A DNA stretch of 56,123 bases from Bacteroidia bacterium (lineage in GTDB: Bacteria > Bacteroidota > Bacteroidia > UKL13-3), in the NCBI GenBank assembly GCA_020049855.1, contig JAGVLJ010000007.1:1-56123 (forward strand). Direction: 5' to 3'. Numbering within the stretch: position 1 is the stretch's first letter; each line of letters begins with the position of its first letter. Shown one piece after another: positions 1-56,123 of the stretch. Under the pieces are notes generated by a model. That model was given only the letters and a program-made list of their open reading frames with translations. It did no database searches and was not told the DNA's origin. The translations under genes and the position numbers were made by a program.

Positions 1-1
1 A

Positions 2-106
2 GACTGGAAAGTATACGGTGAAAAGTATGGATATTATGGGTTTATTGATGGCTGGACAAGAATATCCCCACTTAATGACTGGATAAAGAGCCTTATAGAA
101 CAATAG
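2..106 (+). CDS. C-terminal fragment, possibly a trypsin-like serine protease
   Basis: An open frame enters from the left edge and ends at TAG 104-106, leaving 34 residues. The tail GWTRISPLNDWIKSL resembles the last beta-strand and C-terminal helix of chymotrypsin-fold proteases (typical pattern G-x-Y-T-R-V-S-x-x-x-x-W-I). The catalytic residues lie outside the window, so the family call rests only on this tail resemblance. Confidence 0.35.
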   Translation, partial: DWKVYGEKYGYYGFIDGWTRISPLNDWIKSLIEQ

Positions 107-438
107 AACAACGTACCATAACACACGTCTTGCGCCATTGCCGTTGACGGTCTAAAAATGAAGCTTTTATTTACGCATAATGTTTTATCTTAGCTTGACA
201 GTTTCTGCTACGCAATCGGCAACGAGCGCAAGGCGTGGGAACGTCAGGATGTGAAAAACTGCATTTCTCACTATAAAGTACAAAAATCGATTTCGTAAAA
301 TTTTAGCATAAGCGATTTGCTTGTGACCTCCTCCCGGTATTTCAGACAATCTGAATTAGAGTTTCCGGGTTTGTTGATAATGTTCAAGCATTGGCTCGTA
401 ACCTCGTTTTCTCAAGCGATCCAGTGTAACAGATTGCT
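107..438. other. Intergenic stretch with imperfect inverted repeat
   Basis: No convincing gene. An imperfect inverted repeat has arms at about 123-144 (core TCTTGCGCCATTGCCG) and 217-238 (core CGGCAACGAGCGCAAGGCG), about 70 bases apart; both arms are more GC-rich than the AT-rich spacer. On the minus strand a 28-codon open frame (443 to 356, MKQSVTLDRL...) starts at an ATGA overlap with the stop of the transposase-like remnant. I do not recognise it. Confidence 0.4.
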
Positions 439-567
439 TCATGATGGGGCTTTGAGCCACTGCCCGGCCTCACACAACCACTTTTTCAGGTTGTAGGCAA
501 TGGCTTGCTCTCGGCATAAATTTATTTGCCGATTGTATAACCCGTGTCCATATTCAGTTAGCTTCGC
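439..567 (-). pseudogene. Decayed transposase C-terminal remnant
   Basis: A minus-strand frame bounded by stops at 568-570 and 439-441 encodes about 42 residues containing REQAIAYNLKKWL. The AYNLKK-W pattern recurs near the C-terminus of several DDE transposase families (for example IS1182-like). No start codon or catalytic triad is present. Its upstream end overlaps the 3' end of the permease gene by 10 bases. I read it as the leftover 3' end of an insertion sequence; which family is uncertain. Confidence 0.4.
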
Positions 568-1907
568 TTAAACGGCCACTCCCTCTTAACCATAGCCTGA
601 TATAAAAACACCAGCACTCCAGAAACAATAAACGCAGCGGCAGCAGCAACAAAAATAGTTTCGGATGAAAAGAAAATAAACAACCACACTACAATGGCTA
701 TAATGGGAGGTAGCGGAAACAACCACATTTTATAAGGGAAATGTGTGTCCTTTTTGGCGTAATGCAACGCAAGCAATCCAGCACTTTGCCCAATGAACTG
801 AATTATAATACGCATCACAATAATGGCAGTGATTACTTCTTTCATTTTAAAAAGCAGACTGAAAATAAAAGCTACCCCGGCCAAAATAAGCAACGATATA
901 TGCGGAAAATGTTTGGTGGGATGAACTCTGGCAAAAACTGGAAAATAATTTCCGTCAAGAGCCGCGGCATAGGGCACACGCGAATACCCAAGCATAACCG
1001 CAAACAACGATGATACAGCAATAAATAATACCAGCACCGTAGCAATTTGGGCTGCTGCACTCCCGTAAATGATTTCAAAAAAAGTACTCACAATAAATGG
1101 CGAATCCTTGGCCTGTTGCCAGGGTATAACGCCCGATACGGCTGTTTGCATCAGCAGGTATAAAACGGCAATTCCGGCAATAGAAATAAATATACTTCGC
1201 GGAATGTTTTTTTGCGGGTGCTCGATTTCACCTCCTAAATGACAAACGTTGTAATATCCCAGAAAGGAATACACTGTTTTGATAGAAGCCTGCCCCAAAC
1301 CAAAGAAAAAAGCAGGGGTAAAATCCATGGCATCGGGATTAAATGTAAATGCAAGGTGAGCATTAAAATGAGTAAGACCCGAACCAATTAACCACAGCAT
1401 AGTGCCAATCACAATGGCATTCATAACTACTGATATTTTCCCAATGGTTTCTATTTTGCGGTAGAGCAAAGACGTTATAAAAATAATCAGTGCCCCCGAT
1501 ACCATTTTCTGCTCCATACCACTTAGCGGAAAAAGGTAAGTAAGGTACTGTGCAAACCCAATGGTGCCCGAGGCAATAACCAACGGTGCCTGAAAGGTTG
1601 TTTGCCAGATATAGAGAAATGAGAGCAGCTTACCCCACTTGTGCTTGCTATACAAATGCTGCAAAAAAGCATAACTTCCTCCGGCCTGTGGCCATTTAGC
1701 TCCCAACTCAGCCCACACACATCCATCCATAAATGAAAGCAGTGCACCCAACAGCCAGGCTAAAATACATTGCGGCCCACTCATGGCACCAATAACAAAA
1801 GGAATGGTGATAAATGGACCGATGCCTACCATATCAATCATGTTGATGGCCACCGCCTGTCTTAACGTTAACCCGCGTACTAAATCACTCACCGAACGAA
1901 TAAACAA
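558..1907 (-). CDS. APC-family amino acid permease
   Basis: A 449-residue integral membrane protein with about 12 hydrophobic segments, the normal size for the amino acid-polyamine-organocation superfamily. The N-terminus carries the glycine-rich unwound first helix (GIGPFITIPFVIGAMSGP, about residues 28-45), and a loop near residue 230 has GGEIEHPQKNIPRSI, the conserved E-x-P-x-x-x-I-P segment of these transporters. Expected role: uptake or exchange of an amino acid at the inner membrane, coupled to a proton or antiport; the substrate cannot be read from sequence. The longest frame starts at TTG 1907; an in-frame GTG at 1892 is another option. Divergent from the membrane protein gene at 2082. 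Confidence 0.85.
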   Translation of the reverse strand: MFIRSVSDLVRGLTLRQAVAINMIDMVGIGPFITIPFVIGAMSGPQCILAWLLGALLSFMDGCVWAELGAKWPQAGGSYAFLQHLYSKHKWGKLLSFLYIWQTTFQAPLVIASGTIGFAQYLTYLFPLSGMEQKMVSGALIIFITSLLYRKIETIGKISVVMNAIVIGTMLWLIGSGLTHFNAHLAFTFNPDAMDFTPAFFFGLGQASIKTVYSFLGYYNVCHLGGEIEHPQKNIPRSIFISIAGIAVLYLLMQTAVSGVIPWQQAKDSPFIVSTFFEIIYGSAAAQIATVLVLFIAVSSLFAVMLGYSRVPYAAALDGNYFPVFARVHPTKHFPHISLLILAGVAFIFSLLFKMKEVITAIIVMRIIIQFIGQSAGLLALHYAKKDTHFPYKMWLFPLPPIIAIVVWLFIFFSSETIFVAAAAAFIVSGVLVFLYQAMVKREWPFKRS

Positions 1908-2037
1908 AAAAACTTCAGTATAACCAACCCGGTAATCATCACCTGCAACGCATCAGGCTGTTATCGTCTCAGCTAAAATTTAATTGCTTCAAAAAGAGTA
2001 TTAAACTGTACAAAATGTAAAATATACTTTACTTTAT

Positions 2038-2053
2038 GTATAACATGCTATAC
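2038..2053. promoter_or_regulatory. Candidate operator palindrome overlapping promoter
   Basis: GTATA-ACATGC-TATAC is a near-perfect 16-base dyad 29 bases upstream of the gene at 2082. It overlaps the predicted -7 box. Because the operon encodes an XRE regulator, this is a natural candidate site for autoregulation; that link is inference. Confidence 0.35.
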
Positions 2054-2058
2054 CTTTG
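2051..2058 (+). promoter_or_regulatory. Bacteroidota-type -7 box (TAnnTTTG)
   Basis: TACCTTTG matches the Bacteroidota housekeeping -7 consensus TAnnTTTG and lies 24 bases before the ATG of the membrane protein/XRE pair. No clear TTTG -33 element is visible at the usual distance. Confidence 0.4.
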
Positions 2059-2081
2059 TTTCGTTATTAAACTAAAAACGT

Positions 2082-2567
2082 ATGCAAAGCATTTATTTAT
2101 TTCCGCACAAGCTCAAGCGTATTGGCTGGGTGCTGCTTATTCCCGGATTAATTCTGGGTATTCTGAACCTCTACTTTCATATTGAAATTCCCCTGAACAT
2201 GCCTCCACATGCAGACATTGATTTTCTGGGAATACACATACACCACAAACCTTCCTTGTTTGAATTCACTGACGGAAACTTTACCAATGAACTGGCCGGA
2301 CTACTTTTGATGTGCGGACTGATGTTTATTGCCTTCAGCCGGAGAAAACTGGAAGATGAATTTATCGCTTATATCCGTTTGAATGCGCTGCTCTGGGCTG
2401 TGTATGCCAACAGCGTGGCCCTGGTGCTTTGTATTGTGCTGATATATGGCGGAGATTTCTTCAGTGTATTAATTTACAATATGTACACCATCCCGGTTAT
2501 TTTTTTGCTGCGTTTTCAATACCTGCTTCACAAAGCATCAGGAACCAATAATACCGCCAGCGAATGA
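2082..2567 (+). CDS. Four-TM membrane protein of unknown function, paired with XRE regulator
   Basis: A 161-residue protein with about four hydrophobic segments (roughly residues 14-30, 68-85, 100-122, 127-145). A hydrophilic, His-rich stretch between the first two (IHIHHKP, about 50-56) would face one side of the membrane. I do not recognise a named family. The stop overlaps the start of the XRE regulator (ATGA, 2564-2567), so the two are translationally coupled. Small membrane proteins coupled to short YozG-type XRE regulators recur in Firmicutes and Bacteroidota; function is open. Confidence 0.7.
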   Translation: MQSIYLFPHKLKRIGWVLLIPGLILGILNLYFHIEIPLNMPPHADIDFLGIHIHHKPSLFEFTDGNFTNELAGLLLMCGLMFIAFSRRKLEDEFIAYIRLNALLWAVYANSVALVLCIVLIYGGDFFSVLIYNMYTIPVIFLLRFQYLLHKASGTNNTASE

Positions 2568-2764
2568 AAAACACATTGAAGGTACAGCGTGCCATTAAAA
2601 ACCTCACGCAGGCTGATCTGGCAGAGAAGGCGGGTGTAACCAGGCAAACCATTAATTCCATTGAACTGGGTAAGTATGTTCCTACCACGGTGCTGTCATT
2701 AAAACTGGCTAAGGTATTAGGCAAACCAGTTGAGGAACTTTTTCAATTGGAAAAAGGCGACTGA
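2564..2764 (+). CDS. Small XRE-family HTH transcriptional regulator
   Basis: 66 residues, essentially a single helix-turn-helix of the Cro/C1 type. The recognition segment ADLAEKAGVTRQTINSIE (about residues 18-35) and the following GKYVPTTVLSLKLAKVL fit the YozG-like group, a DNA-binding domain without a sensor domain. It overlaps the preceding membrane-protein gene by four bases, which suggests it responds to or controls that protein. A dyad over the upstream promoter (2038-2053) could be its site. Confidence 0.85.
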   Translation: MKNTLKVQRAIKNLTQADLAEKAGVTRQTINSIELGKYVPTTVLSLKLAKVLGKPVEELFQLEKGD

Positions 2765-2848
2765 GTAAAAACACAGCAGGAGGGAAAAAGGAAGTCAACC
2801 GCGCATTCACCCAAACACTTTATGACCGCTCCTTCTTCCCGCTCCTCT

Positions 2849-3142
2849 CTATGCTTCACCGGAAGGTTTATTCAATAGGTTTATGCGTTTAATATCTTCA
2901 TCGGCTTCAGCAAACAAACCTAATTTCAGATTGCAGCAGTAGTGTACAAAAAGAGCGTAGGTGTTTTGAGGTTCCTGTTGTAGTACCGCATTTAATTCGT
3001 CAAGTGCCTGTTCTAAATAGTCTGCCTGAATAAGCAGCTCGGCACGATTTAATACATTGGCTACATCAATTTTTGCTGCTGCGGGTGGCAGCGGATTGTT
3101 TAACCATTCAATCCAGGGTTCGTTTATAATAGATAGTTGCAT
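2849..3142 (-). CDS. Small TPR-like protein
   Basis: 97 residues. The centre (ADYLEQALDELNAVLQQEPQ, about residues 40-59) has the helix-turn-helix pattern of a tetratricopeptide repeat, followed by a second repeat-like segment. No signal peptide. It lies 27 bases downstream of the larger TPR gene in the same orientation, so it is probably co-transcribed and may bind the same partner. No specific function can be assigned. Confidence 0.65.
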   Translation of the reverse strand: MQLSIINEPWIEWLNNPLPPAAAKIDVANVLNRAELLIQADYLEQALDELNAVLQQEPQNTYALFVHYCCNLKLGLFAEADEDIKRINLLNKPSGEA

Positions 3143-3169
3143 GTTTTTAGTTGTTTTTAAATTGTTTCG

Positions 3170-3841
3170 TTAACCCAATACCGATGCTTCTTCGTCCCCC
3201 AGAGATAAAGCCTGCGAACGGTCTTCGTATGCTCCTCGCTCATCCAGCAAATGACGTTTGCACTCGCTGCGCAGCAAAAAAGCTTCCCTGTAATATGGTT
3301 GCAGTTCAATAGCCATATCTAAATCAGTGAGTGCTCCCTGATAGTTTTCTCCCGCATAGGCCAGCACCGCTTTGGTATAATAAAACCAGGCATTGGCAGG
3401 TTCCAGTTCAAGCGCAGCCTGTATCAGGTGAAAAGCTTCCATAGGTTTATTTAAAGCAAGCGCATACCGGCTGGCTTCATTCATATAACCGGCCCGTTTA
3501 AATCCGGATAAACGGATGGCCTGACGTATATAATGATAAGCACTGCGAAAATCCCTGCGCGAAGCATAATAGGTAGCCAGCCAGGCATCTGGCTCGTGCC
3601 AGCGGGGCTCTAAGTCTATAAGCAATTTAAACTCCGCTACCGCCTCTTTTTCCATGCCGCAGTACAATTTGCATTGGGCCCATTCAAGCATCAGCCCGTG
3701 GTCGCTGGGATTAGTTAAACACAGCAGCTGATAGCGATAAAATGCTTCGGAATAATTTTTTTTGTCCTTTAACTGGCGTGCCTCCTGCAGCAATGCCGGA
3801 GAAAAGCTAACGGCCGGATGAGCATAAGATGAATGTTGCAT
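3170..3841 (-). CDS. Tetratricopeptide repeat protein
   Basis: 223 residues made of about five TPR units: KKNYSEAFYRYQLLCLTNPS near residue 27, then repeats with the typical W/L-G/A-Y-F-A-P spacing up to about residue 210 (for example YQGALTDLDMAIELQP). No signal peptide or membrane helix is visible, so it is probably a cytoplasmic scaffold. The ATG at 3841 is 98 bases from the divergent WYL regulator start, so a shared promoter region is likely. Partner unknown. Confidence 0.8.
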   Translation of the reverse strand: MQHSSYAHPAVSFSPALLQEARQLKDKKNYSEAFYRYQLLCLTNPSDHGLMLEWAQCKLYCGMEKEAVAEFKLLIDLEPRWHEPDAWLATYYASRRDFRSAYHYIRQAIRLSGFKRAGYMNEASRYALALNKPMEAFHLIQAALELEPANAWFYYTKAVLAYAGENYQGALTDLDMAIELQPYYREAFLLRSECKRHLLDERGAYEDRSQALSLGDEEASVLG

Positions 3842-3939
3842 AACTTATAATGTTTTATTTGATAACAAAGTTGCGGGGTCAGACCGCAGTCTATTTGTGG
3901 TTTGCTTGGCGATGCAATTTTTTTTTCAAATCTTTGAAC

Positions 3940-4941
3940 ATGCCCGAAATCAAATCTTCGTCAAGGCGTTACAAGGTGATTGATTATTGCCTGCGCAAAA
4001 TGCACTACCCCACCAAAGAACAGTTGGCACAAAAAATACGCGATATGCTGGGCGAGCGCATCTCGGAGCGCACCCTTGAAGAAGATATACGCACCCTGCG
4101 CGAAGACGAAGGACTGGGCTACTTTGCCCCCATTAAATACGACAAACGGCACAAAGGCTACTGTTACGAAAACCCGCATTATTCACTCAGCAATATCCCA
4201 CTTAAAGAAGAAGAAGTGTACTCGCTGGAGTTTGCCGTAGGTATCCTGCGACAGTTTAAAGGACTTAAACCCGTAAAAGAATTTGAAGAAGCTGTTCAAA
4301 AAATTGAAAAGTATGTAAACCTGAGCCTGCATGCAGGAGATGCCGAATTTGACCAATACGTACAGGTAGAAAAAGGTACGGGAGAAAAAGGTATTGAATT
4401 TTTGGAACCCTTATTTCAATGTATACGCGAACAGCGTACCCTGAAATTGCTCTACCATAAATTTGAAGGCGAGCAGGCACAGGAATACCTGTTTCATCCA
4501 TACATGCTTAAAGAATACCGCAACCGCTGGTATATACTGGGGTTCTATCCAAAACGAGGGTATATTATCACCTTTGCTCTGGATCGTGTAGTGGGACTGG
4601 ATGCCCTTACCGAAATATTTGAGCGCGATAAATCGTTTCATGCCGATACGTATTTTAAACACAGTTTTGGCATCACAGTAGTTAATAACAGTAAACCCGA
4701 AAAAGTGGTATTGAAATTTGCTCCTTCGCAAAGCAAGTTCATCAAAACACAACCCTTGCATCCATCACAAAAATTTTTGAAAGAAACCAAAACCGAATGC
4801 CGGGTGCAATTAATCGTTGCCCTTAGCCATGAATTGCTGATGCATATTTTGAGTTATGGTGCCGAAGTGGAAGTGCTGCAACCCGATTCGTTGCGAAACG
4901 AAGTAGCCGCTCAGTTAAGTAAAGCTGCTAAATTATATTAG
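3940..4941 (+). CDS. WYL-domain transcriptional regulator with N-terminal HTH
   Basis: 333 residues from the chosen start. Residues 1-75 form a winged-helix-type DNA-binding region (YKVIDYCLRKMHYPTKEQLA, then ERTLEEDIRTLREDEG). The middle and C-terminus carry a WYL domain (YMLKEYRNRWYILGFYPKRG) and the usual C-terminal extension ending VAAQLSKAAKLY. WYL proteins sense nucleic acid or nucleotide ligands and control stress, phage-defence or metabolic genes. The frame stays open upstream to 3850, but that part looks unlike the family, so I start at ATG 3940 (MPEIKSS). The target is not evident; the divergent TPR genes are the nearest candidates. Confidence 0.85.
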   Translation: MPEIKSSSRRYKVIDYCLRKMHYPTKEQLAQKIRDMLGERISERTLEEDIRTLREDEGLGYFAPIKYDKRHKGYCYENPHYSLSNIPLKEEEVYSLEFAVGILRQFKGLKPVKEFEEAVQKIEKYVNLSLHAGDAEFDQYVQVEKGTGEKGIEFLEPLFQCIREQRTLKLLYHKFEGEQAQEYLFHPYMLKEYRNRWYILGFYPKRGYIITFALDRVVGLDALTEIFERDKSFHADTYFKHSFGITVVNNSKPEKVVLKFAPSQSKFIKTQPLHPSQKFLKETKTECRVQLIVALSHELLMHILSYGAEVEVLQPDSLRNEVAAQLSKAAKLY

Positions 4942-4974
4942 TTCCTTGTTAAAAAGAATGAGTGGGGAATACCC

Positions 4975-5094
4975 TTACCTGTTTCTTACCGGAATCCATA
5001 TTTCCTCTTCCGAATCAGGGTGATTGTTTTTATAAGAAGACCCGAGAATTTCAAACTGCGGCCGCAGTTCCCATTTGTTGCCCCAATCTTCTTG
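4975..5094 (-). pseudogene. C-terminal remnant of a GyrI-like/effector-binding domain
   Basis: A minus-strand frame of about 40 codons ending at TAA 4975-4977 reads as the tail of an AraC-type effector-binding (GyrI-like) domain: WGNKWELRPQFEILG, then HPDSEEEIWIPV. The P-x-S-E-x-E-I-W-I-P segment is typical of the last strands of that fold. Upstream of 5094 the frame loses all resemblance and no start codon is in reach, so only the 3' end of the gene survives. It lies directly beside another broken gene. Confidence 0.5.
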
Positions 5095-5123
5095 ATTACT
5101 CAAACGGAGGAGGCAACGAATAC

Positions 5124-5460
5124 ATGCAAAAAAAGACTGACAGCAGTTTGTTTAATGGAAACAGTTTGCAGGGAAACAAGCTTGGGGCTACTTTAAATGC
5201 ACAACTTTATCAAAACGTACCTAACCCATTTAATTCAAGCTCCACTATTGAATTTGATATTCCGGTCACCTGCAATCAGGCTTTTATTTATTATTTACAA
5301 TTATCAGGGAGAACAACTGAGGGCGTATAAAATTGATGCCCGCAATCACGGCAGTATTCAGCTAAAAGTCGGAGTATACTTTTACTCCCTTTTGGTTGAT
5401 GGCAAAGAAGCAGGAACCCAAAAAATGATTCTACCGAAGTTGGAAATATTCTATGTGTAG
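5124..5460 (+). pseudogene. Frameshifted T9SS type A sorting-domain remnant
   Basis: Two overlapping plus-strand frames together encode one recognisable C-terminal sorting domain. The first gives LNAQLYQNVPNPFNSSSTI (about 5190-5250), the hallmark start of a type A domain. The second continues with IIYNYQGEQLRAYKID, then GVYFYSLLVDGKE, to TAG 5458-5460. The frames switch near 5280-5300, so an indel broke the gene. Only about 100 codons remain and no signal peptide or functional domain is attached. The intact ancestor would have been a secreted or surface protein exported by the type IX system. Confidence 0.7.
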
Positions 5461-5461
5461 C

Positions 5462-5560
5462 CATGCTGAATTCATTTCAGCATCCCGCAACAAGGAAACA
5501 GATACTGAAACAAGTTCAGCATGACGGTGATGCGGATAGGGGGATGTCAAGACAGGTTAA
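5462..5560. repeat. REP-like palindromic intergenic repeats
   Basis: Two palindromic units in tandem: ATGCTGAA-TTCAT-TTCAGCAT (5463-5483) and a diverged copy, TACTGAA (5503-5509) with TTCAGCA (5515-5521). A third element near 5551-5570, with the core TTAAGCTTGTCGAGG, resembles a separate common Bacteroidota intergenic repeat. The composition and symmetry suggest dispersed REP-type elements. Confidence 0.5.
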
Positions 5561-5573
5561 GCTTGTCGAGGCC

Positions 5574-5606
5574 AAAAAAAATTCCGCATGAAGCGGAATC
5601 TTTTTT
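5574..5606. terminator. Bidirectional intrinsic terminator
   Basis: ATTCCGC (5581-5587), a 5-base loop and GCGGAAT (5593-5599) are flanked by A7 on the left and T6 on the right. It can stop transcription from both sides and is well placed to end the acyl-CoA dehydrogenase gene, whose stop is at 5651. Confidence 0.8.
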
Positions 5607-5650
5607 GCAAGGTAACTATTCAACTACCTAATTGCTCCTGAATGTTGTTA

Positions 5651-6790
5651 TTAGCGCAGCACTTCGCGAGAGATAACGATTTTCTGTACTTCGCTGGTTC
5701 CTTCGTAAATTTGGGTAATCTTGGCATCACGCATCAGTCGCTCTACATGGTATTCTTTTACGTAACCGTAACCTCCATGAACCTGTACTGCCTCGGTAGT
5801 AACAGCCATGGCCGTAGTGGAGGCAAACAGTTTAGCCATGGAACTGGCCAGTGCGTAATCCAAATGCTGGTCTTTTAACCAGGCAGCTTTTAAGCACAAT
5901 AAACGCGCAGCTTCAATCTCGGTGGCCATATCGGCCAGTTTAAACTGAATAGCCTGATGGTTTTTAATTTCGGTACCGAAAGCTTTACGTTCCTTTGAAT
6001 ATTTTACCGAAAGTTCAAAAGCTCCGCTGGCAATGCCCAGTGCTTGCGAAGCAATGCCTATACGACCGCCTGCCAATGTTTTCATGGCAAAGGTAAATCC
6101 GAAGCCGTCATCGCCTATTCGATTAGCTTTGGGCACCTTCACATCCTGGAACATGATGGAGTGCGTATCACTGGCACGAATGCCCATTTTTTGTTCTTTT
6201 TTTCCAACTATTACACCCGGCCAGCTTTTTTCCACAATAAATGCGTTGATGCCTTTGTGTTTTTTGTCGGGGTGTGTTTGCGCAATAACCAAATAAGTGT
6301 CGGCTGTGTTGCCACAGGTAATCCAGTTTTTGGTACCGTTAAGCAAATAATAATCCCCTTTATCTTCGGCTGTGGTGCGTTGGGAGGTGGCATCTGAACC
6401 CGCTTCAGGTTCTGATAACAAAAAGGCTCCATGTACTTTGCCGCTGGCCAATGGCACTAAGTATTTCATTTTTTGTTCTTCGTTGCCGTAGGTTTCAAGC
6501 CCCCAGCACACCAATGAATTATTTACGGATACAGCCACCGAGGTAGATGCATCAACTTTTGATAGTTCTTCCATTACCAGCACATACGATATGGTATCCA
6601 TTCCTGCTCCGCCATATTTGGGGTCAACCATCATTCCCATAAAACCCATTTCGCCCAGTTTGCGTATTTGTTCCATCGGGAAAATCTGGTTTTCGTCACG
6701 TTCAATAACTCCGGGTAGTAGTTCGGTTTGAGCAAAATCTCTGGCTGCCTTTTGCACCATTACATGCTCTTCGCTTAATTCAAAATTCAT
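5651..6790 (-). CDS. Acyl-CoA dehydrogenase
   Basis: 379 residues, the standard length of a homotetrameric FAD-dependent acyl-CoA dehydrogenase, which makes the first oxidation step of fatty acid beta-oxidation in the cytoplasm. Both family signatures are present: LLSEPEAGSDATS (about residues 123-135) and the C-terminal QIYEGTSEVQKIVISR, where Glu 363 is the expected catalytic base (position used by short-chain and butyryl-CoA enzymes). Chain-length preference cannot be fixed from sequence, though the short/medium-chain group is most likely. It stands alone, with a strong terminator downstream and 198 non-coding bases upstream. Confidence 0.93.
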   Translation of the reverse strand: MNFELSEEHVMVQKAARDFAQTELLPGVIERDENQIFPMEQIRKLGEMGFMGMMVDPKYGGAGMDTISYVLVMEELSKVDASTSVAVSVNNSLVCWGLETYGNEEQKMKYLVPLASGKVHGAFLLSEPEAGSDATSQRTTAEDKGDYYLLNGTKNWITCGNTADTYLVIAQTHPDKKHKGINAFIVEKSWPGVIVGKKEQKMGIRASDTHSIMFQDVKVPKANRIGDDGFGFTFAMKTLAGGRIGIASQALGIASGAFELSVKYSKERKAFGTEIKNHQAIQFKLADMATEIEAARLLCLKAAWLKDQHLDYALASSMAKLFASTTAMAVTTEAVQVHGGYGYVKEYHVERLMRDAKITQIYEGTSEVQKIVISREVLR

Positions 6791-6988
6791 ATTGGTTATA
6801 CGGTTAATGAGGTTGCGAAGTTAAGGGTTGCGACCAATCTGAACAAATGTACTTTTAGCAACAACTTTAAGAAGATTTATTTTGTAAGTAGCTGATAGCA
6901 ATAAATGCTTAGCCCCTTTTAGAAAGGTTGCACAAAAATGAAGGAGACTGTTTTCACCCTCCGGAAGCAATGAATTGAGCGGGTCTAT

Positions 6989-7438
6989 TTACGCTAATAA
7001 ACTTTTGAGAATGGCCGAAATGGTTTTTCCATCCGCTTTTCCGGCCAGTTCTTTCATGGCTACCGGCATCACTTTTCCGGTTTCGGCAGCAGTGATGGCA
7101 CCCGTTTGAGCAATAATTTGTTTGAGCACAGCGGTAATCTCCTCCTCGCTCATTTGCTTGGGCAAAAAGCGTTCAATCACGGCTATTTCTTCGCGCTCTT
7201 TTACTGCGAGGTCTTCGCGCTTTTGCTGCTCATAAATTTCCAGACTGTCTTTGCGCTGTTTGGCTAATTTTTGCAGAATTTTCAGTTCCGTATCTGCGGT
7301 GAGTGCATCAGTAACCCCTTTATCGGTTTGTGCCAGCAGGATGGCCGATTTAATGGCACGCAATCCACGAAGACTTGCTTCATCCCTTGCCTTCATGGCA
7401 GTAATTATTTCTTTGTTGATGGTTTCTGCCAAACTCAT
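6989..7438 (-). CDS. GatB/YqeY domain-containing protein
   Basis: 149 residues, the usual size of YqeY. It has the features of the family: an N-terminal helical bundle (ITAMKARDEASLRGLRAIKS), a central EEIAVIERFLPKQMSEEEI, and a C-terminal GKVMPVAMKELAGKADGKTI. The domain is the tRNA-binding tail also found in GatB of the amidotransferase and in GlnRS; the stand-alone protein is thought to bind tRNA, with an unclear cellular role. No operon partner: 60 bases separate it from the downstream end of the ComA gene. Confidence 0.9.
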   Translation of the reverse strand: MSLAETINKEIITAMKARDEASLRGLRAIKSAILLAQTDKGVTDALTADTELKILQKLAKQRKDSLEIYEQQKREDLAVKEREEIAVIERFLPKQMSEEEITAVLKQIIAQTGAITAAETGKVMPVAMKELAGKADGKTISAILKSLLA

Positions 7439-7498
7439 ATTTCAGTAATTTTAAAAGTCAAATTTATACAATCAAGCGGGAAAAAACGAAACACCGGT

Positions 7499-8278
7499 CT
7501 ATTCCATATTAGCCTGATCTTTATTAAGGAAAAAGGAGAAGGTATCTCCGCGTAATCCTAAACGAAGAGTTTCAAGCGGAATCATTTCGTTGGGTGCTAT
7601 ATTTCCAAGGTTCACATTGGGGCCAATCAGTTTAATAAAATACACCTGCTGGGCTTTTTGCGGAGCTTCCCATATAATAGTTTCTTCGGGGATTTTGGTG
7701 AGGATTTCCTGTACCAATCCTTCGCGCACCTCGCCACTCCCTCTGAAAATACCTACATTGCCTGCTTCACGGGCTTCGGCAATTACCTTCCACACTCCGG
7801 CTTCAATTTCTTTTTGCATCAACTCAATCCACTTGTAAGGCGGAATAATTTTTTCGGCATCTTTCGAGCCTACTTCCGACAATACGGTAAACTCTTGTGT
7901 GAGCCGTTTAATGTATTCGCACTTTTTATCGTGGTTCAGTGTAATCGACCCATCAGATACCTCTACATGTTTCAGATTATATCTTTTGAGTGTTTTAATA
8001 TAATCGTCCAATTGATTTCTCACAATGAACGCCTCAAAAAGGGTTCCGCCAAAATAAACCGGTAATCCGGCCGATTGGTAGGCCGCAATTTTTTTATCAA
8101 GGTTAGCTGTTACATACGAAGTTCCAAAACCTAATTTTACCAAATCGATATGGCCTAATGAAGTAGAAAGTAAATCTTCCACTTCACGAACACTAAGTCC
8201 CTTGTCCATCATCATGGTGATGCCCGCATTACGAGGTTTCTGCGTACGTTGCGGCAATTGTTTCAATTCAAAATTCAT
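7499..8278 (-). CDS. Phosphosulfolactate synthase (ComA family)
   Basis: 259 residues across the whole ComA TIM-barrel family. Conserved segments include KPRNAGITMMMDKGLS, DLVKLGFGTSYVT, VYFGGTLFEAF, HVEVSDGSI and EVGSKDAEKI. The family joins sulfite to phosphoenolpyruvate to give (R)-phosphosulfolactate, the first step of coenzyme M synthesis in methanogens and of sulfolactate formation in some spore-formers. No comB, comC or sulfonate genes are nearby, so the pathway here is unknown; a sulfonate metabolite or sulfonolipid precursor is possible. It follows the TPR gene by three bases, so the two are probably one operon. Confidence 0.88.
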   Translation of the reverse strand: MNFELKQLPQRTQKPRNAGITMMMDKGLSVREVEDLLSTSLGHIDLVKLGFGTSYVTANLDKKIAAYQSAGLPVYFGGTLFEAFIVRNQLDDYIKTLKRYNLKHVEVSDGSITLNHDKKCEYIKRLTQEFTVLSEVGSKDAEKIIPPYKWIELMQKEIEAGVWKVIAEAREAGNVGIFRGSGEVREGLVQEILTKIPEETIIWEAPQKAQQVYFIKLIGPNVNLGNIAPNEMIPLETLRLGLRGDTFSFFLNKDQANME

Positions 8279-8281
8279 GGA

Positions 8282-9679
8282 TTATTTTCGGTACAATTCA
8301 ATTAAATCATTTATTTCTACGGCCTTCTTGAGGTATGGTGCAAATTCAAAAAGTAAAAAATGTTCGTCAAAATTAAGGGTTAGGGCAATTTCAAGGTAAT
8401 ATTTTGCTTCACTTACTTTTCCGTTTTCGTACAGGTAATTTACAATGCGGTAGTACAAAGCCGAAATATCAGGGTTGGTTTTAATTGCTTCTTTAAGCAA
8501 ATCAGCAGCTCCGTCCAAATCATCCCGTTCATAAAGCACAAACGACCAGTCGAGCCAGGCATCATCAAGAGTGGGGTCGAGTTCTATTAAGCGGGTATAT
8601 GCCTTCTCTGCCTCCGCATCATTTCCGCTTTTATATTCCGCATCGGCCAATGCTAACAGATATTCCGTATTGTCGGATTCCAGTTCACAGGCTCGTTTCA
8701 CATAATTTAACGCCTCGGCATATCGTCCTTCTTCGTCATAAGTAATACCAATGCCAAACCACCCTTCGGCAAAAGTAGAATTGAGCTTAACCGCCTTTTT
8801 ATAAAACTCGCGAGCCTTGTTAAACTGCAACAACTTTTCATAACAACCGGCAATATTGCAATACGTAATTGGATCGGGACCTTCCAGCTCCAGCGTCTTA
8901 TCATACTCCTCAATGGCCTCTTTGTAGCGGTCAAGCTCTACCAGTGTATTAGCTTTGTTGAAATGAGCAGATGAGAAACTGTCGTGAATCAAAATAGCAT
9001 AATCAAAAGCTTCGAGTGCCTTATCGAATAACCCAAGTTTATTGTACACAGCACCCAGATTAAACCAGGCCGATGACGAATAAGGATTCACATCAATCAA
9101 TTTCTGATAGAAGTCAATACTTTTCAGCAGTTCATCCATCATATCGTAACAGTAGGCCGTTTCATACAAAGCTTCCGGATTATTGGGGTCGTTGTGCAAA
9201 ATACGGCTTAGGTACAGAATCGCCACTTCAAACAAGTCGTTGCTTTGCAAAATAAAGGCAATACTTAAAATAAGTTCGTTAGGCTCAGAGGTGCGTTCAA
9301 TAGCTCTATCAAAACAGGAATACGCCTCTTTATTATCTTCCAGATGCAGGTAAATTTCCCCTTTCATCACAGCCACCTCTTCATTAGCAGGCTCCAACGA
9401 TTCGGCATGCTCTATAATCTCGAGTGCTTCGTCAAAATGACCTACAATAATTTCTATTTGAGCCTTTTTTATGATGAACATTACGGAATAGGGATGCTGT
9501 TGCGAGGCAAATTCAACTACCGAAAGAGCCTTTTTCAGTTTATCGTCAGCTATATAATATTCGATGATGTTTTCCAGCTCTTCGGGATCAAAAAACTGCC
9601 AGTCTTTATTTTTCACCATCTCCTCATACTTAGCCACCGATGAATTGATATCTTCATCGTGAAAGTCGTCTGCGTCCAT
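8282..9679 (-). CDS. Large tetratricopeptide repeat protein
   Basis: 465 residues that are nearly all TPR units: about ten repeats from residue 30 to 440, such as SSAWFNLGAVYNKLGLFDKA and AEGWFGIGITYDEEGRYAEA. The N-terminus is acidic (MDADDFHDEDINSS) and lacks a signal peptide, so it is likely a cytoplasmic scaffold. It starts 124 bases from the divergent metallopeptidase gene and ends three bases before comA. That spacing suggests co-transcription, but a functional link to ComA is not shown. Confidence 0.88.
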   Translation of the reverse strand: MDADDFHDEDINSSVAKYEEMVKNKDWQFFDPEELENIIEYYIADDKLKKALSVVEFASQQHPYSVMFIIKKAQIEIIVGHFDEALEIIEHAESLEPANEEVAVMKGEIYLHLEDNKEAYSCFDRAIERTSEPNELILSIAFILQSNDLFEVAILYLSRILHNDPNNPEALYETAYCYDMMDELLKSIDFYQKLIDVNPYSSSAWFNLGAVYNKLGLFDKALEAFDYAILIHDSFSSAHFNKANTLVELDRYKEAIEEYDKTLELEGPDPITYCNIAGCYEKLLQFNKAREFYKKAVKLNSTFAEGWFGIGITYDEEGRYAEALNYVKRACELESDNTEYLLALADAEYKSGNDAEAEKAYTRLIELDPTLDDAWLDWSFVLYERDDLDGAADLLKEAIKTNPDISALYYRIVNYLYENGKVSEAKYYLEIALTLNFDEHFLLFEFAPYLKKAVEINDLIELYRK

Positions 9680-9802
9680 AGGCTACACCATTTTAAATGT
9701 GTTCGAAACAAAAGTAATGGAACAACTACACTTTTTTCCGTAATTAGTGCCCTAATTTCGTCTCGTTTCTTTAAACATCTGTGTACAAACATTATTCATT
9801 AA

Positions 9803-12800
9803 ATGAAAAAAAACATTTTATTAACCTTTTTAACGGTTGCCAATGGGTTGCTATTTGGGCAACAAAACCAACAGGCAAGCTGGCAGCAGGAAGTAGCCTA
9901 CTTTATAGAAGCCAAACTGATGGATGGCGGGCATTACCTTAAGGCTTTTGAGCGTATCAGCTATACCAACAATTCTGCACAAACACTTACTTACCTTTAC
10001 TTTCATGTGTGGCCGAACGCGTATAAAAATCACAGTGAACCTTTTGCCAAACAACAGTTAGAAAACGGACAAACCAATTTTTATTTTGCCGAAGCACAAG
10101 ACCACGGAATGATAGACTCGCTTGACTTTAAAATTGACGGGGAAACTGTAAAATGGGAATTGCTGAAAGATACAGGAGATGTATGTAAAATTTACCTGAA
10201 CAAACCCCTGACACCCGGTGCAAAAATTGAAATCGCCACTCCGTTTCGAACCAAATTTCCTAAGGTATTTTCGCGCATGGGTCACGAAGGTCAATTTTAT
10301 GCAGCCACTCAGTGGTATCCCAAACCGGCTGTGTTTGATGTGAACGGATGGAACTATATGCCTTACCTTGATCAGGGTGAATTTTATTCAGAATTTGGAA
10401 GTTTTGAGGTTAAGCTTACACTACCCGCTAATTATGTGGTTGCCGCTACGGGAGAACTGCAGGAAGAACGCGAAAAACAGTGGCTCGATAGCCTCGCTGA
10501 AATAAAAAATTCCAGAATAACCGTAGTAAAAGAAGATGTAATAAATGAAAAAACAAAAATAATCGACCCGAAGCTTCTGTTAAAAGTATTTCCTCCATCA
10601 TCGCCACAATGGAAAACCATCACCTTTAAACAAAACAATGTACATGACTTTGCCTGGTTTGCCGATAAACGATTTAATGTGGCTAAAAGTAAAGTAAAAT
10701 TAACTTCAGGCAGAGTTATTACAACCTGGGCCTATTCGGTTAAATCAAAACCTACAGATGGGGTAGAATATGTAAATAAATCGGTAGCTTTTTATAGCAA
10801 GGAAGTAGGCGAATATCCTTACAATATTTGCAGTGCCGTTGACGGCCCGCTGGTAGCAGGCGGAGGAATGGAATACCCAACCATCACCATCTGTTCGGGA
10901 CTTAATGAACAGGTGGTGGTGCACGAAGTAGGGCATAACTGGTTTTATGGCATCTTAGGAAGTCAGGAGCGTTTACATCCATGGATGGATGAGGGCATTA
11001 ATTCGTTTTATGAAAAAGATTATTATGCAGGGAAAAAGATGGTACCCCAATCGCCCTTACAGCGAATGTTTGACCTAAGCTCCTTTGAGCGCAATTATGA
11101 ATCGGAAGTCTTGTATTTATTTTCGGCACGTAAGGGCGAAGATCAGCCTATTGAACTTCCGGCATACGCGTACACAAGCACCAACTATGCTGCTATTGTC
11201 TATTCAAAAACACCGCTTGCTTTTCGTTACCTGCGCGGTTATCTTGGCAAGGAACTGTTCGATTCATGCATGCATACTTATTACAGCGAATGGCAATTTA
11301 AACATCCGCTGCCAGGCGATATACAGCGGGTATTTGAACGGGTAAGCAACAAAAAATTAGACTGGTTTTTTAATGGCATGATAAGAGGCACCGGAAAGGT
11401 AGATTACCAAATGCAGCATGCCACCTCAGCGAATGGTACAACTGAACTGAAAATTAAAAACAAGGGCAGTCTTGTCACTCCTTTTTCCATTTCTGCCGTT
11501 ACCGATAGTGCCGTAAGCAACACACAATGGTTTGAAGGATTTAAAGGAACAAAAAAAATTACGTTTAAAGGAGAAACAGGCCGGCACCTGGAGTTGGACG
11601 CCTTGCGCCAAATGCCCGAATTATACCGCAAGAATAATTACATCAAATCATCGGGGTGGTTTAAACGCTGTGCTCCGCTCCGTATTCAGTTGTTCGGTAG
11701 TTTGGAACACCCTTACAAAAAGCAGCTGTTTGTTTCACCGACATTTGGATGGAACGCACATAATAAATGGATGATTGGAGCTGCGTTTTACAACACCATT
11801 TTCCCCTCCAAAAAACTCGAATACCAGTTCATTCCGCTATTTTCCCCGGCAACTGGTGATGTGAACGGATATGCAGGCATACAACGGTACTGGCATAGCA
11901 TAAACGGAATTATTCAAACCACTGAAATAGGATACAACATGGTGCGTTTCCGCACGGTTGATTTTGGTGAGCAGCAGCAACAATCGTACATGAAACAAAA
12001 TCCGTATATGAATTTTGTAATTCGTAAAACAAGTCCGCGATCGGCAGTGAAACGCTCCTTTAAATTACAGTACACTTCCATTTTGGAGCACAATGAAAAT
12101 GGGAAAGCCATGTATTACGATCTCGCCTATTTTAGCAGTCGGTTTATAAAAGCTGGATTTACATGGGAAAAAAGTAAAAAAATTAACCCTGCTTTGTTAG
12201 CAGTGAATATGGAGCAGGGTAAAGATTATTACGTCAGGTTTGTGAAAGCTACTGCCGATTTCCGCGCTAAATTTAATATTGGTATGCCTAAAAAAAATCT
12301 GGATGTGCGCCTGTTTGCCGGAGTAATGGATTTTGCCAGGCAAACCGGTAGCCTTAGTGGAAGGTATTACCTGCAAATGACCAGCACCACTTATAGAGAT
12401 TATACTATGGATTATGCAGTACTTGGCAGAGGGCTGGAAAACGGATGGCTGGGTCAGCAGGTATTGGAGCGCGAAGGAGGCTTTAAAGTAGCAACGGCTG
12501 CCTCATCGGATAAGTGGTTGTTGTCGGCCAATTTTAAATGCGACCTTCCGGGCGTATTGCCCATAAAGCTATATGCCGATTTTGGCACTTATGCTCAAAT
12601 GAAAACCATCAACCCTAACTCCGATTGGATTATTTACAACGCGGGTGTTTTATTTTCCATCTTTAATGGCAGTTTGGAGATTTATCTTCCTGCACTTAGC
12701 AGCAACGATATTAAAACTCTTTGGGCAAATAATTCAACAAGTTATGGCCGCTATATACAACGCATTTCATTTAATTTAAAATTAAACCAACTTAATCCGT

Positions 12801-12829
12801 TTCATATTGCCAGAAATATTCGTTTTTGA
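9803..12829 (+). CDS. Secreted M1-family metallopeptidase
   Basis: 1008 residues with a signal peptide (MKKNILLTFLTVANGLLFGQ). The catalytic domain has the gluzincin zinc site HEVGH at 374-378 with the third ligand Glu 397 in WMDEGINS, at the exact M1 spacing. A GGGMEYP segment near residue 352 corresponds to the M1 GxMEN exopeptidase motif with Tyr in the last place. The last 400 or so residues are beta-rich, unlike classic aminopeptidase N, and similar C-terminal regions occur in Bacteroidota M1 proteins. Likely cleaves peptides in the periplasm or at the cell surface. Converges on the LtaS-like gene with only four bases between. Confidence 0.92.
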   Translation: MKKNILLTFLTVANGLLFGQQNQQASWQQEVAYFIEAKLMDGGHYLKAFERISYTNNSAQTLTYLYFHVWPNAYKNHSEPFAKQQLENGQTNFYFAEAQDHGMIDSLDFKIDGETVKWELLKDTGDVCKIYLNKPLTPGAKIEIATPFRTKFPKVFSRMGHEGQFYAATQWYPKPAVFDVNGWNYMPYLDQGEFYSEFGSFEVKLTLPANYVVAATGELQEEREKQWLDSLAEIKNSRITVVKEDVINEKTKIIDPKLLLKVFPPSSPQWKTITFKQNNVHDFAWFADKRFNVAKSKVKLTSGRVITTWAYSVKSKPTDGVEYVNKSVAFYSKEVGEYPYNICSAVDGPLVAGGGMEYPTITICSGLNEQVVVHEVGHNWFYGILGSQERLHPWMDEGINSFYEKDYYAGKKMVPQSPLQRMFDLSSFERNYESEVLYLFSARKGEDQPIELPAYAYTSTNYAAIVYSKTPLAFRYLRGYLGKELFDSCMHTYYSEWQFKHPLPGDIQRVFERVSNKKLDWFFNGMIRGTGKVDYQMQHATSANGTTELKIKNKGSLVTPFSISAVTDSAVSNTQWFEGFKGTKKITFKGETGRHLELDALRQMPELYRKNNYIKSSGWFKRCAPLRIQLFGSLEHPYKKQLFVSPTFGWNAHNKWMIGAAFYNTIFPSKKLEYQFIPLFSPATGDVNGYAGIQRYWHSINGIIQTTEIGYNMVRFRTVDFGEQQQQSYMKQNPYMNFVIRKTSPRSAVKRSFKLQYTSILEHNENGKAMYYDLAYFSSRFIKAGFTWEKSKKINPALLAVNMEQGKDYYVRFVKATADFRAKFNIGMPKKNLDVRLFAGVMDFARQTGSLSGRYYLQMTSTTYRDYTMDYAVLGRGLENGWLGQQVLEREGGFKVATAASSDKWLLSANFKCDLPGVLPIKLYADFGTYAQMKTINPNSDWIIYNAGVLFSIFNGSLEIYLPALSSNDIKTLWANNSTSYGRYIQRISFNLKLNQLNPFHIARNIRF

Positions 12830-12833
12830 AATT

Positions 12834-14711
12834 TTATTTCTTGAGCAGCGTGTTCGCATTTATCCGCTGATAGTAATTTTGAATATAAGCCTTCAGTTTT
12901 TTTTCAGCTTGTAATTTCTCTTCGGTCGGCCACTCATTCACTAAATTATGGCGCAACAATGAATCCGTTTGCAGGTTGTACACTGCACTGGTTTTATTTC
13001 CGTCAAAATGCAACACCATATTCCCGCTGATGTACTGATACAATCCGTTTTCATACTGAACGGCAAAATGAGGCATCGAATCAGTGAATGCCGATACCCC
13101 AAAAGCCGGAAATGAATCTTTATACCCCAGATACTGCAACAACGTTGGCTCAATATCACAGTGACTAAAGGTAGTTTTTATTGACCTTTGGGTTGTTGCT
13201 GAGGGGTCGAACAAAAGTGCCGGTATCTTAAATTTACCGGCCATGGTTTGGTAAAATGGTTGCTCATTTTGTGCCGAATGGTCGGCAGTAATAAAAAAAA
13301 CGGTTTGAGCATACCAAGGCATACGGGATGCCTGAGAAAAAAATTCACGTAAGCAAACATCGGTATAAGCAATGCTTTGATGAATAGCGAGTGTTCCTTT
13401 GGGTAAAAACTTATATCCGGCCGGAATGGCATACGGATGATGAGAAGAGAGTGTGAATACTGCTGCGCAAAACGGCTCGCTTGTATTGGTAAGCCGAGTG
13501 TTTACATAGCGTAAGTATGGACCGTCATCAATTCCCCAGGGCCCGGTTTTATCTTTTGACACATAACCGGAATACTCATTAAGACCATAGTAAGTTCCAA
13601 AAGAAGAAACCCCTATAAAACCATCGAATCCCATAGTGCCGTTTTTTGCTCCATGATAAAATGCAGTTGCGTATCCTTCTTGTTTTAACAATTTTCCAAT
13701 ACCCGTTAATGCATTTGATTGATAAGGGGAATTAATAAATGGGGTTTCAAGCAGAGAAGGAAGTGCTGACAAAATAGCCGGCAGTGCCTCAATCGATTTT
13801 TTTCCGCTGGCATACGCATCGGTAAATACTATACTGTGCTTACTGAGGGAGTCAAGAAAAGGAGTAAATCGAGAATCGCCATTGCAATATCCTACATATT
13901 CTTTCCCGAAACTTTCAAGTATTAAAATCACTATATTTTTTTTTCGAAATGCAGGGGAAAGATACTTTCTGTACACAGGATATATCTTCTCTGATTGATT
14001 TAGTTCAAAATAAGCAGGAACAGCTACGGGTTTATTTCCCACCATACTTATTAACTGAAAAGGCGTATTTACCGTAAGAGGAATTAACTCGGCCATAACA
14101 AACCGTCCCGCATCAAACGGACGAATGGGTTTAAGGTAAAAACCACCACGTGCAGCAAGTACCCAACAGGCGGCTGACAAAAAAAAGAGAACCCCGTGTT
14201 GAAGGTACTGTTTAACTGAATATTTTTGTACCGATACCGTGTATCCCTTAGGATAAAATCGCCACATAGCTGCGACAAAAACCAGGAAAATAAGCACCAG
14301 ATACCAGTAATCGGAAAGGTATTGTGCAAGAAGGTTGCCTATTTCATTATCCGTTTGCAACAGCTCAAGCCCGCTGCGTTTACCCGAAAATTTGATGTAT
14401 TCCACATCAATCAGATTCAATAACAAAGCCGCCCCATTAGTAAGCACAAAAATAACTTTGATTGTTTTTTGATACAGATTATTTGCGCGCTGGTAAACGG
14501 GTATAATGCAAAGCAAAAAGAATAAAATGTTTACGTAGGCAATGGCCGAAATGTCAAACAATAACCCGTAAAAAAAGGTATTGATTATTCTAAAAAAACC
14601 GAACCGCGCATATGTTTCGGCATTGAAAAGAAAAAACAATAGCCGCGCAAGAGCAAAAAACAAAAGTGCATACCCAAGGCGGCTAAGTAAATTCCGGATA
14701 TGTGCCAGCAT
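12834..14711 (-). CDS. LTA synthase family (sulfatase-fold) phosphotransferase
   Basis: 625 residues: about five transmembrane helices in the first 210, then an extracytoplasmic alkaline phosphatase/sulfatase-fold domain. Key residues align with LtaS: Glu 266 in ILESFG, the probable nucleophile Ser 306 in GKKSIEA, and Asp 477-His 478 in ITADHS. Family members move phosphoglycerol or phosphoethanolamine from a phospholipid to a glycan or lipid on the outer face of the membrane. A Gram-negative bacterium has no lipoteichoic acid, so the acceptor here must be something else. Five bases after the GH3-type gene; the last gene of the three-gene cluster. Confidence 0.88.
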   Translation of the reverse strand: MLAHIRNLLSRLGYALLFFALARLLFFLFNAETYARFGFFRIINTFFYGLLFDISAIAYVNILFFLLCIIPVYQRANNLYQKTIKVIFVLTNGAALLLNLIDVEYIKFSGKRSGLELLQTDNEIGNLLAQYLSDYWYLVLIFLVFVAAMWRFYPKGYTVSVQKYSVKQYLQHGVLFFLSAACWVLAARGGFYLKPIRPFDAGRFVMAELIPLTVNTPFQLISMVGNKPVAVPAYFELNQSEKIYPVYRKYLSPAFRKKNIVILILESFGKEYVGYCNGDSRFTPFLDSLSKHSIVFTDAYASGKKSIEALPAILSALPSLLETPFINSPYQSNALTGIGKLLKQEGYATAFYHGAKNGTMGFDGFIGVSSFGTYYGLNEYSGYVSKDKTGPWGIDDGPYLRYVNTRLTNTSEPFCAAVFTLSSHHPYAIPAGYKFLPKGTLAIHQSIAYTDVCLREFFSQASRMPWYAQTVFFITADHSAQNEQPFYQTMAGKFKIPALLFDPSATTQRSIKTTFSHCDIEPTLLQYLGYKDSFPAFGVSAFTDSMPHFAVQYENGLYQYISGNMVLHFDGNKTSAVYNLQTDSLLRHNLVNEWPTEEKLQAEKKLKAYIQNYYQRINANTLLKK

Positions 14712-14716
14712 ATAAA

Positions 14717-16246
14717 TTAGTTTTTGTTAGCAAAATGAGCCAATACATGCGATTTCCACTCCTCACAAACCGAATTTTTTATAACCCGTGGAAATTTATT
14801 TTGTCCGCCCTCTTTGCCTCTAATGCGCATAAAATCTAAGAACACCGCTGACGGGAGTACGTCTACCACTACTTCTTTAAGCGCATGTTTTCGTTCAATT
14901 GCATAGTCATCATTCAACTCCTTCAGCAATTCATCGAGGCGTTGTTTTACAATACTTGTATCTACAGGAGCATCGCATGCCAAATACCAATGGTGAGAAA
15001 ATAATCCTGCAAACGCCTCTCCGCAAACCGTAAATTCATTAATGGGCTGATTTATCTCTGAGGCAAGTTTTGCCACAGCATGATTCATATTATCAACCGA
15101 CAAATGCTCTCCGCACATACTTAAAAAATGTTTGGTGCGGCCGGTTATTTTAATTTCAAAATTTTTCTTGTTTACAAACCGAATAGTATCGCCAATCATA
15201 TACCTCCATGCTCCTGCACAGGTGCTGATAAGCAAGGCATATTCTTCCTCCTCCTTTATTTCATTCAGCCAAACAACCTCATGCCCTTCTTTCAGCTCGC
15301 CTTCATCAGTAAAGTTACGTTGGTTAAACGGAATAAATTCATAAAAAATTCCATTCTTCAGTAATAGTTTCATCCCGTCAGCTTCGTCTCTTGTTTGCAA
15401 GGCAATAAATCCTTCGGACGCAAGGTAAGTTTCGAAAAAATACACCTTTTTTGAGAACAGATTATCCAAACTTTTTCGGTAAGGGTCAATGGCAACTCCA
15501 CCGTGTATGTACACCCGAAGGTTAGGCCACAAATCATGAATACTTTTAAGGTTATACTTTTCAATAATCTGTTCAAAAATAATTTGTACCCAAGCAGGTA
15601 CACCTGCCACCATTCCCACATCCCAATTTGGTGCTTCGTTTACAATCTCCGTAATTTTTTCCTGCCAGTTTCGTTTCTTGCGAATTTCCATGTCGGGCTT
15701 TGAAAATGGCTCAAACCAAAACGGAACATTCCCGGTAGTAATGCCGCTTAAATCGCCCGAATAGTTAATCCCGTTAAAATTTAAATCAGTGCTTCCCCCT
15801 ATCATCAATGAATGCTTAGCTACGGTTTCGGCAGGAACATTTTTGCAACGGGCAATATGCCATATTTGCCTGAGGCTTGATCGAATCAAAGCCTTTTTCA
15901 TTTCAAGTGATACAGGAATATATTTGCTCGCCTGATCGGTGGTTCCAGAGCTTAAAGCAAAGAATGGAATTTTGCCGGGCCAGCATACTGACTTTTCTCC
16001 GTCAAAACTGCGCTGCCACCACCTTTTGATGCTTAAGTAATTATGTACTGGAATTTTTTGCTGAAAGGCTTTAACCAGTTCATCGCTATTTAACACTCCA
16101 ATAAAATCATATTCGCGGCCAAATGAAGTATTATGTGCCTTGGCAAGTAACTTCCGAAGAACCCTCAATTGCTGATTTTCAGCACGGTTTCCTCTGCTTG
16201 TCATGGGTAATATCCGTTTGGTTACTAGTGACTGAATGATGTTCAT
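14717..16246 (-). CDS. GH3-family acyl-adenylating (auxin-responsive promoter family) protein
   Basis: 509 residues, close to the plant GH3 length. All three ANL nucleotide-binding motifs are visible: SSGTT at residues 99-103, YLASEGF near 275, and TGRTKHFLSMCGEHLS at about 366-381. Plant GH3 enzymes adenylate a carboxylic acid and transfer it to an amino acid; bacterial homologues are common in Bacteroidota but their substrates are unknown. No signal peptide, so it is cytoplasmic. It lies between two LtaS-like genes, 84 bases after one and five before the other, which implies a joint job in building or decorating an envelope component (inference). Confidence 0.9.
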   Translation of the reverse strand: MNIIQSLVTKRILPMTSRGNRAENQQLRVLRKLLAKAHNTSFGREYDFIGVLNSDELVKAFQQKIPVHNYLSIKRWWQRSFDGEKSVCWPGKIPFFALSSGTTDQASKYIPVSLEMKKALIRSSLRQIWHIARCKNVPAETVAKHSLMIGGSTDLNFNGINYSGDLSGITTGNVPFWFEPFSKPDMEIRKKRNWQEKITEIVNEAPNWDVGMVAGVPAWVQIIFEQIIEKYNLKSIHDLWPNLRVYIHGGVAIDPYRKSLDNLFSKKVYFFETYLASEGFIALQTRDEADGMKLLLKNGIFYEFIPFNQRNFTDEGELKEGHEVVWLNEIKEEEEYALLISTCAGAWRYMIGDTIRFVNKKNFEIKITGRTKHFLSMCGEHLSVDNMNHAVAKLASEINQPINEFTVCGEAFAGLFSHHWYLACDAPVDTSIVKQRLDELLKELNDDYAIERKHALKEVVVDVLPSAVFLDFMRIRGKEGGQNKFPRVIKNSVCEEWKSHVLAHFANKN

Positions 16247-16330
16247 TTACCCCCCTGTTTCAGAAAAAAAATTTACGCAAGATAACCAAAATGAGTAAAT
16301 CGGAAAGCTTAAGTTGCTACGGGTTGCCCT

Positions 16331-18625
16331 TCATCGGTTTGTAGCATACACCGCTGCTTTTACCTGCAATTTATAATCAGTTAGTTTTTCATTGGTTAAG
16401 TAGCACTTAAATAATATTAAGCTATCACTGGTTAAAACGGGTGCTATTTTTTGATGGTAGCGAAATGTTTTTTTGCCGGCTTCTATTCCAAAAGAGACCC
16501 ACAGCAACAAGCTGTCTTTTGAATTGGTAAGCTGATACACTCCATGAAGAGGCACTTTAGCCGATTGATCAAAAATACCAAACAAATCGAACACGAGATC
16601 TTTTGGCGAAACTTTGGTTTTAGGAATGGCTTCATAATACCCGCCCGAAAAAACCACAGGATTCATTGAGATAGACCGATACACCTGATACCCTAACGAA
16701 GAAAAATATATTGAATCGGGCAACAAGTGCTGACCCATGGTAGCCCATGTATTTGCCCGCCTGAAGGCTTCGAGTTGTTGCTGCATCTTTTCTATCTGAG
16801 GTTTATTCACTTCGGCTTTAAGGTTAAATTTTTCATCCACCCGGTATAGCTCGTCTGCAGTGAGGTAATAATTTCCATCATAAATATCAACAATATCCCG
16901 ATTTCCATTCATAAATACAACTGGTTTTCTATTAATAAAATAAGTAGTTGTATCGAGCGAATTGCTTACCGTTGACTGCATAGGTGGAATATGCAATTGA
17001 TATGCTTTGCGCAACCAAACCAATAAAGGTTCATATACATCCAAGTGGCTTCCTACACTATGAAACAGATGGGGTGCTTTGAGCAATGGAGAATAAATGA
17101 CTAACGGAACATGATACCGCTTTAAACTGTTACTTGCCGGAATATCAGTCATCGGGTGATCACCTGTGATTATAAATATTGTATTCTCAAAATCAACCAA
17201 CTTGCTGTAGGCGGTTATGTACTCTTTAATCGCATCATCAGTAAACATCACGGATCTAAGGTATTTCCCATACTTTAATTCAAATTCCGATTGTTCTTTG
17301 TTTTTTTTAAGAACCTGTTGCACTAACCGTTTTTGATAAGTTTCTTCCTCCTGAATGGTAAAGGGATTGTGCATACTTCCGGTAAAGAAAATATCCAATA
17401 GCGGACGCTTCTGCTGCATAATGGTAAGATTCATAGCTTTACGCATTAAACTCCGGTCGTCATATCCCCAAAAAAAGTTGTCCTTGCCTTTTACCACAAT
17501 ACGGGGGTATTTGTTATCGAATTTTTCTTTGTCAGTGATGCGATTTATAAAATTTTGCTCGTAAAACACATTCTTATTATGAAACCATGCCCCTTGCCCA
17601 TAGTAAAATGATGTAAAGTACCCGTTTTGTTTTAATACATTTACTAATGAAAAATGATAGGGCATGCTCTCGAGCATGGTAAATCCGCTGCGACCGTATG
17701 GAAGTGAAGCTATAAGCGAAGGTGTAACTGCATAAGAGCGCTCCCCAAGCGAAAGAAAATGATCCCAATACAACGACCGATTCTTCAGGCTGTCGAGAAA
17801 AGGCATAAGTTGAAGTCCATGATACGAATGCAAAAAATCATCAGCCAAGCCCTCCACTATAAGTACAACAATATTTGGTGGTTTGTGACCACGGTTAAAC
17901 CAGGTGCTTAACACATCCTGCTGCGAAGTTTCATGTAAAAAAGGATATTCACTTCCTATATAGCTCATCCCGCCAAAAGCACTCCGGTACTGCTGCACAA
18001 TATGCCGATAATCCAATTCAGGACGCGCTTCCTTTTCCCTTAAAAACCGATAAGCAGATTGATAAAAATAGATAGGTTTATTTAGCACAAACCGCGCACC
18101 GTTTTCAGCGGGAGAAAAAAAAGTAAGGCTAAAAATTCCGGATAATAACATCAATAGCATAATCCTGTTCAACCATTTGGTTGCTTTCCCATTCAGTAAA
18201 TAAGCAGCCCCGGAAACCATAGATGCCAGCAACAAAAAAACAATAATCTGAACGTAATTTACCTCTGTGGTTCTAATGGTAAAAAAAACCTCCTGTTTTG
18301 TATGTTCAAATAAAAATTTATCAAGTGGCTGAAGCTGGTAAATAAAATACTGAAGAATAAGAACAGCCGTAAAAAAATAAAGTAAAAAAAACGAGAGCGA
18401 AACAATAACGGATAATCGGCTAAACCACTTTTGAAGCAACAAATACATCAACAATCCACAGGTAAGCAGCGGTGTAAGAAAAACAGTATCCTGCAATAGA
18501 CCCATCAACTCATACGTAGTCAAAGAAAGACTCGGATGAAACCGTGAAAGCATCACATACTCGTAGGCGCGCAGGCTAACCAGCAACGTGAAAAAAAAGC
18601 GGATAAGCCGCATTGACTGATTCAT
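16331..18625 (-). CDS. LTA synthase family (sulfatase-fold) protein, long form
   Basis: 764 residues: about five transmembrane helices to residue 190, a sulfatase-fold catalytic domain, and about 200 extra C-terminal residues absent from the 625-residue paralogue. Metal and catalytic residues match LtaS: Glu 258 in LIVEGL, probable nucleophile Ser 297 in GERSYAV, Asp 489-His 490 in ITGDHP. The C-terminal extension is beta-rich and could bind the acceptor. It is first in the minus-strand cluster with the GH3-type gene. Expected to transfer a phospholipid head group outside the inner membrane; a hydrolase role is the alternative. Confidence 0.86.
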   Translation of the reverse strand: MNQSMRLIRFFFTLLVSLRAYEYVMLSRFHPSLSLTTYELMGLLQDTVFLTPLLTCGLLMYLLLQKWFSRLSVIVSLSFFLLYFFTAVLILQYFIYQLQPLDKFLFEHTKQEVFFTIRTTEVNYVQIIVFLLLASMVSGAAYLLNGKATKWLNRIMLLMLLSGIFSLTFFSPAENGARFVLNKPIYFYQSAYRFLREKEARPELDYRHIVQQYRSAFGGMSYIGSEYPFLHETSQQDVLSTWFNRGHKPPNIVVLIVEGLADDFLHSYHGLQLMPFLDSLKNRSLYWDHFLSLGERSYAVTPSLIASLPYGRSGFTMLESMPYHFSLVNVLKQNGYFTSFYYGQGAWFHNKNVFYEQNFINRITDKEKFDNKYPRIVVKGKDNFFWGYDDRSLMRKAMNLTIMQQKRPLLDIFFTGSMHNPFTIQEEETYQKRLVQQVLKKNKEQSEFELKYGKYLRSVMFTDDAIKEYITAYSKLVDFENTIFIITGDHPMTDIPASNSLKRYHVPLVIYSPLLKAPHLFHSVGSHLDVYEPLLVWLRKAYQLHIPPMQSTVSNSLDTTTYFINRKPVVFMNGNRDIVDIYDGNYYLTADELYRVDEKFNLKAEVNKPQIEKMQQQLEAFRRANTWATMGQHLLPDSIYFSSLGYQVYRSISMNPVVFSGGYYEAIPKTKVSPKDLVFDLFGIFDQSAKVPLHGVYQLTNSKDSLLLWVSFGIEAGKKTFRYHQKIAPVLTSDSLILFKCYLTNEKLTDYKLQVKAAVYATNR

Positions 18626-18668
18626 ATACGCCAGCTAAATTACGGAAATATTTGCTTGCAAGAGTAAG

Positions 18669-18766
18669 GTTTATATTTGGTTGAGATGCCAGGTGCTTAA
18701 TCCCCATTTTTGACAATCAAGGCATTAGATTTGACAACACGTAGCACCTGAAAGGGTTTATATTTG
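18669..18766 (+). promoter_or_regulatory. Promoter region with repeated TATATTTG box and dyad
   Basis: TATATTTG at 18759-18766 fits TAnnTTTG and lies 19 bases before the ATG at 18785; a TTTG at 18730-18733 could be the -33 element, though the spacing is long. A second GGTTTATATTTG copy lies near 18669. Between them CAGGTGC (18690-18696) and GCACCTG (18744-18750) form an inverted repeat, a possible regulator site between the divergent genes. Confidence 0.4.
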
Positions 18767-18784
18767 TAACTTTGACGATTAACC

Positions 18785-19171
18785 ATGAGCGAAACAAATA
18801 CCATACTTCCGGAACCGGAAACCATTGATCAGGTTACGAAAGAGAAATATATTTTAATTACGTTTACCCTAAAAAAACAATTCGGAAAAAAACCCGATTT
18901 GAATGGAATAATTTTTTTAATAGGCATGCAGGAACTGGGGCAGGTAAGAGAGTTCAGCAAAGAAGAAAAAATTGACCTGATGCATATTGCCACCTGCAAG
19001 CTCCTTAGCTACCAAGGGTATTATTCATTTGCCGGACGCGATGCCGATGGCTGGCCGAAATGGAACCTCGAAAAACCCCTGCCTCCGTATGATTTGTTCA
19101 GTCAGGAAGTATTGCTGAAAAAAAATATTGTCCGTTATTTTGAAGAGGAAAATTTACCCATGCAACCATGA
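18785..19171 (+). CDS. Conserved hypothetical protein
   Basis: 128 residues, no signal peptide or membrane helix. The body has KPDLNGIIFLIGMQELGQV and a C-terminal YYSFAGRDADGWPKWNLEKP followed by a proline pair. It appears to be one compact alpha/beta domain that I cannot name. Its stop overlaps the ATG of the downstream cyclophilin gene (ATGA, 19168-19171), so the two are translationally coupled. It opens a run of plus-strand genes that reaches MenB. Confidence 0.75.
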   Translation: MSETNTILPEPETIDQVTKEKYILITFTLKKQFGKKPDLNGIIFLIGMQELGQVREFSKEEKIDLMHIATCKLLSYQGYYSFAGRDADGWPKWNLEKPLPPYDLFSQEVLLKKNIVRYFEEENLPMQP

Positions 19172-19830
19172 GATATTTAGTACTCCTTGTATTGAGCCTT
19201 TGTTCATTTTTACAAGTACAGGCTCAAAAAAAAGAAAAAGTAAAATACGTGCGCATTATCACCGACTCGGGAGATATTAAAATTAAATTGTACAACGAAA
19301 CCCCTGTACACCGGGATAACTTTTTATCACTGGTTAAACAAAAATATTATGACGAGTTGTTGTTCCATTTTATTAAACAACATTCTATCATTGAAGGAGG
19401 TGACCCGAACAGCTACAATTGCACCGACAGCACCGTGCTTGGCGAAGGCAACCCCGGATATACGCTGGATGCCGAAATTATTGAAGGCAAGTGCATGAAA
19501 CGCGGTGCGCTGGTAGCCTCGCGCAGGGGCGATAAGGTTAATCCTAACCGGGAATCAAACGGAAGCCAGTTTTTTATTATACAGGGGCGTAAATTCAGCA
19601 TGCAGGAATTATCACTTATTGAACGCCAGAAAAAAGACACATTTACTGATGAGCAAAAAGCAATCTACATGAATCTGGGTGGAGTGCCTGCATGGGATGG
19701 CATGTACACCATATTTGGAGAAATTGAAGAAGGATTTGATGTGCTCGACAAACTAATGGCTATTCCTACAAAAAGCAACGGGCGACCGATAGTAGATATA
19801 AAAATCTGGATGCGCATTGTGAAGCGATAA
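19168..19830 (+). CDS. Secreted cyclophilin-type peptidylprolyl isomerase
   Basis: 220 residues with a signal peptide (MRYLVLLVLSLCSFLQVQAQ), so it acts in the periplasm or at the cell surface. The rest is a cyclophilin domain: VRIITDSGDIKIKLYNETP, then the substrate pocket NRESNGSQFFIIQG, and the FGEIEEGFDVLDKL end. It carries an insertion relative to minimal bacterial cyclophilins (about residues 150-185), common in Bacteroidota. It speeds cis-trans isomerisation at proline during folding of exported proteins. Coupled to the hypothetical gene upstream and three bases before the DUF5686 gene. Confidence 0.92.
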   Translation: MRYLVLLVLSLCSFLQVQAQKKEKVKYVRIITDSGDIKIKLYNETPVHRDNFLSLVKQKYYDELLFHFIKQHSIIEGGDPNSYNCTDSTVLGEGNPGYTLDAEIIEGKCMKRGALVASRRGDKVNPNRESNGSQFFIIQGRKFSMQELSLIERQKKDTFTDEQKAIYMNLGGVPAWDGMYTIFGEIEEGFDVLDKLMAIPTKSNGRPIVDIKIWMRIVKR

Positions 19831-19833
19831 GAA

Positions 19834-22341
19834 GTGAAAATATCTTTCTTACTTTTCCTTTTATTTTTTGGTATTTATGGCCTGCAATTAAAGGCGCAGG
19901 AAACTATTATTACAGGTAAAGTAACTGATGCAAAAACAGGTGAGGCGGTTCCGTTTGCCCGGGTTTTTTTCCCAAACACCACTACGGCTACGGCAACCGA
20001 TTTTGATGGCAATTTCAGATTAAAAACTACGCTTAAAGTTGATAGCGTAGGAGTACTGTTTGTAGGATACATTACCCGGATAAAGCCCGTTAAATTCGGA
20101 GCTACGCAGGTAATCAATTTTCAGCTGGTAGAAAGCAATACCATGCTGCGCGAAATTGTGGTGAAGCCCGGTGAAAATCCTGCTCTTAAAATAATGAAGC
20201 AGGTAATTGAGCACAAAGAACAAAATGACCCGGATAAATTAATGGCCTACGAGTGCGAAAGTTTTAACCGCATTGATATTTCAGTTGACAATATCTCGGA
20301 CAAAATTAAAAATCGCAAAATTTTTAAAGAGATCCGTGAACTGATGGATAGCGTAATCAAGCTTTCGGGTGAAGACGGAAAACCTATACTACCCATTTTT
20401 GTATCCGAAACTGTATCGGATTTTTACTATACCAAAACCCCACACAGAGTGAAGGAACGTATACGCGCCACCAAACTTACCGGTGTAGGAATTGAAGACG
20501 GTTCATTGGTGTCGCAATTGCTTGGCTCTACCTTTCAGCAGTACAATTTTTACGAAAACTGGAATCGCATACTGGAGAAAGATTTTGTTTCACCTATTGC
20601 CAATAGCGGTAATATGTACTACATCTATACCCTGCGTGATACCGTGAGGATAGATAATACGTTTTGTTACGAAATTCAGGTAAATCCCAAACGCCCCCAA
20701 GACTTGGCTTTTACCGGAACCATTTGGATTGCCGATACCTCATTTGCTTTAAAAAGGGTAGTGCTTGAAGTGGGTAAAGAAGCCAACCTTAATTTTATTC
20801 AGAAATTGAAAATACAACAAGAAATGATGCCCAGCGGACAAGGCCCCTGGGTACAAAGCAAAGCGCGAATTTTGGTAGATGTAGCTCAACTTACCGAAAA
20901 CACAGCCGGGATGCTTGCCCGGTTTTATACCTCAAATAAGAGTTATACGTACAATACTATTCGTCCGGCTAAATTTTATGAACAAAGAATTGAAGTAGAA
21001 GAAGACGCCCAAAATTACACTACCGAGTACTGGAACAAAGCGCGACACGACTCCCTGACTCAGGAAGAAAAATATGTATACAGCATGGTTGATTCGGTGA
21101 AAAAAGTTCCTACACTCAAAACGCTTGCCGAACTGGCCGATATTGCCGTAAATGGATATTATACCATAGGTAAGGTTGATGCAGGCCCCTATATTTATGC
21201 TTTAGGGTATAACCGGGTAGAAGGATACCGTTTCAGGCTGGGAGGAAAAACAAATGCACAGTTCAGCCGCAAGTATGTGCTGAAAGGATACCTTGCTTAC
21301 GGGGAACGAGACAAGAAGTTTAAATACTCGGCACAGGCAGAATATATCATTTCCCGCAAGCCCTGGACAAAAATAGTTTTTTACCGCAAAGAAGATATCA
21401 CCGCGCTTGGTATTGTTGACCGACCCGATGAATCGGGTGATAATTTGTTTAATGCTGTTTCAACCATTACCTCAATTAAACGATTTGGCTGGTATGAAGA
21501 TAACCGAATATGGATTGAAAAAACACTTAACAAAAATTTTAGTCAGAAACTGATTATCCAAAATACATCCTTCTCGCCCCGCGGTGTATTCCCATTTGCC
21601 TATTACAATAATCCCGAATTGCCCAATAGCGCATTATCAAATAACTATACTTTAAATTTTATAACCCTTGAAACGCGTTTTGCCTACAATGAAACTTTTT
21701 TACAAAACGACAACGAACGCATCAGCCTTGGAGCCAACAAAGGACCCGAAGTTACCCTGTCCGTTTCCTACGGCCCTGCCTCGGCATTTGGGGGTAGTTT
21801 TGATTTTTCCAGAGTGCAACTAGATATTGAACAATACCCGAACTGGGGCGTTTTAGGAAACGGATACTATTCTTTTCATGCCGGATATTATTTGTCGAGA
21901 TTGCCATATCCCGCACTTGAAGTACACAGGGGAAATCAATCGTTTCTATACAATAGCCAAACCTATAACCTGATGCGATTTTTTGAATTTGTAAGCGACC
22001 AGTATGCCGCTTTTTCTTACGAACATTACTTTGAAGGATTAATGACAAACAGAATGCCGTTAATCAAAAAATTAAAAATACGCACATTTGCCAATACCAA
22101 ATTTTTAGTGGGTGGAATACGCAAAGACAACCTTTCGCTACATCCTTCGACCATCCTAAACGACCCCAACCAACCTGCTTTCTACACCCTTTCTTTTAAC
22201 AAGCCTTATTGGGAGGCTGGATACGGCATTGAAAATATTTTTCACCTTATCCGAATTGACTTTATTCACCGGTTAACCTACCTCAATCATCCAAATGTTA
22301 CTTCGTTCGGAGTTAAAATTTCGATACAGTTAAAGCTTTAG
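19834..22341 (+). CDS. DUF5686 outer-membrane protein with carboxypeptidase-regulatory-like domain
   Basis: 835 residues starting at GTG 19834. A signal peptide (ends about residue 20) is followed by a carboxypeptidase-regulatory-like beta-sandwich (GKVTDAKTGEAVPFARV, about 26-42, then TDFDGNFRLKT) and a long DUF5686 region that ends as an outer-membrane-barrel-like sequence (FGVKISIQLKL). This layout resembles a TonB-receptor N-terminus but without plug or TonB box. Its role is not known; outer-membrane location is inferred from the signal peptide, alternating beta pattern and C-terminal strand. Sits between the cyclophilin and menD genes with gaps of three bases each. Confidence 0.85.
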   Translation: MKISFLLFLLFFGIYGLQLKAQETIITGKVTDAKTGEAVPFARVFFPNTTTATATDFDGNFRLKTTLKVDSVGVLFVGYITRIKPVKFGATQVINFQLVESNTMLREIVVKPGENPALKIMKQVIEHKEQNDPDKLMAYECESFNRIDISVDNISDKIKNRKIFKEIRELMDSVIKLSGEDGKPILPIFVSETVSDFYYTKTPHRVKERIRATKLTGVGIEDGSLVSQLLGSTFQQYNFYENWNRILEKDFVSPIANSGNMYYIYTLRDTVRIDNTFCYEIQVNPKRPQDLAFTGTIWIADTSFALKRVVLEVGKEANLNFIQKLKIQQEMMPSGQGPWVQSKARILVDVAQLTENTAGMLARFYTSNKSYTYNTIRPAKFYEQRIEVEEDAQNYTTEYWNKARHDSLTQEEKYVYSMVDSVKKVPTLKTLAELADIAVNGYYTIGKVDAGPYIYALGYNRVEGYRFRLGGKTNAQFSRKYVLKGYLAYGERDKKFKYSAQAEYIISRKPWTKIVFYRKEDITALGIVDRPDESGDNLFNAVSTITSIKRFGWYEDNRIWIEKTLNKNFSQKLIIQNTSFSPRGVFPFAYYNNPELPNSALSNNYTLNFITLETRFAYNETFLQNDNERISLGANKGPEVTLSVSYGPASAFGGSFDFSRVQLDIEQYPNWGVLGNGYYSFHAGYYLSRLPYPALEVHRGNQSFLYNSQTYNLMRFFEFVSDQYAAFSYEHYFEGLMTNRMPLIKKLKIRTFANTKFLVGGIRKDNLSLHPSTILNDPNQPAFYTLSFNKPYWEAGYGIENIFHLIRIDFIHRLTYLNHPNVTSFGVKISIQLKL

Positions 22342-22344
22342 GGA

Positions 22345-24006
22345 ATGTACCAGCCGTTCATCAATCAGTTTCCGGTTATTTGCCACCAGCAGGGTGTTGA
22401 AGACATAATTATTTCTCCCGGTTCCCGCTCGGCTCCGCTTACACTTGCGTTTGCCCGTTATAAAAAATTTACCACCCGTATAGTAGTTGATGAGCGAAGT
22501 GCCGCTTTTATTGCCCTTGGTATGGCACAGCAAAAAAGAAAGCCCGTGGTACTCATTTGCACATCGGGAACGGCAGTGCTTAATTATGCCCCTGCCATAG
22601 CCGAAGCCTTTTTTCAAAAAATCCCGTTGCTCATTTTAACAGCCGATCGCCCACCCGAACTCATCGGTCAACAGGACGGGCAAACCATTTACCAATCCAA
22701 TGTATTTGGCAGGCACGTTAAAGCTTTTTACCAGTTGCCCGACCATTATACCCCGGAAAGTGAAGAACCACTAAAAAGTATTTCAGAAGCTTTAGTTGCC
22801 TGCATGCAGCAAGGTGGCGGCCCCGTACATGTGAATGTACCGTTGCGTGAACCGTTGTATGAACCCGAAACGCCATACCCGGAAAATTTGGTGAACGGAG
22901 AGGTGACAATTGAAAAAAACCTGCCCGATTTTTCAGAATTAACAACTGCCCTGCAGTCGTCTTCGAAAATACTGATTGCCTCAGCTTCGCTTCCGTTTAA
23001 AAATGGATTGGCCCAACAAGTTGAGCAACTAATTCAGAAACAGAAATTGGTTTGGCTGGCGGATATTACTTCAAACCTGCGTGGTGCACACACTCAAAAT
23101 GCCTACGACTTTTTACTGGGACAGCCCGATGAAAAAATAAAACAAACCCTGAACCCGGAGGTACTAATTACCGTTGGAGATAACCATGTATCAAAAAACC
23201 TGAAATTGTTTTTGAAGGCGTATAAACCGCGTAAACATTTTCATTTTACACTGAGCAAAACCGCCCCCGATACATTTCAGGCAAATGTGCACCACCTGCA
23301 TGCAGAAGTTGAAAGGTTGCTTTCCCTGCTTGATACCTCACAAATAAAAAATCAGGAAGAATATTTTGCAGGCTGGAATGAGTTAAATACAAAAGCAACC
23401 TATCAGCTGAGCGAATACCTCACCGCTGCTCCTTTTGGAGAATTCAGTGCAGTACATAAATTACTGAATGAGATTCACCCTCCGGCACAGTGGCAATTAG
23501 CTAATAGCATGCCTGTGCGCTATGCCAATTATATTCCCACCCATTCGTTGGGTATTTTTTACAGCAACCGGGGCACCAGTGGTATTGACGGGAGTGTTTC
23601 CACCGCAGTAGGTGCGGCACTGGCCACCAATGATCCGGTATTTTTACTTACCGGTGACCTCTCGTTCTTATACGATGAACATGCCTTGTGGAATCAGTTT
23701 GTTCCTTCCAACCTGCGCATCATAGTCATCAATAATGGTGGCGGTGGCATTTTCCGCTTGATAGACGGCCCCAAAGACCTGCCTGAACGCGATGAATTAT
23801 TTGTAACACCAAATAACCGCAGCATACGCGAAGTAGCACATCATTACGGATTGCATTACCACCGTGCAGCCAGTATTTACAGCCTGAATGGAATTCTGAC
23901 CCAGTTTTATCACCCTACCAACAAGGCCATTCTAGCCGAACTAGTCACCGATCCCGAAACGGATGCACAGGTGTTTCAGCAGTTTAAAAAGCTAAGGGCA
24001 ATTTAA
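22345..24006 (+). CDS. menD: SEPHCHC synthase (MenD), menaquinone biosynthesis
   Basis: 553 residues, typical for MenD, a thiamine-diphosphate enzyme that adds a succinate semialdehyde unit from 2-oxoglutarate to isochorismate. The N-terminus shows the family signature [13 protein letters not shown] and [15 protein letters not shown] with the cofactor-activating Glu. The C-terminal ThDP/Mg site is [12 protein letters not shown] with NNGGGGIF. The gene is followed 53 bases later by menB, so two menaquinone steps are adjacent. The ATG at 22345 is three bases after the DUF5686 stop. Confidence 0.95.
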
Positions 24007-24059
24007 GCGCACAAGCTGTTGCTTTCCTTCTTATTTTTGTCCCTCATTTTTTACAACAC

Positions 24060-24884
24060 ATGAAATCGAATTATAACTGGACGATTATTAAAAAATACGA
24101 GGAGATTATTTTCTCTTTTTACGAAGGCATAGCCAAAATAAGTATCAACCGGCCTGAGCGGCACAATGCTTTTACCCCGCTTACCGTAAAAGAAATGATT
24201 GATGCCATGGATATTTGCCGCGAACGCAGCGATATTGCTGTCATCATCCTCACCGGTGAGGGCGGACAGGCTTTTTGCAGTGGTGGCGATCAAAAAGTAC
24301 GCGGACACGGAGGGTATGTGGGCGATGACGGGGTGCCTCGCTTAAATGTGCTCGATTTACAAATGCAGATCCGCAGAATACCGAAGCCGGTTATCGCCAT
24401 GGTGGCGGGCTGGGCCATTGGTGGCGGACATGTATTGCACGTGATTTGTGATTTAAGTATAGCGGCTGAAAATGCAAAATTCGGACAAACCGGACCCAAG
24501 GTAGGAAGTTTTGACGGAGGTTTTGGCGCCAGTTATCTAGCCCGCGTGGTAGGTCAGAAAAAAGCCCGCGAAATATGGTTTCTCTGCGACCAATACAATG
24601 CACAGGATGCCCTTGATATGGGCCTTGTGAATAAAGTAGTTCCTTTAGAAGCCCTGGAGCAAACCACCGTAGAATGGTGCAAAAAAATACAGGAGAAAAG
24701 CCCGCTCGCGTTGCGTATGCTGAAAGGCGCTTTCAATGCCGAATTAGACGGACAAGCCGGCCTGCAACAATTTGCCGGTGATGCCACCTTACTGTATTAC
24801 CTGAGCGATGAAGCCAAAGAAGGAAAAAATTCCTTCGTAGAAAAACGCAAACCGGATTTCAGCAAGTATCCGAAGTTTCCGTAG
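24060..24884 (+). CDS. menB: 1,4-dihydroxy-2-naphthoyl-CoA synthase (MenB)
   Basis: 274 residues of the crotonase fold. MenB closes the second ring of naphthoquinone by a Dieckmann-type condensation of o-succinylbenzoyl-CoA. Diagnostic parts: the oxyanion region [12 protein letters not shown] (about residues 78-89), [17 protein letters not shown], and [18 protein letters not shown], the MenB-specific loop. The C-terminal [13 protein letters not shown] is also typical. Downstream of menD, as in other Bacteroidota menaquinone clusters. Confidence 0.95.
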
Positions 24885-25045
24885 TAGCCATTTAATCTAC
24901 ACGTCATGGCGCACGCCCCGACTTTTCGGGGAACCAAGTACTCCGGGTGTGGCCATCTTTTCCATAGAATACTTTGCGCTTGCCGATTAGATACCCCGCC
25001 CGCATAGGCTCTTTTTTTCGTATTCAACAGACTGATTAACTATAT
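24885..25045. other. Intergenic segment at left edge of the restriction gene
   Basis: 160 bases with a perfect hairpin CCCCGA-CTTT-TCGGGG at 24916-24931, which could act as a weak terminator for menB although no T-run follows directly; a T-run (CTTTTTTTCG) lies about 80 bases later. Both strands are open across much of it, but no real protein is recognised. It may mark the left border of the inserted restriction-modification gene. Confidence 0.4.
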
Positions 25046-25063
25046 TTGGAAACTTGCTATCTC

Positions 25064-28048
25064 ATGACAACTAAAGATTCAGCATACAAGAAAATTTCGG
25101 AACTGGTGGAGCGGTTCACTGAGCAGTTTGACAGTTATAAACGGGCAGACTACAATGAAACCTTGACAAGGCGCGACTTTATTGACCCTTTTTTCAAAGC
25201 TCTTGGTTGGGATATTGACAACGAAAACGGATATGCTGAAAGCTACCGTGAAGTAATTCATGAGGACAGAGTGAAAATCGGCAAGGCGACTAAGGCCCCT
25301 GATTATTCTTTTCGTTTGGTTGGTGGCAAGCGATTGTTTTTTGTGGAAGCAAAAAAACCAAATGTTGCAGTTAAGGACGAAATTCAACCTGCTTACCAAG
25401 TGCGCAGATACGGTTGGAGCGCAAAACTTCCTGTAAGTATTATCACAGACTTTGAAGAATTTGCGATTTACGACTGCACCAAGAAACCCAATCCTACTGA
25501 CAAGGCATCCGTTGCGAGAATCAAGTATTTAACTTTTAAAGACTACTTAGACGAGTTCGATTTCATTTGGGACACTTTCAGCAAGGAGAAAGTGCTCAAA
25601 GGCAGTTTTGATAAATTTGTTCAGGGCAATCTCCACAAAAAAGGAACCGCAACAGTTGACAAAGAATTTCTGCAATCGCTTGACAATTGGAGAACTTACC
25701 TGGCAACCTCTATCAGCCGCAACAACAAACATCTTGACGAAGACGAAATCAACTTTGCCGTTCAGCAAACAATTGACAGGATTATTTTCCTTCGAATTGC
25801 AGAAGACAGAGGCATTGAACCTTACGGAACTTTAAAGAACGTTATCAAAAGCGGAGACTATTATCAGAATCTTTTCCGACAGTTTCAGCAAGCCGATGAC
25901 AAATACAATTCGGGTTTGTTTGATTTCAAGAAAGACAAAATCAGTAAATCGCTCACGATTGAAAACAAGATTGTAAAAACGATTATCAACGAACTATATT
26001 ATCCTGAAAGTCCTTACGAGTTTTCGGTTTTGTCGGTAGAAATTTTGGGCAGTGCTTACGAACAGTTCTTAGGAAAAGTCATTCGCATAACGCCAGGACA
26101 CATTGCAAAGGTTGAGGAGAAACCCGAAGTGCGTAAAGCGGGTGGCGTGTATTATACACCGCAATATGTGGTTGACTACATCGTGAGAAACACTTTAGGA
26201 AAACTGATTGAAAACAAAACACCTAAAGAGATAAGCAAAATAAAAATAGTTGACCCTGCCTGCGGCAGTGGCAGCTTTCTTATCGGTGCTTATCAGTATT
26301 TGCTTGACTGGCACAAAAACTTTTACAGCGAAAACGGCAAGCCGTCAAAAGGAAAGAAAGACAATCCGCTTACACCCGAAGGCAACCTGACCACAGCCGA
26401 GAAGAAAAGAATCTTGCTTAACAACATTTTCGGAGTTGACATTGATGTAAACGCAGTTGAAGTAACCAAGTTGAGTTTGCTTCTGAAATGTATGGAAGGA
26501 GAAACCGAAGCGAGCATTGCAAGTCAGATGAAACTTTTTCACGAAAGAGTTTTGCCAACGCTTGACGAGAATATCAAAAGCGGAAATAGTTTGGTGGATA
26601 TTGATTTTTACTCAGGCGAACTTGATTTCGGTACTGAAAGAAAGGTGAAGCCATTTAATTGGAAAAAGGCGTTCCCGGAAGTGTTTAATCTAAAACGACC
26701 ATCGGAAAACCTTGACTTTAAAAAACATTATCAAAAAGTGAAGAAACTTTCAGATGATACTGATGATTTACTAAACAAGTATTCAGTAAGCGAGCCAGAA
26801 GTAGCTTATAGCTCAGTCGGTGGATTTGATATTGTTATTGGGAATCCGCCATATGGGGCACTATTATCTGACAGCGAAACTGCCTATTTCAAGAATCGTT
26901 ATCAGACAGCCGTTTGGCGCGTTGAGAGCTATTTGTTGTTTATTGAACAAGGTTTGAAGCTGCTAAAAAATAACGGTCATCTAGGCTACATTATTCCCGA
27001 TACACTACTTAATCTAAGTTTCACACAACCAACAAGAGAATTGCTTTTACGTAACTCTAAAATCAATGAAATAATAGGATTACCTTCTAATGTTTTTTCA
27101 GGGGCAACAGTTGATACAATTATTCTAACAACAGAAAAAGCAGAGTTTAAAAATACATTTCACGCTTCAGGCGTGTGTGTGAAAACATTTGGGAAAAAGC
27201 AAAGTATCAATTCTATTGATAATCCACAGAAAGAGTTTATTGTAAAAACGAAAGATTGGTTTGAACAAAATGCGTTCAACCTGCAAATTGACAATTCCGA
27301 GAAGCAACTTTTAAGCAAAGTTGAAAAGCCGAAGAAAACTGTAAATGATATTGGGGAAATGTATTCAGGGATAAAGGCATATGAAGTTGGGAAAGGCAAA
27401 CCCGCTCAAACAGAAAAAATACGTGATAATAAGCCATACACATCCGAAATAAAAACAGATAAGACTTGGAAGCCATTCTACGATGGCAAAAACATTGGCA
27501 GATACGAATTGCTTTGGAAAGAGAATAATTGGATTAAGTATGGTGAGTGGCTTGCAGCGCCACGACAACCAGAAAACTTTGAAGGCGAAAAAATTCTAAT
27601 TAGAAAAATAACAGGCAAAACGCTAATAGCTACATACATCCCTGAAACATCCTATTGCAACACCCTGCTTTTTGTATTGAAGATAAAAAATAAGCAGTAT
27701 TCATACAAAAGCGTGCTAGCATTGCTCAACTCAACGCTTATCGGATGGTATTTCAGAAAGAAGTTTCAAATTAGCGATGATGATACTTTCCCGCAAATAA
27801 TGATAAGGGATATATTACAATTTCCCGTTCCAGAAATTTCTTCAAAATTTGCAACAGAATTAGAAAAACTTGTTGACCTACTATTGAAACTGATTGCTGA
27901 AAAAGCGGAAGCAAAACTTGAAAGCAAAATCAATCAACTACAAGGTAAAATTGATTACTGTGAGGACAGAATAAATCAGATTGTATATCAACTTTATAAT
28001 TTGACAGACGAAGAAATTAAAATGGTGGAGGGGAAATGGATCTGTTGA
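25064..28048 (+). CDS. Type IIG restriction-modification enzyme (Eco57I-like fusion)
   Basis: 994 residues from ATG 25064 (a TTG at 25046 would add six). One polypeptide holds a PD-(D/E)xK-type nuclease (Asp 80 in APDYSF; Glu 95 and Lys 97 in VEAKKP), a helical linker, and a gamma-class N6-adenine methyltransferase (motif I DPACGSGSF at about 397; catalytic NPPY at about 594). The C-terminal third resembles a target-recognition domain with a coiled-coil end. Such enzymes both cut and methylate DNA and need no separate subunit. The last residues after VEGK seem to come from the gene it interrupted. The context and the truncated neighbour suggest horizontal acquisition. Confidence 0.9.
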   Translation: MTTKDSAYKKISELVERFTEQFDSYKRADYNETLTRRDFIDPFFKALGWDIDNENGYAESYREVIHEDRVKIGKATKAPDYSFRLVGGKRLFFVEAKKPNVAVKDEIQPAYQVRRYGWSAKLPVSIITDFEEFAIYDCTKKPNPTDKASVARIKYLTFKDYLDEFDFIWDTFSKEKVLKGSFDKFVQGNLHKKGTATVDKEFLQSLDNWRTYLATSISRNNKHLDEDEINFAVQQTIDRIIFLRIAEDRGIEPYGTLKNVIKSGDYYQNLFRQFQQADDKYNSGLFDFKKDKISKSLTIENKIVKTIINELYYPESPYEFSVLSVEILGSAYEQFLGKVIRITPGHIAKVEEKPEVRKAGGVYYTPQYVVDYIVRNTLGKLIENKTPKEISKIKIVDPACGSGSFLIGAYQYLLDWHKNFYSENGKPSKGKKDNPLTPEGNLTTAEKKRILLNNIFGVDIDVNAVEVTKLSLLLKCMEGETEASIASQMKLFHERVLPTLDENIKSGNSLVDIDFYSGELDFGTERKVKPFNWKKAFPEVFNLKRPSENLDFKKHYQKVKKLSDDTDDLLNKYSVSEPEVAYSSVGGFDIVIGNPPYGALLSDSETAYFKNRYQTAVWRVESYLLFIEQGLKLLKNNGHLGYIIPDTLLNLSFTQPTRELLLRNSKINEIIGLPSNVFSGATVDTIILTTEKAEFKNTFHASGVCVKTFGKKQSINSIDNPQKEFIVKTKDWFEQNAFNLQIDNSEKQLLSKVEKPKKTVNDIGEMYSGIKAYEVGKGKPAQTEKIRDNKPYTSEIKTDKTWKPFYDGKNIGRYELLWKENNWIKYGEWLAAPRQPENFEGEKILIRKITGKTLIATYIPETSYCNTLLFVLKIKNKQYSYKSVLALLNSTLIGWYFRKKFQISDDDTFPQIMIRDILQFPVPEISSKFATELEKLVDLLLKLIAEKAEAKLESKINQLQGKIDYCEDRINQIVYQLYNLTDEEIKMVEGKWIC

Positions 28049-28321
28049 AGTAGTTGGATCTGTATATCCCGAACCTGTGTAATCAATTTCTGCAAAAATT
28101 ACCAGAATTCGGAATGTGCCTGATGTAGGCAATGCTCCACCATATTCACTGTTCATGGTTGATAAAGTTTGATTTCCTGCAGGCACCATCGTTACATCGT
28201 TCAGACATTCGCCTCCATAATAGATGGGCGGACCTGATTGAGCAAAAGCTGTTTTAAACATAGTGCATAAAACAATAATAAGCGAAGACACAACATGTTT
28301 AGTACTTAATAATTTTTTCAT
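28034..28321 (-). pseudogene. 5' fragment of a secreted protein gene, truncated by the restriction gene
   Basis: Starts at ATG 28321 with a clear signal peptide (ending TAFAQ) and continues GGECLNDVTMVPAGNQTLS, then GTFRILVIFAEIDYTGSGYT to TDPTTSTDPF. After about 28034 the frame runs antisense through the restriction gene and makes no sense. RILVIFAEIDYT resembles the start of some secreted metallopeptidase domains, but too little remains to name it. Its start overlaps the stop of the upstream minus-strand gene by 23 bases, so it was once the second gene of that pair. No 3' half is found beyond the restriction gene. Confidence 0.65.
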
Positions 28322-29133
28322 AATAAGATTGATTGGTTTGTGAATTAGTTATTTTTAATATATACATCCCCTGAGCCAAATTTGTTAGTTCTAAAGAAAC
28401 ACCAAGTGTTTTATTTTCTTTATGAAAAACAGTCACTCCGTTTGACATGGAAATAATTTCAATCTGATTAAATCCTGCTAGGCTATGTATGTGCAAATAG
28501 TCCCTGAATGGTTTGGGATATACAATAGGTTGTGTTTTATTTATTAGCCCAACATTAAGTGGAGGTTCGTCATTAAAAGAAAAGCTCATTACAAAATGTC
28601 TGGCAGGTTGCCCCTGAATGGTAAAAGGGGGCAATACAACCGAGTCCATTTCCCTGAGATTAAATGGCACCCCACCTAACCTGTAGAATAAAGTGTAAGT
28701 ATTTCCCAATTCAGCTTTGAGAATATGATACGAAAGACTGGGAGAGGTAAACAAACTCTTATCCCACCTCACGACCATTGGATAATTGTCATTCAAGGCA
28801 TTAATTTCATACCCCCCCCCCTGTATTCTTTTCAGGCCAAGCCCAAACCTTGGTGGAATCACTACCTGCTCCACCAGCAAAAAATACCTGAAACTTAGCC
28901 GTGTCGGGCGTTATTTTGTACTCCCCCAAAAGGGAATCTGGTTGTTCGGTAGCCGTGCTGTCGAACACAATATATACCGTGTCCTTTTGTCCATCAGCAT
29001 TTTCAAAGGCCAACCAAAATTTCCACTGGGGTTCTTTGGCAAATACCACTGATTGGGCAGAAGCTGCTTTGAACATGGCAAAACAGGCAATGACAGTGAT
29101 TAATAAGCTATGTTTATTTTTCATAAAACGCAT
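28299..29133 (-). pseudogene. Secreted T9SS protein split by a poly-G frameshift
   Basis: The first frame starts at ATG 29133 (or 29124), with signal peptide MKNKHSLLITVIACFAMFKA ending AASAQ, and runs to WPEKNTGGG. The second frame continues GGGYEINALNDNYP and ends in a sorting-domain-like tail (NGVTVFHKENKTLG, then GMYILKITNSQ) at 28299. They meet in a run of ten G on the coding strand (28812-28821). Removing one G gives a single 277-residue protein. The tract could be a phase-variation switch, a real disabling mutation or a sequencing error. Function unknown; exported through Sec and probably the type IX system. Confidence 0.7.
28812..28821 (-). repeat. Poly-G tract (G10) inside a secreted-protein gene
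   Basis: Ten consecutive C on the plus strand, G on the coding strand. It lies exactly where the reading frame of the secreted protein breaks; nine would restore it. The length is in the range known for slipped-strand contingency loci. Confidence 0.7.
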
Positions 29134-29585
29134 AAAAGTAAAAAATCATTAAAGCGACCGATTGAATTGTGTACCATATTTAAATCAGCTGTAATTCCTT
29201 TAAATTAAAGAGGATTTTTATTTATCACGACACCAGATATGGGGTTTTGCGTGTGTATGGGCTGTTGGCGTTAAATTTTGGAGTAAATATTGGGGGTAAT
29301 TGTTGCGAATAATTGTTTTCATATTTTTTAACAAAATTAGTTTATTCAAAGTTGCGTATAATTTTTGAAATAGCAAGCTATATTCCATTTTGGAATATTT
29401 GCCAATGAAACATCTCAACCTTTTGGTTGGGTTTTACCCACGTTTTATTTAATTGGGGTTGAAAAAACTCACTATTGTCGAAAAAACAGCCCGGATACGG
29501 ACACAGAAAGGTGTTTTTACAGTGTCGTCACTTGCTACAACTGAAAACAAAAATTTTGACTATGTATTAAACCCAAGCTTATAAC
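29134..29585. other. Non-coding stretch with tandem hairpins
   Basis: No credible gene. Two hairpins follow each other: TATTCC-ATTTT-GGAATA (29381-29397) and CAACC-TTTT-GGTTG (29416-29429), the latter running into GGGTTTTACCC. The promoter for the minus-strand secreted-protein genes should lie near 29140-29200, but no clear TAnnTTTG box was found on that strand. Confidence 0.4.
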
Positions 29586-29622
29586 AAAAAAAGGCCGCCA
29601 CAAAACATGACGGCCTTTTTTT
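29586..29622. terminator. Bidirectional intrinsic terminator
   Basis: A7-GGCCG (29586-29597), a 13-base loop and CGGCC-T7 (29611-29622). It ends the ELWxxDGT gene (stop at 29637) and is symmetrical enough to work from both sides. Confidence 0.8.
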
Positions 29623-29636
29623 AATTGTTCCTACTT

Positions 29637-31373
29637 TTAATGCTGTATCAGTATATTACCCGAACCCATTACCTGCGTTCCGTTTACTACACGGTAAGCA
29701 TAAAAACCGGCTGGTATTCCTTCGGTGTTGATGGTATTGTTTCCGGTTGATTTTAATTCAATGGTTTTTCCGGTTAGATCAATAAGTAACAAGCCCGGAT
29801 TTTGTACACCTTCAACGGCCAGGTGCAAATAGTTGCTGGCAGGATTTGGGTACACACTCACCTTTACCCCTGCATTTGTTGAAACAGGTTTTATCCCAAC
29901 GGTATTATCTCCCAGTTTCCATAACTCCATACCATGGGTATCATCGCTGGCGGTGAAATAAAGTACCGCCCCTGCTTTTACAAACTGATTGGTGCTATTG
30001 GCATTTATAAATCCCGGATTGGTTCCCGGATTAATATCCCAATACGAAACGGAGTCGTTGGCCGGATTCAATACATACAATTCGTTTCCATGAGTTGAAT
30101 CATCTGCCTCAAAATAAAGTTTGCCGTTAAAGGCAGTAAAACTGAAAAATGAATTGTACACGTTTTGAGTAACGGGTATTTGGCTTACCTGCACCGTGCC
30201 GTTAGCGGTTAAATCGGTTTTCCATATTTGAATCCGTTGCGAGGGTTCGTTGGCTGTAAAGTAAAGCTTGTTATTTAAGGTTGTAAAATTATACGGACCC
30301 GAACCATAGCCACCTACACCCACCGCAATATTTTTTAATAAGGTAGTAGTTGATGAACCATTCAATAGGGTGTCTGTCATATATAATTCACCACCGGTAG
30401 TATCAGCCGGACCTTTGGCATAAGGAATTCCGCCAAACACCATATTCCCTCCCGAAAATCCGTAGCCACTCAACTTGTAAACGGAGAAACTTTTGGGTGC
30501 CGCATTATTTACAATTTTGTACACCGTTGATAAATCAGACCCCGGAGTAATAAAGTCGGCAACGGTAATATATAAGGTGCCATTATACAACTGATAAGCA
30601 TATCCGCTGTAGGACGAAGCGGAAGTAGAAGTTAATACCACTGTTCCGAATTGATAAGGTTGTGTACCGACAGTTGTTCCGTTGCTTTCGTACAATACAT
30701 AACGAGTAGATGAACCCGACCACACGCGTGCAGCAAAAAATAGTTTGCCGTATGCTTCAACAAAACCGGTCGGGTCGCTGTCGGTATTAAACCCCATATT
30801 TCCTGGATTGATATCAATAAGCATTTGCGTGCCGGCAAGGGTGCCATCACTCACCCACAATTCTTTTCCTTTGTTGTTAACAATGGAGCCGATATAATAA
30901 TCAGCTGCGTTAAAGTAAAGTTTATCCTTATAAACTACTAATTGCCTTAAGCGGTCCATGGGGTTACCTGCCGTGCCGGGAACCGAAATGGATTTGAACT
31001 TACGTAATAAAGTCGGAGTAGTACTGGTGTGGGTAAAGGTATATAGGCCCATCGTATCGTAGTTGATTGACATGACGAAGAAAATTTTACCCGAAGCTTT
31101 CAGAAAACCAAAAGGGCGATCCGTCCAGTTGGCACTCAGGTTAGCAAAACTAAACATACGCAGGGTTCCGGCATTCGTTCCATCCGTACGCCAGATGGCC
31201 GTATCATCCTCATTGATAAAATACAAGTACTGATCCACCGGATAAAACTCGTTGGTGTACAAATTGGTGGGATTGATGCCTGGAGTAATGTCTTTCACCA
31301 TCACCGGGTTCTGGGCATACGCACAAAGCAACATGGCCCACAACGCAATAAATAAGGTAGTTGTTTTTTTCAT
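29637..31373 (-). CDS. Secreted ELWxxDGT-repeat protein with T9SS sorting domain
   Basis: About 578 residues from ATG 31373 (signal peptide MKKTTTLFIALWAMLLCAYA). Several repeats match the ELWxxDGT family: AIWRTDGTNAGT, ELWVSDGTLAGTQ with DINPGN, then ELYVLNP with DINPGTNPG, and MELWKLGDN. Each would form a blade of a beta-propeller-like surface structure. The C-terminal 75 residues (VYPNPASNYLHLAV, then GFYAYRVVNGTQVMG) are a type A sorting domain, so it leaves by the type IX system. A TTG at 31391 could extend it by six residues. Role unknown, perhaps surface binding. Strong terminator downstream. Confidence 0.88.
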   Translation of the reverse strand: MKKTTTLFIALWAMLLCAYAQNPVMVKDITPGINPTNLYTNEFYPVDQYLYFINEDDTAIWRTDGTNAGTLRMFSFANLSANWTDRPFGFLKASGKIFFVMSINYDTMGLYTFTHTSTTPTLLRKFKSISVPGTAGNPMDRLRQLVVYKDKLYFNAADYYIGSIVNNKGKELWVSDGTLAGTQMLIDINPGNMGFNTDSDPTGFVEAYGKLFFAARVWSGSSTRYVLYESNGTTVGTQPYQFGTVVLTSTSASSYSGYAYQLYNGTLYITVADFITPGSDLSTVYKIVNNAAPKSFSVYKLSGYGFSGGNMVFGGIPYAKGPADTTGGELYMTDTLLNGSSTTTLLKNIAVGVGGYGSGPYNFTTLNNKLYFTANEPSQRIQIWKTDLTANGTVQVSQIPVTQNVYNSFFSFTAFNGKLYFEADDSTHGNELYVLNPANDSVSYWDINPGTNPGFINANSTNQFVKAGAVLYFTASDDTHGMELWKLGDNTVGIKPVSTNAGVKVSVYPNPASNYLHLAVEGVQNPGLLLIDLTGKTIELKSTGNNTINTEGIPAGFYAYRVVNGTQVMGSGNILIQH

Positions 31374-31675
31374 GCTGAAATTTTTTAGCAACCTAAAAAA
31401 GGATGAAAAAAAATTCCATCACATGAAATGCGTATTTGATTAATTAAAGGAATTTAATTTACTGTTTCCTTTGCTGGCTTTGCGCCTTCTGATCAATCGT
31501 AAAAGGTTAGGCGTATTTTTCCCGCATAATTCGCAGAATAGCTCAGAAATGCTTTATCGTGTTGGGAGATGCTATAGCTGACACAAAAGAAAACACATAC
31601 CTTATAACAAATTCTGATTAGAAATTAGGGGAAACCTTGTACTTGCACCAGCTTTAGAAAACATACAGGACAAGT

Positions 31676-32752
31676 TTAGTTTCCTGCCACGCCCTCTTTC
31701 AGTTTCTCGGCATTTTCAGCCACCTGCAGGTTGTCTATAAATTCCTGAATTTCCCCATTCAGTACTTCAGGTAAATTATATACAGTAAAACCAATGCGGT
31801 GATCGGTGACACGTCCCTGCGGATAATTATACGTACGTATTTTGGCCGAGCGGTCACCGGTAGATACCATGGTTTTTCTGCGTTTGGCAATGGCATCGTT
31901 GTGTTTGGTTAACTCAATCTCGTACAATTTGGCGCGCAGCATTTGCATAGCTCTTTCGCGGTTACCATGTTGTGAACGTTCCACCTGGCAGGTTACTACA
32001 ATACCACTTGGCTTGTGGGTAAGCATCACCTTGGTCTCGACCTTATTTACGTTTTGTCCTCCAGCACCACCTGATCGAGCAGTTTGCAATTCAATATCAG
32101 CCGGGTTTATTTGCACATCTACTTCATCGGCCTCAGGCAATACCACTACCGATGCAGCACTGGTATGCACACGACCTTGTGTCTCGGTATCGGGTACACG
32201 CTGTACACGATGTACACCGCTTTCATACTTCATTGTTCCGTAGGGTTCTTCTCCAATTACATTAAAAACAATTTCCTTAAATCCACCGGCAGTTCCTTCG
32301 GTAAAATCAACTAGCTCCGTTTTAAATCCTTTCTTTTCGCAATAGCGCATGTACATACGGTACAAATCCCCTGCAAACAAACTGGCTTCATCTCCACCGG
32401 TACCAGCTCTTATTTCTACAATGGCATTTCGTGAATCTTCAGGGTCTTTGGGTATTAGCATAACCTTGATGTCTTCCTCCATAGGCTCTACCAAAACAGT
32501 AAGTGTGTCTAATTCGTCCTTGGCCATTTGTCTTAACTCCTCGTCTTTCTCGGTGTTCAGGATATCTTTGGCGTTATTAATATTATCAATCAGGTTTTTG
32601 TAGGCGTGGTATTTTTCTACAATTTTCCCCAAGTCGCGGTATTCTTTGTTCAATTGAGCAAAACGCTTCATATCACTCATAGCCGAGGCATCACTCAGCA
32701 TGCGTTCCACTTCTTCGTAACGGTCTTTAATTGATTTTAATTTTTCTAACAT
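31676..32752 (-). CDS. prfA: Peptide chain release factor 1
   Basis: 358 residues, the normal length. The peptide-release motif GGQ is at 231-233 in [11 protein letters not shown], and the stop-codon-reading tripeptide, PDT at 187-189 in [10 protein letters not shown], marks it as RF1 (UAA/UAG) rather than RF2. The N-terminal helical domain ([20 protein letters not shown]) is present. It releases finished peptides on the ribosome. Lies 27 bases after a propeller-like secreted protein gene, at the end of a minus-strand run that begins with rsfS. Confidence 0.96.
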
Positions 32753-32779
32753 GATTTTGAAACAGGTAAAAATGCTTAC

Positions 32780-33583
32780 CTAATAAGCGTACAAAGTTAA
32801 GCCATTTTTTCGTAACAGGTATAAACGGTTTTTCTCCACACGTGCATCAAGTACATCTAAGCTATCAGGTAAGGAAATAACATCCTTTAGAGCGGTGGCA
32901 AGATGATAAGTATTAAGTCGGTTTTGACTAAAATAAATAAGTTCATCATTCAGCACCTGAAAATGGTCAAGCCCTTTAAGCGGAATGGTTTTAAGGTATT
33001 GGGCAAACACATCAAATACCAAAATGCCTCCGGCAGGATTATTCACAAAAACACGGCTTCCGTTATCAAAAATAAAATTAGGTTGAATAGGTATTCCCTT
33101 TTCAGCATACATGCGTACATTTCCGCTTTGCTGAGTGATACGCTTAAGGTCTTTATCAATTTTTTTTAACTGTAAATCCGTATTATCAAAAACCCAAATT
33201 CCATTATCAAACGAGCGGGCCGATGCCGATGCCTGTACAATTCCCAAATCCAGCAAATTCACTTCACCGCGAACAGCGAGTAAATTATCCAATATAACCA
33301 CACGATTAAGGTTTCGGTAAAACAAGTTTACCTGAAGGGTATTACTCACATCAATGCTGGTGATATTACCGTTTACTTTTATATTTTGGGTAGAATAAAA
33401 ACTCCCGTCAGGTTTGTACTTGTTTAAATCATGTGCATTGCTAAGCACATAGGCATTCCCCAAGTTATCTGTTCCCAAAAAATACGCCTCCACCGGAATT
33501 TGCCTGATGAGCGTATAAACGGGTTGCTGAAAGGCAACAAGTACCAAAAGCACGGGAAGCACACAAAGAACTAAACGTTTCAT
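32780..33583 (-). CDS. Membrane-anchored or exported beta-propeller-like protein of unknown function
   Basis: 267 residues with an N-terminal hydrophobic segment (MKRLVLCVLPVLLVLVAFQQ) that may be a signal peptide or anchor. The rest consists of repeated short beta segments: GTDNLGNAYVLSNAHDLNKY, NGIWVFDNTDLQLKKIDKDL, NRLYLLRKNGLTLYAY. The pattern suggests a six-bladed propeller. No enzyme motif. Its start overlaps the stop of the LpxH-like gene by four bases (ATGA on the minus strand), so it belongs to the FtsH-to-prfA run. Similar genes accompany this run in other Bacteroidota, but no function is known to me. Confidence 0.7.
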   Translation of the reverse strand: MKRLVLCVLPVLLVLVAFQQPVYTLIRQIPVEAYFLGTDNLGNAYVLSNAHDLNKYKPDGSFYSTQNIKVNGNITSIDVSNTLQVNLFYRNLNRVVILDNLLAVRGEVNLLDLGIVQASASARSFDNGIWVFDNTDLQLKKIDKDLKRITQQSGNVRMYAEKGIPIQPNFIFDNGSRVFVNNPAGGILVFDVFAQYLKTIPLKGLDHFQVLNDELIYFSQNRLNTYHLATALKDVISLPDSLDVLDARVEKNRLYLLRKNGLTLYAY

Positions 33584-34332
33584 CCTTCAAATTTTTTTAG
33601 CTGAAGTGTGTGACCATCAAATACCGCAAACGAATTGTGGCGAATCCAGTCGCCCGTGTTTATGTAACGGCTATTATCAGGTAAAGAAATATCAAGCACC
33701 AGATGACGGTGACCAAAAATAAAAAAATCAAAATGCTCCTTTTGTAAAATTTCTCTACAGTACATTACCAGCCATTCGTTGTTTTCGCCCAAAAATTTTT
33801 TATCCATCTCTTCGTGTGACTCTCTGCTGCTTTTGGAAAAATAATTAGCAATGCCAATACCCATATCCGGGTGTAATTTCCCAAATAACCACTGGCAAAA
33901 GCGGTTTCTGAAAATAGCTTTAAACCGCTTGTACTGTTTATCACCCGGACCCAAGCCATCTCCATGTCCGATATAGAATTTTTTATTGTTAAGAAAAAAT
34001 GTTTCCGGTTTGCGGTACATGGTTACATTTAATTCCTGTTCAAAATAATCGAACATCCACATGTCATGATTACCTGTAAATAAATGGAGTTTTATTCCGG
34101 CATCACTTAACTCGGCTAATTTGCCCTGCAAACGTATAAACCCTTTCGGAATGGCGGTTTTGTATTCAAACCAAAAATCAAATAAATCACCTAATAAAAA
34201 AACTTCTGAAGCATTGTGCTTAATGCTGTCGAAAAAGTTTATAATCCGTGTTTCCCTTTCACGGCTCGCAGCGTAATCGGGTATGCCAAGGTGAAAATCG
34301 GAAAGGAAATAAATATTTTTGTCAGGAGTCAA
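33580..34332 (-). CDS. UDP-2,3-diacylglucosamine diphosphatase-like metallophosphoesterase (LpxH-like)
   Basis: 250 residues from TTG 34332. All calcineurin-type metal motifs are present: SDFHLG, GDLFDFWFEY, GNHDMWMFDYF, GHGDGLGPGDKQYK and GHRHLVLD. This combination fits the LpxH branch, which cleaves UDP-diacylglucosamine to lipid X in lipid A synthesis at the inner membrane. The frame is open upstream to 34530, but that part runs through the LUD gene out of frame and lacks similarity, so a start within the 11-base overlap with the LUD gene is chosen; no ATG is available there. Lipid A synthesis is the expected role; a related phosphoesterase activity is the alternative. Confidence 0.85.
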   Translation of the reverse strand: MTPDKNIYFLSDFHLGIPDYAASRERETRIINFFDSIKHNASEVFLLGDLFDFWFEYKTAIPKGFIRLQGKLAELSDAGIKLHLFTGNHDMWMFDYFEQELNVTMYRKPETFFLNNKKFYIGHGDGLGPGDKQYKRFKAIFRNRFCQWLFGKLHPDMGIGIANYFSKSSRESHEEMDKKFLGENNEWLVMYCREILQKEHFDFFIFGHRHLVLDISLPDNSRYINTGDWIRHNSFAVFDGHTLQLKKFEG

Positions 34333-34981
34333 GTTTGGCGTGGGGTTGATCTTCAATAAGCAGTAAAAAAACTTCTTTTGGCCCTTGTGCACCCATAACA
34401 AGTGTGCGTTCAATATCGGAGGTACGGCTTGGGCCTGCCGCATAACATAGCATAGAAGGGAAATTACTCCCGTATTTGTTTTTAAGCAACAATAATGAAT
34501 CCCGCATATCAGGTACCAGTTGCGAGGCATAAGCTTTCACAAAGTGAACAGGCGAACTTATGGATGGGAGTCGCCCGTTTTTTCTCGAACTAAGCAGGAT
34601 ACTTCCGGTGCGAGCCTGAAGGCTTTCACAACTGGTAATGGCGGCATCGGCTTTTATCAGGTTTTCAATAGAAGACGTAAATTCCAATCCAATATCATCA
34701 AACTCATTCACTAATTTTGTTTCGTTACAAAAAATCTTCGATATGCCCCGTTCGCCAATAATGGTAAGAAGGTTGTCCATATAATCAAATTCGTTTTCGC
34801 AATACACAAAATGGCCTGCCAAAGCGGTAAACTGGGTGGCAAACTGAATGCGTAAATCACGACTATCTTTTGTAAAAACACCCGACTCAAGATCAATATT
34901 TGCAAAAGGATTTTTTGACTTGTAAAGCAAAGCCTGCCTGATACGTTTAAGAATCTTCTCTTTCGGGGTGCTTTCTTCCAT
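34322..34981 (-). CDS. LUD-domain protein (LutC/YkgG family)
   Basis: 219 residues with the LUD fold: N-terminal helix KILKRIRQALLYKSKNP, the central ADAAITSCESLQARTGSIL and the C-terminal GPSRTSDIERTLVMGAQGP, which is the family signature (G-P-S-x-T-x-D-I-E, G-x-H/Q-G-P). LutC works with LutA and LutB in lactate oxidation, but neither is present here. A lone LUD gene next to ftsH is a common Bacteroidota arrangement of unknown meaning. It begins 9 bases after ftsH ends and overlaps the LpxH-like gene by 11 bases. Confidence 0.85.
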   Translation of the reverse strand: MEESTPKEKILKRIRQALLYKSKNPFANIDLESGVFTKDSRDLRIQFATQFTALAGHFVYCENEFDYMDNLLTIIGERGISKIFCNETKLVNEFDDIGLEFTSSIENLIKADAAITSCESLQARTGSILLSSRKNGRLPSISSPVHFVKAYASQLVPDMRDSLLLLKNKYGSNFPSMLCYAAGPSRTSDIERTLVMGAQGPKEVFLLLIEDQPHAKLDS

Positions 34982-34990
34982 TAAATTACA

Positions 34991-37069
34991 TCACGTGTTT
35001 TCGGGGGGTGGTGGTGGAGAATTTACCTGTACACTTTCTTTTTCGTCAGCAGCCGGAGGTAATGCATCGGGTATATCGGTTGCTATTGCCTTATCATCAT
35101 CAGCCGTCATGTACTCCTCATAAGTTGTTTTGTGATCAAACGGGCGCTTGCCCAGTATCTGCTCCAAATCCGTTTGAAAAATAATTTCTTTTTCCAACAG
35201 GATTTTAGCGAGTTTATCGAGTAAATGCTTTTTCTCAAGCAGCATTTGTTTAGTACGCTGGTAAGCTTGATTTACCAGACTACGCACCTCCTCATCAATC
35301 ATGTCGGAAGTTTTATCTGAATAGGGTTTACTAAATCCGTATTCTCCCTGCGGATCGTTAAATGAAAGATTTCCTACCCGTGGATTCATTCCATAAATAG
35401 TAACCATAGCATAGGCCACCTTGGTAATACGTTCTAAATCATTTTGCGCTCCGGTTGAAATGCGTCCAAAAATGATATCCTCTGCCACACGACCACCCAG
35501 CGTCATACAGATTTCGTCCATGAGTTGCTCCACAGTATATAAATACTGTTCTTTCGGAAGGTACTGAGCATATCCCAATGCAGCAACTCCGCGTGGTACA
35601 ATTGAAACTTTAACGAGCGGATCGGCATGTTCCAGAAACCAGCCCGAGATGGCGTGGCCTGCCTCATGGTATGCCACAATTTTTTTCTCCTCAGGCGAGA
35701 TTATTTTATTTTTCTTTTCAAGCCCGCCTATTACGCGATCAATGGCATCCTGAAAATCGAGCATATCCACGTGCTGCTTATCTTTACGTGCCGCAATCAG
35801 GGCTGCTTCATTGCATACATTAGCAATATCGGCCCCTGCAAATCCCGGTGTTTGTGCTGAAAGTTTTTTCGCATCCACATCGGCATCTACTTTAATTGGC
35901 TTTAGGTGTACCCTGAAAATAGCCTCGCGACCCACTAGGTCAGGTTTATCAACAGATATTTGACGGTCAAAACGACCAGGTCTTAACAGGGCTGTATCTA
36001 AAATATCAGGGCGATTAGTAGCCGCTAAGATGATAACTCCTGAATCGGTTCCAAATCCATCCATCTCGGTGAGCAACTGATTTAATGTATTCTCCCGTTC
36101 ATCATTTCCGCCTTGAATCATATTGCGCCCGCGCGCCCGCCCAATGGCGTCAATTTCATCTATGAAAATAATACAGGGAGATTTCTCTTTTGCCTGTTTG
36201 AACAAGTCGCGCACACGTGATGCTCCCACACCTACAAACATCTCCACAAAATCAGATCCTGATAACGAAAAGAAGGGGACTCCAGCTTCCCCGGCAACAG
36301 CTTTGGCCAACAATGTCTTTCCTGTTCCTGGAGGGCCAATCAACAAGGCTCCTTTGGGAATTTTACCTCCCAGATTTGTATATTTTTTCGGATTTTTCAA
36401 AAAATCCACAATTTCCATTACCTCTTGTTTGGCCTCATCTAATCCGGCTACATCCTTAAAAGTAATGTTCACCATCATGTCTTTGTCGTATAGTTGAGCA
36501 CGGGAACGTCCGATATTGAAAATTTGGGCTCCTCCGCCTCCGCCACCACCCATTCTACGCATCACCAGCATCCAAAAACCAAAAATGAGTAACAACGGAA
36601 TAATCCATGAAAAAATTTCGCCCCATGCATTATGACTTGTGGTATACTCAAGTTCTATTTTTTCGTCAGGTGCAAAATCTTTTTGCACTGCTTCCATTTT
36701 TTCGTCAAACTTGCCTACATCGCCTATTTCAAAATAATAATGCGGGCCGGAGTCGCCTCCCATAATACCCGAACCCTTTATGGCATCCTTGTACTTTGGA
36801 TTATCTTTGGTTAGGGCTTCTTTTTTAAGGTACACTTCAGCCACCTTATCATTTACCACCACAATGCGTGCAACATCATGACTTAAGAGCATTTCTGATT
36901 TCACTCTCTGCCAAGTTGTCTTAACGGCAGGATCGGGTTGGTAGATATAAGTAACCAAAAATGCTACCGCAATGATGGCATATATCCAGTAAAAATTAAA
37001 TTTAGGAACCTGAGGTTGTTTGCCTTTAATAGGTTTTTTACTTTGGTTTATGTTGTCGTTATCGCTCAT
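34991..37069 (-). CDS. ftsH: ATP-dependent zinc metalloprotease FtsH
   Basis: 692 residues. Order of parts: a cytoplasmic start, first membrane helix ([20 protein letters not shown]), periplasmic domain, second helix (about 145-165), a Gly-rich linker, AAA+ ATPase with Walker A GPPGTGKT at 245-252, the second-region [10 protein letters not shown], and the M41 protease site HEAGH at 468-472. The C-terminus ends in an acidic, proline-rich tail. FtsH degrades unassembled membrane proteins and regulators, commonly including enzymes of lipid A synthesis; an LpxH-like gene is in the same run. Directly follows rsfS with 52 bases between. Confidence 0.97.
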
Positions 37070-37121
37070 CTTTCAATTTAAAAAGTGATTTAATTATCAA
37101 AGCCTATGCCCTTATTCCTAA

Positions 37122-37493
37122 TTAGTCTTCGTATGAAGTTTGTACAGCATCACCCCATAATTCTTCAATCCCGTAGAAATCACGCTTATCACGTAAAAAA
37201 ATATGCACCACTACGTTGATATAATCCAGCAGCACCCACTCACAATTCTCCAGTCCCTCCCTGTGCCATGGCCATTCGCCTACTGCTTTATGCACCTCAT
37301 CTTCTACTGAGTTGGCAATAGCTTCTACCTGTCGGTCATTATCGGCATGACAGATAATAAAAAAGTCGGTCGAAGCTCCTTTTACCCCATGCATATCTAG
37401 TTTTACCACCTGATGGGCCTTTTTCTCCTGCATACCTTTCACAATCTGGTCGCACAAAATAGCCGCTTCGTCATCTTTTTTACGTTTTGCCAT
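37122..37493 (-). CDS. rsfS: Ribosome silencing factor RsfS
   Basis: 123 residues of the RsfS/Iojap family. Conserved parts: GVKGASTDFFIICHADNDRQ, EVHKAVGEWPWHREGLENCE, then WVLLDYINVVVHIFLRD and FYGIEELWGDA. RsfS binds ribosomal protein uL14 and blocks subunit joining when nutrients are short. Divergent from birA with only about 38 bases between the starts, so promoters overlap. First gene of the minus-strand run rsfS-ftsH-LUD-lpxH-propeller-prfA. Confidence 0.94.
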   Translation of the reverse strand: MAKRKKDDEAAILCDQIVKGMQEKKAHQVVKLDMHGVKGASTDFFIICHADNDRQVEAIANSVEDEVHKAVGEWPWHREGLENCEWVLLDYINVVVHIFLRDKRDFYGIEELWGDAVQTSYED

Positions 37494-37531
37494 GTAGCAT
37501 CAATATATTTGAAACAAATAAAGGAAATCTT

Positions 37532-38305
37532 TTGCAAAAGTACTCCAAAAACAGGCTGATAGCGGGCACTCAATATATTCATTTGTCGGAAACAGCCTCA
37601 ACCAACCTTTACCTTAGTAACCTGTTGCAAAATAACAGGTTGCCTGAAGGAACAATTGTTTCAACAGCCCACCAAACAACCGGAAGGGGACAAATGGGCA
37701 ACCGCTGGCATAGCGAAGCCGGCAAAAATTTAACCTTCAGTATGGTTATTTATCCGGGGTTTTTGAGTTTGCAAAAACAGTTTGTTCTTAACATGGCCGT
37801 TTCCCTTGCATTGGTTGACTACCTCAAAGCAATAATTCCTGATGTTTTTATTAAATGGCCTAATGATATTTACATTTCCCATAAAAAAATAGCAGGCATT
37901 CTGGTTGAAAATAGCATTACCGGAAATCAAATTAAACAAACAGTTATTGGTATCGGATTAAATGTAAACCAAATTATATTTCCGCCCGACTTAGCTAACC
38001 CGACTTCACTTACGCTCGAAACAGGAAGAAAGTTTGAACTGGAAGAAGTAACCGAACTCATTCTTAATTTTCTTGACGCAAGGTTGTTACAGTTAAAATC
38101 AGAGAAGTTTGAGCAACTCCATGAAGATTACCTTAAATATCTTTACCGCAGAAATAAACCTTACCTCTTTGATGTAAAAGGAGAAACAGTAGAAGGAGTA
38201 ATTAGAAACGTTGACAACACCGGACATTTGATAGTAGAAATAGCATCTGAAATGTGCACTTTTGGATTTAAAGAAATCAAATACCTGTACGAAATATGGA
38301 ATTAG
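37532..38305 (+). CDS. birA: Biotin--[acetyl-CoA-carboxylase] ligase
   Basis: 257 residues, a BirA-type ligase without an N-terminal DNA-binding domain (monofunctional). Key parts: SETASTNLYL, TTGRGQMGNRWHSEAGKNLT (biotinyl-AMP loop), IKWPNDIYISHKKIAGILVE with the active-site Lys, and GIGLNVN. It attaches biotin to carboxylase carrier proteins. The frame is open from TTG 37487, but that would overlap rsfS; TTG 37532 has AAAGGA a few bases upstream and fits homologues, so I use it. Overlaps coaX by 10 bases. Confidence 0.92.
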   Translation: MQKYSKNRLIAGTQYIHLSETASTNLYLSNLLQNNRLPEGTIVSTAHQTTGRGQMGNRWHSEAGKNLTFSMVIYPGFLSLQKQFVLNMAVSLALVDYLKAIIPDVFIKWPNDIYISHKKIAGILVENSITGNQIKQTVIGIGLNVNQIIFPPDLANPTSLTLETGRKFELEEVTELILNFLDARLLQLKSEKFEQLHEDYLKYLYRRNKPYLFDVKGETVEGVIRNVDNTGHLIVEIASEMCTFGFKEIKYLYEIWN

Positions 38306-39021
38306 TACTTGATGTCGGTAATACCCGAATTAAGGCTGCTATTTTTGATAAAAGCAAAATAACTGAGCTAATCCAATTTCATAGAGAAACGGAATTAGAT
38401 TTACTTGCTGTATTTTGCCAAAAGCACCGCTTACTTCCGGCAATAGTTGCTGATGTTGCCGTAAACAATCCGACCACCGATTATATCTTTTCCCAGCTTT
38501 CCAACCTACATAGATTTTCATATAAGAGTCGGTTGCCTTTTACAATTAATTATAAAACACCCCAAACACTGGGTGCTGACCGATTAGCAGCCTGTGCCGG
38601 AGCAGTTCATCTGTTTCCTAATAAACATGTTCTAGTGATTGATGCCGGAACCTGTATTACCTATGATTTAGTTAGTAAAAGCGGGCAATATGAAGGTGGA
38701 GCCATTTCTCCCGGATTATATATGCGCTACAAGGCATTGACTGAATTTACCGGAAAATTACCCCTTATTAAACACCGAAATTTTGAAGAATTAACCGGAA
38801 AAAGTACGGAAGAAAGTATTCTGTCAGGGGTGCAAAATGGGATTATTGCTGAATTAACCAATATCATTGAACAGTACAAGGTTTCTTTACCAGATTTACA
38901 TGTGGTAATTTGTGGCGGAGATGCTCCATTTTTGGCTAAGCGACTTAAATGTAACATATTTGCGGAACCAAATCTGGTTTTGGCCGGATTATATTACATA
39001 CTTACCATTCATGCACAATAA
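38296..39021 (+). CDS. coaX: Type III pantothenate kinase
   Basis: 241 residues with the CoaX motifs: DVGNTRIKAAIFD (ATP-binding loop), TLGADRLAACAGA (pantothenate site with the conserved Asp and Arg) and VIDAGTCITYD. It phosphorylates pantothenate in the first step of coenzyme A synthesis and, unlike CoaA, needs a monovalent cation and is not feedback inhibited by CoA (known for the family). Overlaps birA at the 5' end by 10 bases and the FadL-like gene at the 3' end by 11, so translation is probably coupled. Confidence 0.95.
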   Translation: MELVLDVGNTRIKAAIFDKSKITELIQFHRETELDLLAVFCQKHRLLPAIVADVAVNNPTTDYIFSQLSNLHRFSYKSRLPFTINYKTPQTLGADRLAACAGAVHLFPNKHVLVIDAGTCITYDLVSKSGQYEGGAISPGLYMRYKALTEFTGKLPLIKHRNFEELTGKSTEESILSGVQNGIIAELTNIIEQYKVSLPDLHVVICGGDAPFLAKRLKCNIFAEPNLVLAGLYYILTIHAQ

Positions 39022-40408
39022 ACCTTTTCGACAACTTACTTCATTATGCTTCTTTTGTTTGACTACCATTACTGTTATGGCTCAAAACAATACCAAATCT
39101 CCCTATTCCCGCTTTGGAATAGGTGATCTTGCGTTTCAAGGTTTCTCCATTCAAAGCAGCATGAGCCAAAGTGGTTCCGCATTTAGACGGGGTGGATATA
39201 TCAACCCATTAAACCCCGCCTCCTACAATAGTCTGGTACGAACCGTTTATGAAACCGGAGCACTTTTTGAAAACGGAACCATTTCCTCAAGTGGGCAATC
39301 GCAGTATTTCAGAAACGCCTCTTACGGATACCTTGCCTTAGGAATGCCTGTAATGAAAAAAATAGGTTGGGGTGCCAGTTTTGGCTTACAGCCGGTAAGC
39401 CACGTTGGCTATAATATTTCCAATTACTTGTTCACCGGAAGTAATAATATACTTACACAAACTTCGTACACAGGTCGTGGCGGACTTTCAAAATTTTATA
39501 TGGGGCACAGTTTTAAGCTATGGAGCTGCAATTGTTTTGATACGCTGGAAAAACCTTTTCAAAAACATGAATTGAATGGCGGCTTTAACGTTAACTATAT
39601 GTACGGGCAAATGAAAATTGGGAAGTCTGCTTATTTCGGAGACACAACTTTCACTACTAACAATTATAAAGAAGATCGCACGCGATACATTGGAGATGTT
39701 ACCTTTGATTTAGGGTTACAATATGTGTATCGGCCAACTGATACACGTAGCCTTACCATTGGAGCAACCTATGCTCCCACCCGCACCCTTGCCGGAAACC
39801 AGGTGGTATTTGCCCGCACCGTTTATCCGGGTTATTATGACCGAGACAGAGATACTCTGCTCTATACCGAAACCGCTAACAAGCCTGCACTAAAATTACC
39901 TGCTGCTTGGGGGCTGGGAGCCGTATACCAGAGACAGGGTTTAGGAAAGGATTTAAATGATAAGAAAAAGCAAAATGAGCTTATTCTTACTTTTGATATT
40001 AAAGGACAAGATTGGCGTAAATATTCCATATTTGGCCGGCAGGATTCCCTTCGAAATAGCTTCTCTGTATCGGCCGGGGCGGCCTTTACTCCACTCACCG
40101 ATTTAAACGTAAGAAAAAAAAGACTTGCAAAAGTTGAATACCGAGCCGGACTTCGATTTACACAAACTAATCTACAACTGAATGGCGAACCTATTGCCGA
40201 ATACGGAATGAGTGTAGGTGCAGGTGTGCCTTTAAAAATCAGAAAAACACGCGATAATTCAGCATTCATTCTGTCGAAAATTAATTTATCAGTTGAATAT
40301 TTTAAACGGGGTACGTTAAATGGTTCGCTGCTTCAGGAAAACCACCTGCGTTTTACATTGGGAATTACTTTTGAGGACGAATGGTTCCAGAAATGGAAAT
40401 TTGACTAA
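39011..40408 (+). CDS. FadL/OmpP1-like outer-membrane protein
   Basis: 465 residues from ATG 39011, which gives a proper signal peptide (MHNKPFRQLTSLCFFCLTTI, ending TVMAQ). The mature start NNTKSPYSRFGIGDLAF, then NPLNPASYNSL, is typical of a Bacteroidota group of FadL-like barrels. Alternating beta strands run to the end, which closes with FTLGITFEDEWFQKWKFD. Probably a channel for a hydrophobic compound in the outer membrane; substrate unknown. The frame is open further upstream inside coaX, but that would destroy the signal peptide. Confidence 0.8.
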   Translation: MHNKPFRQLTSLCFFCLTTITVMAQNNTKSPYSRFGIGDLAFQGFSIQSSMSQSGSAFRRGGYINPLNPASYNSLVRTVYETGALFENGTISSSGQSQYFRNASYGYLALGMPVMKKIGWGASFGLQPVSHVGYNISNYLFTGSNNILTQTSYTGRGGLSKFYMGHSFKLWSCNCFDTLEKPFQKHELNGGFNVNYMYGQMKIGKSAYFGDTTFTTNNYKEDRTRYIGDVTFDLGLQYVYRPTDTRSLTIGATYAPTRTLAGNQVVFARTVYPGYYDRDRDTLLYTETANKPALKLPAAWGLGAVYQRQGLGKDLNDKKKQNELILTFDIKGQDWRKYSIFGRQDSLRNSFSVSAGAAFTPLTDLNVRKKRLAKVEYRAGLRFTQTNLQLNGEPIAEYGMSVGAGVPLKIRKTRDNSAFILSKINLSVEYFKRGTLNGSLLQENHLRFTLGITFEDEWFQKWKFD

Positions 40409-40431
40409 TCTCCTTTTCGCATTATAAGAAT

Positions 40432-41010
40432 ATGTTTCATAAAAAAACATTTCAATTTTTGGCAACCTCTTTTTTATTCGGCTGCCTTCTTGCTTCGTGC
40501 GAAAGTGATATGGAAAAAATTAAGCTGGTTACCGAAAACAAAAAGTTTCCAATAGAGCGGGGAATAAAAATTGAAATGACCTATACCGATTCTGGGATCA
40601 TACGTGTAAAAATGTTAGCTCCGCTTATTGAGAGATACCAAGAAGAGCGACCCTACACGGAAATGAAAAAAGGACTTACATGTTATTTTTATAACAGCAA
40701 CCATCAGGTAGAAAGTATGCTCAAAGCCCGGTATGCTATCAGGTGGGAAAATGAAAAATTGATGGAAGCCCGAGACAGCGTAATTGTAATTAATACGAAA
40801 GGAGAAACGCTTATATCCGAACAAATTTTTTGGAATGAAGTCACCAAAAAAATTTACTCCAAAAATAAGTTGGTAACTATTACTCAGAAAGACCAGATTT
40901 TATACGGATACGGGTTTGAATCGAATGAGGATTTCACGAAGTATAAAATTTTTAAATTGAAAGGAATCATTAAACTTAACGAGGAAACAAATGCAGCAAC
41001 TACTAAGTAA
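40432..41010 (+). CDS. lptC: LPS export protein LptC
   Basis: 192 residues. The N-terminus is a lipoprotein signal with lipobox LLASC (Cys about residue 23), different from the membrane-anchored LptC of Escherichia coli. The LptC beta-jellyroll is visible in GIKIEMTYTDSGIIRVKMLA, YTEMKKGLTCYFYNSNHQVE and KKIYSKNKLVTITQKDQILY. LptC receives LPS from LptBFG and passes it to LptA across the periplasm. Overlaps the small membrane-protein gene by 20 bases. Upstream is the FadL-like barrel, downstream a CorC-type protein. Confidence 0.88.
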   Translation: MFHKKTFQFLATSFLFGCLLASCESDMEKIKLVTENKKFPIERGIKIEMTYTDSGIIRVKMLAPLIERYQEERPYTEMKKGLTCYFYNSNHQVESMLKARYAIRWENEKLMEARDSVIVINTKGETLISEQIFWNEVTKKIYSKNKLVTITQKDQILYGYGFESNEDFTKYKIFKLKGIIKLNEETNAATTK

Positions 41011-41158
41011 AACATGGTTGTGGCTTGCGATACTGGCATTGCTGATAAGCATCTACGTTACATTAACCGATGGGTTTATTTTTGGTAAAGCATACATATT
41101 TTTGCTCATCTCCGGTGGCTCATTTTTCTTTTTCAAATTCAAAAGCAAGGGTAAGTAA
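40991..41158 (+). CDS. 55-residue membrane protein
   Basis: ATG 40991 to TAA 41156-41158, overlapping the 3' end of lptC by 20 bases and ending two bases before the next ATG. It has two hydrophobic segments, WLWLAILALLISIYVTL and AYIFLLISGGSFFFF, and a basic end (KFKSKGK). The tight packing between two real genes argues that it is translated. No family recognised; it could assist LptC or the CBS protein in the membrane. Confidence 0.65.
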   Translation: MQQLLSKTWLWLAILALLISIYVTLTDGFIFGKAYIFLLISGGSFFFFKFKSKGK

Positions 41159-41160
41159 CT

Positions 41161-42423
41161 ATGGAACAACATCACTATATTATACTTGTTTCCATGCTCA
41201 TGTCGGCCTTCTTTTCGGGTATTGAAATTGCATTCATTACCGCGAGCAAATTGCGCATTGAACTAAAAAGCAAACAAGGCAGTTATACCGCAAAAATTCT
41301 TTCGGGCTTTGTAAAAGAGCCATCCAAGTTTATCAGCACTACCCTTATCGGGAATAATATTGCGCTGGTTATTTACAGTATTTTCATGGACGAAGCTATT
41401 TCTCCATCTATAAAAGCTATTCTTCCGTACGACCACAACAATGAGTTTTTGGTACTGTTATTTACCACTTTTATTTCAACCATTGTAGTACTGTTGCTAG
41501 CTGAATTTTTACCAAAAGCCCTATTCAGGATTAATCCCGATTTTATTCTCTTTCTGCTCACCTTTCCGTTCATGGTTTTCTATTACCTGCTTTGGCCGAT
41601 AGTTCATTTTATCGTTTTCCTTTCAAAAGTAGTTTTTGTAAAAATTTTCCGAATGGACTTTGCTGAAGAAACCCCTGTTTTCAGCAAAATTGATTTAGAC
41701 AATTATATTAACGAAAGTGAAAAATTAGATTTGGATGAAGACGCTGATGTAGATACTGAAATTTTTAGGAACGCTCTTGATTTTGCCAACGTAAAAGTAA
41801 GGGAGTGCATGATACCCCGAACCGAATTGGTAGCTATTGAAGTAACAGACAGCATTGATAATTTATATCTGAAATTTGTTGAATCGGGACATTCAAAAAT
41901 TCTTATTTACCATGATTCTATTGATAATATCATCGGGTATGTACATCAGGTGGAAATGTTTAAAAAACCAAAAAACATCCGCTCAATAATGGTAGCTCCC
42001 ATTATTGCAACCGAATCAATGCCCGCCAATGAATTGCTTAAGCAGTTTTCGCACAACAAAAAGAGTGTTGCCCTAGTGGTTGATGAATTTGGAGGTACAG
42101 CTGGAATGGTGACCATTGAGGATATAATGGAAGAAATATTTGGGGAGATAGAAGACGAGTATGACGTGGAACAACTCACAGAAACCAAAATATCAGAGAG
42201 TGAATTTATTTTTTCAGCCCGCCTCGAAACAGATTACCTCAACAAAACTTATAACCTTCACATTCCGAATGGAGAATATAAAACACTTGGCGGATATATT
42301 TTTGCCACACATGAAAGCATTCCCCATAAAGACGAGAAAATTCAAATTGGTAAAATAGAGTTTACCATCCTGTCTGTCTATCACACCCGTATCAACGAAG
42401 TGCGCCTCAGGCTGTCAAACTGA
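41161..42423 (+). CDS. CNNM/CorC-type hemolysin-family membrane protein
   Basis: 420 residues: an N-terminal DUF21 (CNNM) transmembrane domain with about four helices (residues 1-190; SAFFSGIEIAFITASKLRIE), two CBS domains (about 205-325; VRECMIPRTELVAIEVTDSI, then FGGTAGMVTIEDIMEEIFGE) and a C-terminal CorC_HlyC domain (ETDYLNKTYNLHIPNGEYKT). Such proteins transport or sense magnesium with the CBS pair binding nucleotide. The hemolysin label is historical. Starts two bases after the small membrane-protein gene. Confidence 0.92.
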   Translation: MEQHHYIILVSMLMSAFFSGIEIAFITASKLRIELKSKQGSYTAKILSGFVKEPSKFISTTLIGNNIALVIYSIFMDEAISPSIKAILPYDHNNEFLVLLFTTFISTIVVLLLAEFLPKALFRINPDFILFLLTFPFMVFYYLLWPIVHFIVFLSKVVFVKIFRMDFAEETPVFSKIDLDNYINESEKLDLDEDADVDTEIFRNALDFANVKVRECMIPRTELVAIEVTDSIDNLYLKFVESGHSKILIYHDSIDNIIGYVHQVEMFKKPKNIRSIMVAPIIATESMPANELLKQFSHNKKSVALVVDEFGGTAGMVTIEDIMEEIFGEIEDEYDVEQLTETKISESEFIFSARLETDYLNKTYNLHIPNGEYKTLGGYIFATHESIPHKDEKIQIGKIEFTILSVYHTRINEVRLRLSN

Positions 42424-42460
42424 GTTTGGCTGTTTGCCCAATTTGGGTTTAATTTGTTGA

Positions 42461-43114
42461 ATGATACATAGAGAAGGCTCCGCAACCATTTTTATAACCC
42501 TTGCCGTATTATTTGTACTGAATTTCACCGTCCAGTACTTTATTCCACATCCTGAATGGATTAATCAAGTAGTGCTGTTTATTTCTACCGTTTTTCTCTG
42601 TATTATTCTCCAGTTTTTCAGAAATCCGCCACGCAACACACCAAAAAATGATACCCATATTATTGCACCTGCCGATGGCAAAGTGGTGGTGATTGAAGAA
42701 GTAGAGGAGTCAGAATTTTTTAACGGAAAACGCCTGCAGGTTTCTATTTTTATGTCTCCTTTTAATGTGCACGTAAACCGAAATCCTGTTACCGGAACGG
42801 TAAAGTATTTTAAATACCATCCGGGAAAATATTTAGTAGCTTGGCATCCCAAGTCATCTACAGAAAATGAGCGCACCACTACCGTTATTGAACACAAAAG
42901 CGGCAAACAGATTTTATTCAGGCAGATTGCAGGTGCCTTAGCTAAACGCATTTGCTGGTATGTAGAACAAGGGCAACAAGTACAGCAGGGCGGTGAAATG
43001 GGTTTCATTAAATTTGGTTCAAGGGTGGATATGTTTCTTCCGTTGAATGCCAAAGTACAGGTTGCCCTGAATGAAAAGGTAAGCGGGGGAGAAACTGTGA
43101 TTGCCAGTTGGTAA
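42461..43114 (+). CDS. psd: Phosphatidylserine decarboxylase family protein
   Basis: 217 residues, the short form common in Bacteroidota. A membrane helix pair (residues 8-50) precedes the catalytic domain: APADGKVVVIEEV, FMSPFNVHVNRNPVTGTV with the catalytic His, and the self-cleavage site Gly186-Ser187 in FGSRVD, from which the pyruvoyl cofactor forms. The enzyme makes phosphatidylethanolamine on the inner membrane. CdsA, which supplies CDP-diacylglycerol, is also in this window at 50222-51034. Short spacing after the CorC-type gene (37 bases). Confidence 0.93.
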   Translation: MIHREGSATIFITLAVLFVLNFTVQYFIPHPEWINQVVLFISTVFLCIILQFFRNPPRNTPKNDTHIIAPADGKVVVIEEVEESEFFNGKRLQVSIFMSPFNVHVNRNPVTGTVKYFKYHPGKYLVAWHPKSSTENERTTTVIEHKSGKQILFRQIAGALAKRICWYVEQGQQVQQGGEMGFIKFGSRVDMFLPLNAKVQVALNEKVSGGETVIASW

Positions 43115-43152
43115 TGTGATACATATATTTAATCACTTAATATATTCGGGAT

Positions 43153-43413
43153 ATGAAAAAATTAATGATTCTTATCGCTTTTTTGGGGCTTGGATTAGCT
43201 TACTCAAGTGTGTATGCACGTTCTCAATGCATTTACTCGGTAAAATGCGATTCAACCAAATCTTGCTCCTCTAAAAAAGGAAATGCCCATTGCAAAGACA
43301 AAAAAACTAAAGGTAAAAAGAAAGGTTGCTGTAACATGAAAACTTCTGCTATCACCAGAACCTTCCCTACCTTCGCCAAAAAAGTAGAACAATACAACTT
43401 TAGCGTGCAATAG
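43153..43413 (+). CDS. Small secreted Cys/Lys-rich protein
   Basis: 86 residues. Signal peptide MKKLMILIAFLGLGLAYSSV ending YAR, then a short basic domain with eight Cys in CIYSVKCDSTKSCSSKKG, HCKDKKTKGKKKGCCNMK. The paired Cys and Lys-rich body might bind metal or form disulfides; no family is recognised. A palindromic GTGAT...ATCAC near 43115-43140 precedes it and a strong terminator follows. Confidence 0.65.
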   Translation: MKKLMILIAFLGLGLAYSSVYARSQCIYSVKCDSTKSCSSKKGNAHCKDKKTKGKKKGCCNMKTSAITRTFPTFAKKVEQYNFSVQ

Positions 43414-43432
43414 CAACAGGTTTTTCCTGAAC

Positions 43433-43460
43433 AAAAAAGCCGCCCCGATGCGGCTTTTTT
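43433..43460 (+). terminator. Intrinsic terminator
   Basis: AAAAAAGCCGC-CCCGAT-GCGGCTTTTTT at 43433-43460: a GC-rich stem with flanking A and T runs, ending the small secreted-protein gene. Confidence 0.85.
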
Positions 43461-43728
43461 GTTGCCTCAATAGCAGTAATCGAAAATATTTAATAAAATA
43501 CTCATTTTTTTTACCTTGATTTTTAGTTCTTTACACTAAAGGGTAATTTTTTTCTTTTCCATTCGTCTGCCTTGACATAACTTGCACCCAGACAGATAGG
43601 TTTTTCATAGTTTAGTTATGACCGGGGAGTATCTAATGCTTCCCGGTTTTCTTTTGTACCAGACCCATCTTCAGGGTACTATTTCCCTTTCTCATATTAT
43701 ATTTGTATTTAATTAATACATAACGCAG
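43461..43728. other. Intergenic stretch with candidate small-RNA terminator
   Basis: Non-coding. A stem ACCGGGGA (43621-43628), 12-base loop and TCCCGGT followed by TTTCTTTT (43641-43655) looks like a terminator, yet no gene ends just upstream. The AT-rich stretch before it (43500-43620) could be a short RNA gene. A TATATTTG box at 43698-43705 serves the downstream gene. Confidence 0.4.
43698..43705 (+). promoter_or_regulatory. Bacteroidota-type -7 box (TAnnTTTG)
   Basis: TATATTTG matches the -7 consensus and lies 24 bases before the ATG at 43729. No clear -33 partner at the usual spacing. Confidence 0.4.
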
Positions 43729-44403
43729 ATGAGAAAACTGTTCGCTTCCTTACTGATGGTATGCACCCTTACTTCCGTTGGCCAAAACAAATCATTGCTT
43801 GGAAATGCGTTTACCAATATCACTCTCACTGGTGTTAATCTGGATTTGGGTTACAGCGGTACCGAATTTAAAACAACCATGCTCAACGGATTTCATTTTA
43901 ATGCCTCGGCCATTATAGGAAAGCATTACAGCACGGGTTTTTATGTAGAATCCTTTAGTAAAGGAACCATTGTGTACGACAGTTTGAAAAAAGCCGTGAA
44001 CCCAAAATTTTCCCTTAACCTGTTTATGTGGCACCAGGAACTGATGTTTATGCCTCACCGTACATTCAACTTCAGCATTCCGTTAAATATTGGACTGGCC
44101 GATGCCCGATACAGCGACCATTACAATACGTCAGGAAACAACCGCACCACGTATCTTCAAATTGCCAACCGTACTTTTTTTGCAGCCCAAACCGGACTCA
44201 TGCTTCACCTCAATTTATTTACACACCTGAGCATGTATGCCGGTGCTCACTACCGTTACAGTAAAGGAGCTTCCTTATTTGCTACCGATGCACAGTTTTC
44301 GCAACTTGCATTTATTGGAGGAGTGCGGGTGAAACTGTATGTTGACGATAATATAAGTGCCCCTCCGGTTAAGCAAAGTCGGAAGGTAAACTACCGTTGG
44401 TAA
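43729..44403 (+). CDS. Outer-membrane beta-barrel-like protein
   Basis: 224 residues with a signal peptide (MRKLFASLLMVCTLTSVGQ). Alternating hydrophobic strands with aromatic girdles (LMFMPHRTFNFSIPLNIGLA, MYAGAHYRYSKGASLF) suggest a small barrel of 8-10 strands. The last residues, VKQSRKVNYRW, end with an aromatic residue as BAM substrates do. No family name. Likely in the outer membrane; role unknown. Confidence 0.65.
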   Translation: MRKLFASLLMVCTLTSVGQNKSLLGNAFTNITLTGVNLDLGYSGTEFKTTMLNGFHFNASAIIGKHYSTGFYVESFSKGTIVYDSLKKAVNPKFSLNLFMWHQELMFMPHRTFNFSIPLNIGLADARYSDHYNTSGNNRTTYLQIANRTFFAAQTGLMLHLNLFTHLSMYAGAHYRYSKGASLFATDAQFSQLAFIGGVRVKLYVDDNISAPPVKQSRKVNYRW

Positions 44404-44412
44404 TGCCTCACA

Positions 44413-45288
44413 TTATTCCTTGAAAAACATTTGCATATAGCTGCCCGATGTGGTCAATTCCACCACCAGCATATAAAGTCCAGAAACAAGTTCTGAAACA
44501 GAAATAGCCATGCCGGCCTGCCGTGCTTTGTTATCCATGTACACAACCGCTCCCTGTGCATTCATAATTTTTACCGATTGAATACCCGATGTTCCGGAAA
44601 GGTTGAGCACCGAACGAACCGGATTAGGATACAAGCCTACGGTCGGCATTACATCTGGCTTTATAAAACCGGTGGCAATTCCATACTCAATAATATAATA
44701 ATTGGTATTTACGATATTGATATCGTTCCATTCTCCGGCAGCACCCAAAGCACCGCTGCCGGCCGGCCATCCGGCCAAAGCCAGAGCAGCTGCGTCCTGC
44801 AAACCTCCAAAATTATCAGGTTCGTTGATAGTGCCCGTTGCTTTTCCTCCCCAATTAACATACATACCGGATACAATGATTCCGTTATTCTGACCCGCAG
44901 CACCTTCCCCGTTCCAGAAATTAGTACCACTTCCATCATTGTTTCCATCCCATATCCAAATTCCCTCGGTAACCTTATCGGTGGCTCCAATCCATACATA
45001 GGAGATGCCTCCGCCATCGCTTACCGGATTGTAGGTGGTTGATACTCCGGATGCGGTAATGGCCGATACCAGGGCTGCCTGCTCACTGCTATCGTCAATC
45101 TGTACCAGATAACCTCCGCGCGATACCGCACAGGCCGCTGCATCGGTCCAGGATTTTTTTTCTTTGACCAGTTCGTAGTTTTTACCATTGTGGCTAAACG
45201 AATAAATATTGGCCAGATTCACGCATTGGGCAAACAAGCCTGAATGAACAAAAAAGATGAAGTAAACACTGAATATAATTTTTCTCAT
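44413..45288 (-). CDS. C-type lectin-domain secreted protein with T9SS sorting domain
   Basis: 291 residues. Signal peptide MRKIIFSVYFIFFVHSGLFA, then a C-type-lectin-like fold: KSWTDAAACAVSRGGYLVQI, WIGATDKVTEGIWIWDG, the calcium-site-like EPDN, and GEWNDI (the WND motif). The C-terminal 75 residues (TVGLYPNPVRSVLNL, then GLYMLVVELTTSGS) are a type A sorting domain. A surface protein that could bind a carbohydrate or protein ligand; EPDN in place of EPN makes sugar preference unclear. Convergent with the barrel gene. Confidence 0.85.
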   Translation of the reverse strand: MRKIIFSVYFIFFVHSGLFAQCVNLANIYSFSHNGKNYELVKEKKSWTDAAACAVSRGGYLVQIDDSSEQAALVSAITASGVSTTYNPVSDGGGISYVWIGATDKVTEGIWIWDGNNDGSGTNFWNGEGAAGQNNGIIVSGMYVNWGGKATGTINEPDNFGGLQDAAALALAGWPAGSGALGAAGEWNDINIVNTNYYIIEYGIATGFIKPDVMPTVGLYPNPVRSVLNLSGTSGIQSVKIMNAQGAVVYMDNKARQAGMAISVSELVSGLYMLVVELTTSGSYMQMFFKE

Positions 45289-45493
45289 AAGACAAACTAT
45301 TTTATGTGCAAGTTAAAAAATTAGTTCACATGTTGGTTTAGACATTGCTACCGACCAAGTACAGCATAAGGTTAGTAAAATGCCAATTTCGGGCATACCT
45401 ACTCCATTCTTAGGTTAGCCGCATTTCCACCCATAGATAGTACCCCCTCAAGCATCAAAAAAAACCTTACCTTCGCGTCCTTATCGGGGCCTT

Positions 45494-48400
45494 GTGAATA
45501 TTCGGGAATTTTTGTCGCTGTACGGAAGCAGCCCTCAAATAAAAACGCTGCACCGGCAGCTGCAGCAACATCTTTCATTTATCCGGCTGAACGGTTTAGT
45601 GGGTTCGGCAGGGAGTATTACGGCCGCCTCGGTTTTTGATGAACAACTCAATAACCACCTCTTCATTCTCCCCGATAAAGAAGAAGCTGCCTATTTTCAA
45701 ACTGATATTGAAAACCTGCTCGAGGGTAAAACCACTTTTCTTTTACCCGCATCCTTTAAACGCACTTTTCAGGTAGAAACTTTAGATAATGCAGCTGTTC
45801 TTGAAAGAGCAGAAGTACTCAACCGCCTCAATCAGCAACAACTTTCGTATCAGCTGGTGGTTACTTACCCCGAAGCATTGTGCGAACTGGTGATGAACAA
45901 ACAAAGCCTCACCCAAAACACCTACGACATGAAGGTAGGCGATAAATTTGACCTCGACTTTTTTGTTGAGTTTTTAAATGAACACGCTTTTGACCGCAGC
46001 GATTTTGTGTACGAGGCCGGGCAGTATTCCATTCGTGGGGGTATTGTAGATGTGTTCTCTTTCAGCAACGAATTACCTTACCGGGTAGAACTGGATGGAG
46101 ACATTGTTGAATCCATCCGCAGTTTCGATCCCAACGATCAGCTCTCGGTAAAAAAGATGGATCACTTTTCCATTGTACCCAACGTACAACTGGCCGCAAC
46201 CCAGGAAATACGTCAGTCGTTTTTTGATTACCTCCCGGCCAACACCACCATTTGGATGAAAGATGCCGAACTAAGTATGGAAATACTTACAAAAGGCATT
46301 ACGAAAGCAAAAAAACATTATGAAAACCTTGCAACCGAATGGAAACACGGGGATAATGCTGTGCTTTCACCTGAAATTTTATTTGAGCCAGCGGCAAAAG
46401 TACGGGAGCGGTTAGACCAATTCACCTTGGTTGAATTTGGCAGACGCTTCACTGAACAACAAGGTGTGGAAATACATTTTAATCAGGCGCCTCAACCGGT
46501 ATTTAATAAAAAATTTCAACTGCTTATTGATGACTTAAAAAACAATGGGAAGCAGCAGTACTACAATTTAATATTCAGCGATAGCAGCCGGCAGGTAGAG
46601 CGCCTCTTCAGCATCTTTGATGACTTAGATAAAGGGGTGGAGTTTATTCCCATCTACCACGGATTGAGTGAAGGGTTTATTGACCGCGATTTAAAATTAG
46701 CCTGTTATACCGAACACCAGATTTTTGACCGTTACTACAAGTATAAAAGCCGCACCCGATACTCGAAAAACAAGAGCATTACACTCAAGGAACTGCGCGA
46801 ATTAAAACCCGGTGACTTTGTAACACATATTGATCACGGTATAGGAAGATTTGCCGGCTTAGAAAAAATGGAAGTGAACGGACAACTGCAGGAAGCAGTA
46901 CGTTTGGTTTACAAAAATGAGGATTTGCTTTATGTACATATTAATTCCCTGCATAAAATTTCAAAGTACGTAGGGAAGGATGGCACTCCGCCCAAACTAA
47001 ACAAGCTGGGTAGTGATGCCTGGGACAAACTTAAGCGTACCACCAAGAAAAAAGTAAAAGATATAGCACGTGACCTGATTAAATTATATGCCGCCCGTAA
47101 AGCACAACCGGGTTTTGCTTTTATGCCCGATACTTACCTGCAAACGGAACTTGAAGTTTCGTTTATGTATGAGGATACCCCGGATCAGGTAAAGGCTACG
47201 TCCGATTTTAAAAAAGACATGGAATCGCCACACCCTATGGATCGGCTGGTATGCGGAGACGTGGGATTTGGTAAAACAGAAATTGCCATCAGAGCGGCTT
47301 TTAAAGCTGTAACAGATAGTAAGCAGGTGGCGATATTGGTGCCTACAACCATTTTGGCCAACCAGCATTACCGAACTTTTAAAGAACGGCTAAAAGAATT
47401 TCCCTGCACTATTGATTACATGAACCGCTTTAAGTCGGCAAAAGAACAAAAGGAAATAAAACAAAAACTCACTGAAGGAAAAATTGATATTGTAATAGGC
47501 ACACACGCCCTGCTGGCAAAAGACGTAAAGTTTAAAGACCTTGGTCTGGTGGTGATAGATGAAGAGCAAAAATTTGGAGTAGCTGCTAAAGAAAAATTAA
47601 AAGAGTTGCGGGTAAATGTGGATACGCTTACCCTAACCGCCACACCCATACCGCGTACTTTGCATTTCTCGTTAATGGGAGCCCGAGACCTGAGTGTAAT
47701 TACCACCCCGCCACCAAACCGACAACCGGTAACTACTGAATTACATGCTTACAATGACGAAGTAATTAAAGAAGCAATTGAATTTGAAATAGAGCGCGGG
47801 GGTCAGGTGTTTTTTGTGCATCACCGCGTACGGGATATTGAAGAAGTAGCTGCTAAATTACGTTCATTAGTGAAGGGATTGCGTGTGGTTACGGCACATG
47901 GCCAGATGGAAGGCGACCAACTTGAAGACGCCATGGTGCGCTTTATTGAGGGTGAATTTGATGTGCTGGTGGCAACAACTATCATTGAGTCGGGATTGGA
48001 TATTTCAAATGCCAACACCATCATCATCAACAATGCACATATGTTTGGACTAAGTGATTTGCACCAAATGCGTGGCCGTGTGGGTCGTTCAAATAAAAAG
48101 GCCTTTTGTTACCTGATGTGTCCGCCCCTGAGCCAGCTCACCGATGAAGCCAGAAGAAGATTAAGCGCGATAGAAGAGTTTAGTGAATTGGGCAGCGGGT
48201 TTAACGTGGCCATGCGCGATCTGGATATTCGAGGTTCGGGAAATTTATTAGGTGCTGAGCAAAGTGGTTTTATTGCCGAAATAGGCTACGATATGTACCA
48301 CAAAATTTTAGATGAAGCTATTCATGAATTAAAACACGAAGAGTTTGGTGAACTATTTACGGACGAGGAAGAAGACGAAAGTGAACCTGAGCGCGACTGT

Positions 48401-48844
48401 GTGGTAGAAACCGACATGGAAATATTAATCCCCGATTATTATGTACGCAGCAATGCCGAACGTTTATCACTTTATAACGAGCTGGCCGGAATCAAAACAG
48501 AAGAGTTGTTATTAAAATTTCAGGATGAACTAATAGATCGTTTTGGTCGCATGCCGCAGCAGGTAATTGGCTTGATGGACGCAATGCGTGTAAAATGGCT
48601 GGGAGCCTCATTGGGACTGGAAAAAATTGTAGCGAAAAATAAAACACTTATAGCGTATTTTCCGGCTATTAGTAATGAAGGTTATTACCAGAGCGATATG
48701 TTTGGAAAAATTCTGGCTGGCGTTCAATCATTAGGTAAAAGGGCGGCCATGAAACAAACCAGCAAAACTCTTATTATGACAATAAGCAATACGTCCACAC
48801 TGGTTGATATAATTCAATTGTTGCGCAACTTTAACAGCAACTAA
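45494..48844 (+). CDS. mfd: Transcription-repair coupling factor Mfd
   Basis: 1116 residues starting at GTG 45494. Parts in order: UvrB-like N-terminal domains, RNA-polymerase interaction domain (LKPGDFVTHIDHGIGRFAGL), translocase with Walker A GDVGFGKTEI at about 588 and DEEQ at 689, helicase motif TATPIPRTLHFSLMGARDLS, motif VI QMRGRVGRS, and the C-terminal TRCF domain (FQDELIDRFGRMP). It removes stalled RNA polymerase at lesions and recruits UvrA. Slightly shorter than the E. coli protein but complete. A hairpin at 48856-48884 follows. Confidence 0.97.
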   Translation: MNIREFLSLYGSSPQIKTLHRQLQQHLSFIRLNGLVGSAGSITAASVFDEQLNNHLFILPDKEEAAYFQTDIENLLEGKTTFLLPASFKRTFQVETLDNAAVLERAEVLNRLNQQQLSYQLVVTYPEALCELVMNKQSLTQNTYDMKVGDKFDLDFFVEFLNEHAFDRSDFVYEAGQYSIRGGIVDVFSFSNELPYRVELDGDIVESIRSFDPNDQLSVKKMDHFSIVPNVQLAATQEIRQSFFDYLPANTTIWMKDAELSMEILTKGITKAKKHYENLATEWKHGDNAVLSPEILFEPAAKVRERLDQFTLVEFGRRFTEQQGVEIHFNQAPQPVFNKKFQLLIDDLKNNGKQQYYNLIFSDSSRQVERLFSIFDDLDKGVEFIPIYHGLSEGFIDRDLKLACYTEHQIFDRYYKYKSRTRYSKNKSITLKELRELKPGDFVTHIDHGIGRFAGLEKMEVNGQLQEAVRLVYKNEDLLYVHINSLHKISKYVGKDGTPPKLNKLGSDAWDKLKRTTKKKVKDIARDLIKLYAARKAQPGFAFMPDTYLQTELEVSFMYEDTPDQVKATSDFKKDMESPHPMDRLVCGDVGFGKTEIAIRAAFKAVTDSKQVAILVPTTILANQHYRTFKERLKEFPCTIDYMNRFKSAKEQKEIKQKLTEGKIDIVIGTHALLAKDVKFKDLGLVVIDEEQKFGVAAKEKLKELRVNVDTLTLTATPIPRTLHFSLMGARDLSVITTPPPNRQPVTTELHAYNDEVIKEAIEFEIERGGQVFFVHHRVRDIEEVAAKLRSLVKGLRVVTAHGQMEGDQLEDAMVRFIEGEFDVLVATTIIESGLDISNANTIIINNAHMFGLSDLHQMRGRVGRSNKKAFCYLMCPPLSQLTDEARRRLSAIEEFSELGSGFNVAMRDLDIRGSGNLLGAEQSGFIAEIGYDMYHKILDEAIHELKHEEFGELFTDEEEDESEPERDCVVETDMEILIPDYYVRSNAERLSLYNELAGIKTEELLLKFQDELIDRFGRMPQQVIGLMDAMRVKWLGASLGLEKIVAKNKTLIAYFPAISNEGYYQSDMFGKILAGVQSLGKRAAMKQTSKTLIMTISNTSTLVDIIQLLRNFNSN

Positions 48845-48854
48845 AGTTATAAAA

Positions 48855-48886
48855 ATAAGGACTCCCCGATTCGAGAAGTCCTTAGT
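48855..48886. terminator. Hairpin between convergent mfd and gdh
   Basis: TAAGGACT (48856-48863), 13-base loop and AGTCCTTA (48877-48884) form a good stem. The A5 on the left serves transcripts coming from gdh on the minus strand; the T-run on the right is weak. Confidence 0.55.
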
Positions 48887-48907
48887 AGCTTAGCGGCAAA
48901 AAAGCGA

Positions 48908-50161
48908 TTAATAGATTCCCCTTAATTTCATTGTACTGGCTACTTTGTCAATAGCCACTATATAAGCAGCAATGCGCATGCTTACTCCATATTTTTTGGA
49001 AGCCTGATATACGCCTTCAAAAGCCTGCTTCATCACTCGGTCGGCCCTGCGGTTTACCCGTTCTTCTGTCCAGAAATAGCCTAAACGGTTTTGCACCCAC
49101 TCAAAGTACGACACTGTTACACCTCCGGCATTAGCCAAAATATCGGGCACTACCATGATTCCTTTTTTATTCAGAATAGCATCTGCATTCGATGAGGTAG
49201 GTCCGTTGGCTCCTTCCACTATCAATTTTGCTTTTACATTATTGGCATTGTCAGCGGTAATCTGATCTTCCATTGCTGCTGGAACCAGAACATCTACATT
49301 AAGAGTTAATAAATCGTTATTACTTATTTTGGTTGCCTTCTTATACCCATCCAGTGTTCCGTTGCTTGCGTCACGGTAGGTGATGGCATCATCTACATCA
49401 ATGCCATCAGCATTGTAATAGGCTCCGCTGATATCAGAAATAGCAACAATTCTCAGCCCTTGCGAAGCAATCAATTTTGCCGAAATGGAGCCTACGTTTC
49501 CAAAACCCTGAACGGCACAGGTGGCACCAATAGGATTTATTCCCAATTTTGCCAAAGCCGAACGGGTAGAAACCATTACTCCACGCCCGGTAGCCTCCAC
49601 ACGACCCAATGAGCCACCGAGTACAAGCGGTTTACCTGTTACTACTGCCGGAGACGAAAAACCTTTCATTTTTGAATACTCATCCATGAGCCAGGCCATT
49701 TCCTGTTGTCCCGTACCCATATCGGGGGCGGGAATATCTTTATCCGGACCAAATACATCAAACATTGCTGCGGTGTAAGCACGGGTTAAACGCTCCAGTT
49801 CCCCTTTTGACATACTGCGCGGATCGCATTTAATACCACCCTTACCTCCGCCATAAGGAATACCTACTACGGCACATTTCCAAGTCATCCAAGCTGCCAA
49901 AGCTTTCACCTCGTCCTGGTTCACATCCATCGAATAGCGAATTCCGCCTTTAGACGGGCCAAGGTAACCATTGTGTACTACCCGATACCCTTCAAATACC
50001 TGAACTTTACCATTATCCATCATAATGGGCAAATGCACCATTACTGATTTTTGGGGATACTTTAATACGTTATACGTAGATTCATCGAGACCAAGAATTT
50101 TTGTAGCCTCGTCAAACCTTGACATCATAGAGTCAAGGGGATTAAGTGCTGCTTGCGACAT
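48908..50161 (-). CDS. gdh: Glutamate dehydrogenase (Glu/Leu/Phe/Val dehydrogenase family)
   Basis: 417 residues, the hexameric short-subunit form. N-terminal substrate domain: GYLGPSKGGIRYSMDVNQDE and PYGGGKGGIKCDPR with catalytic Lys 107; then the conserved AWLMDEYSKMKG and PDMGTG (catalytic Asp). The nucleotide domain has GFGNVG and VEGANGPTS. It interconverts glutamate and 2-oxoglutarate with ammonia; NAD or NADP preference is not certain. Stands alone between convergent mfd and cdsA. Confidence 0.95.
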   Translation of the reverse strand: MSQAALNPLDSMMSRFDEATKILGLDESTYNVLKYPQKSVMVHLPIMMDNGKVQVFEGYRVVHNGYLGPSKGGIRYSMDVNQDEVKALAAWMTWKCAVVGIPYGGGKGGIKCDPRSMSKGELERLTRAYTAAMFDVFGPDKDIPAPDMGTGQQEMAWLMDEYSKMKGFSSPAVVTGKPLVLGGSLGRVEATGRGVMVSTRSALAKLGINPIGATCAVQGFGNVGSISAKLIASQGLRIVAISDISGAYYNADGIDVDDAITYRDASNGTLDGYKKATKISNNDLLTLNVDVLVPAAMEDQITADNANNVKAKLIVEGANGPTSSNADAILNKKGIMVVPDILANAGGVTVSYFEWVQNRLGYFWTEERVNRRADRVMKQAFEGVYQASKKYGVSMRIAAYIVAIDKVASTMKLRGIY

Positions 50162-50221
50162 AATTATTTAAATACAAAACTTGTTAACGGGGGCAAAAGT
50201 AAGCAAAATACCGGGCAGGGA

Positions 50222-51034
50222 TTAAGAAATAATTAACAGATATGCATAGCAGCACGGAGCGGCCAAAAGGGTGGCATCAAACCGATCGAGCAGTCCACCA
50301 TGACCAGGTAAAATAGTTCCTGAATCCTTGATATTCAAGCTTCGTTTTAACATTGACTCTACCAAATCTCCAAACGAGCCTCCAATAGCGGCTGTAAGAG
50401 CCAAACCAATCCACTGCAAGAGAGTGTAGTTGTCATTATACAGGGCAAATACAAAGGCAGCTATTCCCACCATAACCAATCCGCCAAGGGTGCCTTCTAT
50501 GGTTTTTTTTGGAGAAATGCGCGGGAATAAAGGTGTTTTTCCAATCATTCGCCCAATGAGGTACGCAAACGTGTCATTGATCCAGATAAAAACAAGCACA
50601 CTAAGCGGTAATACAAAATCATAAGCGGCACTGTCCATCATGCTCATGTTAAAAAGCAATACCAACGGAAGGGCAATATATATCCAGCCTGTAATAAGGT
50701 AGGCAATACGCTCAAAGGGTTTATCGGCTCCGGAAAAAAGCTCTATTACAAAAGTGCCAAACACCAGCAGAAATACAAATCCGTTTAAGATATTATAGGA
50801 ATGTTCATCCCAAAACTGCATAAACAACAGAAACAAAACCATCCCTGTAATAGCGCCATACAATCTGAAAGAAGGCCTTTCATCGGGAATAAGCAGTTTA
50901 TAAAACTCGAGTAATGAGCCAAAGGTTACCAGTGAAAACACTACTGCAAATGAAATTGGGCCGAGCCACATGGAGCCCACAATAAAGAGCACGAAAAAAA
51001 AACCGGTAATAGCCCGTTGAGTAAAATTATTCAT
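50222..51034 (-). CDS. cdsA: Phosphatidate cytidylyltransferase
   Basis: 270 residues with about eight membrane helices and the CDP-diacylglycerol synthase signature DSGTILPGHGGLLDRFDATL near the C-terminus. It makes CDP-diacylglycerol from phosphatidate and CTP in the inner membrane, the precursor for phosphatidylserine and hence the Psd product made at 42461. Overlaps the DUF2007 gene by 8 bases. Confidence 0.95.
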   Translation of the reverse strand: MNNFTQRAITGFFFVLFIVGSMWLGPISFAVVFSLVTFGSLLEFYKLLIPDERPSFRLYGAITGMVLFLLFMQFWDEHSYNILNGFVFLLVFGTFVIELFSGADKPFERIAYLITGWIYIALPLVLLFNMSMMDSAAYDFVLPLSVLVFIWINDTFAYLIGRMIGKTPLFPRISPKKTIEGTLGGLVMVGIAAFVFALYNDNYTLLQWIGLALTAAIGGSFGDLVESMLKRSLNIKDSGTILPGHGGLLDRFDATLLAAPCCYAYLLIIS

Positions 51035-51236
51035 GATCGAGTTTTTTCAGAATCTCTAACGCGTTGATGACATTTTCTGCATGGCAATATACTTCGATGC
51101 TGCCAAAATTCCCGTAGCAGCTATCGCGTTTGTTAAGTTCAACGGCCTCAATCTGATTTTCGCGAAGCAGTCCTTTAGCCATTTCGGCTTTTACGGGACT
51201 ACTCGTGGTGTACACCTTTGTCCAGTTCACTTCCAT
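51027..51236 (-). CDS. DUF2007-domain protein
   Basis: 69 residues from ATG 51236 (MEVNWTKVYTTSS; in-frame upstream ATGs exist at 51245 and 51266). A single DUF2007 domain, described as a putative PII-like signal transducer: VYTTSSPVKAEMAKGLLREN, GSIEVYCHAENVINALEIL. It overlaps both the CPBP gene before it and cdsA after it, so it is the middle gene of a three-gene operon; a regulatory role on CdsA is possible but unproven. Confidence 0.8.
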   Translation of the reverse strand: MEVNWTKVYTTSSPVKAEMAKGLLRENQIEAVELNKRDSCYGNFGSIEVYCHAENVINALEILKKLDHE

Positions 51237-52089
51237 CTTTAACATTTTTTTTATGCATAACCACAAAAACCAAAACAGTAACAGCTAAACTGACCGCTAC
51301 CAGATATACCGGAAAATGGTAATTTTCGGAAAAGAAAGCAAACCCGGAATGCTCCAAATCAAAGAAGGCAACCAACACAAAAATGGAATTGTTTATCAGG
51401 TGAAATAGCACATTGGGCCACAAACTTCGGCTGGTTACAAATAAATACCCAAGCATTACCCCCAACAATAGCCGTGGAATAAATCCGTAAAATTGAAAAT
51501 GGAGAAAGCTAAACCAAAAAGCCGCAAGCCATACCCCTGTATGAATACTCTTTGTCCACCTGATAAAAAATTGTTGCAATACCCCTCTGAAAAAAATCTC
51601 CTCGGCAAGTGCCGGAAGTGCGGCCATAATAAGTAAATTGCTAAAAAGGCCAATATAGGAATGGTCGACAAGCAATCCCATGGTTACCTGTTCTGCCTGT
51701 TTTTCAAATTGCTGTAATAAATTTTCTAATTTGGCCATGGAAGCCGGCAAAGTCAATTCGTTATTTAGCTCGGTGGTATAGGCAATAAAAGGCTCGGCCA
51801 CAAAAACCAGTACAATGCCTACTAACAGGTAAGCGGCCTTAGGATATGTTTTGAGTTTAAAATGCTCTAGAGGCTCTTTTTCGACCGCAATGGCAAACAG
51901 CCAAGATGGTAATAAGAAAATACAGGTAACCCCAATAAACTGCAATAATCGTTGCGTTTTGGGAGCGCCTGCCCCATGCAATACAAATGGAGAAGCAATA
52001 ATACCATACAGCACCACTCCTGCCGAAACGTAGGCAATCAATCGCAGTAACAGCAGCCAATAGTTGGTTCGTGGGGTCAATTCAGTCAT
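51199..52089 (-). CDS. CPBP-family intramembrane metalloprotease
   Basis: 296 residues from ATG 52089 (frame open to 52143). About eight membrane helices and the CPBP (Abi/CaaX) motifs EEIFFRG, FSFLHFQFYG and NVLFHLINNS, which supply the glutamates and histidines of the membrane-embedded active site. Family members cleave prenylated or membrane peptides, or act as immunity factors. First gene of the CPBP-DUF2007-cdsA operon, divergent from dusB with starts 37 bases apart. Confidence 0.88.
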   Translation of the reverse strand: MTELTPRTNYWLLLLRLIAYVSAGVVLYGIIASPFVLHGAGAPKTQRLLQFIGVTCIFLLPSWLFAIAVEKEPLEHFKLKTYPKAAYLLVGIVLVFVAEPFIAYTTELNNELTLPASMAKLENLLQQFEKQAEQVTMGLLVDHSYIGLFSNLLIMAALPALAEEIFFRGVLQQFFIRWTKSIHTGVWLAAFWFSFLHFQFYGFIPRLLLGVMLGYLFVTSRSLWPNVLFHLINNSIFVLVAFFDLEHSGFAFFSENYHFPVYLVAVSLAVTVLVFVVMHKKNVKDGSELDKGVHHE

Positions 52090-52125
52090 TCTTTGTACCT
52101 TTGAGCCGCAAAAATACGCAGGCTT

Positions 52126-53157
52126 TTGGTAAAGATAGGACAAATAGAATTACCCGATTTTCCACTTTTGCTCGCCCCAATGGAGGATGTGAGTGATCCG
52201 CCATTTCGTTACGTATGCAAAAAAAATGGTGCCGACCTGATGTACACCGAGTTTATTTCAAGTGAAGGATTAATTCGAGATGCCATTAAAAGTAAAAAGA
52301 AGCTGGAAATTTTTGACTACGAACAGCCCATAGGTATTCAGATTTTTGGCGGAGATGAAGAAGCTATGGCTATGGCCACCGAAATTGTTGATGCGGTAAA
52401 CCCCGATTTAGTTGACATTAACTACGGATGTCCGGTAAAAAAGGTAGTTTGTAAAGGCGCTGGCGCAGGAGTATTGAAAGATGTGAACCTAATGGTGAAA
52501 CTAACCGAAGCGGTGGTGCGTTCAACCAGTTTGCCGGTAACGGTAAAAACACGGTTGGGATGGGACGAAAAATCCATCAATATTCTGGAAGTGGCCGAGC
52601 GACTTCAGGATGTAGGTGTACAGGCGTTAACTGTTCACGGGCGCACACGTGCCCAGTTGTACAAAGGCGAAGCCGACTGGACCATGATTGCCAGAATAAA
52701 AGAAAACCCGCGCATCAATATTCCGGTATTCGGCAACGGAGATATTGACTCGCCACAAAAAGCACTTGAATATAAAAATCGTTACGGAGTGGATGGGATT
52801 ATGATTGGCAGGGCTGCGATTGGATATCCGTGGATATTTAAAGAAATTAAACATTTTTTACAAACAGGCCAACAACTCCCTCCTCCCGCCATAAAAGAGC
52901 GGGTAAGCGTTTGCCGCACACATTTACAAAAATCATGTGAGTGGAAGGGAGAAAAGTTGGGCATATTTGAAATGCGAAGGCATTATGCTCCCTATTTTCA
53001 CGGCTTCAACCGCTTTAAAGAATTCCGTATGCGCCTTGTTACTTCTGCCAGTCTTACCGAACTGCACCAAATATTAGACGCAGTGTTGGCATTCTATTCC
53101 GTTCAGGAACCGGCTTTACCGCAGCTGTACAAACCGATTCCCAATATAATACCTTAA
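52126..53157 (+). CDS. dusB: tRNA-dihydrouridine synthase DusB
   Basis: 343 residues from TTG 52126. The flavin barrel shows LLLAPMEDVSDPPFRYVCKK, DINYGCPVKKVVCKGAGAG with the catalytic Cys, GRTRAQLYKGEADW and DGIMIGRAAIGYPWIF. DusB reduces uridine in the tRNA D-loop using NADPH. The start is TTG because it aligns with the usual MVKIG start. The last 42 bases overlap the convergent barrel-like gene. Confidence 0.94.
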   Translation: MVKIGQIELPDFPLLLAPMEDVSDPPFRYVCKKNGADLMYTEFISSEGLIRDAIKSKKKLEIFDYEQPIGIQIFGGDEEAMAMATEIVDAVNPDLVDINYGCPVKKVVCKGAGAGVLKDVNLMVKLTEAVVRSTSLPVTVKTRLGWDEKSINILEVAERLQDVGVQALTVHGRTRAQLYKGEADWTMIARIKENPRINIPVFGNGDIDSPQKALEYKNRYGVDGIMIGRAAIGYPWIFKEIKHFLQTGQQLPPPAIKERVSVCRTHLQKSCEWKGEKLGIFEMRRHYAPYFHGFNRFKEFRMRLVTSASLTELHQILDAVLAFYSVQEPALPQLYKPIPNIIP

Positions 53158-53814
53158 CCCAATAAAAAAAGTCTGTTGGTAGTTAAGTTCAGCAGATATA
53201 GGCTTATAAGGCCTGATAAAGTGTTTCTGAAATTTCAGTTCTACATCAATCTTTTTATTAATGATCCTTGATATTGCTAAATTTAACCCAACATCAAATC
53301 GATTAAATAATGGCATTGGACGAACCACATATTGGTAATCTGTATTTGCAACACTGGAGGAAGAAAATAAATTCCTAACATTTTCTTTATATAAAAAGTT
53401 AGCATCAACAAGGTAAGATGGGACAACATCTACAGAATAAGATAACAGCCTTCTTTTAAAGATAATGCCAATGGGCATTTCCGCATAGCTTAACAAGTAC
53501 CTATATGAAACGAATTGAGATAACCCATTTGGAAAAGTGAATCCATATTCACTTTTAGTTCCCTTCTCTAATAGCTGAAGCCCCAACTCCCAATCAAATT
53601 TTTCTGAAAGTTTATTTCTGTAAGAAACATTGATAAAAGGAGAATTAATGCTGTGGTAATTAAATTTTGAAAAAGGCATATAAAAATCCGCTACCTTCAG
53701 TGTATTTCTAGTTGTTGCTGCACCAATCTCAATTGAGAATTTATTTAATGCGCCTTGCCCGCTGCAAAAGACACTAATAAAAAATAATAAAATACAGTTT
53801 AAAGCGATTCTCAA
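53116..53814 (-). CDS. Outer-membrane beta-barrel-like protein
   Basis: 232 residues with a signal peptide (MRIALNCILLFFISVFCSGQ). The body alternates amphipathic strands (FINVSYRNKLSEKFDWELGL, FVSYRYLLSYAEMPIGIIFK) and ends QTFFIGLRYYIGNRFVQLR, close to a barrel-closing strand. No family recognised. Last gene of the operon with a Cys-rich lipoprotein and another barrel-like protein, overlapping dusB at the 3' end by 42 bases. Confidence 0.7.
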   Translation of the reverse strand: MRIALNCILLFFISVFCSGQGALNKFSIEIGAATTRNTLKVADFYMPFSKFNYHSINSPFINVSYRNKLSEKFDWELGLQLLEKGTKSEYGFTFPNGLSQFVSYRYLLSYAEMPIGIIFKRRLLSYSVDVVPSYLVDANFLYKENVRNLFSSSSVANTDYQYVVRPMPLFNRFDVGLNLAISRIINKKIDVELKFQKHFIRPYKPISAELNYQQTFFIGLRYYIGNRFVQLR

Positions 53815-53825
53815 TATCTAATTTT

Positions 53826-54381
53826 TTAATTTATATCACCCACACAATTATAAGAATCCCCCGTATTTGGATCTGTGCATGTAATACTTAATTTAGGGTC
53901 TCCACTAATCCAAGAAATTACCTGCCAATCAATACCATTAACCGAAGATGTAAAGGAATAAGTATTATCAGGATTACAGCTAACAGCCAAATTCATAAAT
54001 GTAGTTGGAAAGGGAAGACAAATTAAACATGACGGTGGATAATCCAATGTTAAGCAAATCTCATCACACCTTCCATTATTTATAACGCAGAAAGTAGCCG
54101 TAGAAGTCTGGTTCGGAAAAGGATCGCACCCCATCCCGCTACACCCTGTCCAATTAACTGTATAAGTCTTTGTTGTTGCGTTCCCCATAAAATCTTTTAC
54201 ACATTGCGGACAATTGTTTATTGTTCCCGCACAAGGACAAGAATTAACCTGATTGGGGGAAGAAGTAGCCCTGTTAATCACTTCCCTTTGCCTCTCATTT
54301 TTTAGATTACATGATAAAAAAGGAACAACTGCAATAAAACATCAACAATGCTACGATTTTTTTTGCTTTAAGAGTTTTCAT
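53826..54381 (-). pseudogene. Cys-rich secreted lipoprotein-like gene with N-terminal frameshift
   Basis: The main frame (about 160 residues) contains some fifteen Cys, for example SCPCAGTINNCPQCV and SGMGCDPFPNQ, and ends CVGDIN. Its natural start is in another frame: ATG 54381 reads MKTLKAKKIVALLMF, then breaks; deleting one base of the TTTT at 54336-54339 (minus strand) joins it to AVVPFLSCNLKNERQ, giving a lipoprotein signal with Cys after FLS. Without that change translation could start only from GTG 54281. Second gene of the operon. Function unknown; disulfide-rich surface protein likely. Confidence 0.6.
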
Positions 54382-54385
54382 GATT

Positions 54386-55023
54386 TCAAAATTTATAGTT
54401 GATGGATAATTTTAAAGAAAGAATATTAGCCCTCCTGAAATAGTATTGAACAGGTGTTGCAAGTAATTCATAGTTAAAAAAGGTCCCTAATTCAATATTA
54501 TGTTTTATTTTATATGAAAATACGATGCATGGGCCAAAGTTAATTGCGTTGTAATATCCTTTTACTGAGCTGTGATCAAGATTATATTTTGCATCTATGC
54601 TATTGATATGCAAGGTGTCGATGGTATGCTGTACATTTTGGGATGTAATTGAGGAAAAAACATATTTAACAAAGGACCCCGTTGCTAAAAAAATTCTTCT
54701 ATACCTAATCCCAATTGCAAGTGGAATAATAAAACTATGCATATTATAGCTGGTTTTTAACGTTAAATACTTTTTGAACTGGGAATCGTATATATTACTT
54801 TCAAAGCCTTCTTGTGTCTGAAAAGAATAAAAAAAAGAAGTATGGTAAAAGAACGATTTTTTTGCAGAGTCAAGAAAGGAAAACCCAATCTGTACAGAAG
54901 ATGATTGTTTTAAACCCAAATCGCGCCCCCCCCCACTGATAGGAAAATTTCTTTACCGGAACTTACTTTTGGATCCTGAGCGAAACCTGATAGTGATAAC
55001 AAACATAGAATAAAAGTTCGCAT
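54386..55023 (-). pseudogene. Outer-membrane beta-barrel-like protein split by a poly-G frameshift
   Basis: ATG 55023 starts a signal peptide (MRTFILCLLSLSGFAQ), followed by DPKVSSGKEIFLSVGGG. At the G9 tract (54926-54934) the frame breaks and the downstream frame continues RDLGLKQSSSVQIGFSFLDS to INYKF at 54386. Adding one G yields 212 residues in one frame. The rest is a beta-rich barrel (YHTSFFYSFQTQEGFESNIY, FIIPLAIGIRYRRIFLATGS). First gene of the minus-strand operon. Possible phase-variable surface protein. Confidence 0.65.
54926..54934 (-). repeat. Poly-G tract (G9) inside an outer-membrane protein gene
   Basis: Nine C on the plus strand, G on the coding strand, just after the signal-peptide region. 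Ten would keep the frame open. It is the second such tract in the window in a surface-protein gene. Confidence 0.7.
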
Positions 55024-55211
55024 AAATTTAAACGAAATTATCATCCGTAAACCAACTTTCCAAACATTTTTAATGTATATCCTTTATCTTAAGATGGGTT
55101 CTAAAAATTCATTTTAAAAAATTAAAATAAAAAACCGCAGAACCCGTTAACCGATTTTTTTATGATCTGTTTTTCAAAAATACATTATTTCCCCATTACA
55201 ACATCATGTTT

Positions 55212-55248
55212 TTTCTATCTATTTATTTATTTATCTATCTATCTATCA
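55212..55248. repeat. Tetranucleotide repeat (CTAT/TTAT)n
   Basis: About nine units of CTAT and TTAT. It spans the stop codon of the transposase gene (55239-55241), so a change in copy number would alter the transposase C-terminus. Confidence 0.8.
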
Positions 55249-56123
55249 GTGTATTTAATTTCTAATCTTATGGTTTGTTCGTACCTAAATAAATTGTAAG
55301 TTAAATTGATAAGCCCTATTATTCCGGTTGCTCTTACTATTCCAACGGAACGTATAAATAAACCTTTCATGCTTTGCTCCATAAAGCCAAACACATGTTC
55401 TACCCTTGCTCTTGTTTTTGATTTTTCTTTATTGCTGTTTTTTTGTTCATCTGTTAATGCAGCATTACGATATCCTTTTTCGTGCACTTTATTTTTCATC
55501 TTATATTTTTCAATTGTCTTCTCTTGCACTTCACCGGTGTATGCACTATCGGCATGCAATACCTGTCCTTCATCTTTTTCATCTAACAAAGCATCTAATG
55601 CCTGTGAGTCATGTATCGAAGCATCTGTCACAACGTATGTGTTTATGAATTTACTTTTCGTATCTACCTTCGCATGATTTTTATAGCCATAAAATGTTTC
55701 ATCATTTTTCTTTGTCCACCTTGCATCAATATCTTTGTGGCATTTTTTGTGTGGCTCATCGTTCCATAAATCATCGCCTTCTCCTTTTTTTATTTTTTCG
55801 TTTTCTTCCCGCGTATTGCGCTGGCGCGGAGCTATTGTAAAACTTGCATCTACAAGCTGTCCCTGATTAAAAATTAATTCTTTCGATTCTAAATAGGTTT
55901 TAAATTCACTAAATAAATCATCTACAAGACCTTCGTTTGTTATTGATTCCCTAAACGCCCATACTGTTTTTTCATCAGGTATTTTATCGCCTGTTTCTAA
56001 TCCAAGGAAATTTTTAAAGCTGGTTCTATCTATAATCTGATATTCTATTTGTTTATCACCAAGCCCGTAATAACGTTGTAAAATCAAAATCTTAAACATC
56101 AACACTAAATCAAAAGGCTTTGC
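55239..56123 (-). CDS. IS5-type DDE transposase (5' end outside window)
   Basis: At least 294 residues, entering from the right edge (in-frame residues before the internal ATG at 56105 read AKPFDLVL). DDE residues: Asp in QLVDASFTIAPRQRN, Asp in VVTDASIHDSQALDALLDEK, and Glu in ARVEHVFGFMEQSMKGL. The YxxxHADSAYTG and N-terminal LILQRYYGLGDKQIEYQI segments are typical of IS5-group enzymes common in Bacteroidota. Both ends of the element are not visible: the left end lies near the tetranucleotide repeat, but no clear inverted repeat could be matched. Confidence 0.9.
   Translation of the reverse strand, partial: AKPFDLVLMFKILILQRYYGLGDKQIEYQIIDRTSFKNFLGLETGDKIPDEKTVWAFRESITNEGLVDDLFSEFKTYLESKELIFNQGQLVDASFTIAPRQRNTREENEKIKKGEGDDLWNDEPHKKCHKDIDARWTKKNDETFYGYKNHAKVDTKSKFINTYVVTDASIHDSQALDALLDEKDEGQVLHADSAYTGEVQEKTIEKYKMKNKVHEKGYRNAALTDEQKNSNKEKSKTRARVEHVFGFMEQSMKGLFIRSVGIVRATGIIGLINLTYNLFRYEQTIRLEIKYTDR

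Follow-up and report, generated by a model that had tools for sequence, protein, structure and literature searches.

On balance, we favor the reading that this locus encodes a GH3-type N-acyl-amino-acid synthetase that would replace OlsF, lying in a putative genus-specific operon beside two predicted head-group transferases with separate acceptors. The synthetase belongs to a subfamily of Bacteroidota GH3 proteins, here termed GH3-III, and the two LtaS-like proteins of 625 and 764 aa are termed LtaA and LtaB, respectively.

Organization of the locus

The window analyzed, a stretch of 56,123 nucleotides, contains the following features:

16331-18625, minus strand: LtaB, LtaS/OpgB-like phosphotransferase with a membrane-spanning N-terminus, 764 aa, first gene of the putative operon (PF00884, E 4e-29; catalytic residues; fold matches)
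14717-16246, minus strand: GH3-type ATP-dependent acyl acid-amido synthetase, Bacteroidota subfamily III, 509 aa (PF03321/PF23571/PF23572; OlsH profile; own clade; JAR1 fold)
12834-14711, minus strand: LtaA, LtaS/OpgB-like phosphotransferase with a membrane-spanning N-terminus, 625 aa, starting 5 bases past the GH3 gene (PF00884, E 4e-35; five hydrophobic segments; invariant catalytic set)
18626-18784, minus strand: intergenic region between the operon start and a divergent gene at 18785, presumed to hold the promoter

The gaps read off the sequence were 84 bases between the LtaB and GH3 genes and 5 bases between the GH3 and LtaA genes. Pfam searches placed a Sulfatase domain (PF00884) on either side of the GH3 N, M and C domains, and the PDB sequence matches were VP1736 (3lxq) and LtaS/LtaP for the outer two proteins and JAR1/GH3 for the 509-aa protein. 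The LtaS-like/GH3-like/LtaS-like minus-strand cluster with these two gaps, as described in the initial annotation, was thereby confirmed by open reading frames, domains and PDB matches. The three genes are real, and they are probably co-transcribed. A pattern scan of 18626-18784 identified no consensus promoter on the operon strand, and the sole Bacteroidetes-type match in this gap lay on the plus strand (18651-18679). Across the window, the match counts of sigma-70 and Bacteroidetes-type promoter patterns were not above chance. Terminator-like sites in the window exceeded chance, with 11 found and 5.7 expected.

GH3-III resembles OlsH and forms a separate subfamily

The 509-aa protein carries the features of the GH3 superfamily, namely the N, M and C domains (E-values 2e-32, 1e-15 and 4e-8; Pfam) and three intact nucleotide-binding motifs, SSGTTDQASK (99), YLASEG (274) and GAWRYMIGD (345). 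Its predicted model (pLDDT 85) matched JAR1 best (4epl, E 2.5e-23). The plant enzymes JAR1/GH3.11 and GH3.12 were the best structural matches of the model, but they share only ~16-18% identity with GH3-III and act on hormones and related acids. The nearest named family was OlsH (NF052613), at 331.8 bits (331.2 in the genome search); this is far under the curated cut-off of 620 bits for the equivalog, and GH3-III was therefore ruled out as an OlsH equivalog. GH3-III groups in a clade of its own, apart from two other GH3 paralogues, constituting a third Bacteroidota subfamily, and is the paralogue farthest from OlsH.

OlsH is the lyso-ornithine lipid synthetase of Singulisphaera acidiphila (Sinac_1599), reported in 2025 as a proven ATP-dependent N-acyl-ornithine synthetase (PMC12493201). 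This demonstrated lipid role of a bacterial GH3 enzyme was not considered in the initial annotation. OlsH shares with GH3-III the GH3 fold, the same three nucleotide motifs and homology along almost the entire protein (E 6.5e-99). Besides score and subfamily, the two differ in their neighbors: OlsH forms an operon with OlsI in all planctomycete homologues, and with OlsG too in S. acidiphila (PMC12493201), whereas neither an OlsI alpha/beta hydrolase nor OlsG was found beside GH3-III, whose neighbors are sulfatase-fold proteins in the window and LysE elsewhere.

Judging from the motifs, the fold and the OlsH precedent, GH3-III is very probably a cytosolic enzyme that activates a carboxylic acid for coupling to an amino acid. 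Its acid substrate, either a free fatty acid or some other carboxylic acid, would be activated with ATP, and the coupling would yield an N-acyl amino acid (lyso-amino-lipid). The products are probably fatty-acyl amino acids, with which amino-lipid synthesis would begin. The initial annotation likewise had the GH3 protein activate an acid inside the cell, and this part is supported; its membership in a single three-gene system is not.

GH3-III and OlsF are nearly mutually exclusive

Among 396 genomes of the class, GH3-III and an OlsF-type protein occurred together in 7, GH3-III only in 198, OlsF only in 108 and neither in 83 (Fisher p 1e-34). Two of the counted OlsF-type proteins were inspected, and both agreed with an OlsF assignment (PF19576+PF13444, with NF052615 as the best-scoring profile). 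When stratified by family, 0 co-occurrences were obtained against 8.9 expected (z -6), and the reciprocity was visible independently inside six families. The seven genomes with both belong to two families (f48 and f52).

OlsF, GlsB and OlsB (PF13444) form N-acyl amino acids, the product class proposed for GH3-III, but are unrelated to it in sequence and use GNAT-type acyl transfer rather than ATP-dependent adenylation. The window's genus is without any PF13444 protein, and so has no OlsB, GlsB or OlsF. Most GH3-III-bearing, OlsF-free genomes of the family keep a GlsB-sized PF13444 protein, which gives them an N-acylation route besides GH3-III. The exclusion is correlational, and it suggests that GH3-III stands in for OlsF where OlsF is absent: as a Bacteroidota counterpart of OlsH, GH3-III would replace the N-acyl-transfer step of OlsF in these genomes.

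A LysE-type translocator gene is the usual neighbor of GH3-III

A LysE-type translocator gene was found directly downstream of GH3-III, on the same strand, at 48 of 75 loci, and the GH3-linked LysE proteins sit in a supported LysE clade (100/97). The only LysE of this genome lies outside that clade, which rules out that the gene was merely relocated here; the LysE-type gene appears to have been lost from the locus in this genus. LysE-type proteins export small amino-acid-like solutes, and in most Bacteroidota the adjacent translocator probably carries the product or a substrate of GH3-III over the inner membrane. Literature searches for the GH3-LysE pair returned only papers on glycoside hydrolase family 3.

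LtaA and LtaB resemble active head-group transferases

Both outer proteins show the LtaS/OpgB-like layout, with a membrane-spanning N-terminus and a set of Glu, Ser/Thr nucleophile, His and Asp-His. LtaA has five hydrophobic segments by hydropathy, and its catalytic set (E266, S306, H424, D477 and H478) was invariant across 30 homologues. LtaB has only four such segments; E258, H419, D489 and H490 of its catalytic set were invariant in nine homologues, and the remaining position, S297, was S or T. The best fold matches of LtaB, from a poor model (pLDDT 58), were 3lxq, PbgA and LtaP. Its C-terminal extension of ~190 residues, where model confidence was mostly about 25-45, had no Pfam match at E<=1.

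LtaA and LtaB share the membrane-spanning N-terminus, the sulfatase-fold domain and the Glu, Asp-His, His and hydroxyl nucleophile with LtaS and LtaP, the Gram-positive lipoteichoic acid synthase and primase. The catalytic residues had been described as intact relative to LtaS; this holds for the metal ligands and the catalytic His, but the nucleophile is Ser in place of the Thr of LtaS/LtaP. Against the LtaS profile NF053595, the two proteins scored 56.4 and 38.3 bits with a curated cut-off of 970 bits, which, together with the Gram-negative setting, rules out lipoteichoic acid synthesis proper. OpgB/MdoB (phosphoglycerol transferase I) and VP1736 are, like LtaA and LtaB, Gram-negative, and 3lxq was the best sequence and fold match, but both proteins score far under the OpgB cut-offs. 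The LtaB fold has non-catalytic relatives: PbgA/YejM, an LPS regulator, shares the layout of transmembrane and sulfatase-fold parts (6xlp and 6v8q matches), whereas the catalytic residues are intact in the proteins of this locus. The earlier proposal that both LtaS-like proteins add phospholipid head groups outside agrees with these sequence features, by which they look like active transferases outside the membrane.

LtaA would act outside the inner membrane, taking phosphoglycerol or phosphoethanolamine from a phospholipid, passing it to a lipid or glycan and releasing diacylglycerol. Of 17 genomes examined, 6 have a YegS-type diacylglycerol kinase gene next to the LtaA-family gene, as expected if LtaA releases diacylglycerol. 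LtaB would carry out the same transfer to an acceptor of the exopolysaccharide type. Elsewhere, the LtaB family neighbors a PgaC/IcaA-like GT2 and a YaiO-type outer-membrane protein, and in one genome an LtaB-family protein is fused to a PgaC/IcaA-like GT2. BcsG-type phosphoethanolamine transferases, which act on exopolysaccharide, offer a parallel, in that the neighbors of LtaB in other genomes hint at head-group transfer onto a polysaccharide made by a GT2. No bcs genes were seen at the loci, where the LtaB partners are PgaC-like GT2 and YaiO. A polysaccharide locus for LtaB elsewhere in this genome was considered and rejected, as only weak multi-piece YaiO/TPR matches were obtained, on another contig, and not the conserved cluster.

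Distribution of the trio

The full trio was found in this genome and one congener only (G000 and G002; 2 of 64 genomes of the family), and no LtaS-like gene was present at any of 78 GH3-III loci (1.31 Mb) of named genomes. These neighbor surveys rule out an LtaB-GH3-LtaA system conserved across lineages. The trio is thus a genus-level arrangement and not a dedicated trio elsewhere. The initial annotation had proposed one undescribed envelope-decoration system and had named rarity of the three genes together as a refuting result. This result was obtained, as they are rarely together, and in other genomes each is associated with different conserved partners.

Weighing of alternative explanations

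The three same-strand genes could be functionally unrelated neighbors, as their restriction to two genomes and their different partners elsewhere would allow. We consider this unlikely: the 2.9-Mb genome has only ~5 LtaS-like genes, two of which flank one gene, so their placement is not random, and the GH3-LtaA adjacency is kept in all three genomes of the genus although LtaA has diverged to 56% identity. The same adjacency, the short gaps and a spacing of no more than about 5 kb between GH3 and LtaA in three genomes from a second genus of the family would also fit a single pathway in the genus, in which LtaA, alone or together with LtaB, decorates the N-acyl amino acid made by GH3-III with phosphoglycerol or phosphoethanolamine outside the membrane, giving a phosphoglycerol-bearing amino lipid. 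Porphyromonas gingivalis offers a chemical precedent, with glycylserine lipids that carry phosphoglycerol, probably on the serine OH, in a paper that names no gene (PMC10757044); no paper found in the literature searches brought together phosphoglycerol transferase, ceramide and LtaS. We regard this pathway as rather improbable, given that a PhoD gene fills the LtaB slot in the congener G001 (L035), that LtaA is divergent and several genes off from GH3 in the other genus, that the 78 surveyed loci lack an LtaS-like gene and that LtaA is frequent in genomes without GH3-III. There is only a slim prospect that the genus operon makes a new head-group-bearing amino lipid, with LtaA and LtaB transferring phosphoglycerol or phosphoethanolamine, on the outer side of the inner membrane, to the N-acyl amino acid or to a glycan that bears it.

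PhoD-type phosphodiesterase genes lie directly upstream of GH3-III in four relatives, which would accord with remodeling under phosphate limitation, where LtaA and LtaB strip phospholipid head groups, freeing diacylglycerol and phosphate, and GH3-III supplies phosphate-free amino lipids. The diacylglycerol kinase beside LtaA also accords with this. Ornithine lipids are known phosphate-saving lipids (see PMC11129491). The PhoD link is confined to one family, however, and PhoD is absent beside the GH3 gene of the window, leaving this explanation distinctly improbable. Since the structural relatives of GH3-III are plant GH3 and PaaK-type enzymes and LysE-type proteins export small solutes, GH3-III might instead conjugate small carboxylic acids (signal or aromatic) to amino acids, like the plant GH3 enzymes, for export by LysE, with no membrane-lipid role. 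This appears doubtful in view of the distribution reciprocal to OlsF, an N-acyl-amino-acid lipid synthase, and because the one bacterial protein characterized in the nearest NCBIfam family is a lipid-making enzyme (PMC12493201). We thus retain the N-acyl-amino-acid synthetase beside two separate transferases as the preferred reading.

Implications

GH3-like proteins of Bacteroidota make up about 90% of the more than 7500 OlsH homologues, and ornithine-lipid synthesis by them was judged unlikely, since OlsF and OlsB do it (PMC12493201). Our results showed that GH3-III, whose culturable carriers include the genera Larkinella and Dyadobacter, is a widespread, uncharacterized enzyme family found almost exclusively in genomes without OlsF, and this near-exclusion gives a testable prediction, namely that GH3-III genomes make amino lipids via GH3-III, without OlsF. 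The recurring GH3-LysE pair provides a candidate exporter. If the single-pathway reading were true, the locus would provide the first genes for making phosphoglycerol-amino lipids like those of P. gingivalis. In the window's genus, which lacks OlsB, GlsB and OlsF, no N-acyl-amino-acid synthases are known other than those of the GH3 type.

Three genes in the window and their catalytic features

Reading of the ORFs placed the three genes where the initial annotation had put them:

16331-18625, minus strand: LtaB, an LtaS-like protein of 764 aa
14717-16246, minus strand: a GH3 amide synthetase of 509 aa, belonging to Bacteroidota subfamily III (GH3-III)
12834-14711, minus strand: LtaA, an LtaS-like protein of 625 aa

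In order of transcription, LtaB is followed after 84 bases by GH3 and, after 5 more, by LtaA, and because of this close spacing a single transcript is suggested. In Pfam searches LtaB and LtaA each matched the Sulfatase domain, and the protein between them matched the full set of three GH3 domains. Both outer proteins had been described as having intact LtaS catalytic residues; the metal ligands and catalytic histidine are indeed present in both, but the nucleophile is serine (S306 in LtaA, S297 in LtaB), whereas LtaS uses threonine. All five catalytic residues were invariant among 30 LtaA-family sequences, and the LtaB family carries Ser or Thr at the nucleophile position. The predicted LtaB model was weak (pLDDT 58), although its catalytic domain still matched 3lxq, PbgA and LtaP. 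LtaA and LtaB each belong to a protein type already known, as divergent members. The GH3 protein preserves its three nucleotide motifs, and its model (pLDDT 85) matched JAR1 best.

Elsewhere in the window, 25046-28048 encodes a restriction-modification protein of 1000 aa that combines HSDR_N, Eco57I/N6 methylase and TaqI_C in a single chain. Next to this gene, 28299-28880 and 29637-31391 each encode a protein with a C-terminal sorting domain for type IX secretion.

Distribution of the trio

We surveyed 58 relatives and all 64 genomes of the window genome's family in the set, a sampling dense for one family and thin for others, and found LtaB, GH3 and LtaA together solely in the window genome and its congener G002. 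Moreover, no LtaS-like gene was present across 78 GH3-III loci of named genomes (1.31 Mb; genes called as simple ORFs), the 80 named loci being top-scoring rather than randomly drawn. The initial annotation had proposed the three genes as a candidate envelope-decoration system and had named rarity of the trio as a refuting result; the trio is rare, and it is not a conserved system. LtaA-family genes are common both with and without GH3-III, and LtaB-family genes are rare. Congener G001 carries a GT2, a PMT-type glycosyltransferase, a PhoD-type phosphatase, GH3 and LtaA, while the three genomes of genus g14 have PhoD upstream of GH3, with LtaA several genes away on the opposite strand. A PhoD-type gene lies directly upstream of GH3-III in four relatives (loci L035, L036, L039, L232), and a phosphate link is possible.

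Partners of the LtaA and LtaB families

Of 17 genomes examined, 6 have a YegS-type diacylglycerol kinase gene beside the LtaA-family gene, as would suit an enzyme whose reaction leaves diacylglycerol. The kinase gene follows the LtaA-family gene at L203, L204, L205, L206, L207 and L209, in genomes of different families. In genus g2, LtaB-family genes neighbour a PgaC/IcaA-like GT2, a YaiO-type outer-membrane protein, a HEAT protein and a response regulator, and genome G054 encodes a natural 1145-aa fusion of such a GT2 with an LtaB-type sulfatase-fold phosphotransferase (L212:7037-10474). This context and the fusion point to a polysaccharide as the putative LtaB-family acceptor, although these homologues are about 26-33% identical to the window LtaB and bear on it indirectly. 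In G005, an LtaB homologue (L213:7076-9064) has a full-length match in the genome search that crosses three stop codons, and the gene may be decaying.

GH3-III, its LysE partner and OlsF

OlsH, a planctomycete ATP-dependent N-acyl-ornithine synthetase published in 2025 (PMC12493201), is the nearest named family of the window GH3, which scores 331.8 bits and falls short of the 620-bit cut-off. Two further paralogues in the window genome score higher on OlsH (427 and 389 bits), and subfamily III forms a clade of its own. In the same genome (C29), another GH3 paralogue overlaps a methyltransferase gene (L217:8527-9600), resembling the planctomycete OlsH-OlsG pairing.

A LysE-type translocator gene (PF01810) lies directly downstream of GH3-III on the same strand at 48 of the 75 loci with enough flanking DNA to show the neighbour, often within 16 bases or overlapping, the overlap often being a few bases. 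This two-gene unit (for example at L044:7016-9190, L128 and L185) is conserved across Bacteroidota and is also present in one record that bears a Chlorobiota label. A single supported clade (100/97) contains every same-strand LysE protein as well as four unlinked LysE; nine further loci (Spirosomataceae, Spirosoma) have a convergent LysE of a different clade, and the window genome's sole LysE lies outside the GH3-linked clade.

OlsF and OlsB are regarded as the ornithine-lipid enzymes of this phylum (PMC12493201), and we therefore compared GH3-III with OlsF in the same 396 genomes. GH3-III was called at E<=1e-170 (paralogues clearly separated at E>=1e-135), and OlsF-type proteins by PF13444 at E<=1e-17; two examples checked both had PF19576 and PF13444, with NF052615 as best match. 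Both genes occurred in 7 genomes, GH3-III only in 198, OlsF only in 108 and neither in 83 (counts copied manually from two tables; Fisher P = 1e-34, inflated by relatedness). Because of this inflation we stratified by family: across the six families varying in both genes, 8.9 co-occurrences were expected and none was observed (z -6). In f39, as in f19, the family member with OlsF is one without GH3-III. Unlike GH3-III, other GH3 paralogues do not mark OlsF absence: 393 of the 396 genomes had at least one GH3 match of any kind, among them genomes with OlsF. The seven exceptions (G201, G308, G338, G352 and G430 of family f52; G197 and G304 of f48) have GH3 scores of 1e-189 to 1e-200, lower than most, and their GH3 perhaps represents a distinct subgroup. 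No PF13444 protein was found in the window's genus. A search confined to open-licence PubMed Central, where a lack of hits is weak evidence, returned no description of a GH3-III subfamily with a LysE partner and a distribution reciprocal to OlsF.

Proposed working of the locus

The direct evidence consists of sequence, motifs, neighbours and distribution, from which we infer the steps of the mechanism. LtaA and LtaB would work outside the inner membrane as phospholipid head-group transferases. It seems unlikely that LtaA acts on the GH3 product; the idea is kept alive by the genus-wide GH3-LtaA pair and by the glycylserine lipids bearing phosphoglycerol of P. gingivalis (PMC10757044), which make a phosphoglycerol-bearing amino lipid chemically real. 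The product of GH3-III would be an N-acyl amino acid, formed in the cytosol. OlsF performs O-acylation as well as N-acylation, and the simplest reading is that GH3-III carries out the N-acylation step done elsewhere by OlsF.
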